Below, in pieces: positions 1-64,000 of a stretch of 64,000 nucleotides of DNA; position 1 is the first letter of the stretch, and each line of letters begins with the position of its first letter. The DNA comes from Heliocidaris tuberculata. Its lineage: Eukaryota; Echinodermata; Echinoidea; Camarodonta; Echinometridae. Both the position numbers and the translations under genes were made by a program. The notes under the pieces are model-generated. The model ran no database searches and was not told the origin of the DNA. It was given only the letters and a program-made list of their open reading frames with translations. The stretch spans positions 30,237,254-30,301,253 of the forward strand of contig CM046851.1 of the NCBI GenBank assembly GCA_025618425.1, in the 5' to 3' direction.

Positions 1-710
1 ACATGCAGGCCACCCTCTCTCCCCCCCCCCCCCCCACTTCATTAAAACAAAATTATACCTCCATATCCCTCCCAGATCAACACCCATGTTGTATAATTTG
101 AAATAGATGGTTTTCACTTTCAAGTGGTGTAAAAATATATTGGGAAAAATCAAAAGCAACGACAGAACTGTAGATAAATATTAATAAATTCATAGAAATC
201 TACAATATTGTACATAGATAAATAATATTTTTATTGAAATAGAGAATATATCAATTTGAACAATATCAAATTATATTCATCTACAACATGATATAGAAAT
301 GTATATTTTCCACCATTTTTTTTTTTTGGGGGGGGGTGAAACCTGGGGGATGTTTGTACACACCATCCCCCCACCCGAAAAGTTGGGGTATGCATACCCC
401 CCCCCCCCCATTCCCCCGCTATCTACGCCCCTGTTTCAAATTCAGTATTAATTGTAGATCAAATATCACACCAGTATTTAGTCAGAAATGATCATAGTAT
501 TACGTTAATTGTTAATTGTTATACTGGGGTGAGACCATTTGTTTTGTAAGTAGCTTTGAAAGAATAAAGCGATGCCCGTGATCTAAGCGCCTCGGGCAAT
601 GCATATTACGTCCGGTCCATGATGTCTAAGCGCGCTGAGAGGGTTTTGGGATTGTTAGAAAGAAAATATATTGCTTGCCGTGTAGAATAAGAATGTATGG
701 CTCAGAAAAA

Positions 711-1770
711 CTTACAATCGGCATTGGGGTGTCGATAATGAAAGAAATAGTTTTGCAATATTATGAAAAGTCAAACTGGATTATGAAACTATAACTATTT
801 CTCTACCAGTCAGTGAATACCCCGTCCGATTTGGTCTAGTAGTCACAAAGCATGTCATGGGTCCCTTTTTTCCCATCTTTTGTCACTTGGTTGTTCTTGG
901 CATCCACATGAATTGAAATACATATTTTTTCCAATAAACATGTTTACTAACTTATTCAAATTTCTTGCATACCATTGTAACAATGGTGAATAATCATGTA
1001 AATAACATCTTCCTAAAAAGATCAAGACAATTCATTTTATTTAACAGATTCATAATTATCTTTAATGATTCACTTTCAATTACAAATGACCAACATCTTA
1101 TCTGCAAACCTTTCCTATTTTAGAGGAATGATTCATATTTTCGCCTTCAAACTAATGAGAGGAGCCCTAGATTCTTTTTTTTTTTTTTGTGAAAGCACAA
1201 TTTACACTTTATTCCTTATCTTTTGCCTCGCAAGATTCCTATTTTTCCTATGGAAGGTTGGCAGGTATGCAGCATGTAAAACTCTAAAAACTACTTATCT
1301 TTTTACACTCATGATTTATTTCGTTTTGGAAAAATTTTTCCCAAATGCTCTTAAAAAATAAAAACGACGACGATAATTATGATGAATGAACCACTGCCAT
1401 GGAAGCCTTTTCACAGAGGCTCCCACATAGTGTTTACCGAATGCCTTCAATTGTGAATACTCACTCACCATGGAAACCTACAGGGAACATTTAATGACAA
1501 TTATAGTAGATAAAAAGAAAACAGTAATAAAGTTCCTTTTCAAACCATTTCAAAGGAGTGTGGAATTGTTCATTGTGCTTTGTGCGTCTCCCTTGTGTCA
1601 AATAATTATTGGATGGAAGGGACTTGTGACATACATTACAAAATCCCTTATTTCTTCGTGACTACTGAACCAAATCGGACGGGGTTTTCGCTGAGATACA
1701 GATTAGTTTCAGTTTCACAATCTTGAACCATGATCAGATTAATTCTCATTTTCGAAAGGCCGATTGTAAT
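711..1770. repeat. Long imperfect inverted repeat (MITE-like)
   Basis: Facing arms are visible: CTTACAATCGGC at 711-722 answers GCCGATTGTAAT at 1759-1770, and the block CCCCGTCCGATTTGGT at about 821-836 with AGTAGTCAC after it answers GTGACTACT..ACCAAATCGGACGGGG at about 1658-1684. No gene is evident between the arms; the open frames there are short and AT-rich. This is the pattern of a non-autonomous DNA transposon. No target-site duplication was found and the outer ends are uncertain. Confidence 0.6.
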
Positions 1771-2606
1771 CTTGTAATTGTAACCTTAAGGAAATAGAGA
1801 GACTGCACCGTTTTGCTGAACCCATATCATACAAATTAATATCCCTCCCCCAGCCATCTTAAGGCACTATAAAACGCCCTTGTTTTCTCATAACAGAATG
1901 CTGCATGGTTGCTGATCTCGATCTGCACTTCGCTTCTCTCTTCTCTCTTCTCTCTCTCTCTCTCTCTATCTCCCTTTCACTCTCTATAATTATTTAATCC
2001 TTTTATGTTCTGTTCTTTCCATGTGCTGATTTCCGTCCTTTCTTTGTTCCTTCTCATCTTAATCTCACCAATTCTACTTTCCAGCTTCTTTTCTTTGCTA
2101 AATGGGGACCTAACTCGACAAGCCTCGCTTTTAATAGGTTCCCCCACAAGTGTATATACTGTATACATTTATTGTCTCTACTGTAAGATATTTACTATAA
2201 TGAGCTGTTAGTATATATGTATTTCCTTTGTATTATGCCATTTGATTTATATGCTTATATTTTGCTTTCTCATGTACATACATTATGTAAACCGATCGTG
2301 GAAACAAATCAAATCAAATCAAATCAAATCCCCCCAAAGTCCCCTCTATAGCAGTCCTGTGTTGAATGTACCAGACTCCGGGATGCCAGCCGTCTCCTCT
2401 AACAGCCTTGCTAGCATGGCTAGATGGGCATCCTGATCAAAACAATCAATAAGTTGCATTCAGACAGAACTGGACATTTGTTTTGAAATTCAGCAAAGTA
2501 ACAGCAGACATCTACTCAATAATAAATGAGACTTGTTAATTCCTTCATAGAGAGAGAGAGAGTTTATCTACATGAGAACTAAACATAGTTTCTTTAGTGA
2601 TGCTCC
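1771..2606. other. No gene seen; short CT-rich tract
   Basis: This stretch holds a TCTC-rich tract near 1930-1980 and a short AAATC repeat near 2308-2330. I see no coding region, RNA gene or element end I can support. Confidence 0.4.
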
Positions 2607-3111
2607 TTAAAGGGAAAGTTCACCCTGAAGATTACTTGAGTTTAAAAAATGCAGAAAAAATTAAGAAAAATATTGGCGAAAGTTTGGACAAAATCCGTTA
2701 AAGAATAACGGAGTTATGGACTTTTGAAATTTTGATTTTGTGACGTCACATGCGAGCAGCTCCTCCGTTATGTAATGTGATAAATATTCCATAAAATACA
2801 GTTTTCTCAGAAAATTTAGAATATTTTCGTCTGTGCATTTGATATATTGTCAGAAATGTTATTCAATACTAGATTCTGAAAAGAAACAATATTAATTTAT
2901 CGTGGAACGTTAAAAAAATGCGAATATATGGAATATTTATGACATGACCAATGGGCAGCTGCTCGCATGTGACGTCACGAATCCAAAACTTTAAATACTC
3001 ATAACTCTTTTATTATTTGACCGATTTTCATCAAACCTTCGCCAATATTTTTCTTTATTTTTTCTGCATTTTTTAAACTCAAGTAATCTTCAGGGTGAAC
3101 TTTCCCTTTAA
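2607..3111. mobile_element. MITE with long TIRs flanked by TTAA
   Basis: The sequence AGGGAAAGTTCACCCTGAAG after TTAA (2607-2610) is mirrored by CTTCAGGGTGAACTTTCCCT before TTAA (3108-3111). The complementarity continues inward for well over 100 bp, including TGACGTCACATGCGAGCAG facing CTGCTCGCATGTGACGTCA. The TTAA on both sides fits a piggyBac- or Kolobok-type target duplication. There is no coding capacity, so it would be mobilised in trans. Confidence 0.85.
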
Positions 3112-5280
3112 GGGAATCAACGCGTTAAAAAAATGCTTTTTTTTCGGGGAAATACAATAACCATATACACTTTCGAGGACAATGAAAGAGCAAATCATTC
3201 ATAGTACTTTTGTCACATATTATGTTTTCTAAAGGGAAATGATGTTAATTGCCTTCCTAACGATGAGCTTCATAATGAGAAATAACGATTGCACACTTGT
3301 TTTATGCGTCAGACGGAAGAGAGACGTTTTGATTGATATTCGTGTATGATGATCGCATTACAACTGAAAGTGAATTTTGGACATTGTGAGAACTACTTGT
3401 GAACTTTTGACAATGAGGAGAAAAGGACCTATTTATAGATTGGGATATTTTTGTAACATGCGAATTTTTGTCATTTTCTTTTAGTTTTGTTTGTTTCTTC
3501 TTTTTTTCAGGAATGAAGGCCAGACTAATACAGATAAAGTGAGTTAGGGAGAAGTGCTCTGCAGATATGTTGTAAAAAGCTATGATTAGAAAGCAATTTC
3601 ATTCATAATCACATTTCTGCCATTACTTTTTTTTTTAATCCAAGTGACTGTTTACACTGTTATGTGCAGCCTTTTTATTCCTGGTACATGAAATTCTATA
3701 GTGGAGGATGGGTAATAGCAGTAATTTCAGATGTTTGAAAAATGATCAAATGATATCAAAGACACAGCAAAGAACCAGACAGCATTTAGTAATTGGATTT
3801 TTTGGTAGTAATTTTTGTAGAAAAGTATGGATGGATTGAAAAAAAAACAACTGTCTCTCATATTGCTCATATTGCAGTCGTTTGACTGTTATTGTTTGTC
3901 AGCCCAACTGCGATCTTTTATATATACTCGACCAAAAAAAATTAAGTTCCCCTGGCCCTGACATCTTTTAATATAATTCGAGAAATATTTGATGAAGTTT
4001 GTTCAATAAAAAAATCATAGTATGCATAATTTTCTTACCCACATTTTCAGGGGTTGATTGTTTTTATCATGAAATTATGATTTTTAGTGCAGTCGGTACT
4101 AGCAAAAAGTTGTATTTTCCGTTTCATAATGCAGTACAGGGTTTACTTGTGTATTCTATTTTCGATTCTATTAATCTTTTGTGTATGTGAATAATTGTGA
4201 ATATGTGAATAATTTATAATTCAAATTCATGAAACTGAATTAAAATATATGACTTTTTTAACGCAGTTTCATGAATTTAAATTACAAGTTATGCGCCTGT
4301 ACAAGAACAAACAAAAATATTGGAAAGAGTATAGGTCTACAGATGTAGACCTTGCTGTCCATTGTGAAACATAAGTAGGCCTACCAACTGCAATAAAAAA
4401 AATCTTTATGAAAACATAACTAATTGGTTACAAATAACCAATCAGAAAATGGGCGAGAAGATTCTGCATACTGATGAATGTAAACGATTGGGATAGAATC
4501 CTTTGTATTTTGATGTTTTGATCTAAATCATAAACAGCTAAAAACATGTAGGCCTATTAACAAGTTGAGAATTATCTGCTAGGAAGTGTAATTTTCGAGT
4601 TGGAAATTAGCGATTATTGTAACTCGTCATCAAACAGTTTAAGTTAACTCTACACTTTAATTAAAATTATAGCTGTCTAAAGTTTATTGTTTAACTATGT
4701 ATTGAATTGTTATATTCCGTCAAACCTCAATGTAATTTCATAATTTCATTTGCAGTTATCTATCTAACACGATGAGATACTATATTTCCTATAAATCATA
4801 TAAAATACTAATTTTGAAAGCAATATGTTTATGTAATAACTCTTGGACATATTTTGTCCCACTAATGGCAGTTCTATAGTGTGCATGTACATTATTTTTT
4901 AGTATATTTGTATTATTTCCCCCAAAATATGAAAACTTACAATAAAATATCTCGACAAGTCGTCAAGTCGAATGGCACTTTAACGCTTCCGTACATACAC
5001 AAAGAATAGGTGCAATAATGTTTATTACAAACCCATTATTAGGCAGATGAAGTGATGCAACATTTAATGTAACATTCGATTCAGTGTTACCAATTGAATA
5101 ATTCAAACATTGCAATTTTTACGGGTAAACCAGAACTTTAAAAATTAAAAATGATGATAATAATCCAATTAATGTCATATTTTTATCTGAACTGTATCTT
5201 TAAAAAAAAAAGAACTTTGTGACCTGTGATGTATACCTACATGTAGTCAATTTTTATTCTTTGATTTTGTTCTTGTAATC
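3112..5280. other. AT-rich gene-free DNA
   Basis: No open frame of credible coding character, no tRNA and no clear element end is visible. The only structure noted is a small palindrome near 4215-4290, where TTCATGAAACTG faces CAGTTTCATGAA. Confidence 0.4.
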
Positions 5281-5632
5281 TTAAGCCCGCCGCACACTAT
5301 ATGATCGACTACGATCCGATTTTGGAACAATATACTCAACATCGGACTTTGGTGCGATGTCAGCCTTATATCCGAAATAAGGGCAAAATCAGTTTCAAAT
5401 CGTAGACAATTGCAGGACTGCTCTGACGTCACTACGATTCGAAACCGATTTGGCCTTTCCTCCTACTGGAAGGCTCGTAATAGGCCGTAATTTCGATTTT
5501 ATGTATCTATGTAACTATTCAGAACCTCAATAAAACATATTTTATGTGTTAAACTGTTCATATCTAATGCGCTATAATATTTTCTTTCAAAATCGGATCG
5601 TAGGCCGATCGTATAGTGTGCGGTGGGCTTAA
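5281..5632. mobile_element. 352-bp MITE with TTAA target duplication
   Basis: The left end is TTAA then GCCCGCCGCACACTAT; the right end is ATAGTGTGCGGTGGGC then TTAA. The arms extend inward (GATCG..CGATCCGATTTTG facing AAATCGGATCGTAGGCCGATC). TTAA duplication is typical of piggyBac and Kolobok superfamilies. It is too short to encode a transposase. Confidence 0.88.
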
Positions 5633-5715
5633 GACTGTGTTTTTGTTCGGTTTGTATGTCGTTGCTTGTTGTCATGTACATTATTATCAAAATATTTTAT
5701 ATTTATTTATTGTCT

Positions 5716-7913
5716 GTTGAGAGCCAGAGGGGTGCTAACTCTGAGTTAAAGGATATGAGTTAAGCTGGGTTTTCGAGGGGCACGCGAACGATGCGCGAAC
5801 GATGCGAATGTCGAAAAAATGGCAAAGTCAAACATTCGGAGAAGTTTTTCTCAGAATGTGTCGCGAAAAGGTCCTCATTGCAAGGGGGGTATCAGGCGCG
5901 ACCAAAAACTCACGTAAAAAGGGTTGTTTTTCAAGATCGGGCACGTTACGTACGTAACGTGAATAGGGTCTCAAAATCACCAAAAATCAAGAAAAAGGGT
6001 ATCTTTTTCAAAGTGATGATTTACGCATTTAGGGTCATAAAAAATCAACTTACGTACTTAGGGTCATTCAACACTAAAAAAAAGTTAAAATCACCATTTT
6101 TAGCTGAAGCTGGATCATTATTCGCGGGCTAACTCGGCACTAGGGCGAACTCGGCCTTGGGGGGAAATCGCGCACAGAGTTGAATTGATCGCAAAGTACT
6201 TGTGTTGAGACGGTGTTAGCGTGGACTTAACTCTTGAAACACAGTCGCCTCATGCAAGGAAAGTAAAATGTTTTTACTTGCTTAGGGTATAAAAAATTGT
6301 TGTTATTTGCTTAGGGGTAGGAAAAACTGGTGATTACTTGCTTAGCTTAGGTTTACAAAAAATGATTACTTACTTAGGGTAGCAAATTACACGTAATGAT
6401 ACTTATTTAGGGTGTATTTTTTGCATCACGTTAATACTTGTTTAGGGTGCTTTTGGCGAGTCTCTGGTCACGCCTGATACCCCCCTTGCAATGAGGACAG
6501 ACCCCCCCGGGCGTAAACCATTCTTGCGCAGTTTGTGCGTAGTTCTCACAACGTATGTGAGAATGTCCTGGGTAGCGTTGCAGAACTATGGCCAGTCCAC
6601 ATACATGAAGAACATGAGACTGAAATGCGAACCCGAGTTGATAGCTGTCTTGAGTTGATCGGTCTCTTCATGAATAAGTTCGCTGTCTAGTCGCAGAATG
6701 AAGTCAGACACCTCGGCCACGCGCTGTATGTAGGCCGTACGTCACGTGGTGCGGATTTGCCGACAAACAAGCGTGAAAGACTCGCGTTTGCTTCTTTGGC
6801 AAAGTCACCTATTTTCAAGAAGTACGCGAACAGTTCGTGAATAGATATGATCGAACAAACTTCGCTGCTTTTACGAGACATTCTCTAAACTGTCGGAATC
6901 TGTTTGGGGTGCACGAAGATTTTGCGAACATCAAGCACGTCGTGAGTAAGTCGTGTGCATATGACGAAGCTTTTCAGACAATTTCGAAAGCAAATCACGA
7001 ACAAATCGCGACCCAGGATGCTGGAAACGTTCGCAAGAAATCTCTTCTTTTTTAAAAATTTCTCTCTGATCTAAAAACGACTCCTGCGAACAGTAATATT
7101 GACGACGCTTCCGAACCCCCGAACATGTTTGGCGAACTTTTGGAGCCTAAATTACGAATTTTGAACTTTGCCATTTTGGGGACATTTGCATCCTTTGCGA
7201 ATCGTTTGCGTGCCCAGTGAAAACTGCGAATGTCGAAAAAATGGCAAAATTCAACATTCGGATAAGATTTTCTCCGAATGTGTCCCGAAAATGGAGCCGT
7301 AAACCATTCTTGCGCAGTTTGTGTGTAGTTCTCACAAGGTATGTGCGAATGTCGTGTATAGCGTTGCATCTATGGCCAGTCCACATACACGAAGAACACG
7401 CGAATGCGAACCTGAGTTCGGACTCTTCGTGAATAGTTCGCTGTCTAGTCGTAGAATGAAGTCAGATACCTGTTTTGTGTTCCCAAGAAGTACGCGAATA
7501 GTTCTGAATAGTTCGAGAAATGATTGGACGAATTTCGCTACTTTCGCAAGACATGCGCGAGACATGCGCGAGACATTCTCCAAACTGTTGTAATCTGTTT
7601 GGGGTTTCACGAAGATTTTGCGAACATCGTGAGTATGTCGTGCGCATATGACGAAGCTTTCCAGACATTTTCGAGAGTAGATCACGACCCGGGATGCTGG
7701 AAACTTTTGTAAGAATTTTCAAACTTTTTTGAAATTCCCTCCGAACTAAAAACGACTCCCGCGAGCAATTGACGACGCTTCCAGACCCCCGCGCATGTTT
7801 GGCGAACTTTTGGACCCTAAAACACGAATGTTGGAATTTGCCCTCTTTTCCGACATTCGCATCCTTCGAGTGCCCGTAAAACCCATCTTAAAGGACCTTC
7901 TGGCTCTCAGCAG
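5716..7913. mobile_element. Composite element with nested terminal inverted repeats
   Basis: Outer arms GAGAGCCAGAGG (about 5719-5730) and CCTTCTGGCTCTC (about 7896-7908) enclose a second arm pair, TGGGTTTTCGAGGGGCAC (from 5766) and GTGCCCGTAAAACCCA (7870-7885). Inside, a block of about 700 bp occurs twice as a direct repeat: CGTAAACCATTCTTGCGCAG appears near 6513 and again near 7295, each followed by matching sequence to CCAGTCCACATACA. Open frames across it change frame between copies and look non-coding. It is interrupted by a smaller element (5871-6498). Confidence 0.65.
5871..6498. mobile_element. Nested 628-bp inverted-repeat element
   Basis: GTCCTCATTGCAAGGGGGGT at 5871-5890 is mirrored by CCCCCCTTGCAATGAGGAC ending at 6498, and the complementarity runs on through ATCAGGCG..GACCA, about 34 bp in all. 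The interior is built of short degenerate motifs around CTTAGGGT. It splits the larger element around it, so it inserted later. No target duplication was identified. Confidence 0.75.
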
Positions 7914-8515
7914 ACGTTATGTTCTTAAGTTATCTGTAGATGTTCGTTCATGATATGTTGACTATTACTATATGCTTTATAAAAATATGAGACCATGAAA
8001 CGATTTTTATGCCTATTCAGTTGTTCATGACAATAAATTCAATTCAATTAACGAAAATGAAATCATAAGAGTAAATAATATTTTAATGTAAAATGGAGAA
8101 AACACTGATGCCGATTGGCGGGCAAAGTGTAACACTAATAATTCTACTTTAAAATCAGTCATTCTAGTGATTCTGTAACAGAATCAACCTTACAATTTGG
8201 TTCGGTCGACTGATTCAGCCCTAAGACCAAGTTTAAGAACGAAATGACGTAAAGATTGGTTTTGATTGGGATCTTTTCTTTTTTTTTTTTTAGATTAAAA
8301 TCATTAAATTTCACGTTCTATTACTTATGATATTTGGCAACACGCCAAATATTAGATAATCTGACCATTGCTTATTCCATAATAAAATAAAAAATTCAGT
8401 TTCCAGTTCCTCATTCAGAGGGGAGTTCTTTAACGATGTTTTATTCCATGTACCATTATATTTATATAGTGCGTCCCCCTTTATTTGATGGACTTTAGGA
8501 ATTGTTTAATACATA

Positions 8516-8587
<72 letters not shown>

Positions 8588-9970
8588 ATTAAGTATAGCT
8601 AGTGAACGACATATGATTTGTTCTCGATTTTGTTTATTTCGATTAATATGATTTAAAATAATTGAAACAAAATATGATGTACACAATTTCTTAACATTCA
8701 TATTTTATACATATAGGCACCGGTATACATTCCATTAAACTGTATGTCCCGTCACCGCCCGGTGGATTGGGTGACGGGGGGGGTGGATCCCGGGGGATGG
8801 GGGGGGGGGGGGGTATCCCCGGAAAATTTTAAAGACTGTTCCCCCCCCCCCCGAAAATGAGAGGGGAAAATAATAGTTTTTTTGGTGTATGTAAATAGTG
8901 ATTTAACGCTTTGATTTGCCTGTGCGATCAGAAGTTCTCTAAAAGCTGTTCCAATCTGCAAAAATTTCTGTCTCGTTCGCTATGCGACCTCGCTAAATAA
9001 ACATGATTTACTGAGGAATCCAACAGAATTCAAAGTTTTTAATTTTCATTTTTTTTTTGTGACGGTTACCCCCCCCCCCCCCCCCCCCCCCCCCAAGAAA
9101 TCGCCGCCCCTGGATTACCGTCATTCAATTTCGTGAATAGCACTAAATTCTTACAGCAAATTTTTAATGTTGATTATTGTGTGATGATATGCATTCAAGC
9201 GTAATTTTCGTGAAATATGTCCCAATGCCAATTTCCGGGGTGGCAGGGGCGTACACCCCTCGATTTTCCCAAATCAATAAAGTTCCATCGAGCAATGAAA
9301 AAGTTCCCCTCTTTCTATCTGAAAGGGTTCCCATCCCGAGTTGGAAAATTGCGCAGTCTGATATTTTTCCTGCCTGTTGTGCTCTTTATACCATTCTGTA
9401 TCATTTTATCACAATAAGGTACCCTTTACTTTATTTTCTATGAAAATATCACCATACTGTCTGCATAGTTAATAATCCTTGTTATGGTTTCGTTTTTTCT
9501 TGGATGCAATGTAGAATAAATTATATGCAAGTCAATTCTTGCACTGTTTTTTTTTTCCTTTTATTTTTAGTGATGACCACCATGACCACGGTTCATTTCG
9601 TTAAGAGCACCACCCACTTGACATAATGCTGGGCGGATATAGTCTGATGGTACCAAGGGAACTGTAGCTGCCGTTACACCAGTCATAAAAGCCCTACTTA
9701 GAGGAGTCAGCACACAAATGAAAAAAGTATAATGTTGATTCTGTTGTAAAATTTCAGGCTGAGGATGAAGTATGCAACTCCGAAATATGTACCATTCTTC
9801 ATGTTTTTTTTCAAATGCTATGTGTTCTTTGTTGTTTTTATTTCAAAACTGTTTTCGTGTCGTCTTTTTGGAAATGGGAAAAAGGCATTCGCATCTTCTA
9901 CCCATTTATGCAGTACTGTGCAAGCTCAGATTCTAATTTGGCTATGTTGGGAGCCAGGCTATTCCTAACT
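7914..9970. other. Gene-free DNA with AT microsatellite and C/G homopolymer repeats
   Basis: A perfect (AT)n run of about 64 bp lies at 8518-8582. From about 8745 to 9115 is a repeat with long G and C runs, ending in CGCCGCCCCTGG, like the poly-G/poly-C elements elsewhere in the window (near 300-430, 20960-21010, 21810-21870, 28205-28700). I see no gene. Confidence 0.5.
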
Positions 9971-9986
9971 TCAAATATTCCAAATT

Positions 9987-11465
9987 GAACAAGTGAATGA
10001 GTAAATTACGCAATGCGTAATAAATGTCCCCGCCGGAAGTGCAGATCTGTGGAAATTAACTAGCCTTAACCTTAAGACTTCAGTGAAAAACTTTAGTGAA
10101 TAAAATAATAATGTTACTGCATGCAAAAGAAGAGAATACCAACAATGCATGTATACAACTGAAATATAAAACATGAAAACATTATGAACCTTCAGCCATT
10201 TTGAATAAATTTGCATAAATTTGCATGAATAATGAATTTCAAAATTCTGTGTAGAAGTTTGGAAGCCCCCACCCAGCCCTATCAGATAAAACAATCGGAA
10301 TCAAAATTCGATGTGAAATAGAGGAGAAGTAGCATTTTTTGTCAATTTTGAATAAATTTGCATAAATTTGCATAATTAATGAATTTCAAAATTCTGTGTA
10401 GAAGTTTGGAAGCCCCCACCCAGCCCTATCAGATAAAACAATCGGAATCAAAATCCGATGTGAATTTTGAATAAATTTGCATAAATTTGCATAATTAATG
10501 AATTTCAAAATTCTGTGTAGAAGTTTGGAAGCCCCCACCCAGCCCTATCAGATAAAACAATCGGAATCAAAATCCGATGTGAAATAGAGGAGAAGTAGCA
10601 TTTTTCGTCAATTTTGAATAAATTTGCATAAATTTGCATTATTAATGAATTTCAAAATTCTGTGTAGAAGTTTGGAAGCCCCCACCCAGCCCTATCAGAT
10701 AAAACAATCGGAATCAAAATCCGATGTGAAATAGAGGAGAAGTAGCATTTTTCTCAATTTTGAATAAATTTGCATAAATTTGCATAATTAATGAATTTCA
10801 AAATTCTGTGTAGAAGTTTGGAAGCCCCCACCCAGCCCTATCAGATAAAACAATCGGAATCAAAATCCGATGTGAAATAGAGGAGAAGTAGCATTTTTCG
10901 TCAATTTTGAATAAATTTGCATAAATTTGCATAATTAATGAATTTCAAAATTCTGTGTAGAAGTTTGGAAGCCCCCACCCAGCCCTATCAGATAAAACAA
11001 TCGGAATCAAAATCCGATGTGAAATAGAGGAGAAGTAGCATTTTTCGTCAATTTTGAATAAATTTGCATAAATTTGCATAATTAATGAATTTCAAAATTC
11101 GGTGTAGAAGTTTGGAAGCCCCCACCCAGCCCTATCAGATAAAACAATCGGAATCAAAATCCGATGTGAAATAGAGGAGAAGTAGCATTTTTCTCAATTT
11201 TGAATAAATTTGCATAAATTTACATAATTAATGAATTTCAAAATTCTGTGTAGAAGTTTGGAAGCCCCCACCCAGCCCTATCAGATAAAACAATCAGAAT
11301 CAAAATCGGCCAAGAAATGACGGAGAAGTAGCATTTTCTAACATTTGAGCACACACGGACAGACGGACGGACGGACGGACGGACGGACGGACGGACACAC
11401 ACACACACGCACACACGAACGGAGCCCGTTTCATAGTCCCTTCGCGAACTTCGTTCGGCGGGGAC
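9987..11465 (-). mobile_element. Minisatellite-bearing element, copy A (147-bp repeats, pearl/Helentron-like)
   Basis: Read on the minus strand it begins GTCCCCGCCGAACGAAG at 11465, has GT-rich and (TCCG)n microsatellites near 11345-11410, then about seven tandem copies of a 147-bp unit (unit starts near 10647, 10793, 10940, 11087, 11233). It ends with CCGGCGGGGAC, a short hairpin ATTACGCA-T-TGCGTAAT and CACTTGTTC near 9987. The first and last GC-rich blocks are inverted copies of each other. Three more copies lie in LARP7 introns. Its start lies only about 158 bp past the P450 stop codon, so it may enter that gene's 3' UTR. An open frame shared by the copies is part of the repeat and not a credible gene. 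Confidence 0.85.
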
Positions 11466-11622
11466 AATAATTACAACTCAGCCATTGGTAACATTCCAAG
11501 TAGACATAATCTGCCGTTCCTTGTCATGGTCTTGTTTATCATTTCCCTCATTTTTTTCATTAAAAATTTTTTTTTTTTATAGAAACACTAAGGCCAAGTA
11601 CAATATATTTGATGATCAAAAC

Positions 11623-20775
<9,153 letters not shown>

Positions 20776-20943
20776 GGCTGACGACGTAGAAGGTGATGTT
20801 CAATTCTGCACTACAACAAACGCTTAGAGAAAATTACAAGATAATGCAAAGAGATATATACCTAAATTAAGCTGACCATTTTGGGAGAATACAAGCCAAA
20901 TAAAAGACTATTTTCCAAAGACACTACTTAGTTCATACCAGTT

Positions 20944-21230
20944 CTAAAATATGAGACTGTCCAGTGGCGTAAATCCGTATCGAGGAGTGGGGGGGGGGGG
21001 GGGGGATGGTTGAAATAAATTTGCCAACGTGATCTTGTTTGAAAACACAAGGCACGTTTTGTCATTCAAAAAACACTCATAGGCATATACCCCTCCCATA
21101 TCATTCACATTCAATCTAACACCCATCCACACCCCCATACACACACACACACACACACCTCTAATCAACGTCAACATCAAAGAGAGAGATAGAGAGGGGG
21201 GGGGGGGGGGGTGGAGAGGGGAGAAGCAGT
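20944..21230. repeat. Homopolymer-G and CA microsatellite region upstream of the P450
   Basis: Poly-G runs lie at about 20990-21006 and 21197-21211, with a (CA)n tract at about 21139-21159. The segment starts like other CAGTGGCG-headed repeats in the window. It could overlap the P450 5' flank; no TATA box or other promoter signal is convincing. Confidence 0.55.
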
Positions 21231-21359
21231 CTCACCCCAACCTGATGAAAAGTGGTAAAGTTATTTTAGATATATTTTATAACAATGATATGTTTGAAAT
21301 ATAAGGATGAAAATAAAAACAATAATAATTTTATGAATAACATTATCAATAACAATTTA

Positions 21360-21760
21360 ATATACCAAAATAATAGTAATATAACTATGAAAATGATGAT
21401 GATGATGATAATAACAATTACTGTAATAAATAACAATAATCATCCTCCTCCTCATCATCATCATTATCATCTTCATCAGGATAATAGAAGAAAAAGAAGA
21501 AGAAGAAGAAGAAGAAGAAGAAGAAAGAAAAAGAAGAAAGGAAAAGAAGAAGAATAATAAATAAAACAAAAGTGATAATACTGTTACCTGTTGATAATAA
21601 TAATAATAAAAATGATAATGATTGCACTTTATCATAGAGATAACAATAAAAGAAAAATATAAATAATGATGGTTATAATAATACGATTATGATAATAATA
21701 ATAATTATTATTATTATAATAATGATGATAATAACGATAATGATGATTACGTTTTTTTCG
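21360..21760. repeat. Triplet-repeat cluster (GAT, AAG, AAT)
   Basis: Successive tracts of ATG/ATA near 21390-21470, AAG/AAGA at about 21488-21560 and AAT/GAT at about 21590-21750. Open frames here are only repeat translations. Confidence 0.85.
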
Positions 21761-23730
21761 CCAATAAAACAATTATCTAGTAACATATGTTTTTTAATTT
21801 CTTTCGTGAAAAGTGGGGGGGGGGGGGGGGTGATTGTACAGGCCATCCCCCCTCCTCGAAAAGTGGGGGGATGTACTTCTTTGATATTCCTTACCTTCAT
21901 AAAAATATGCATATTCTGAAACCCGATGCAATCATTCCACCCACACTGTCACTGCTTGGTAACATGTAACTACCTTAACTCCACGGTATTTTCCTCTGTT
22001 TTTTCTTCTGCTCATTTTAAACCATAAGCATGATCTACTCCGTGTAAGCGTATTGTGTAACCCGCCTTATGTTCTTTACTGTAACTGCATTAAATCGCAA
22101 TAATGATGACTGCTCTATTAAGTTAGAGAAACTCAATGGGCATGATGTAAAAAATGAAATATTCATAACTGGCCGTTTTTGATCAAAAATTAAATAATGA
22201 ATATATGCACACAAAGTAAACTTGATTAAGAGATAAGTGTTCTCGTGATCCCGTCTATTATGTTTGCTGTAATGATGCACTTATGTAATTCACAAACTTA
22301 CCTTTGATACATACATTCCGTTAGCAGTCCACTTTCCTCGTCTGCAAGCATCCACAACCCAAATAAAATCGGATGTATTATACATGCATGGGATACTGCT
22401 ATATAGACTGAGAATTCTGTCGCGAGTCAGGGGGGCCAAAGTCCACACACTCAGAAAATAATCTTGAACGCGATTCAACCCGGATCTTCAAACGTCTCAT
22501 GACCCCAAAGCATAGACATGATGACCTTAATTTTCTTTTACGTCACACCCCGCGAAGGCGATGTTTTTCGGAGAAGTGGCTGAAAACCCCGGGGGTATGT
22601 CTCCTACGGCACCCGTGTCCATGAAAACGAGTAAAAAGGATTGTTTGTTTTTTTTCACCACCAGACGGGTAACCCGGTGATCTCGTTTCAGGGTATCAAA
22701 AACAGGAAAATTCTGAAAAGGGTATCAAATTCACTAGTGATGAGAAAAGATCCTCGAAAAGGGTAAGAAATTTGACAGTACATTCGGGAGCCAGTCAGGA
22801 GCAGCGAATCTGAAAATATATGCTTCTTTTCTATTTTTTCAATGAAGACATCATTTTGTAATGTGTTCCAAATTAAATATTTTTCTTTAACTCTTCCTTT
22901 TTGGCAAAAACGGGCAAAGAAGAACCGAATATGGTGTACAATATACAAGTAGATCTAAAAAAAAATCCGTGATAAGGATCTAAAAATCAGAAATATTTCA
23001 CGGGTTTCCCTGAATAGGGTATCAAAAACCTCTCGACTTAAATCCTCGTTAAGGGTGCTTTTCAGAAAGTCATGAAAACAGGATTTACGAACAGGGTTAT
23101 GGATTATAATATAATTCGATATTAGATGAAATATAGAGATAAGATAACTTCATGTGTCTTCGCAACATGTCAGTAAAATATTGAATTTATTAGGTTTTTT
23201 TTAATGGAAATTATGATAAGTTTAAGGCATTCATTTTTTCAAACTCCTTTGCTTTACACTCTGCAGTATCAATTGAGTTTACAGTAAACCCACAGGCAGA
23301 AAACAGACCCTTGTAATATACGCGGAGAAAAAAGTTATTGGGAGCTATCTCCTTTCTGCATACAAATTCCCACTTGGATATCTGATTCAAGTGCGTCCGA
23401 TGTTGTAAATGACATACGTTTGGATGTCGAAAAATTTGAGAAAGTCAAATGACATCGACCAACCCTACCGGTGTTTCATGTTTGCAAAGGCAGTCCAAAC
23501 TTTACAAACTCATGCCACGCCCATTTTCTGCCACGCCCACCCATTCAGTGGTATTGCTTTACTATCTGTCGGGACTGGCATGCATCTCTGCAAGCAGTGC
23601 TAGTATTTATTTGTTTGTATTTATTCATTTATTAAGTTTTATTTCCGTAGGGTATAGTTCCATTCAAGCCAACAACAACAAATTTGACGGCCGGCTTTCC
23701 AAGGAAGCTTGATATATACGCTATAAAACA
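21761..23730. other. Gene-free DNA with degenerate dispersed repeats
   Basis: A poly-G element at about 21810-21875 and a segment at about 22550-23090 built of variants of GGGTATCAAA and GGGTGCTTTTC, akin to the interior of the element at 5871-6498. No gene is supported. Confidence 0.4.
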
Positions 23731-23739
23731 TAGAGATGC

Positions 23740-24890
23740 AATATAATACACAATGCTTTGATGAAAGTATGATCAAACCTATTTTATATACGGATCGGAA
23801 ATATGGGGTAGTACAATGGTCTGCAGCAAGCTCTTCTCAGAACAAGCAAACATAACAAAACTATATTTCAAAAAAATCCATCTTCAATGGTGTAAACATA
23901 TTATGCTTGGTATAAATTGCAAAAGAATACATCGGCGTTATTGCCGAACTTGGAAGATATCTTCTTATCATAGAGGTTTTAATTAACACTCTGAAGTACT
24001 AGATAAGAATGCGTAATATTGATCAACATACTATTGTAAGATAGTTATATTGAAAACAAACAACCGCGTAGCTAGGATTTAATTTTAGGGGGCGATTGTG
24101 AGCACGCAAATTGCTGATGAGGAACCCATGAGGGTGGGTGCAGGAAGGGCGGAGTCCCCCCCCCCCCTCCCGCTCGAAGCGCGAAAGCTCTGACGTTTGA
24201 GCAAATTTGAGAGAAAGATAAAGGCTCGTAGCACCTTTTTTTAGGCGGAAAGTTAGTTCGACGCCCTGACTGCTTTTCAACTATTTGGACGCAATGCTGC
24301 ACTGTATGTAACAGGGGTTGGCGCAGGGAGGGGTAGTTAGTTTCCCCCTTCCCGCGCAAAGCGCGAAAGCTTTGAAGTTTTAGAAAATTTGAGAAAAATA
24401 TAACGGCTCATAGGAGTCGTAGCACCTTTCTTTGTTAGGCTTTTTTTTACCATGATAAAAACAATGGAGAGGGTAACAAAATACGGACATATTGATTATT
24501 CAAAACTTCCATCAAAGAAGAAAAATATCTTTAAAATCTTACTGATAGAAACATAAGACAAAACATCTGCAAACTTCACATTAGCTCACATAACATACCA
24601 AATGAAAAAGGAAGATATTATCGCCCTCACAAAATACCAGCGAATATACGTTTTTGTGAAGAATGCATTATGCAAACAGCAGGAGACGAATTCCATTATG
24701 TCACGCAATGTGATAAATTCAGAATAAGAAGAGAACTGTTTTTTGATAATCTTAATGCACTCAGTGATAACTTTGAAAACATAAACAGTTTGGAGAGATT
24801 CATGTTTATTATTACTATTGTTCTGAGTATGTTATATATTAGAACAAAATATTGATGGATATGTTAATGAAGTTCAGTGAATAAATACAT
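23740..24890 (+). pseudogene. Decayed non-LTR retrotransposon ORF2 C-terminus, interrupted
   Basis: Conceptual translation in shifting frames shows YGSEIWGS-like wording near 23790 and WCKHIMLG..RRYCRTW near 23890. After an unrelated insertion with a poly-C run (about 24060-24440), a cysteine/histidine segment IRFCEECIMQTAGDEFHYVT follows at about 24640-24705, then FRIRRELFFDNL. This order (LLYGSEIWG, then a CxxC..EDEFHFLLxC zinc-like end) is typical of the C-terminus of animal non-LTR retrotransposon polyproteins. Frameshifts and stops show it is dead. Family assignment is from motif recall only. Confidence 0.55.
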
Positions 24891-25599
24891 ACACGATACA
24901 AAATTTTACTCAGAACAACGCAATAGTAAAAAATATAAAAATACATAAAAATAGAAATCCTTTATTTAAAAAAAAAACCCACCGAATTCAGGGCATACGA
25001 CCCATTTATTCAATATGGTTTTAAAAATCTAATTTAAAAAAATAAAAGCAATGAAAGAAAATAACATTGCGTACCAAAAAGAAGGGCGAAAAACGTGTAG
25101 ACCCTGTCACTTGCTGTCTCAAGTTCACACAGTATGTTATCAGGGAATACCACAGGCTAAATAGTGCAGATTTTTAAAAATTTAATTGAATTTTGTTCGA
25201 TGTGGAAGAAACTGTTTTCTAAATTGAAATTCATATTCGAATTGGATTTTTCCGGAAACAATGAATGTCTTCCATCTACTTCAATTACTTGAAGTTTTAC
25301 ATGACCGCCTCATAGGCATGTACTTGCTCTCTTAGACTTTTGGCTTAATTTGTGTGTTATTCGTGGCTTCCATACAGCATAGGCCAGTGTACACCTACTT
25401 TATTGAGAAGTTTTGGACTTACGTCAGAGCACTTTTCTACGGTCTATAACTACACTCCATGGCTTCCACTTGCTAATAGAATACAGTAACGCACACTTGT
25501 TCAAACTTTCAAATTTTTGTTTACCCCGACACTTCCTCTGTACGTCTCTTCTCTCGTTCAGCATGTTCAGCAAAAGAGAACATCATATTCACTTCGATC

Positions 25600-25865
25600 T
25601 GAGCAGCTCCATCCCTTCTAATTCCCAAATCTCGTAAACAGGCCGGCTTCAAATCCTTTCAATCCATTGCCACCACGCCTTTGGAACAAACTCCCTGCAC
25701 TTCTTAGAAATAGCACTTTGATTTCTTAGGGGAAAAAAAAACATCTGAAGATATACCTTTACAATTCTTCCTAATTTATCTTGTTGATTGACGAAGGGAC
25801 AACGGCTTGTATCCTGTGGGGAAAAGGCGCTATATAAATCCAATTATTATTATTATTATTATTAT
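25600..25865 (+). repeat. 3' end of a decayed LINE (L2/CR1-like) with ATT tail
   Basis: A frame through about 25655-25710 reads like the final RT-domain motif (SIHCHHAFGTNSLHFL, compare the family's APRLWNSLP wording). The segment ends GGCGCTATATAAATCCAATT followed by (ATT)n, the usual 3' terminus of L2/CR1-type LINEs and their SINE partners. It is not intact. Confidence 0.5.
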
Positions 25866-25956
25866 CACAGGTTTTCCCGTCCATGTTAACACCTTCTTCA
25901 TTTAATTTCATCACTGTTCACTTCAATTTCGTCCTCAGAACCCTGGAATGTGCAAA

Positions 25957-26235
25957 TGTCAAAGTCAATTTAGTCATTTGTCATTCAAGTTAGTCATTGG
26001 GCTGCTTGGGCAATCAATTCAGTTTAGTCATTTGTCATTCAAGTTAGTCAATGGGCTGCTTGGGCAATCAATTCAGTTTAGTCATTTGTCATTCAAGTTA
26101 GTCAATGGGCTGCTTGGGCAATCAATTCAGTTTAGTCATTTGTCATTCAAGTTAGTCAATGGGCTGCTTGGGCAATCAATTCAGTTAGTCATTTGTCATT
26201 CAAGTTAGTCAATGGGCTGCTTGGGCAATCAATTT
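25957..26235 (+). repeat. 54-bp minisatellite, five copies
   Basis: The unit contains TTTAGTCATTTGTCATTCAA, GTTAGTCAATGGGCTGCTTG and GGCAATCAATTCAG. Copies are spaced 54, 54, 54 and 52 bp (GGGCTGC at 25999, 26053, 26107, 26161, 26213). The 54-bp units stay in frame and give an 18-aa repeat on paper, but no gene context supports translation. Confidence 0.92.
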
Positions 26236-26868
26236 CAACACTTGTCCTTTCATTTTCATCAGATTTCATTCGAATTCGTAAATACAAGCCTTTAATTTGC
26301 ATGTGTACCGATAGGTTTCCTTTCATGAATGTTTTGTCAAATTTTAGAAAAAGAAATCGAATAAAAAACTAGCACATCAATGATGTGGCGCTCATCCGGC
26401 ATGCAGCAAAGAAATTGATGCAATTTGTACTTTGAACACAGTAGACATTGTAATGAATCGATGAAATGTACATGTATTGGTTTCATGCATGTACAGATGA
26501 TGAAGTGCCTATTGCAGATCAGGCTAAATGTGGTTTTGGAAGGAGACAGTGACATGTAGATATGAATGAAAGTCTGGAAATTGACAACTCAAGTTGCACG
26601 ACTTCAGTTAAAAGATTTTGGGGAATGTAAATTTTAATAGTTTTACTGTGTGACAGAGAAATTTGAAATAAAGCATAAAGTTAGTCAAGGTGAGGTATCT
26701 CTACCAACTGTGAAATCTTTATTGAGAGAGATTTGAAGGTTAAGATTTGTAATAAAAGAGAAAAGCACTGAATGACATAAGTTATGCATTGGTGTAAAAA
26801 AAGAATTTTAAGGTTGGGACATTTAAGGGTGGCTTCAGTGCATTGTCCCTCACTGTTTCAAGTCTTTA

Positions 26869-27891
26869 TTAGCTCATAACCCGCTATTGTTGACCACTGT
26901 CACTTCTGGGTTCTCGGTTCTGTCGATGATGTCGACAGAAATCATGTAGAAAGGTATAGCCTTTGAAATAATCCAGCAGCCATGGGTTTCATAATGGACA
27001 GGGCAAAGAGTTAAAATAAATTTTGTATAAATTACCATAAATAATTTTCTAGATAAAATTTCAAAATTCCGAGTAGAAGTTCAATGAACCTCATGAAAGT
27101 CTTCCTCAATAAATGAGGAAGAAGAAGCAAGTTTTGTGATTTTGTAATAAATTTCGCATAAATTAGCATAAATAATTTTCTAGACAAAATTTCAAAATTC
27201 CATGAAGAAGTTCAATGAACTTCATGAAAGTCTTTTAGATGGAAGAAAAAAAATCAAAATCAGTCAATAAATGAGGAAGAAGAAGCAATTTTTGTGATGT
27301 TTTAATAAATTTTGCATAAATTTGCATAAATAATTAGCATAAATTATTTTCTAGACAAAATTTTAAAATTCCGAGTAGAAGTTTAATAAACCTCATGAAA
27401 GTCTTTCAAATGGAACAAAAAAAAAATCGAAATCGGTCAATAAATGAGGAAGAAGAAGCCATTTTTGTGATCTTTTAAATAAATTTCGCATAAATTAGCA
27501 TAAATAATTTTCTAGACAAAATTTCAAATTTCCGAGTAGAATTTCAATGAACCTCATGAAAGTCTTTCAGATGCAAAAAAAAAATCGAAATCGGTCAATA
27601 AATGAGGAAGGAGAAGCAATTTTTGTGATTTTTGAGAAATGCGCATAAATTAGCATATTTAATGAGTTTCAAAATTCTGTGTAGAAGTTTCGAATCCCCC
27701 ACCTAGTGCTATCATATAAAGCAAACGGAATTAAAATCGGGTAAGAAATGGCGAAGAAGAAGCATTTTGAAATTGTGGACGGACGACAGACGAAGGACGG
27801 ACGGACGGACGGACGGACGGACGGACGACGGACGACGGACGCCTCGCCACGGCATAAGCTCATCTGGCCCATTCGGGCCGGATGAGCTAAT
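26869..27891 (-). mobile_element. Second minisatellite-bearing element family (TTAGCTCAT ends, ACGG microsatellite)
   Basis: The ends are TTAGCTCAT (26869-26877) and ATGAGCTAA (27882-27890). The interior has four or five imperfect units of about 160-170 bp (marker AATGAGGAAG near 27110, 27272, 27444, 27602), then a GACGGACGG microsatellite (27777-27840), then a hairpin GGCCCATTCGGGCC near 27867-27880. The design parallels the 147-bp element family, and part of the last unit (GTGTAGAAGTTTCGAATCCC) resembles it, so the two are probably related families. Confidence 0.8.
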
Positions 27892-29283
27892 TATCCATAA
27901 TATTTAACAAACGAACAATTTGAATGCAAAAGGACGAAACTGATTCATGCAATCGTACGTACGCACCCTGGGATGACGAAATTGATTTGACTTCGACGAA
28001 ACTGGATGAAAAATAATGAAATTGATTGGACAAAGTTCGAAAACGAATGACGAAATACAAAATCGACCATGAGATGTGCAAGATCATCACGAAGTTTTGG
28101 GACGAAATTGAATGAAAAATATGAAATTGAATGAAAATGTTTTAAAATGGACGGGAAAAACCTATGTTAGTATATAGTACATGTAGTAGTACCTTGGGTG
28201 TCGATCCCGGGGGGGGGGGGGAATGGGGGGGTATATATATCCCCTCCAAAATGTTTGAGGTTGGGGTGGCCTGTATTAACAACCCCCTATATTTTTGGAT
28301 AAAATAAATAAGAATTATGATACATTAACTTAATAATGTCCAAACTCAGTATGTTTGATCTTGAAATACCATCACATTCTATAATGATTAGAAGTAAAGA
28401 AATAAGAAATGCCATAATTTCAATGCGAAAATATCGAAGAAAATTTGTTCGCTCGCATTGTTATTCTCAATTAAGGGGTTCCGTCCATTGGCGTAGATCC
28501 GTGCATTCCTTCTTTTCATTAAAAACCATTTTCATTAAAAACCATTTTGGGATGCTCTAAAATGCAAGTTTTATAGACAGATTTGTGAAAAGTCCCTGGT
28601 TTGGGAGGGGGAATACCCCCCCCCCCCCTCCATCGGTCGCTTCGCTCCCTCGCAGGTCACCCCCCCCCCCCCCCCAATCATGAACACAGATCGACACCCC
28701 TGAGTAGAACTACTACTCAACTGCTACTACATTTTAGGCAAATGAGTTGCGTGCTACTATTTCTTCTTCTTACCTTTTTCGTGAAGTTAGCTAATCATTT
28801 TTAAAAAGGGGGGGAAGTTCATAAAAAGGAAATAGGCAACCTGCACTTAGCATGTTCGTCAGTGGCACTGATTTAGTTGTAATGTTTATAACGCTAGAGG
28901 GCTCAAATCCTTGATTTTGATAGAGCTATAGCGGCGTGTACATAATAAACAAATACGTGTACACGTGTGATTCGCCGAATTTGTTGACATCTCTGGCTGT
29001 GTGATAGGACGAGAGCTCAGCCTGTAAGACGTCCATAAAACATCTTTCCTCCCTAATTCAGGCATTAGGGACGTACACTTGTATTTTGCCGTTCCTGCCA
29101 GTCATCAGAAGAAATATTCAACACAATAATATAAACGGACAGAGAAATAAGTCCAAGATTATAAGCAGCTGAACTGCCGCCTTTCCAACGTCGTGCTGAC
29201 TACCTTGAACGCCACACCTCCCCCGTGCGTGTTAAACCACCTTCCGATATCCACATCGTTCCGCAAAACTCAGATTCGGCAAA
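27892..29283. other. Flank upstream of MZB1
   Basis: Contains a poly-G/poly-C repeat (about 28205-28700) with no gene. The last 400 bp before 29284 would hold the MZB1 promoter and 5' UTR; a CACGTG E-box sits in GTACACGTGTG near 28958. No TATA box is convincing at a fixed distance. The start site is not determinable. Confidence 0.35.
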
Positions 29284-31049
29284 ATGAAGGCCAATCGTTT
29301 CTTTTGTTTCACATTTCTCGTTTGCTTGTGTGTCATGAGCGCTCGCATTGTTCATGCACAAGAAGATGAAGAAGGAGCAGTACCATTGAAAAGAGGACCA
29401 AGGAAAGGATTTGAAAGACAAGAAGATATTGAGGACCAGTTTGTGTCAGAGGAGGAGGAGGAGGACGAGGAGGAGGAGGAGGAAGAAGAGGAAGAACCTC
29501 CAAGACCACCTGGTGATAGTCTAGGAACCATCAACTTCTCCACACCAGATCTTGATGACGAAGACTACCACTCTCCTCATCTACCCACATCAATGAAATG
29601 TGATGCCTGCCATATTCTTTCTCACATAGTAAGAAGTTTTCTGCCACACCCTCTTCTCATTCTCCACCTAACTTCTTCTTCCTCCTCCTCCTCTTCCTCT
29701 TTTTCTTCTTCTACTTCTTCCTCCACTTCCTCTCCTCTTCCTCCTCCTCCTCTTCTTCTTCTTCTTCTTTTTCTTCTTCTTCTTCTTCTTCTTCTTCTTC
29801 TTCTTCTTCTTCTTCTTCTTCTTCTTCTTCTTCTTCTTCTTCTTCTTCTTCTTCTTCTTCTTCTTCTTCTTCTTCTTCTTCTTCTTCTCCTTCTTCTTTT
29901 TTTTTTCTTCTTCTCCTTTTTCTAGACCTTCTTTTTTCACAAAATATCCAGTTTATTGTGAATGTGTACTAGCAGGCCCGTCGGAAGGAATTTTAAAGTG
30001 GTACGGTTTCAGTGGGGGTCTGGGGGTGAAACCCCAAGCGGGGTTTGAAGGGACAGAACTCCTTGTGTGGGTGTAAGGGAACATTTTGAATTGGGGGGGG
30101 GGGGATGTGACACCCAAATTTGCAGACAATAAAGCTGCACCCTAACCCTCCCCCTGATAATAAAAGAAAATTACAGATGTAGAGATCTTGATCATGCAGG
30201 GCCATTTTCGGAAGGAGGGGGCTGACGCCTTTTCAATTTCAAAATGTTTGCGAGCGAGCGAGCAAAGCAAGCGAGCAAATTTTTAAAAAACTTTTTGTAG
30301 AGAAAATGTACAGAAGTTACATACAAAAGTTACATAGTTATCTCGGAACCTTACTGCCCAAATATGTGGATATTCTTTCTCCTCGCTGCCCGAATATGAA
30401 GTGGTGGTTGTCCGAATATCAGAACTTTGAACATCCTCGGGGGAGGGGGCTGCAGCCCATTGCCAAAGGGGGACGCCTTTTGCCCGAATATCAACTTTTC
30501 ATTTTCTAAATTTTTGCGAGCAAGCGAGCGTAGAGAAAATGTACACAAATTACATAATTATCTTGAAACCTCACTGCCCAAATATGTGGATATTCCGGCA
30601 ACTCACTTTGCTGCCCGAATATGAAGTGGTGGTTGCCCGAATATCGGAACTTTGCCGAAGGGAGAAGCCTTTTGTCCAAATATCAACTTTTCAGTTTCTA
30701 AATCTTTGCGAGTGAGCGAAGCGAGCAAGCAATTTTTGTAAGTTTTCTTAGTGAGAATGTACAGAAGTTAAATTCTGAAGTTACATTATTATCTGGGAAT
30801 CTTGCACCTCATTTTGCTGCCCAGTTTCTTGAGGGTATTATTTTTAAGATTTGTGATTGGATGAACAAGTCTTGTGGCATATATACTGTTCTTCGGTTTA
30901 TGTGATAATGCGTTTCATAATAATGGAAAAAAGGCAAAGTCACTTCGACGTTCGTGTTCTTCCATTAAGCTGGTGATAAGCCTACGATCAGCCTATGATC
31001 CTGACATTTATCACCCTCCCACCTTCTCTCTTCTTTTCTCTTCTTTTCT

Positions 31050-31087
<38 letters not shown>

Positions 31088-34000
31088 TTTCTGTTCTCTT
31101 TTCTTTGCCCTCTCTCTCTCTCTCTCCTTTTCTGTTCTCTTTTCTTTGCCCTCTCTCTCTCTCTCTTCTTTTCTCTTCTCTTTTCTTCCCCCTCTCCATC
31201 TCTCTTTTTTTCTCTCTTTTTTTTTAGGCTGAAAAGTGGTACGGTCAATACCGTACCAAACGTAGCGGCTCCGACAGGCCTGTGTACTAGCCTCTTCTTC
31301 ATTTGGGAAATTAGGTTAAATTATATTTTTTGCTACTCCCAAATGAGTAGCATTGTGTTATATCCAAAATGTCACTAAATTTATAAAATTACAAAGAAAT
31401 TTTATACACTACTGTAAATAGTCTGTAAATAGTGATTTTTAGTACCTTGGCAACCTGGCACTCACTGAGAGTAGATCTAGGCCTACATATCGGTTGTGTT
31501 TTGTATCTCCTGTACTAATAATTTTGTATTTCTCTTTGTTTACACAATTTTCCCAAGTTTTAAAACAATATTCTGAACTCTTTCCTCCTTCGTTGTGTTT
31601 TAGATGGTCGAACGTTTGGACAAAGCGAATGAGAAACGACCATCTTTGAAGAAGAAACTTCCAGAGTCTGAGATCATCGACATCTTTGAAGAGATTTGCT
31701 CCGACCAGTTCAACAAGTAAGAGGATACTGATGTTCCAGTCTTTCTCCCAGGAAGTTTTGATCACATCATATAGCTCTCAATATTTGTAGGTCTTTTGGC
31801 AGTCTGGCAGATAGAAGTGACAGGTTTAATTTCAATGAAGTATTGTTATGTAGTATCCAGTTTTTACCAACTTGTAATGATTTATTGATAATGATAATTG
31901 ATGATATTGGTGGTGGTGATGATGATGATGATGATGGTGGTGGTGATGATGATGGTGATGGTGGTGATGACGGTGATGATGGTGATGGTGGTGATGATGA
32001 TGATGGTGATGGTGGTGATGATGATGGTGATGGTGGTGATGATGATGGTGATGGTGATGATGATGATGATGGTGATGGTGGTGGTGATGATGATGATGGT
32101 GATGGTGGTGATGATGATGATGGTGATGGTGGTAATGATGATGATGGTGATGGTGGTGATGATGATGATGATGGTGATGGTGGTGATGATGATGATGATG
32201 ATGGTGATGGTGGTGATGATGATGATAATGATGGTGGTGGTGGTGATGATGATGATGGTGATGGTGGTGATGATGATGATGATGATGGTGATGGTGGTGA
32301 TGATGATGATGATGATGATGATGATGGTGATGGTGGTGATGATGGTGATGATGGTGATGATGATGATGATGGTGATGGTGGTGATGATGATAATGATGGT
32401 GGTGGTGGTGATGATGATGATGGTGATGGTGGTGATGATGATGATGATGATGGTGATGGTGGTGATGATGATGATGATGATGGTGGTGATGGTGGTGATG
32501 ATGGTGATGGTGGTGATGGTGGTGATGATGGTGATGGTGGTGATGATGATGATGATGGTGATGATGGTGATGGTGGTGATGATGATGATGGTGATGGTGG
32601 TGATGATGGTGATGGTGGTGATGATGATGATGATGGTGATGGTGGTGATGATGGTGATGGTGGTGATGATGATGGTGATGGTGGTGATGATGATGATGGT
32701 GATGGTGGTGATGACGATGATGATGGTGATGGTGGTGATGATGATGATGGTGATGGTGGTGATGATGATGATGATGGTGATGGTGGTGATGATGGTGATG
32801 GTGATGATGATGATGATGATGGTGATGGTGATGATGATGATGATGGTGATGGTGGTGATGATGATGATGATGGTGATGATGATAATGATGCTGGTGCTGG
32901 TGATGGTGATGATGTTATTAGTAGAGAATATCAGGAGGGATTGTCAAGAGGGCATCTTTACTAATAATTATTTCTCATTCCAATATTTTTTTTTTGTCCT
33001 TCCTGGGGCCCATTGCACAAAACTTGCGTTTAATCGCAAGTCCTTATTGCGCACTTCTGATTGGCTAAAAACAAAGTTGCGTTTGATTTTCCTGAGTTGC
33101 GCTCAAACGCAAGTTTTGTGCAACCGTGCGGCCCCTGTACTTATAATTCTTTCAACAATAATTGACTGAGGTCATCTTAACAAATCAAACGCAAGTCCTT
33201 ATTGGGCACTTCTGATTGGCTAAAAACAAAGTTGCGTTTGATTTTCCTGAGTTGCGTTCAAACGCAAGTTTTGTGCAACGGGCCCCTGTACTTATAATTC
33301 TTTCAACAATGATTGACCGAGGTCATCTTAACAAATTCCCTCCTCTCTTATTTTGTCATGTAGTATTGGAGTAAAGGAGATCAACGGCAAGAAGCGTCTG
33401 TCTGGACCTGGATCTAAGATCCAAGATACTCCTGGTATCATGCAGGGTGGAGGAAAGTGGCCCTTCAGGTAATAACATGCTTGGTTTAGTTGTAGGGGCA
33501 TTACTGTCCCATTTTGGATTGGAGGGGGATGTCCGACCAAATATTCCAACAAGTGATCAAAAATTTTCTAACATTAAAAAAACAAGGGGAAAAAATACAA
33601 GGTCCTCTCTTTTTCAGTTTTTCAACACTGACAACAAAATGGTTTTTAGATTTTCAAATTTGCCAGTATATCTTGTTGAAAAATGTTCAACATACAAAGT
33701 AAAAAGGAAAGTTTAGAAATGTTTTTCACTTGTAGAAATAGGCATTTCTGAGTTCTGACTTTTTTTGTCAAGATGTTCAACAAATTTTAGTCTATACGTC
33801 GTCAAAATCGATAACATAGATGGACCATTTCTTCATCCTTGCATACAAAGAGAACTGATACGATTGTGATCTTTTGTCTGGCACACAATTAGTTATAGCA
33901 GATGAGAGAAGATATGGAAAGAGTGCTATTTGTTCTATTTTCAAGATTTGTAATCAAGAGTTCTTCAAAGATTGATCTTCTTCCTTTCAGAATGTTGCAG

Positions 34001-34210
34001 ATGTGTCAGGGATACCTAGGTGAGTACGATGAGGATGAGCTGTATGGATTCTATCTAGAAGGAAAGCTAGATAAGAAGCTATGTTTTGGATCAAACGGAG
34101 TCTGCAAGAAGAATAAGAAGGAGGAGGATGGAGGAAAGAAGAAGGGTAAAGGTAAAGGCAAGAAAGCCAAATCACAGAAGAAGAAGAAGAAGTCCAAGAC
34201 AGAGTTATAG
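29284..34210 (+). CDS. MZB1: MZB1/pERp1-like ER protein, complete, four exons
   Basis: Orthologue-type match to vertebrate MZB1 (pERp1), an ER-lumen protein that assists oxidative folding of secretory clients. Exons: 29284-29628, 31604-31716, 33364-33468, 33991-34210; all GT/AG, summing to 783 nt = 260 aa plus stop. Residues 1-25 are a signal peptide. Residues about 47-71 are an almost pure Glu/Asp tract absent from the vertebrate protein as I know it. The conserved core starts at DDEDYHSPHLP and has six cysteines: C106 and C109 (CDAC), C147, C193, C219 and C226, the CxxC-plus-saposin-like pattern of the MZB1/canopy group. GVKEINGKKRLSGPG and CQGYLGEYDEDELY are the clearest family matches. 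The C-terminus is Lys-rich and ends KTEL, which fits an ER-retrieval signal. Canopy proteins are the main alternative, but the core wording is closer to MZB1. Confidence 0.93.
29650..29932 (+). repeat. Polypyrimidine (CTT/CTC)n tract in MZB1 intron 1
   Basis: About 280 bp of CTT and CTC triplets begin some 40 bp after the exon 1 donor site. The strand is almost all pyrimidine. Its complement is GAA/GAG, the same composition as the acidic tract at 29449-29500 in the exon just upstream. Confidence 0.95.
29973..31282. mobile_element. hAT-like non-autonomous element with 8-bp target duplication
   Basis: Direct repeats TGTACTAG at 29965-29972 and 31283-31290 flank an element that starts CAGGCCCGTCGGA and ends TCCGACAGGCCTG, 12 of 13 bases inverted-complementary. 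Eight-bp duplications and CAG..CTG ends are typical of hAT elements. The interior (1310 bp) has no transposase: it contains direct repeats of a CCCGAATATGAAGTGGTGGT block (near 30388 and 30613) and a CT-rich tract (31015-31225). It sits in MZB1 intron 1. Confidence 0.88.
31890..32915 (+). repeat. 1-kb GAT/GGT minisatellite in MZB1 intron 2
   Basis: About 1 kb made only of GATGATGGTGATGGTGGTGAT-type triplets with varying numbers of GAT. Because almost every base obeys a triplet rule, very long open frames (Asp/Gly or Met/Val repeats) appear in two frames. They lie in the intron between exons 2 and 3 and are not taken as genes. Confidence 0.95.
33005..33337. mobile_element. Small inverted-repeat element, part-duplicated in tandem, MZB1 intron 2
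   Basis: GGGGCCCATTGCACAAAACT at 33005 faces AAGTTTTGTGCAACCGTGCGGCCCC ending near 33135. Its right part and the flank GTACTTATAATTCTTTCAAC..CATCTTAACAAAT are repeated about 151-155 bp downstream (33184-33336), ending only about 27 bp before exon 3. Confidence 0.8.
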
Positions 34211-35103
34211 TGCCTTGTCACCTACAAGAATTTGGGCTCGTTTCCACTTGAGATGGTAAACTACCTTCCCCTGGTGCAAATAGAATAGAATGGATAGTGT
34301 GCAAAGCAGAACCAACATATTTTTATCAAGTTGTTTATTAGTAATATCATCTCTTTCTATGTAAACTGCACAATTGATTTACCAGTGAAAGGGTTTTTAA
34401 TTGACTGCAAGAGCATTGTCAGGCTGCATATTTAACAGATAGTTGTGACATGTGAGTGCTACTGTGCACTGTCCATATGCAGTCATAGGTTATCATGGTT
34501 CCCTCCCATACAATCTCTATGGGAGGGAACTATTTGGAGCTCCATGAAACTGACCAATCAGAAGCGACCTCTGCAGTCTCGACTCTGTAAATCAGCGAGC
34601 TCTGTTGTCAGGTAGTTTACCCTCTCAACACAGGAAAGAGCATTTTGTATTTTTGTTCTGTGTGGTTTTTCATTCTGTCTTTGTGGCAGTTGGTTGCTGT
34701 CAGTATTTCTTTGTTTGAGGAGATAGTGTGGAAGGTGTTTTATTGTCATTGCAAGGAAAAATCATTACTACATGTAAAAGAATGGAAGAAAGCAATATTC
34801 AAGTTTGAATTCATGGTTATTGCTTAGATATCTGTACTGTGTCCTTGAGGCTATGTTATAAATATTCATTTATACACTATTACATATACCGGTAGACTGA
34901 AGATTGCTCATTTGTTTGTCTCTAGCCCCAGGTATTATGAAATATGTGTGTAAGTATTCATTTCGATACAGAGTCTACAGATTGCCAAGAATATGGATTT
35001 GAAGGCTTTCAATATTTACCTTTACGTTTAGAAGTTTTCAGTAGTTAGGTTTGACGTAGTCATCATCATTTCTGTATTTTATCACATATAAGAGGAATAG
35101 CTG
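34211..35103 (+). other. MZB1: Probable MZB1 3' UTR
   Basis: No other gene or repeat intervenes after the stop codon at 34208-34210, so this is likely transcribed 3' UTR. Candidate poly(A) signals AATAAA further on are at 35850-35855 and 36287-36292. Which is used, if either, cannot be told from sequence. Confidence 0.4.
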
Positions 35104-35382
35104 GAGATAATAGTGGGTTCTTGTATAGCGCACATGTTTGTCAGACTTGACACTCCTGGAGCTCCACAATCATTACCCCCAGCTTTAGCATGGCTGCTCT
35201 CACAGCGCTCTAGCATTTCAAGGAATTAATTCTTGCCAGGTACCCATTTACCTAACCTGGGTGGAGTGTGGCAAATGTAGATTAATGTCTTGCCAAAAGA
35301 CATTAGTGGTGCGCCAGGGATTCAAACCCTGTACCTTGTGGTTCACAGTCCGGGGACTTATCCACTAGACCACAACGCCTCT
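35104..35382 (-). repeat. tRNA-derived SINE, well-preserved promoter
   Basis: On the minus strand the element opens GAGGCGTTGTGGTCTAGTGG. Box A is TGGTCTAGTGG (35372-35362) and box B is GGTTTGAATCC (35329-35319 region). The body carries CTAATGTCTTTTGGCAAGAC, TCTACATTTGCCAC and AAATGGGTACCTGG. The tail reads GTGCGCTATACAAGAACCC. It looks like a polymerase III-transcribed tRNA-derived SINE in the likely MZB1 3' flank. Confidence 0.85.
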
Positions 35383-35961
35383 ACTTTTTAAAAATTTCAA
35401 ATGCAAATTATACTACAATGTACAGTACTGGTACTTTTCTGAATGCTTTTAAGGTGAAGTATGTATTGTGTGACTTCATAGAAGAAAGTTGAGTGCATGT
35501 TTAAGTTTTAGAACATGCCAAATTGAGCAAAGTTGAACTTCATTTATTTTCATTGAATGCAAAAATTCAAAGTCAGCTTAATCTCTTGAAAAGTAAAGAA
35601 TTTTTGTAGTAACCTTAAGTACTGATATGTACATGCCAAACCATTTTTTCTCTTAATGAGGTGTATATTTTCATCTGCATGTGTATCTGTATATAAATAT
35701 CTGTTGGTAGGCAATTACTCGGTAATAATTAGTGTTTTCTATCATTCCTTTACTTTGCCAATTTGAGAAAGAAAATAATAATTTGAAAGTTTTTCACCTG
35801 AACATTCCAACCCAGAAGCAGTAGACTGTGAAATGTTTTGATGTTTAGCAATAAATAAATGCATGTGTGACAAATCTTATAGGTATCAGATGCACAGAGA
35901 GGTGAATGATTAACCTGTTGACTACTGAATTCTCTCATTCCTATTGGCTTAATACAGGGAC

Positions 35962-36112
35962 CACCTGGGGAGCATTTCATGAAGGGTTTTGTCAGTGATT
36001 TTTACCGACAACTGTTATAAGCTACTGAAATCCTTGCATCTGATTGGCTGAGAGCAAATTTGTCGGTAAAAATCACTGACAAAATGCTTGATGAAACGCT
36101 CCCCAGGTTCCC
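35962..36112. mobile_element. 150-bp MITE (ACCTGGGGAGC ends)
   Basis: ACCTGGGGAGCATTTCAT at 35962 faces ATGAAACGCTCCCCAGGT ending near 36112, and TTTTGTCAGTGATTTTTACC faces its complement inside. The middle contains CTGATTGGCTGA, a sequence also seen in the element at 33005, which suggests a shared family. Confidence 0.8.
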
Positions 36113-37051
36113 GTAGGCAATGGATTACCTTGGTTCTGGTAAAGGAATTTGTGTTTTAAGAAAAAAAAAAGTTAAAAGTACCAATCACCAAAAATATTTT
36201 CTTCTGCATGTTAGGGGTTCCATGGCACTAATCAAACTATGAGTTTAAATGTTAATTCTATGAGATTGCCAATTTAAAACCCCCTGAATAAACATTAAAT
36301 GTACAGAGACTTGTGAACAGACTGCTCAACACACCCATTTACACTCACACACAAAAGGGGCCTGCGAAACCCAAGTGGAAGTTTGGTTCCGCACGAGGGT
36401 TTTTTATATGTTTCTTATTTTCTTCATACTCCTTAACCGTTAACCCATAGAAGGTCAGATCAGGTATTTTGAGGTTAGTTTTATACATTCTAGCAGTACT
36501 CAAATGAATTTTTTTTAGGTGATTGGTACACTTCAATCACTCTGAACATAAACAAGATTACAATACATGTACCATGCAGAACACAGCAAACAATGAAAAT
36601 ACTAAAACAGGCAAGGTATCCTGTCTCTCTTACAAGTCCTAACCCCAATTTCAAAATTGTTCTTCTTCAGATTTAATTTTTTTAAGTTTCGCTTAACATA
36701 TATTGATTTTTAGATTTTTATATTCAGTGTGAAAATTTTATTTTGATATTACCAGAACTCTAGATTACCTGTAGACAGGTGCTTATTGTTATAATCATGT
36801 TACCCACCTTGATTTGAACAAGATTTTGAAGATGAGAATTACTACTATTGTCAGATTATTTGTCTGCTTACTAAAACAATTTTGATGATCTAAAAATAAT
36901 TTGTATACATAGATCTTTATATGAAGTTGCCATTTGTATGACTTTTTAATTCACCATCTAGGCATCTTAACAAACTTTGTGGCATATTTTCCAGCAGAAA
37001 GGAAGGTCTTAATCAACAAACACTTGCCCCATATCCAGGATTTAAAGAAAA

Positions 37052-37325
37052 GGTTGAGTTCTGGGAAAGGTAAAGAATAATTTGTGAGCTTCCTCATTCC
37101 TGTCAGTTTGGAAGAACATCATGATAGTAGAAATGTTCCCTGAAAGGGTTGCTCTTCAAATGCCCTCATATTCGAAATATGACAAGAAATAGCTGAAGTG
37201 TTGGGGCCGAACATTCATACCACAGGCCCACCAATTCTTACATGTATGCAGACATGATCAACCTTTCCCGATTGCTTTGAGACAGTTTCTTTCCCAAAGT
37301 AATCGCATGACCAGAACTCAACTTT
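37052..37325. repeat. Dispersed inverted-repeat family, copy 1
   Basis: GGTTGAGTTCTGGGAAAGGT at 37052 faces ACCAGAACTCAACTT ending near 37325, with inner TTGATCAACCTTTCCCGATTG. A diverged second copy lies at 59452-59702 in a LARP7 intron, with the same order of blocks (AATAATTTGT, ATGTCCCCTGAAA, CTTTGAGACAGTTTCTTTC). Confidence 0.7.
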
Positions 37326-37734
37326 AGCTTGTTGAGGTATTATACAATTAGCACAAGTGTCTTGATTGTATATTATGTGTTCCAATGTTGAAAAGCTGTG
37401 GGAATAATGTATCACATAAGAGTTTTAGTACAGCTTAATTGATGATTTTTTTCATTTTTAAAAAGAAATGTAGACCTGCATTGGTACTCTCTCATGTTTA
37501 GCATACATGTGTAGAAAGGTATGTAGTCAATCCATCATATTTCATATTTCATGGTCCTACTTGCTATTCAACATATCATGGAAGTTTTTCATTATCATAA
37601 AGTCAGTGAATTAAGACTTTACTTCTCGACACAAAAGGACAAATGATCTCATATGATTTAACATAGATTGAATGCTAGCTCTTCTTGCTCTCAACTGATT
37701 GGGTTGAATAAACAGGAGGGGGGGGGGGGGGTAC

Positions 37735-38168
37735 TCAAAGGTGCATAATTCCTAAGGTTCGTAATTCTGAAACACAAATTTGCTGTAGCAGGGAGTTCAT
37801 AATTCCGAAAATGAAATAGGGTTCATAATTCCGAACATTTGATGCATTACTCCGAAGGTTCATTATTCCGAAGGTTTGTAATTCCAAAAATAAAATAGGG
37901 TTAGTAATTCCCAAAATGAAAAAGGGTTCACAAGTCCGAAGGTGCTTAATTCTGAAAATGCAATAGAGTCCTACATAACTTTCGGAATTATGAACCGTCG
38001 GAGTAACAAATGCAATAGGGTCCTACATAACTTTTGGAATTACGAACCTTCGGAAATATGAACCTTTTTTTCATTTTTGGAATTATGAACCCTATTTCAT
38101 TTTTTGAATTACAAACTGGCGGAGTAACAAACCTTCGGACAAACAAACCTTCAGAATCATCACCCTTC
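37735..38168. repeat. Fold-back array of short GGTTCATAATTCCGAA motifs
   Basis: From 37735 to about 37965 are degenerate direct copies of GGTTCATAATTCCGAA and AAAATGAAATAGGG. From about 37978 to 38168 are the same motifs reversed (TTCGGAATTATGAACC, CCCTATTTCATTTT). The two halves can pair into a long hairpin. Confidence 0.75.
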
Positions 38169-38169
38169 G

Positions 38170-40247
38170 GAAAAACTGATTTTCTTTTGAATGACTTTTG
38201 TGTAAAATAAGTAGACCATGAAGTATATAGAAGTACATAAACATCATAACAGCCTAAGAAATGAATCATGAATTGGTGAATATGTTAGTTGGTTAGACCG
38301 ATTTTTGCATCAATATTTTTCAATAAACAAGACGCGAAATGCTAATAAGTGTTTTATTATAGCCATATGGAAGTAATGTTTGTTTGTTGTTGCCTTTTTG
38401 GGCAAAACACGATATTGCACGAGAAGCATAAATTTTTAGGTTTACTGCACAGTAGAGTCTCAGCGATTGGTTGAAATTCTAGGATTTATGCACTTATCTT
38501 AATAGGTTTTGAGCAAAATTTTGCAAAGAAGTTCCAATCTAGTCATCAATTTTGTGCAATATTATTGGATAAAATGCATGTCAGGTTTTGAACAATGATT
38601 TGTAATGTTGATTTTATACAACAACTTGCACTGGATGGATGCAAGTTTAAAATATGCACAGGATTATTAATTGCAAACATTTTATCATAAAGAATTATTT
38701 TTGTGTGAAGTTATTAAAGAGGAGAAGTAAGGAGGTATTAGTTCCAAAAGATATACAACAAGAAATAATTAAATTACAAGACAAGGGTGAATGTTTTTTT
38801 CACGGAATCATGTATCCTGAATTATAGAAGATTGGTGTACACTTGAACTTTATTGTGCTTTCTGACTTTCTTATATATTAAAAAACAGTTTTAAAAAATA
38901 CAGTTATTCCTGATACAAGGATTTAATTATAATGTTAAAAGGGACCATTAAGTATCATGATTATTGACTATTGCTATTTGGTTTTGTATATACTAACAGA
39001 AAATACATGGATTGTTAACTCTTTCAGTGCCTATGTCACATAGAATTTGTCATTTTCATTCACCAATTGCTCAACAACAGGAAAGGTGTACGGTGGTCAA
39101 TGTATATCAAAATTATGAGCATAAATCAAGCATTCTAAACTTATGATAATAATTATATCCTATCATAGAAATTTTCAGAGAAAATTGCAGATTGAAAAAA
39201 AAAAAAAAAAACTTATTTCAACATTAAACAATAGTAAACAAATGGAAAAAAAAGGACAAAAAAGAAACTCAGTTGTAATTTTCAATATTTCTCATGCATA
39301 AAGTTGGTTAAAATAATAATTTGGTATCATAAGAAATGGTAATAAATTTTCCTACAAGTTTTGTACACAATATTTTGTAAAATAATAGATCCTTAATGAA
39401 GTGCAGACATTTGAAAAGTAAGCATTGATCACATTGTAAAATTTTAAAGAGAGCTAAACCCCTTGGCACAGTAAGAGTTAAATTTGTACTTGGAAAATGT
39501 GAACAAGTCCAAGAACATATCTTTTTTCAACTTGGTTTCCTAATGTAAATTTGGTTTACTTAAGTAATTAACTTTTTCAAACTTGGCCTATAAAATTATA
39601 AAAGTTAAAATAACTTAAGATATCTTCTTGTTGTAATTTTATGTTTATGGTACTTAATGGTGATTTTTTTATTTTATTTTTTTTGTTGCTTTTGTTGCAT
39701 TTTATTGTGAAAATCAATTTATTTCAATAATGAAGATTTTTTTAAAATATTTGAATAATGAAAGGTTTAATGAAATTCATTTATTATCTTTAAAAATTCA
39801 GATATATCATTTCGATTTACATTTCTGTTTGCCTTTACGATTATATATGTTGTTGATATACAACACATTTTAAGCTAGTAAATATTTTGCTTTGTGATAT
39901 TTTGTCTTTACCATCGTTTTCTAAGGAAAGTATTTTGATTTTCCTTCTGAAATATATTTATTTGTGATCAAATAGTGACAAATCTATCATTGCAAATGCA
40001 GGATTTCTTTCAGGATATATACATGTGATACTTTTATTGATTTTTATATGATATGGAAACCATGGTCTTTTACTAAATGTTCACTCTTTCCTAATGTGAA
40101 AATTTTGGAAAAAATTAAAAATCATGAAAGAAAATTGTCCTTTCCATATTTGCTTTATTGTAGAAAGTGAATTGTTGTCCGGGGGGGGGGGGGGGTGGAA
40201 CCATTGATTTATAAGTGCTATTACTTTCCTCTGCTTACAGTGTACTC
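38170..40247. other. AT-rich gene-free DNA
   Basis: No open frame, RNA gene or repeat end that I can support, apart from A- and T-runs and a poly-G run at about 40181-40195. Confidence 0.45.
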
Positions 40248-40834
40248 TTAAAGGAAACCAAAACCCAAGGAGGGAATCAATGTTATTGGAAAGTGAAAAT
40301 TCAGAGAAGCACTTTACAAAAAGTTTCATTAAAATTGGTTAAAAAATGAGAGAGTTATGGAAGTTTGAAAAGTCTCGTTTTACTTTCTATGAGGATCCTC
40401 AAATTGGCAAAATTGCTTCAAAATGGCTGATTTTGTGAACAACTCTCCATTTGTTTTGTACACAGATTTTCAGATTTTCCCCATTATCTCTCAGGGTGCT
40501 CCTTGTCTCCTCCTGAACTCGACATATGTGGTGTGAAATACATTTTCCCATTATATATGTTGAGCTCAGAAGGAGATTAACTGCACCTTGAAAGATAATG
40601 GGGAAAATCTGAAAATCTGTGTACAAAACAAATGGAGAGTTGTTCACAAAATCAGCCATTTTGAAGCAATTTTGCCAATTTGAGGATCCCCATAGAAAGT
40701 AAAACGAGACTTTTCAAACTTCCATAACTCTCTCATTTTTTAACCAATTTTAATGAAACTTTTTGTAAAGTGCTTCTCTGAATTCTCACTTTCCAATAAC
40801 ATTGATTCTCTCCTCGGGTTTTGGTTTCCTTTAA
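40248..40834. mobile_element. Near-palindromic MITE with TTAA target duplication
   Basis: TTAA (40248-40251) is followed by AGGAAACCAAAACCC, and GGGTTTTGGTTTCCT is followed by TTAA (40831-40834). The arms are about 230 bp each and almost fully complementary (CTTTACAAAAAGTTTCATTA facing TAATGAAACTTTTTGTAAAG). It is 587 bp long with no coding capacity. Third TTAA-flanked MITE in the window. Confidence 0.9.
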
Positions 40835-41161
40835 GGTTATCTCTCTCTATCTCTCTAGTATATATGTATATGTATATTCAAGCATGAAGCTTTGTAGCTT
40901 CATGATTCAAGAGAATATATTCTCTTGTTGTTCTCTATTCATTCCTCTGCTCTCGATCCTTTCTTATGTCCTGTCTTTCTAGTCTCTACTCTCTCACACC
41001 CTCTTATTTCTCTCGTCTGTCTTTATTCTTCCCTCCTCTTTTTCTCCCTCTATATATTTCCTAAATTTCTCTCTTCTCTCTATCTCTCTCAGGCCCTCTC
41101 CACCTAGCTAGCTCTTTTTTTTTTCCTGCTTTCTTTTTGATCACATTTTCTCAGTATCTAG

Positions 41162-41472
41162 CAGTGGCGGATCTACGGGGGGGGGGGGTTTAGGGGGTTT
41201 AAACCCCCCCCCTTGGGCTGCCAAGTAAACATTTAATATGCATAGGAAAACAAAAAAGAGAAAAAATAGAGCATGCAAGTATGCTTAAAATCGCAAGCTG
41301 GCAACCCTAAAAATGAAAAATCTCCCTACTGTGGGAGGGAGGTATCCCCCTCCCACACCCTCCCCCCTCGCTCGCTTCGCTCGCTCGCTCGGGCTCGGTC
41401 GCTACGCTCCCTCGCAATACCCAGCTCAGCCCCTCAAACCCTCCCCTTGGAAAAAAGCTAGATCCGCCCCTG
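41162..41472. mobile_element. CAGTGGCGGATC..GATCCGCCCCTG element
   Basis: The ends CAGTGGCGGATCTA (41162) and TAGATCCGCCCCTG (41472) are inverted. TCTAG stands directly outside both ends (41157-41161, 41473-41477). CAG..CTG ends suggest a hAT-type element, but an 8-bp duplication is not evident. The poly-G and CGCTCGCTTCGCTCGCTCGC-rich interior is shared with other repeats in the window. Confidence 0.65.
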
Positions 41473-41878
41473 TCTAGCTAGAATCTAAATATCTACTTTA
41501 ATTTCTCTCTCATCTGTTTTTGACATATCTCAAAGAGTGCTGAGAAACACAAATTAAAAGCAACAATAACTTTTTTTTTTTTAAATGATGATAATTGTAA
41601 TGATGATGATAATTATAAAGGGGGGGGGGGTGGCCAATACGTCTATGGTGGTGCCCCATGGGGAAAACTTATGCAGGGAGAGGAAACACACTTTGTGCAC
41701 ACTTTTTTTGTTAGGTCTTTATTTACAGTCTCAATATGCCAAATTGTGCTTTGCTGGAGGGGGAGGGGCGTTATATCTCCCGTGCCCTTTGGATCCACCA
41801 CCTAAAAATTTTTGACGGGTTTTGGCAAATTAAATAGGCCGTACGCGTCCAGTGCTTACAGCCATAGCTTGCAGCCTA

Positions 41879-41924
41879 GCTAGCGGCGCGGTGCGGCTCG
41901 AACAGACGTGCACGCGCCGCTAGC
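41879..41924. repeat. GC-rich hairpin beside the giant fold-back
   Basis: GCTAGCGGCGCG (41879-41890) and CGCGCCGCTAGC (41913-41924) are perfect 12-bp complements around a 22-nt loop. It is a sharp GC island in AT-rich DNA, about 370 bp before the left array. Confidence 0.75.
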
Positions 41925-41948
41925 CGCTGGATCGATTGGGCTACTTTT

Positions 41949-41992
41949 AGCGACCAATAAGACTTCCGGTCCGCGACCAATAAGACTTCCGG
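41949..41992 (+). promoter_or_regulatory. Doubled CCAAT / ETS-like motif at left border
   Basis: GCGACCAATAAGACTTCCGG occurs twice in a row with TCC between. CCAAT plus ACTTCCGG (ETS-like) pairs are promoter-like. The inverse motif CTTATTGGTCGC occurs twice beyond the right array (about 52693-52722). Either both are terminal sequences of the element, or they are promoter modules of host genes. Undecided. Confidence 0.5.
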
Positions 41993-42280
41993 CGTCTGCT
42001 AGCGCGGAAAACAATAGGATATGGCGCTATGGTGTCTTCAAATGTTCCAACGCAAAATGAGAGTGTAAGATGGGTGATAAAAATAGTAAAAGTGATATAA
42101 AAATTAATACTCGACACTCTAATGTAAAAGTAATGTGTGTGATATTATAGCAGAATAATTTTTCTTTATTCTGATATAATTTCAGGGCTGATAAATTTCA
42201 ATTTCACTTTTTAAGTTGAGATTACTTTTTAATTGATACACCCCAAAATGTACTCAGATTGTTTTAAATTTAGGGCTTTT

Positions 42281-45075
42281 AAAACTATCGTATGACATTT
42301 TAACTAAATCATGACCTATATGAGATTAAAGCTGAATAGTTGCTCTTTACTCTCATATAGGCCACATGCCGAAACTTTTTGTCTGGATCTTACTGTTTTA
42401 AATTGAGATCAGGGCTCAAAACAGCATACCGGAGGTCTTATCCGCATACTACACACGGAAATGGACAAAATGCGTTTTTAACTTTCAAGGCTTTTAAAAC
42501 TATCGTATGACATTTTAACTAAATCATGACCTATATGAGATTAAAGCTGAATAGTTGCTCTTTACTCTCATATAGGTCACATGCCGAAACTTTTTGTCTG
42601 GATCTTACTGTTTTATATTGAAATCAGGGCTCAAAACAGCATACCGGAGGTCTTATCCGCATACTACACACGGAAATGGACAAAATGCGTTTTTAACTTT
42701 CAAGGCTTTTAAAACTATCGTATGACATTTTAACTAAATCATGACCTATATGAGATTAAAGCTGAATAGTTGCTCTTTACTCTCATATAGGTCACATGCC
42801 GAAACTTTTTGTCTGGATCTTACTGTTTTAAATTGAAATCAGGGCTCAAAACGGCATACCGGAGGTCTTATAAGACCTAGTACACACGGAAATGGACAAA
42901 ATGCGTTTTAACTATCAAGGCTTTTAAAACTATCGTATGACATTTTAACTAAATCATGACCTACATGAGGTTAAAGCTGAATAGTTGCTCTTCACTCTCA
43001 TGTGTGTCACATGCCGAAACTTTTTGTCTGCGTCTTACTGTTTTAAATTGAAATCAGGGCTCAAAACGGCATACCGGACGTCTTATCCGCACAATATAGC
43101 GGAAATGTACAGAATTCATTTTTAACTTTGAAGCCTTTTAAAACTATCGTATCACATTTTAACTAAATCATGACCTGTGTGAGGTTAAAGCTGAATAGTT
43201 GCTCTTTACTCTCATATAAATCACATGCCGAAACTTTTTGTCTGGATCTTACTGTTTTATATTGAAATCAGGGCTCAAAACGGCATACCGGACGTCTTAT
43301 CCGCACAATATAGCGGAAATGTACAGAATTCATTTTTAACTTTGAAGCCTTTTAAAACTATCGTATGACATTTTAACTAAATCATGACCTGTATGAGGTT
43401 AAAGCTGAATAGTTGCTCTTTACTCTCATATAAATCACATGCCGAAACTTTTTGTCTGGATCTTACTGTTTTAAATTTAGATCAGGGCTCAAAACAGCAT
43501 ACCGGAGGTCTTATCCGCACAATATAGCGGAAATGTACAGAATTCATTTTTAACTTTGAAGCCTTTTAAACCTATCGTATGACATTTTAACTAAATAATG
43601 ACCTATATGAGAGTAAAGCTGAATAGTTGCTCTTTACTCTCATACAGGTCACATGCCGAAACTTTTTGTCTGGGTCTTACTGTTTTAAATTGAAATCAGG
43701 GCTCAAAACGGCATACCGGAGGTCTTATCCGCATACTACACACGGAAATGGACAAAATGCGTTTTTAACTATCAAGGCTTTTAAAACTATCGTATGACAT
43801 TTTAACTAAATAATGACCTATATGAGAGTAAAGCTGAATAGTTGCTCTTTACTCTCATACAGGTCACATGCCGAAACTTTTTGTCTGGATCTTACTGTTT
43901 TATATTGAAATCAGGGCTCAAAACAGCATACCGGAGGTCTTATCCGCATACTACACACGGAAATGGACGAAATGCGTTTTTAACTTTCAAGCCTTTTAAA
44001 ACTATCGTATGACATTTTAACTAAATCATGACCTGTATGAGTTTAAAGCTGAATAGTTGCTCTTTACTCTCATATAGGTCGCATGCCGAAACTTTTTGTC
44101 TGGATCTTACTGTTTTAAATTGAAATCAGGGCTCAAAACGGCATACCGGACGCCTTATCCGCATACTACACACGGAAATGGACAAAATGCGATTTTAATA
44201 TTCAAGGCTTTTAAAACTGTCGTATGACATTTTAACTAAATCATGACCTATATGAGGTTAAAGCTGAATAGTTGCTCTTCACTCTCATGTATGTCACATG
44301 CCGAAACTTTTTGTCTGCGTCTTACTGTTTTAAATTGAAATCAGGGCTCAAAACGGCATACCGGACGTCTTATCCGCACAATATAGCGGAAATGTACAGA
44401 ATTCATTTTTAACTTTCAAGCCTTTTAAAACTATCGTATGACATTTTAACTAAATCATGACCTGTATGAGTTTAAAGCTGAATAGTTGCTCTTTACTCTC
44501 ATATAGGTCGCATGCCGAAACTTTTTGTCTGGATCTTACTGTTTTAAATTGAAATCAGGGCTCAAAACGGCATACCGGACGCCTTATCCGCATACTACAC
44601 ACGGAAATGGACAAAATGCGATTTTAATATTCAAGGCTTTTAAAACTGTCGTATGACATTTTAACTAAATCATGACCTATATGAGGTTAAAGCTGAATAG
44701 TTGCTCTTCACTCTCATGTATGTCACATGCCGAAACTTTTTGTCTGCGTCTTACTGTTTTAAATTGAAATCAGGGCTCAAAACGGCATACCGGACGTCTT
44801 ATCCGCACAATATAGCGGAAATGTACAGAATTCATTTTTAACTTTGAAGCCTTTTAAAACTATCGTATGACATTTTAACTAAATCATGACCTGTATGAGG
44901 TTAAAGCTGAATAGTTGCTCTTTACTCTCATATAGGTCGCATGCCGAAACTTTTTGTCTGGATCTTACTGTTTTAAATTGAAATCAGGGCTCAAAACGGC
45001 ATACCGGACGCCTTATCCGCGTACTACACACGGAAATGGACGAAATGCGTTTTTAACTATCAAGGCTTTTAAAAC
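42281..45075 (+). repeat. Left array, about 13 monomers of 214-215 bp
   Basis: The marker TTTTAAAACTATCGTATGAC recurs with AAAAC at 42281, 42496, 42711, 42926, 43140, 43354, 43568, 43783, 43998, 44213, 44427, 44642, 44856 and finally 45071, where it breaks into unique sequence. Steps are 214 or 215 bp. Variant bases repeat every second monomer near the centre (AAACTGTCG at 44213 and 44642, 429 bp apart), so the newest copies arose as dimers. Confidence 0.95.
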
Positions 45076-45082
45076 TAAAAGA

Positions 45083-46186
45083 ATGTACAAAGTTGTTTCC
45101 CCAGCTAACGTATTGATACAAATGGTAAGCAAACATGAGAACATTGAAATAGCAGACTCATTCCCAGGATGTTCCAAAGGCTTTGAAAACGGTCAATGTT
45201 ATTTGCTCCATCACGTACTTATGGTGAATGGGGATTATGTTAAGACATACAAACGCGAGGGTGATCAATTTCAACTCATGAAAGGGAAAAAAAGAACAGG
45301 GCATGAATCGAGTTTATCAGAAATAAGTGATCAGACTAGGGAAAATGATTTATTTCTAATATACCTATGCAAGAGATCAGTGGACAATAATCTTGACAAA
45401 ATGGAAGTAAATATTGATAGATCTGGTTTAATTGGACCAATAGTCGGCCTTCCCAAAGGATTGAATGATAGTCTTTTAGACTCAGTCACTCCTATTCCTA
45501 CAAATATATTGCCGGACAATCACACAGTAGGCAAGTATTGTTTAGGAAAGCGCGATCTCGCACTTCTAACTAATGATAACTGGTTTAATGATGCAATAAT
45601 CACTGCCTATTTGTTTCTCTTAAAAGAAAGCATACCACAAAACGAACACAAAGCCAATAACATACTGTTGATGGATGCTTGTTGGGCGGGAAGCAGGCTT
45701 ACTCAAAACCGTTCTCTAAATTGGTACGTGAATGAGGCGAAATATCTAAATCGGAACAGGAATTGGGCTAACCATGACTTGATCTTTATTCCATTATCTT
45801 ACAGTAATCACTGGGTTTTGTTTGTAATGCAACCAATGTCTCACATTATTACCGTCATGGATCCTCTTGGAAATGCATCTCAGGCCACCGTAAGGACTGC
45901 AAAAAGGGCTATTCAGTTATGTGAATACATGCGTGCTCTCAATGCATGCAAGGTACTTGTTGATGGTTTTGATATGAATAGTAATATCAACAAATGGAAA
46001 ATTGTATTTCCTACTGGGTTACCGAAACAACTTGATGGGAATAATTGCGGGGTCTTTATCTGCATGTATGCCCGGTCTGTAATGGAAGGCAAACTCTTAG
46101 AATTTACTTCATCCTCTGAAACTTTGCAACAAATTAGAAACCTCATGCTGAGAGAATTTATTGAACGTAAATTGCTACCACTTTAA
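45083..46186 (+). CDS. Ulp1/SENP-type (C48) cysteine protease inside the fold-back
   Basis: An intact single-exon frame, 367 aa from this ATG. The frame stays open upstream into the last array monomer, to an ATG at 44954 (410 aa), but those 43 residues are repeat-derived, so the later start is preferred. The C-terminal half is a Ulp1 fold: LTNDNWFNDAIITAYLFLL (substrate groove), HW at H243, the acidic residue D260 in VMDPLG, Q316 in PKQLDG, and nucleophile C322 in NNCGVF (numbering from 45083). All four catalytic positions are present, so an active protease that cuts SUMO/ubiquitin-like tags is plausible. The N-terminal part (about residues 30-100) is unrecognised; GQCYLLHHVLMVNGDYVKTY faintly recalls the end of a ubiquitin-hydrolase fold but lacks its catalytic His. 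AATAAA overlaps the stop (46185-46190). Confidence 0.88.
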   Translation: MYKVVSPANVLIQMVSKHENIEIADSFPGCSKGFENGQCYLLHHVLMVNGDYVKTYKREGDQFQLMKGKKRTGHESSLSEISDQTRENDLFLIYLCKRSVDNNLDKMEVNIDRSGLIGPIVGLPKGLNDSLLDSVTPIPTNILPDNHTVGKYCLGKRDLALLTNDNWFNDAIITAYLFLLKESIPQNEHKANNILLMDACWAGSRLTQNRSLNWYVNEAKYLNRNRNWANHDLIFIPLSYSNHWVLFVMQPMSHIITVMDPLGNASQATVRTAKRAIQLCEYMRALNACKVLVDGFDMNSNINKWKIVFPTGLPKQLDGNNCGVFICMYARSVMEGKLLEFTSSSETLQQIRNLMLREFIERKLLPL

Positions 46187-46529
46187 TAAAGTACAGTAGA
46201 ACTTACCTAAGTTCCCTCTCTATAAATGCCTTTTATTTTAACCACCTAGTCTATATCCTGTTCCCTTAGGACCGAGGAAGGCACGTGTACCTTTCTAGAA
46301 AGGATCCCTGTCTCCAACTGGCCCCTCGTTTGGTGGCCTTTATTGGCATTATCCATGATTACCACAGATGTAAAGGGTTAGAAAGATAAATCTGATTAGA
46401 GTCATGACGAGTTTCTAATTTTCGACCATTCATTTCTAATCATCTTCGGAAACCAAAAATCTGCTATATGATTTTGAAATATTCTAAGATATTACTTCCT
46501 GAAGATGATTATATAAAAGACACCCGGTA
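46187..46529. other. Unique spacer between protease gene and right array
   Basis: Starts with the poly(A) signal overlapping the stop codon. Contains an imperfect palindrome TAATCATCTTCGGAA (46437-46451) / TTCCTGAAGATGATTA (46496-46511), immediately followed by TATATAAAAG (about 46510-46519), a TATA-like box reading into the right array. Its function is unknown. Confidence 0.55.
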
Positions 46530-49500
46530 TGCCGTTTTGAGCCCTGATTTCAATTTAAAACAGTAAGATCCAGACAAAAAGTTTCGGCATGTGACCTATA
46601 TGAGAGTAAAGAGCAACTATTCAGCTTTAAACTCATATAGGTCATTATTTAGTTAAAATGTCATACGATAGGTTTAAAAGGCTTCAAAGTTAAAAATGAA
46701 TTCTATACATTTCCGCTATATTGTGCGGATAAGACCTCCGGTATGCTGTTTTGAGCCCTGATCTAAATTTAAAACAGTAAGATCCAGACAAAAAGTTTCG
46801 GCATGTGACCTATATGAGAGTAAAGAGCAACTATTCAGCTTTACTCTCATATAGGTCATTATTTAGTTAAAATGTCATACGATAGGTTTAAAAGGCTTCA
46901 AAGTTAAAAATGAATTCTGTACATTTCCGCTATATTGTGCGGATAAGACCTCCGGTATGCTGTTTTGAGCCCTGATCTAAATTTAAAACAGTAAGATCCA
47001 GACAAAAAGTTTCGGCATGTGACCTGTATGAGAGTAAAGAGCAACTATTCAGCTTTACTCTCATATAGGTCATTATTTAGTTAAAATGTCATACGATAGT
47101 TTTAAAAGCCTTGAAAATTAAAAACGCATTTCGTCCATTTCCGTGTGTAGTATGCGGATAAGACCTTCGGTATGCTGTTTTGAGCCCTGATTTCAATTTA
47201 AAACAGTAAGACCCAGACAAAAAGTTTCGGCATGTGACCTATATGAGAGTAAAGAGCAACTATTCAGCTTTAATCTCATATAGGTCATTATTTAGTTAAA
47301 ATGTCATACGATAGTTTTAAAAGGCTTCAAATTTAAAAACGCATTTCGTCCATTTCCGTGTGTAGTATGCGGATAAGACCTCCGGTATGCTGTTTTGAGC
47401 CCTGATTTGAATTTAAAACAGTAAGACCCAGACAAAAAGTTTCGGCATGTGACCTGTATGAGAGTAAAGAGCAACTATTCAGCTTTACTCTCATATAGGT
47501 CATTATTTAGTTAAAATGTCATACGATAGTTTTAAAAGCCTTGATAGTTAAAAACGCATTTTGTCCATTTCCGTGTGTAGTATGCGGATAAGACCTCCGG
47601 TATGCCGTCTTGAGCCCTGATTTCAATTTAAAACAGTAAGACCCAGACAAAAAGTTTCGGCATGTGACCTATATGAGAGTAAAGAGCAACTATTCAGCTT
47701 TAATCTCATATAGGTCATGATTTAGTTAAAATGTCATACGATAGTTTTAAAAGGCTTCAAATTTAAAAACGAATTTTGTACATTTTCGCTATATTGTGCG
47801 GATAAGACGTCCGGTATGCCGTTTTGAGCCCTGATTTGAATATAGAACAGTAAGACCCAGACAAAAAGTTTCGGCATGTGACCTATATGAGAGTAAAGAA
47901 CAACTATTCAGCTTTAAACACATATAGGTCATGATTTAGTTAAAATGTCATACGATAGTTTTAAAAGGCTTGAAAATTAAAAACGCATTTCGTCCATTTC
48001 CGTGTGTAGTATGCGGATAAGACCTCCGGTATGCTGTTTTGAGCCCTGATTTGAATTTAAAACAGTAAGACCCAGACAAAAAGTTTCGGCATGTGACCTG
48101 TATGAGAGTAAAGAGCAACTATTCAGCTTTACTCTCATATAGGTCATGATTTAGTTAAAATGTCATACGATAGGTTTAAAAGGCTTCAAAGTTAAAAATG
48201 AATTCTGTACATTTCCGCTATATTGTGCGGATAAGACGTCCGGTATGCCGTTTTGAGCCCTGATTTGAATATAGAACAGTAAGACCCAGACAAAAAGTTT
48301 CGGCATGTGACCTATATGAGAGTAAAGAGCAACTATTCAGCTTTACTCTCATATAGGTCATTATTTAGTTAAAATGTCATACGATAGGTTTAAAAGGCTT
48401 CAAAGTTAAAAATGAATTCTGTACATTTCCGCTATATTGTGCGGATAAGACGTCCGGTATGCCGTTTTGAGCCCTGATTTGAATATAGAACAGTAAGACC
48501 CAGACAAAAAGTTTCGGCATGTGACCGATGTGAGAGTAAAGAGCAACTATTCAGCTTTAATCTCATATAGGTCATGATTTAGTTAAAATGTCATACGATA
48601 GGTTTAAAAGGCTTCAAAGTTAAAAATGAATTCTGTACATTTCCGCTATATTGTGCGGATAAGACGTCCGGTATGCCGTTTTGAGCCCTGATTTGAATAT
48701 AGAACAGTAAGACCCAGACAAAAAGTTTCGGCATGTGACCGATGTGAGAGTAAAGAGCAACTATTCAGCTTTACTCTCATATAGGTCATTATTTAGTTAA
48801 AATGTCATACGATAGGTTTAAAAGGCTTCAAAGTTAAAAATGAATTCTGTACATTTCCGCTATATTGTGCGGATAAGACCTCCGGTGTGCTGTTTTGAGC
48901 CCTGATCTAAATTTAAAACAGTAAGATCCAGACAAAAAGTTTCGGCATGTGACCTGTATGAGAGTAAAGAGCAACTATTCAGCTTTACTCTCATATAGGT
49001 CATTATTTAGTTAAAATGTCATACGATAGTTTTAAAAGCCTTGAAAATTAAAAACGCATTTCGTCCATTTCCGTGTGTAGTATGCGGATAAGACCTTCGG
49101 TATGCTGTTTTGAGCCCTGATTTCAATTTAAAACAGTAAGACCCAGACAAAAAGTTTCGGCATGTGACCTATATGAGAGTAAAGAGCAACTATTCAGCTT
49201 TAATCTCATATAGGTCATTATTTAGTTAAAATGTCATACGATAGTTTTAAAAGGCTTCAAATTTAAAAACGCATTTCGTCCATTTCCGTGTGTAGTATGC
49301 GGATAAGACCTCCGGTATGCTGTTTTGAGCCCTGATTTCAATTTAAAACAGTAAGACCCAGACAAAAAGTTTCGGCATGTGACCTGTATGAGAGTAAAGA
49401 GCAACTATTCAGCTTTACCCTCATATAGGTCATTATTTAGTTAAAATGTCATACGATAGTTTTAAAAGCCTTGATAGTTAAAAACGCATTTTGTCCATTT

Positions 49501-52500
49501 CCGTGTGTAGTATGCGGATAAGACCTCCGGTATGCCGTCTTGAGCCCTGATTTCAATTTAAAACAGTAAGATCCAGACAAAAAGTTTCGGCATGTGACCT
49601 ATATGAGAGTAAAGAGCAACTATTCAGCTTTAATCTCATATAGGTCATGATTTAGTTAAAATGTCATACGATAGTTTTAAAAGGCTTCAAATTTAAAAAC
49701 GAATTTTGTACATTTTCGCTATATTGTGCGGATAAGACGTCCGGTATGCCGTTTTGAGCCCTGATTTGAATTTAGAACAGTAAGACCCAGACAAAAAGTT
49801 TCGGCATGTGACCTATATGAGAGTAAAGAACAACTATTCAGCTTTAAACACATATAGGTCATGATTTAGTTAAAATGTCATACGATAGTTTTAAAAGGCT
49901 TGAAAATTAAAAACGCATTTCGTCCATTTCCGTGTGTAGTATGCGGATAAGACCTCCGGTATGCTGTTTTGAGCCCTGATTTGAATTTAAAACAGTAAGA
50001 CCCAGACAAAAAGTTTCGGCATGTGACCTGTATGAGAGTAAAGAGCAACTATTCAGCTTTACTCTCATATAGGTCATGATTTAGTTAAAATGTCATACGA
50101 TAGGTTTAAAAGGCTTCAAAGTTAAAAATGAATTCTGTACATTTCCGCTATATTGTGCGGATAAGACGTCCGGTATGCCGTTTTGAGCCCTGATTTGAAT
50201 ATAGAACAGTAAGACCCAGACAAAAAGTTTCGGCATGTGACCGATGTGAGAGTAAAGAGCAACTATTCAGCTTTACTCTCATATAGGTCATTATTTAGTT
50301 AAAATGTCATACGATAGGTTTAAAAGGCTTCAAAGTTAAAAATGAATTCTGTACATTTCCGCTATATTGTGCGGATAAGACCTCCGGTATGCCGTTTTGA
50401 GCCCTGATTTGAATATAGAAAAGTAAGACCCAGACAAAAAGTTTCGGCATGTGACCGATGTGAGAGTAAAGAGCAACTATTCAGCTTTACTCTCATATAG
50501 GTCATGATTTAGTTAAAATGTCATACGATAGGTTTAAAAGGCTTCAAAGTTAAAAATGAATTCTGTACATTTCCGCTATATTGTGCGGATAAGACGTCCG
50601 GTATGCCGTTTTGAGCCCTGATTTGAATATAGAACAGTAAGACCCAGACAAAAAGTTTCGGCATGTGACCGATGTGAGAGTAAAGAGCAACTATTCAGCT
50701 TTACTCTCATATAGGTCATGATTTAGTTAAAATGTCATACGATAGGTTTAAAAGGCTTCAAAGTTAAAAATGAATTCTGTACATTTCCGCTATATTGTGC
50801 GGATAAGACCTCCGGTGTGCTGTTTTGAGCCCTGATCTAAATTTAAAACAGTAAGATCCAGACAAAAAGTTTCGGCATGTGACCTGTATGAGAGTAAAGA
50901 GCAACTATTCAGCTTTACTCTCATATAGGTCATTATTTAGTTAAAATGTCATACGATAGTTTTAAAAGCCTTGATAGTTAAAAACGCATTTTGTCCATTT
51001 CCGTGTGTAGTATGCGGATAAGACCTCCGGTATGCCGTTTTGAGCCCTGATTTCAATTTAAAACAGTAAGACCCAGACAAAAAGTTTCGGCATGTGACCT
51101 GTATGAGAGTAAAGAGCAACTATTCAGCTTTACTCTCATATAGGTCATTATTTAGTTAAAATGTCATACGATAGTTTTAAAAGCCTTGAATTTTAAAAAC
51201 GCATTTCGTCCATTTCCGTGTGTAGTATGCGGATAAGACCTCCGGTATGCTGTTTTTAGCCCTGGTTTCAATTTAAAACAGTAAGACCAAGACAAAAAGT
51301 TTCGGCATGTGGCATATATGAGAGTGAAGAGGAACTATTCAGCTTTGATCTCATATAGGTCATGATTTATTTAAAATGTTTTTAGCCCTGGTTTCAATTT
51401 AAAACAGTAAGACCCAGACAAAAAGTTTCGGCATGTGGTATATATGAGAGTGAAGAGGAACTATTCAGCTTTGATCATTATTTAGTTAAAATGTCATACG
51501 ATAGTTTTAAAAGGCTTCGAATTTAAAAACGAGTTCTGTACATTTCCGCTATTTTGTGCGGATAAGACCTCCGGTATGCTGTTTTGAGCCCCAATTTCAC
51601 TTTAAAACAGTAAGACCCAGACAAAAAGTTTCGGAATGTGACATATATGAGAGTGAAGAGGAACTATTCAGCTTTGATCTCATATAGGTCATTATTTAGT
51701 TAAAATGTCATACGATAGTTTTAAAAGCCTTGAATGTTAAAAACGCATTTCGTCCATTTCCGTGTGTAGTATGCGGATAAGACCTCCGGTATGCTGTTTT
51801 TAGCCCTGGTTTCAATTTAAAACAGTAAGACCCAGACAAAAAGTTTCGGCATGTGGCATATATGAGAGTGAAGAGGAACTATTCAGCTTTGATCTCATAT
51901 AGGTCATGATTTAGTTAAAATGTCATACGATAGTTTTAAAAGGCTTCGAATTTAAAAACGAATTCTGTACATTTCCGCTATTTTGTGCGGACAAGACCTC
52001 CGGTATGCTGTTTTGAGCCCCAATTTCACTTTAAAACAGTAAGACCCAGACAAAAATTTCGGCATGTGACATCTATGAAAGTAAAGAGCAACTATTCAGC
52101 TTTGATCTCATATAGGTCATTATTTAGTTAAAATGTCATACGATAGTTTTAAAAGGCTTCAAAATTAAAAATGAATTTTGAACATTTCCGCTATTTTGTG
52201 GGGATAAGACCTCCGGTATGCTGTTTTGAGCCCTGATTTCAATTTAAAACAGTAAGACCCAGACAAAAAGTTTCGGCATGTGACATATATGAAAGTAAAG
52301 AGCAACTATTCAGCTTTGATCTCATATAGGTCATTATTTAGTTAAAATGTCATACGATAGTTTTAAAAGGCTTCAAAATTAAAAATGAATTTTGAACATT
52401 TCCGCTATTTTGTGGGGATAAGACCTCCGGTATGCTGTTTTGAGCCCTGATTTCAATTTAAAACAGTAAGACCCAGACAAAAAGTTTCGGCATGTGACAT

Positions 52501-52583
52501 ATATGAGAGTAAAGAGCAACTATTCAGCTTTGATTTCATATAGGTCATTATTTAGTTAAAATGTCATACGATAGTTTTAAAAC
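46530..52583 (-). repeat. Right array, about 28 monomers, with 1930-bp higher-order repeat
   Basis: The same monomer as the left array, inverted. Rare variants recur exactly 1930 bp apart: GACCTTCGGTATG (47154 region and 49084 region), GCCGTCTTGAG (about 47606 and 49536), CTTTAAACACATATAGG (about 47909 and 49839), TCCGGTGTGC (48881 and 50811). So nine monomers were copied as a block. The distal part (about 51240-52583) is more diverged, with deletions, as expected for the older edge of an array. Confidence 0.95.
46806..46858. repeat. Conserved hairpin in each monomer (example copy)
   Basis: TGACCTATATGAGAGTAAAG (46806-46825) and CTTTACTCTCATATAGGTCA (46839-46858) are perfect 20-bp complements around the 13-nt loop AGCAACTATTCAG. 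The same arms, with few changes, occur in nearly every monomer of both arrays, for example about 43601-43655. Confidence 0.9.
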
Positions 52584-52689
52584 CCTTCCAATCTAGTCCT
52601 TCATTCCCATTGACGTTATCGCCAACGGAGATCCGGAAAATTTTCTTTTTCCTTTTTGATTGGAGATTTTGACGACATCATAATCCTCT

Positions 52690-52848
52690 TATTGGTCGCT
52701 GGCTTATTGGTCGCCAGTTTCAAGGAGCGTAGATCGATCGATCGGATTCAATATTTCGTTGCAACGACGAAGTTCTGAAGCCAAGAAGGGTACTGCTGTG
52801 TTCGTGCGCTGTTTTACGGGAAATCAGTAAACCCTAGGGAAGGTTATG
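52690..52848 (+). promoter_or_regulatory. LARP7: Candidate LARP7 promoter and 5' exon
   Basis: Two CTTATTGGTCGC boxes (inverted CCAAT, about 52693-52722) and an upstream GATTGG near 52660 precede a segment ending ATG|GTGAGA at 52846-52850, a good splice donor. Spliced to the acceptor at 54157-54158 (exon from 54159), that ATG would read Met-Val-Lys-Ser-Met-Met in frame with LARP7. So the start codon may be the last three bases of a 5' exon. No transcript is available to confirm. Confidence 0.45.
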
Positions 52849-53106
52849 GTGAGATTTCTAGGGTCTAATAATTTAATATTAATATTTCGAAATGAAATGA
52901 AATGGTGATTTTCAATGAATGTGTGAACAGTTTTTTTACTTGGGCATATCGGACAAATCTTACCAACTTCAAAATTTCCTCCAGCGAATGTAAAGGTATG
53001 GGACTGAACAAATGCTCAAACACTATTGTGCGGTGCTCACTGGTTCCAAATCTCATTTTCCTGGATTTGCTCTTTTGTGTTCAGCTCCTGTCAGTGCTGT
53101 AGTCGA

Positions 53107-53171
53107 GTCCATCCCATCCGAGTCCGAGTCCGAGTCCCTGGAGTCCGAGTCCGAGTCCGAGTCCGAGTCCC
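53107..53171 (+). repeat. (GAGTCC)n tract
   Basis: About ten GAGTCC or near copies in the probable first LARP7 intron. No gene is supported there. Confidence 0.9.
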
Positions 53172-54167
53172 GATGGGAACATCTTAAATTGCAATTTTTA
53201 AAATTAAATTAGTCTAGCCTATTTTTATTATTTATGATAAATGCCTCACAGTGAACTCTCTATAAAATACCGTGAGCAATTGCCTCCCATAGCAAGTGTG
53301 TGATATCTTGCACATATGTGTGCGGCAGAGGAGCAAGATCACCGACCAAAAACAGCCTGAAAATTTCACTTGATCAAGATGATAAAGATCCTATCAAAGG
53401 ATCTGGCATGAAATTAGATATTTTATCATTCTAAAATGTAGGAGGAAGTATTTTCTCAAAATTTTGCTGATTATATTGGTGTTTTTACCTCTTCAAATCT
53501 GAGGTCGTGACAGGCCGAAATTGACACAGCTCCATATAGTGATGGTCCCGTGAGTACCTTCACCCACTACGCCATACGTAGCCCTTCAGTCTCTGTAGAG
53601 GCGGTCAGTGGAGCCAGACATAGTCTCAGTGGAACAATACAAGAGACTGAACCATTCGGTCTAATTGTGAAGTTGAATTGTTGAAAAACTTGTTGAGACA
53701 AATATCATTAATGAATATTATCAAGTTGATATTGATACCCATGTAAAAAAAAATTCTGACCAAAGTGACAGGTCCTGAAGCTACATGTATACTCCCTATG
53801 CAGATGCATAAATTAAGGCCAAATCATGATTTTGCCACTGACTGAATTTCATCCCAATTCTAATTTATGGTAATACAAGAAGATATGAACACAAATTGCT
53901 TCTTATTTGGAGGGGGACAAACTTAAAATGATAATCTTGTTCCTCAATCGCCTCTAAAATTTTGCGCATTTTTTTGGTCACATGTAATGTGTATTTGCCA
54001 GATGTGTAGGTTAATGACCCTTTGTAGGTTATTTTGACCCTCAGCTAAAATCTTTGACACAAGTGGCATATTGATCAACCTATTAGAAAACCTATGACTA
54101 TGGCACTGGTTGCTAGACTCTGAATGTTACCATAATTTTATCTCTTCTCCATCTTCAGGTCAAAAGC

Positions 54168-55414
54168 ATGATGGCAAATAAATCAGAAGCAAAGGACAAC
54201 TCGCTGATAGGAGATGCTTCTATGGAGAAGAGGCGTAGAAAGCGTCATAAGAAACTCTTACTTGACATCTGTCAGCAGATTGAGTTTTACTTCAGTGAGG
54301 CCAATTTGAGGAAGGATCGTTTTCTAAAGCAGGAGATGGCTAAAAGTGAAGATGGATGTAAGTATGAGGTTGCTGCATACTACCCCTCACTCGAAATTCC
54401 CGAAGCTATTCTTCCCCGGTACCTGCATACTACAAATCTATTCAGTTATTAAAGAGAATCTATCACTAAAACATATTTTGCTCTGTATGTTTGGGGTTCT
54501 GTGCCTTTTCAGTTTTTACTATTTGCAAAATATTAAGTTCAAATAGACTCTATCACTTCAATTGACCAGTCGATGTGCCTGTACTCTCATGCATGTACAT
54601 GGAAGTTGGAGCAACTATAGAATACCCCACCACAAAAGTTGATGGGATGCCTGTTAGTGGACAAATGCTTCATTACTGAAGCTAAATCCAAGGATGTAAG
54701 TTTCTGAGCCAACACTAACCCTTACCCTAACCCTGTACCTTGGACATCCATGTGCATAAACCCTATTGGTGGAGTATTCTCAAGTTTAACCTTGAAGTTA
54801 ACTCTGAGTTAACTATGTCTGCATTGATCTAAAATTATATCCCCCACACCCATATGCTCTTTCCGTAACCATTACTCGTATTATTGTGCTATCATAACGG
54901 ATAGTGTTTGTTTTTTGTGTCAAATGTCATGAGTGTACCCAAAAGAATCGACCAAAAATGTATGAAATACCGGTAAATATTTTGTGTTTATTTTTCTTTT
55001 TCCTTTTCAGATGTCAGTGTAGACACCATAGCAAGCTTCAACAAGTTATTGTCAATGACAGATGATAGGAAGATGGTGATCTCAGCCATTCAGCAATCAC
55101 CTATCCTAGAGCTAAGTAAGGATCAACTCTTTGTGAAGCGAAGAGAACCATTGAAACCACCCAAGTATGATCCTGATGACTGCACTGTATATGTGGTGAG
55201 TTTTTACTTTAACACATGAGGGCAGGGGAATATTAGGAAGCTGTAATGTTTGTTTGTTTGTTTGTTTTAATTACCAGATATTCTCAGAAATAAACAAAAA
55301 TGATAGATTGATTCTTACATGGAGCTCCATTCAGGTTTCCAATGTTTATTGTCCCCGCCGAACGAAGTTCGCGAGGGGACTATGAAACGGGCTCCGTTCG
55401 TGTGTGCGTGTGTG

Positions 55415-55473
<59 letters not shown>

Positions 55474-58400
55474 GTCCGTCCGTCCGTCCGTCCGTCCGTC
55501 TGTCCGTGTGTGCTCAAATGTTAGAAAATGCTACTTCTCCTCTATTTCACATCGGATTTTGATTCCGATTGTTTTATCTGATAGGGCTGGGTGGGGGCTT
55601 CCAAACTTCTTCACAGAATTTTGAAATTCATTAATTATGCAAATTTATGCAAATTTATTCAAAATTGACGAAAAATGCTACTTCTCCTCTATTTCACATC
55701 TGATTTTGATTCCGATTGTTTTATCTGATAGGGCTGGGTGGGGGCTTCCAAACTTCTACACAGAATTTTGAAATTCATTAATTATGCAAATTTATGCAAA
55801 TTTATTCAAAATTGACGAAAAATGCTACTTCTCCTCTATTTCACATCGGATTTTGATTCCGATTGTTTTATCTGATAGGGCTGGGTGGGGGCTTCCAAAC
55901 TTCTACACAGAATTTTGAAATTCATTAATTATGCAAATTTATGCAAATTTATTCAAAATTGACGAAAAATGCTACTTCTCTATTTCACATCGGATTTTGA
56001 TTCCGATTGTTTTATCTGATAGGGCTGGGTGAGGGCTTCCAAACTTCTACACAGAATTTTGAAATTCATTAATTATGCAAATTTATGCAAATTTATTCAA
56101 AATTGACGAAAAATGCTACTTCTCCTCTATTTCACATCGGATTTTGATTCCGATTGTTTTATCTGATAGGGCTGGGTGGGGGCTTCCAAACTTCTACACA
56201 GAATTTTGAAATTCATTATTCATGCAAATTTATGCAAATTTATTCAAAATGGCTGAAGGTTCATAATGTTTTCATGTTTTATATTTCAGTTGTATACATG
56301 CATTGTTGGTATTCTCTTCTTTTGCATGCAGTAACATTATTATTTTATTCACTAAAGTTTTTCACTGAAGTTTTAAGGTTCAGGCTAGTTAATTTCCACA
56401 GATCTGCACTTCCGGCGGGGACATTTATTACGCATTGCGTAATTTACTCATTCACTTGTTCAAACATAAAATAACATTATCTCTTTTGAAGCAATAAACC
56501 ATGAGAATCTCTCCAAAACTGTCCATTTTATTTCTTCAATGTGTTGATTAAGTACTATTTCACTTTGGCAAAAGTCTTTGAAATGTTAGATAGTACCTTT
56601 ACTGGGTACCAAGATAACCTTCAAGTAGTAATGAAATGTTCAATTTTCAATATACTGCTTTATGTTTATTTCTGCAGGAATGCCTACCAAAGAAAGCAGA
56701 TCATGACTGGTTGAGGAAAGCGTTTTCATACTGTGGTAAAGTGGTCTATGTCAGCTTACCTCGTTACAAATCCACCTCAGACATCAAGGGCTTTGCTTTC
56801 ATTGAGTTTGAATGTCCAGAGGAAGCAGATAGAGCCTGTGAGGTGTGTATCATTATCATAGAAAGGTGCTATGACAGCTACCCTGTATAATATCACACCT
56901 CTGACAAGTACTGTCGGTAAAAATACCCCCTGGATTAATTACCCCTAGGTAGTTGTCTGAGGGTAATTTGGCTAACATGGTAACATGAAGATTATAATTC
57001 ATCCAGTAAACATAGCGATGATGTGAATCAGTTACTGGAAGTATTCACAATTGCTCCGCGACGTATTGTTAGTTCCTGCTGGCATCTTCTGGCAGTCTGA
57101 TTCCTGTTCTGGGGTACCCGTCTTTTTGTCCCCGCCGAACGAAGTTCGCGAGGGGACTATGAAACGGGCTCCGTTCGTGTGTGCGTGTGTGTGTGTGTCC
57201 GTCCGTGCGTCCGTCCGTCCGTGTGTGCTCAAATGTTAGAAAATGCTACTTCTCCATCATTTCTTGGCCGATTTTGATTCTGATTGTTTTATCTGATAGG
57301 GCTTGGTGAGGGCTTCCAAACTTCTACACAGAATCGTGAAATTCATTAATTATGCAAATTCATGCAAATTTATTCAAAAGTGACGAAAAATGCTACTTCT
57401 CCTCTATTTCACATCGGATTTTGATTCCGATTGTTTTATCTGATAGGGCTGGGTGGGGGCTTCCAAATTTCTACACAGAATTTTGAAATTCATTAATTAT
57501 GCAAATTTATGCAAATTTATTCAAAATTGACGAAAAATGCTACTTCTCTATTTCACATCGGATTTTGATTCCGATTGTTTTATCTGATAGGGCTGGGTGG
57601 GGGCTTCCAAACTTCTACACAGAATTTTGAAATTCATTATTCATGCAAATTTATGCAAATTTATGCAAATTTATTCAAAATGGCTGAAGGTTCATAATGT
57701 TTTCATGTTTTATATTTCAGTTGTATACATGCATTGTTGGTATTCTCTTCTTTTGCATGCAGTAACATTATTATTTTATTCACTAAAGTTTTTCACTGAA
57801 GTTTTAAGGTTCAGGCTAGTTAATTTCCACAGATCTGCACTTCCGGCGGGGACATTTATTACGCATTGCGTAATTTACTCATTCACTTATTTGTTCTACC
57901 ATGATGGGCGCGTGAGCTACCCAGCGGGAAAATTAGTTGCGGGAGAAACGGCGGGTGACTCCCCGAAGTACCCAGTCCCTCGCCTGAAATAAGTTGAACC
58001 GGAGACCTCTTTTTGAGACCAATATGGTGTATAGCATATAGGGGATGATACATGTTATATTTGCCTAGGTATAGCCAAATTCATCAAGGCAAATGTGCCA
58101 CACAATGATATTCGTCAAGCTTGTAATGTGAGCAATGCAGTTACTCTTAAGGAAGATCCAATGTTATATAGAGACAAAATTAATGAAGAATATGACTAAT
58201 GTAAGCTGCAAAATCTATTTATGTTTTTTCTTTCAGATGAATGTACTTCCAATGGTAAATAATCCTTTTTTTTTCCTTGTTTCTTTTATTGTATAGCTCA
58301 TGAATAATCCACCGCCAGATATGATGGACAGAGCAGGAAAATTCCCCAAAATGAGAGGACATAAGAGAATAGTGCCTTTAGAGTTTGATCAGACCAAGGG

Positions 58401-61021
58401 ACATTTCTCCAGAACTCAACAGATGAGAGTTCCAAAAAGAGACTCTGAAGACTACAAAGCAGATTACAGGGAAGGAGAAGCTACAGAACAAAGTTCTGGG
58501 ACAGAGAAAGGAATTGAGTTGACTAAGTTGGTAGATGGTGATAGAGGAAAACAGAAAAGGAAGAGGCAGTTAGAGGAAGAAAGAGAAGATGTCAAATGTT
58601 TGGACCGACTCAAGAGAAAAGCAGACATTCAGAGCAATAAAGGTGTTGACAAGAAGCAGAGAAAAACTGAGACCGAGTCCAGCGAATCATCAGATGCACA
58701 GAAGGGGCTGAAGCGGAAACGTCTTGACGAACCAAATGTAGAAAGCCACAAATCACTGAGGAAAGGTACCTCATTGAGTGAGAGCTGCGAGAAGGACAAA
58801 GAGGAAGGAGATGAACAGAAGATGAAAATCTTAAGAGAGGCTAAAATCAAGATGATGAAGAGAAAGAGAAGTTTAAGCGAAGGTGACATGTGGAGTGTGC
58901 GGGAGAATGATGAGGACGATGACGATGACAGTGACCAGGGGAAAAAGATCGTCAAGAAGCTGAAAGGTGATGAAAGGGAAGATGCAAAGGCACAAGAGTC
59001 GAAAGATGATGAGGGTCTAGAAAAGAAGAGGCGTAATCGGAAGAAGAAGGTGAAGAAGATTCAGGAGGAAGAAGAGGCATTCTTCCTGAGAGTGATGTCA
59101 AAGTGAGTATCTCCCCTCCCCTCTGCTTCCCTCCCTCCCTCCCTCTGGTCAGAAATGTATTCCAACAGTCATTGATGCTGGCTTTATTTCGTCAAAGATA
59201 TAGGCCCGAATTCACAAAGGAGGTTTAAACCATGGGTAAGGTTTAAACCTCTGTAAGCGTACTAAAATAAGCGTAAATAAGCGCACATTGCCCATGCGCG
59301 CGCTCAAAGAAAATATATGATTGGATCAGATTCCGTGCGCACGTACGCTTAAAAAACCCAGGAGGGGGTTTAAACCAAACCTCCTTTGTGAATTTGGGCC
59401 ATAGGGTTAGGGCCTGCATTATGGGGGTTCTAGGTTAGACTTGAATAGAAGGTTGAATTCTGGGAAAGGTAGAAAAATAATTTGTAAGCTTTCTTAATTA
59501 TTATTGTGTTATTTTGGAAGATAATCATAGTAGATATGTCCCCTGAAATGCTCTCAGCAGGATTGAGTCAATTTCATATCATCTTGGTGGTTCCAAAACC
59601 TTAAAGCATACACCAAATCTTATGTGCTGTATAATCAACCTTTCCTAATTGCTTTGAGACAGTTTCTTTCACAATTCAATCTCATGACAAGAACTCGACT
59701 CAAAAGGTTATGATTAGGTATGGTGTAGGGTCCAGAGTTGAAGTTAGGAATACAATATAGATAGTTAGACATTTGATCATGGAGCAGTTTTCCGCTAGAG
59801 CATATGTCATTCTATCTCCCTCCACTGCCAGAAATTACCCTTCCCATGTTTCCCTGGACTGCCTGAACTGCCCATAAGCTTTCAAGTGCTATAGCAGTAT
59901 TATTATCTGTGGGGTTTCCTCAGGTTTGAGTCTGTATTGGAAACAGTAAAATCATTTCAATCTGTCAGAAATGTAAAATGTAAGCAATTTACCTTTCATC
60001 CCAGTGACTATACTGCATGTTATCTAGACTTGCCAATGGGTTGAAATGAAAATGATTTGATGGAAATGATTTAATTTTGTAGGAGAGAGTGGCTGTTACT
60101 GAAGGAGGAGTATCTTACACTTCAGAAGGAGAGCTTAGCTCAGATGAAACAAGCCAAGAGAATGCCTTACCCAATGCCTATATTTAGAAGAGGAACTCAC
60201 ACACAACCACAGGTAAGTTATACTCTGTCTTCTATTTTGAAGAAATGAAAATGTAAATGGAAAGTAATCAAAACATTTCACATCTTTTGCTTTCTATAGC
60301 CTGAAACGTTACAAGGCAATATTGCAAGGACTTATATGTACACCCTAAATTTTGACTATATAGGTACATAAATTTGATAAAGCCACTTTTATATTTTGAA
60401 CATATTTCATTTTAGAAATATTTTAGGTATGGTTTTATTCATAAAATGTTTTATTCAATTTTATATGGACTCTGTCTGGAAATATCACAGACACAATTTG
60501 GCTATTTTCATTGGCCTGTATTCTCGAAAGCGGACTCAATTGAGACCATGGTTTATGCAGATTTTGTGGTATAAGTGCGCTTGATTTAGCGCATACACTT
60601 AAAAAGATCCAATAATGAACGTGCGTAATTGGCAAAGGCCGCTAAATTCACGCGAGTTGCCCTGGTTTAGACCATGGTTTATGTAAAGTCATTTAAATAA
60701 ACTGCGCAAATTTTCATTAACCATGGTCTCAATTGAGTCCACTTTCGAGAATACGGGCCATTTCAGCATTCAAAAATATTTCAAATTTGTATTAGATACA
60801 CATGTATTTCCTATATTTCTTCCATGTTTTTTTGTAAGAAATATTTTGGCTTGAATAATGCTTACATCAATTCAAACTGGGACAGATGAGCAAAGTTTTT
60901 CATGAGGAAATTCTTATGTAACGAAATTCATATTGGATTGAGGGGTTCAAACTTTAACTAGTATGAAATAATTATGAATATTGAGTTAGATTTATTATTA
61001 TTTTGATCTATCTCCCCCCTT

Positions 61022-61056
<35 letters not shown>

Positions 61057-62633
61057 CATGTCACATTGTAGGTGTCAGGGAGTGATACATCCAAAGTGAC
61101 ATCAGAGGGGAATCCCCCTGAGTCTAAGCTGAATGAACCTGTGTTTATTGAAGGGACTGTCATGAGACTAGAATGCATGCAACCAAGTGTGTCAAGAAAA
61201 GAAGTCAAGGTATGGCAACATAATCTCCTTTATTGATCTTTTCATCTTCAATCTTCTTAATAACTGTTTCATATAAAGTGCTTTCACCAGAAATAACTAA
61301 GCAAAGTGCTTACAGTATTATTCGCTGGTCACTGGAATCAGTTGCTATTCTGCATATTACAGTGCAATTTCTCCATGCACTCCATGAGAAGCATTCCAGC
61401 GTTCCTTTTTACAGGCGCGCAGCTGCACACATGCTAATCCAGTCACATTGACCTTCACATACTACCGGCTACCCATTTGATACCTTGGTGGAGAGGAGCA
61501 ATGCAGATAAAGTACCTTGCTCTTTTATTTCCAGTAAATTGATTTGTGACCAAGAATTGCTCAACTCTTTTATCAAAGATTACTAACAAATGATTGCCGT
61601 GGTATCTGAGTTCCATCAGAAAGAAATATGAAATCATGATCTTGACCAGGATTTTTGAAAATTCACATTTATATATGTGATGTCAATCTCCATTTTTACC
61701 CATTTCGTCATCTTGACTGAAAGCATGAAGGCTGTGGTCTTGCAACTAAGATTGAGATTCTTACCTTTGGAGGTCTGACACATGTAACATCACTGTGACT
61801 CTTTCTGTTTGTATCTAATTCATAGGAAAACCTTCAGAGCATCTCTCCTGTTGCTTACGTAGATCTCCCTGAAGGCCATACCCAAGGGTTTGTAAGGTTT
61901 GAATCTGCAGAAGGTCCTAGGGCAGTTCTTCAAGAAACCAATGTAGCACTTCTTGCTTCAGAACACCTCTCACTATCCTTGGTGACAGGTAAGTAGTTTT
62001 TTCAAAAGCATGGTAGTGGAGTGATTTATTCACCTCACTTCAATTGGGGGATCCATGGTTAAATCCTACCCTCTTTCAAATGCCTACATAAATCATGCAA
62101 CTCCTCCATATATTCCTCTCTTGGTCTGCATGTTAGGGTAATTAATAAGTGCCTAGTAGTGGTAGGAAATAAATGTTCTTGTGTGTTGGTAACTGCTGCA
62201 GAAGCTAGTGTAAAGCCAGTGTTATGATATGAACATACTAGATGCTAAGATGAATATGCACATTTGAAGTCTACTTTGGTACTATTCTTGCTCTTTATAT
62301 TTATTGTCTGGAGGTGACCAGCCTACATGTAGTTTTGTTGTTGGGATATTCTGATATCTTTCAATATCTCTGGGTTCATTATGCTTCCCATTTTGCAAAT
62401 TTTGAGGAAGTGCACTTTTTGTTCTAGTCATATGAAATCCACAAAAGACAAAGCAAAACTTAGAACTTCATCATCCAGATTACAATATTGTAATTCCACA
62501 AATTTAGAGAGCTTTTATTCTTGTTGTTGTTGCAGGAATTGAAGAGAAGGCGTACTGGGAGAAACTGTCCCGTGATCGCCAAATTAAGCTTAACTCCAAG
62601 CAGAAGAAGAAGAAAAAGAGAGGAGTTAACAAG
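54168..62633 (+). CDS. LARP7: LARP7, 7SK snRNA-binding La-related protein, 3' end outside window
   Basis: LARP7 binds the 3' end of 7SK RNA and holds the 7SK RNP together, which stores P-TEFb and so restrains RNA polymerase II elongation. Exons: 54159-54357 (ATG at 54168), 55011-55195, 56678-56842, 58297-59102, 60083-60212, 61072-61209, 61826-61988, 62536-62633; all GT/AG with matching phases, 625 aa so far. La motif about residues 28-112 (QIEFYFSEANLRKDRFL, the family's UUU-3'OH pocket). RRM1 about 121-180 with CTVYVECL and KGFAFIEF. A long Lys/Glu-rich linker (about 200-445) is in one 806-nt exon. The C-terminal xRRM runs from about 518 (FIEGTVMRL, TQGFVRFES, AYWEKLSRDRQIKLN). The last visible exon ends in a Lys-rich run and a GT donor, so at least one short exon follows beyond the window. 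Confidence 0.95.
55351..56461 (+). mobile_element. Minisatellite-bearing element, copy B (LARP7 intron)
   Basis: Starts GTCCCCGCCGAACGAAGTTC, then (GT)n and (TCCG)n microsatellites to about 55505, four to five 147-bp units (GACGAAAAATGCTACTTCTC at 55667, 55814 and on), the conserved non-repeat tail, CCGGCGGGGAC, the ATTACGCATTGCGTAAT hairpin and CACTTGTTC. This is the best full-length reference copy here. Confidence 0.9.
57128..57896 (+). mobile_element. Minisatellite-bearing element, copy C (LARP7 intron)
   Basis: Same ends and tail as copy B but only about three 147-bp units, one of them shortened, so it is about 770 bp. The first unit carries variants (CTTGGCCGATTTTGATTCTG) that match the unit next to the microsatellite in copies A and D, showing that the first unit is a stable separate subtype. 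Confidence 0.9.
59213..59400. mobile_element. MITE with GGCCCGAATTCACAAAGG end (LARP7 intron)
   Basis: GGCCCGAATTCACAAAGGAG faces CTCCTTTGTGAATTTGGGCC, and GGTTTAAACC blocks lie inside both arms. ATA flanks both sides. No coding capacity. Confidence 0.85.
59452..59702. repeat. Dispersed inverted-repeat family, copy 2 (LARP7 intron)
   Basis: GGTTGAATTCTGGGAAAGGT at 59452 and ACAAGAACTCGACTC near 59690-59702 match the ends and interior of the copy at 37052, with about one change in eight bases by eye. Confidence 0.65.
60513..60759. mobile_element. MITE with GGCCTGTATTCTCGAAAG end (LARP7 intron)
   Basis: GGCCTGTATTCTCGAAAGCG faces CTTTCGAGAATACGGGCC. CTCAATTGAGACCATGGTTT faces AACCATGGTCTCAATTGAG inside. 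ATT flanks both sides. It resembles the element at 59213 in design (GGCC ends, about 200-250 bp). Confidence 0.85.
61440..61515 (-). repeat. SINE-body fragment (LARP7 intron)
   Basis: On the minus strand GAGCAAGGTACTTTATCTGC and ATTGCTCCTCTCCACCAAGG, then AAATGGGTA, match the fragment at 12690-12910. Confidence 0.6.
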
Positions 62634-62680
62634 GTATGAAGTTCTACACATACAAGACAGGCAATGCAAATATGATTTTT

Positions 62681-64000
62681 GTCCCCGCCGAACGAAGTTT
62701 GACTATGAAACGGGCTCCATTCATGTGTGCGTGTGTGTGCGTGTGCGCCCATTTAAAGCGATGACATAGGCATGAACTTTACATTCGGACCGATGACACA
62801 CAGCGAATCGATGACGTCATCGGTTGGCAGACCTGCGCAGATAGACCCAAATTACATGCTTTTGCATATAGGGGTAGGTCATCAGTTAGTGTTACACTAA
62901 CAAGTCGTCGGTTGTATAGTAACATTTCAGACGGGTCATCGGTTATGCGGTTGAATTCTACACACACAGGTCATCGGTTATGCGGTCAAATTCTAGGTTG
63001 TAAAAGATGTCATCGGTTAGGATGCGCGCACAAGTATGTGTGTGTGTGTGTGTGTGTGTGTCCGTCCGTCCGTCCGTCTGTCCGTGTGTGCTCAAATGTT
63101 AGAAAATGCTACTTCTCCGTCATTTCTTAGCCGATTTTGATTCCGATTGTTTTATCTGATAGGGCTGGGTGGGGGCTTCCAAACTTCTACACAGAATTTT
63201 GAAATTCATTAATTATGCAAATTTATGCAAGTTTATTCAAAATCGACGAAAAATGCTACTTCTCCTCTATTTCACATCGGATTTTGATTCCGATTGTTTT
63301 ATCTGATAGGGTTGGGTGGGGGCTTCCAAACTTCTACACAGAATTTTGAAATTCAATAATTATGCAAATTTATGCAAATTTATTCAAAATTGACGAAAAA
63401 TGCTACTTCTCCTCTATTTCACATCGGATTTTGATTCCGATTGTTTTATCTGATAGGGCTGGGTGGGGGCTTCCAAACTTCTACACAGAATTTTGAAATT
63501 CATTAATTATGCAAATTTATGCAAATTTATTCAAAATTGACGAAAAATGCTACTCCTCTATTTCACATCGGATTTTGATTTTGATTGTTTTATCTAATAG
63601 GGCTGGGTGGGGGCTTCCAAACTTCTACACAGAATTTTGAAATTCATTAATTATGCAAATTTATGCAAATTTATTCAAAATTGACGAAAAATGCTACTTC
63701 TCCTCTATTTCACATCGGATTTTTATTCTGATTGTTTTATCTGATAGGGCTGGGTGGGGGCTTCCAAACTTCTACACAGAATTTTGAAATTCATTATTCA
63801 TGCAAATTTATGCAAATTTATTCAAAATGGCTGAAGGTTCATAATGTTTTCATGTTTTATATTTCAGTTGTATACATGCATTGTTGGTATTCTCTTCTTT
63901 TGCATGCAGTAACATTATTATTTTATTCACTAAAGTTTTTCACTGAAGTTTTAAGGTTCAGGCTAGTTAATTTCCACAGATCTGCACTTCCGGCGGGGAC
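62681..64000 (+). mobile_element. Minisatellite-bearing element, copy D, cut by window end
   Basis: Starts GTCCCCGCCGAACGAAGTTT 47 bp after the last visible LARP7 exon. Unlike the other copies it has an extra 250-bp block (about 62757-63010) with four or five GTCATCGGTTA-type motifs between two microsatellites. Then come five 147-bp units and the conserved tail up to CGGCGGGGAC at the last base of the window. Confidence 0.9.

Follow-up and report, generated by a model that had tools for sequence, protein, structure and literature searches.

Long inverted ends made of tandem repeats are found in the TU elements of sea urchins and the FB/NOF elements of Drosophila. Kaonashi/KI-MULE elements are plant Mutator-related elements that carry an Ulp1-type protease. 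To our knowledge, the plant Ulp1-bearing MULEs have no USP fusion and no satellite arms. Rehavkus elements, as the available parts of PMC6446971 describe them, live in arthropod and annelid hosts, duplicate 9 bp of target, encode a PHD finger, and contain a minisatellite ahead of the 3' end; satellite arrays lie near or in their inverted ends in the available parts of PMC6446971 and PMC10218199. Tetris is a foldback element of Drosophila virilis that, in the available parts of PMC4079207, makes 8–10 bp duplications and has arrays that can seed satellite DNA.

The locus described here lies in a 64,000-nucleotide stretch of DNA (the window) on contig C20 (30237254–30301253). The 897-Mb, 69-contig assembly that contains it, probably that of an animal, was searched. 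We are fairly confident that the element at this locus belongs to a dispersed family of fold-backs; that it is likely a Rehavkus-type (Mutator-related) element that lost its transposase by deletion and would be moved in trans through its GCGACCA ends; and that its protease is likely a remnant of a transposase polyprotein.

Architecture of the window element

TRF and a phase-anchored count resolved two facing arrays of one 214–215 bp monomer in the window, with 13 copies on the plus strand and 28 on the minus strand. TRF reports a period-214/215 array at 42262–45077 and further rows spanning 46517–52588. The phase-anchored count starts the first plus-strand monomer at 42277, ends the last minus-strand monomer at 52582, and finds that the outer edges of both arrays stop at the identical monomer phase. 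A palindrome is present within the monomer. The inverted pairs are 92–96% complementary and reach at most 1284 nt among the 25 longest matches listed. Mean monomer identity is 0.91–0.92, within arms and between arms alike, and the right arm has an internal duplication of 1930 bp, or nine monomers, that is 99.0% identical. The center between the arms (45078–46516, 1439 bp) contains one ORF, and the ORF scan found none of at least 200 aa in the spacer behind the gene. Rfam gave no match on the window at gathering thresholds.

The sequences flanking the arrays (327–342 bp on the left and 147 bp on the right) recur, each at at least 40 places. Because they recur as shared ends genome-wide, the element bounds were set outside the arrays. 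The GCGACCA motif is present twice at each end and has no other occurrence inside the window element. An earlier note on this DNA had reported facing arrays of about 13 and 28 copies of the 214–215 bp monomer around a single intact C48 gene, and both observations are reproduced here. The Ulp1-type protease that it gave as the sole protein is also the only recognized protein predicted in the element. It had placed the element edges at the array edges, and this had to be corrected to the bounds in Table 1.

Table 1. Features of the element, in window coordinates.
Feature	Position	Strand	Details
Whole element	41935..52729	+	10,795 bp; bounds from end matches across the genome and motif scan
Left terminal domain E1	41935..42261	+	Starts ATTGGGCTAC; GCGACCA motifs at 41950 and 41973
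Left arm	42262..45077	+	13 monomers, 214–215 bp
Intact Peptidase_C48 (Ulp1/SENP-like) ORF	45083..46186	+	Met to stop, 367 aa; aligns to about residues 1580–1937 of database relative P0002
Spacer, protease gene to right arm	46187..46516	+	Common to C7 copy
Right arm	46517..52582	-	28 monomers, opposite orientation
Right terminal domain E2	52583..52729	-	Reverse complement starts CGCTCCTTGAA; TGGTCGC motifs at 52693 and 52708

A second copy is located on another chromosome, C7. Its center is 99.86% identical to that of the window over 1470 bp, the 343 bp to the left of the arrays are 100% identical, and the ~151 bp to the right are 99.3% identical. The arms differ in length between these near-identical copies, with 13 and 28 monomers in the window compared to 14 and 16 on C7. 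These data make misassembly an unlikely source of the facing arrays, because the near-identical center recurs on a different chromosome between arms of different lengths. They also show that exact arm length is not critical, since it varies between copies that are otherwise nearly the same.

Dispersed copies and target duplications

The E1 end gave 41 matches at 40 or more places including the window, among the best 40 of 78 candidates scored, and the E2 end gave at least 40 matches including the window, among the best 40 of 89 candidates scored. The left-end matches start at 41934 or 41935 in 37 of 41 cases. The right-end matches stop exactly at 52729 in 27 of 40 cases, run 1–4 bases further in 11, and fall short in 2. 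Left ends form two identity classes, 20 matches (plus one fragment) at 96–100% and 20 at 83–85%. Our own reading of the left-end and right-end tables together gave at least 27 pairs of same-strand ends among the matches listed, with spacings of 1.7 to ~36.5 kb. Four bases past 52729 are common to the right ends of the window, C7, and C1:41.15 copies, a point that we count against the transposon reading. Just two paired elements out of 27, the one in the window and the one on C7, yielded a protease match. Interiors were read in three of the 27, namely the window copy, the C7 copy, and part of the copy at C1:74.87 Mb. The left 5.4 kb of the C1:74.87 Mb copy consists of two single-orientation array blocks around 2.7 kb that have no ORF of at least 150 aa.

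For 20 of the 27 pairs, a stretch of 71 bases spanning each end was examined for target duplications. Exact duplications are present in 10 of the 20, nine of 9 bp and one of 10 bp, and one of them, TTTGTTTGT, is located in a simple repeat. The other 10 pairs have no exact duplication; one of these has N on one side, and two, on C7 at 9.65 and 10.95 Mb, are not independent, since their flanks are identical. A near match, TAGCTCCGC/TAGCTCCCG, was seen at only one pair that lacks an exact duplication. A sister family, described below, has exact 9-bp duplications in four of the five copies with both ends (GACAATTTC, ACACGTGAA, GGCTCAGGC, and TCTGGCGAC), and GGCTCAGGC sits in a GGCTCA repeat. Both sets together have two duplications in simple repeats, at C3 8.02 Mb and on C8. 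The sister-family copy on C11 sits inside the end of another element. When its flanks are joined with a single copy of the duplication, 50 of 55 positions agree with those of an intact element end, a paralogous empty site. We take the duplications as evidence of family mobility.

We did not detect a target duplication at the predicted ends of the window copy, its C7 sister, or the sister-family C1 copy. Shifting the ends of the window copy gave merely 5–7 base matches in a GATC-rich stretch. Exchange between the long arms is a possible cause of the missing duplications in the window and C7 copies.

The protease and its polyprotein relatives

The open frame of the window gene matches Pfam Peptidase_C48 at 7.5e-17. 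His243, Asp260, Gln316, and Cys322 are conserved in its relatives, and we take these to be the C48 catalytic residues. The domain match and the His-Asp-Gln-Cys set place the protein in class C48. The closest solved structures are SENP1, which is the best, and SENP2. The window gene is predicted from its sequence to encode a SUMO-type protease. NCBIfam gave the window protein one match, to the ElaD/SseL deubiquitinase, at 15.7 of 250 bits and far under the cut-off. Predicted structures are poor, with mean pLDDT values of 44.9 for the window protein and 31.8 for the sister ORF described next. The window protein alone retrieved no relative in the protein search. The C7 protease differs from the window protease at two protein positions: one is a substitution, and at the other the catalytic Cys codon has become a stop. 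Because of this stop, current copies of the window/C7 subfamily do not need the protease, and because the C7 sister lost its catalytic residue, the Ulp1 part in the window copy may be a mere remnant.

Searching the genome for C48 gave 15 matches. Proteases with ~50–53% protein identity to the window protease are encoded by sister loci on C5, C8, C11, and C3, where they too are flanked by inverted arrays, here of a diverged monomer of ~220 bp. In the sister ORF, which is 948 codons long on C5, C48 (6.2e-15) is preceded by a UCH/USP domain (1e-25); this UCH domain, with its Cys and His boxes, places the ORF in the USP (C19) class. Three sister loci keep an open USP-Ulp1 frame in which the motif residues are present: C5a, C8 (starting at Met 47), and C11 (842 aa). 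C5a and C8 differ at 15 of 2844 bases. The copies on C3 and C1 and at C5b carry breaks or rearrangements.

When 5.8 billion proteins were searched with the sister ORF, a single relative was retrieved, P0001, which aligns with 99% of the query and carries both domains. Residues 1–235 of P0001 used as a query retrieved one further relative, P0002. A transposase-like region is present in both proteins in addition to the protease domains. This 1937-residue protein contains a PHD finger (residues 126–169, 9.3e-6), UCH (4e-25), and C48 (6.3e-13), and its single-chain order is PHD, transposase-like region, USP, and Ulp1. Between PHD and UCH it has D695, D771, CxxH at 818–821, and E854/855, an order that we take to be that of a MULE/Rehavkus-like DDE transposase. 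P0002 has no Pfam MULE (PF10551) match at E ≤ 10, and NCBIfam found nothing in it. It also lacks a FLYWCH plus MULE match and so falls outside Phantom as defined in the available parts of PMC3169594. In the genome, the transposase-like region survives at locus C4b with 63–65% identity to P0002, together with a portion of the USP but interrupted by stops, and P0002 residues 773–862 are kept adjoining the USP in the C1 and C5b copies. An intact transposase was not found among the best 24 of 286 candidates scored. A canonical MULE was considered as the mobilizer and rejected: the PF10551 search gave 14 matches, none inside a paired element, and the one at C14:9748282 lies ~9 kb outside an unpaired left end (C14:9738716–9739051). 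A virus origin was also rejected: in a comparison of P0002 with viral contigs, a pattern match was seen in one stretch and no match was confirmed.

The 5' array ends at most ~30 bp from the first P0002 homology in 9 of the 11 fetched loci. There are five junction points, near P0002 residues 773 (C1 and C5b), 988 (C5a, C8, and C3), 1133–1142 (C11), 1581 (C20 and C7), and 1720 (C1b). Since the arrays stop at five polyprotein positions, the gene was trimmed from its 5' side at five points, with an arm against each. No array of such period is present within the 9.9 kb fetched at the two C4 loci. Opposite-orientation arrays flank Ulp1 or USP-Ulp1 coding sequence at eight of the 11 loci, all except C1b and the two C4 loci. 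The gene runs from E1 to E2 on C20, C7, C11, and C1, and from E2 to E1 at C5a, C8, and C3. As judged from these alignments, the window protease is likely the C-terminal end of a longer polyprotein that also contained a USP and a transposase-like region.

Origin of the element and comparison with known systems

The earlier note's proposal of a fold-back element is borne out by a dispersed mobile family with shared ends and 27 pairs, and the further loci it anticipated, with a protease between inverted arrays, exist in the form of the same protease family at eight fetched loci. The target duplication it expected at the outer edges is present at the family level (10 of 20 pairs, and four of five in the sister family), but the window copy has none that is clean. 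Its view of the protease as stand-alone cargo gives way to the polyprotein origin. The arrays do show satellite-like behavior, in that their copy numbers are unequal and one contains the 99.0% identical nine-monomer duplication, and target duplications are missing from the window and C7 copies. These features would fit arrays of an ordinary dispersed satellite in which a chromosome rearrangement produced the inversion and a protease gene was caught by chance. We nevertheless judge this explanation very unlikely: outer ends beyond the arrays are common to at least 40 places each, 9–10 bp duplications occur in half of the pairs tested, and the same protease family lies between opposite arrays of a diverged monomer on several chromosomes. 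An ordinary satellite with a trapped gene was rejected on the shared outer ends and the 9-bp duplications. The earlier note had named this chance inclusion, and a single fixed locus, as findings that would refute its own reading; both are contradicted by the 27 paired ends, the 9-bp duplications, and the recurrence of one protease family between facing arrays at the eight fetched loci. It is highly improbable that assembly joined unrelated repeat arrays. The structure is read from assembled sequence and two fetched regions contain N runs, but the inverted organization is repeated at the eight fetched loci, and several of these also have matching ends and target duplications.

What the protease does, or did, bears on two further explanations. 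Transposase-less elements might be kept because the USP-Ulp1 protein aids the family, for example by stripping SUMO or ubiquitin from silencing or repair proteins, rather than simply persist as polyprotein debris. The three open sister frames with their motif residues in place are consistent with this idea, as is the comparison of the window and sister proteases, in which dS is high or saturated and dN/dS is 0.24 overall (0.36/1.51), 0.13 in the C48 part (0.26/2.05), and 0.47 in the N-terminal part (0.52/1.13). Such selection may, however, predate transposase loss, and C5a and C8 are so alike that intactness may equal youth. The broken or rearranged C3, C1, and C5b copies, the C7 stop at the catalytic Cys, and the protease match in just two of the 27 paired elements also argue against this explanation, which we regard as unlikely. 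Proteases process polyproteins in retroviruses and Polintons. By analogy, the role of Ulp1 and USP could be to process the polyprotein, separating the transposase from accessory parts, and P0002 does have both in one chain with the transposase-like region. The USP and Ulp1 families normally act after the Gly-Gly of a ubiquitin-like fold, however, and this makes a processing role decidedly unlikely.

A deletion derivative moved in trans would arise and spread as follows. A transposase would recognize the GCGACCA-bearing ends and move the window element in trans. Interrupted excision-gap repair, or recombination, would start in an arm, copy the arm, and re-join inside the gene, and each such event would strip the transposase side and leave the C-terminal protease. 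The arms would change length by unequal exchange. Facing arms may also recombine and flip the center, because the gene runs from E1 to E2 in some copies and from E2 to E1 in others. In the full polyprotein, the most economical role for the USP and Ulp1 domains would be to shield the transposase, for instance by taking ubiquitin and SUMO off it, or to take both tags off host factors of silencing or repair.

SUMO and ubiquitin pathways govern transposon silencing and DNA repair in animals. A more speculative scenario, which we hold only tentatively and think rather doubtful, is that a transposase became fused to a deubiquitinase and a SUMO protease in an animal lineage, and that protease-only fold-backs later spread by disarming SUMO/ubiquitin-dependent silencing for the whole family, a helper or anti-defense role. 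The window copy would then be the minimal Ulp1-only form. A transposase chained to one SUMO and one ubiquitin enzyme would be a direct link between a mobile element and host pathways, and the fusion could reveal how a transposon tampers with the host protein-tagging system. The satellite arrays inside the transposon ends bear on satellite origin, and the recurrent trimming of the polyprotein from its N-terminal side bears on how non-autonomous elements form.

The facing-array architecture is already known. The earlier note knew of no such element, but satellite arrays in inverted ends are reported for Rehavkus-1_TC and Tetris in the available parts of the sources. The novel part is the USP-Ulp1 fusion, whose role we infer; it is this fusion, along with the derivatives that keep only a protease, that is surprising, and not the palindrome of arrays by itself. 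The literature searches, with Repbase reports outside their scope, turned up no description of a transposase fused to USP and Ulp1. The family has the long inverted ends of tandem repeats that define FB-type fold-backs, and dispersed copies with defined ends and target duplications are present at the family level, though not at the window or C7. Its likeness to TU and FB/NOF is drawn at the level of described architecture. The canonical MULE domain (PF10551) was not detected in P0002 or inside the paired elements.

Tm1, a Mutator/Foldback element of Meloidogyne, is like the family described here in its fold-back ends, 9-bp duplications, and mixture of transposase-encoding and transposase-less members. 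It differs in having a transposase of the Phantom type, in which FLYWCH and Pfam MULE are both matched, and the available parts of PMC3169594 do not mention a protease or Ulp1. Tetris resembles the family in having inverted ends that consist of a flanking domain and ~220-bp tandem repeats. Unlike the family, it has no apparent protein-coding capacity and its transposase is not known, and there is no mention of Ulp1 in the available parts of PMC4079207. The available parts of PMC6446971 and PMC13359780 do not mention Ulp1, ubiquitin, or a protease. The family shares with Rehavkus the satellite-like arrays next to inverted ends, as defined in the available parts of PMC6446971 and PMC10218199. 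The 9-bp target duplication of Rehavkus is found at the family level and not at the window copy, and its PHD finger is found solely in the database relative P0002, with none seen in this genome. A Rehavkus-like variant, set beside Rehavkus by these described traits, is the best description of the family.

Rearranged protease copies and transposase-like relatives

Two protease copies, one on contig C1 and one on C5, have in common an internal inversion of a piece of about 140 codons. Because the same inversion is found in both, the rearranged form itself has multiplied. The transposase-like region of P0002, a database protein of 1937 residues that also has PHD, USP, and Ulp1 regions, has distant relatives (22–34%) at two sites on C2. 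One of these, L084, has a HACAYH motif similar to that of the P0002 region. MULE and C48 protease matches lie on the same strand about 16 kb apart on C11 and about 25 kb apart on C12, and these neighbors are possibly other Mutator-protease elements.

Feature coordinates in the window and elsewhere in the H. tuberculata assembly (G000).
Feature	Position	Remark
147–158 bp monomer arrays	window 10198-11396, 27106-27841, 55470-56250, 57240-57669, 63103-63828	both orientations
GAT/GGT-rich repeat, 1-kb	window 31762-33169	several frames open, both strands
Protease copy with inverted piece	G000:C1:74865060-74867402	
Protease copy with inverted piece	G000:C5:34283014-34285625	
Transposase-like relative (L084)	G000:C2:501672-503276	
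Transposase-like relative	G000:C2:1215890-1216387	
MULE + C48	G000:C11:1211269-1228051	
MULE + C48	G000:C12:33129795-33154683	
Insert in C7 copy	about G000:C7:7747640-7760690	

Element ends and a nested insert

Four bases past the usual right end are common to the right ends of the window element (C20) and of the copies at C7 7.77 Mb and C1 41.16 Mb. Perhaps they are an ancestral flank in common, or perhaps the end has shifted. The left satellite arm of the C7 copy, sister to the window element, is interrupted by an insert of about 13 kb. This insert has inverted ends (ACACTCTAAAAAAGGATTGGTCA...) and is probably a second transposon that sits within the satellite repeats.

Repeats in the window and the monomer palindrome

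Three of the five 147–158 bp monomer arrays adjoin a four-base microsatellite (ACGG, GGAC, GTCC). These arrays resemble non-autonomous Helitron-type elements. The GAT/GGT-rich repeat is low-complexity, and its open frames lack evidence for a gene. The window-element monomer (for example, window 43564-43778) contains a palindrome with 19-bp arms, and the exact arms occur 11 and 18 times in the window. The diverged monomer of the sister family, the USP-Ulp1 copies, also contains a palindrome, but it is not the same one.
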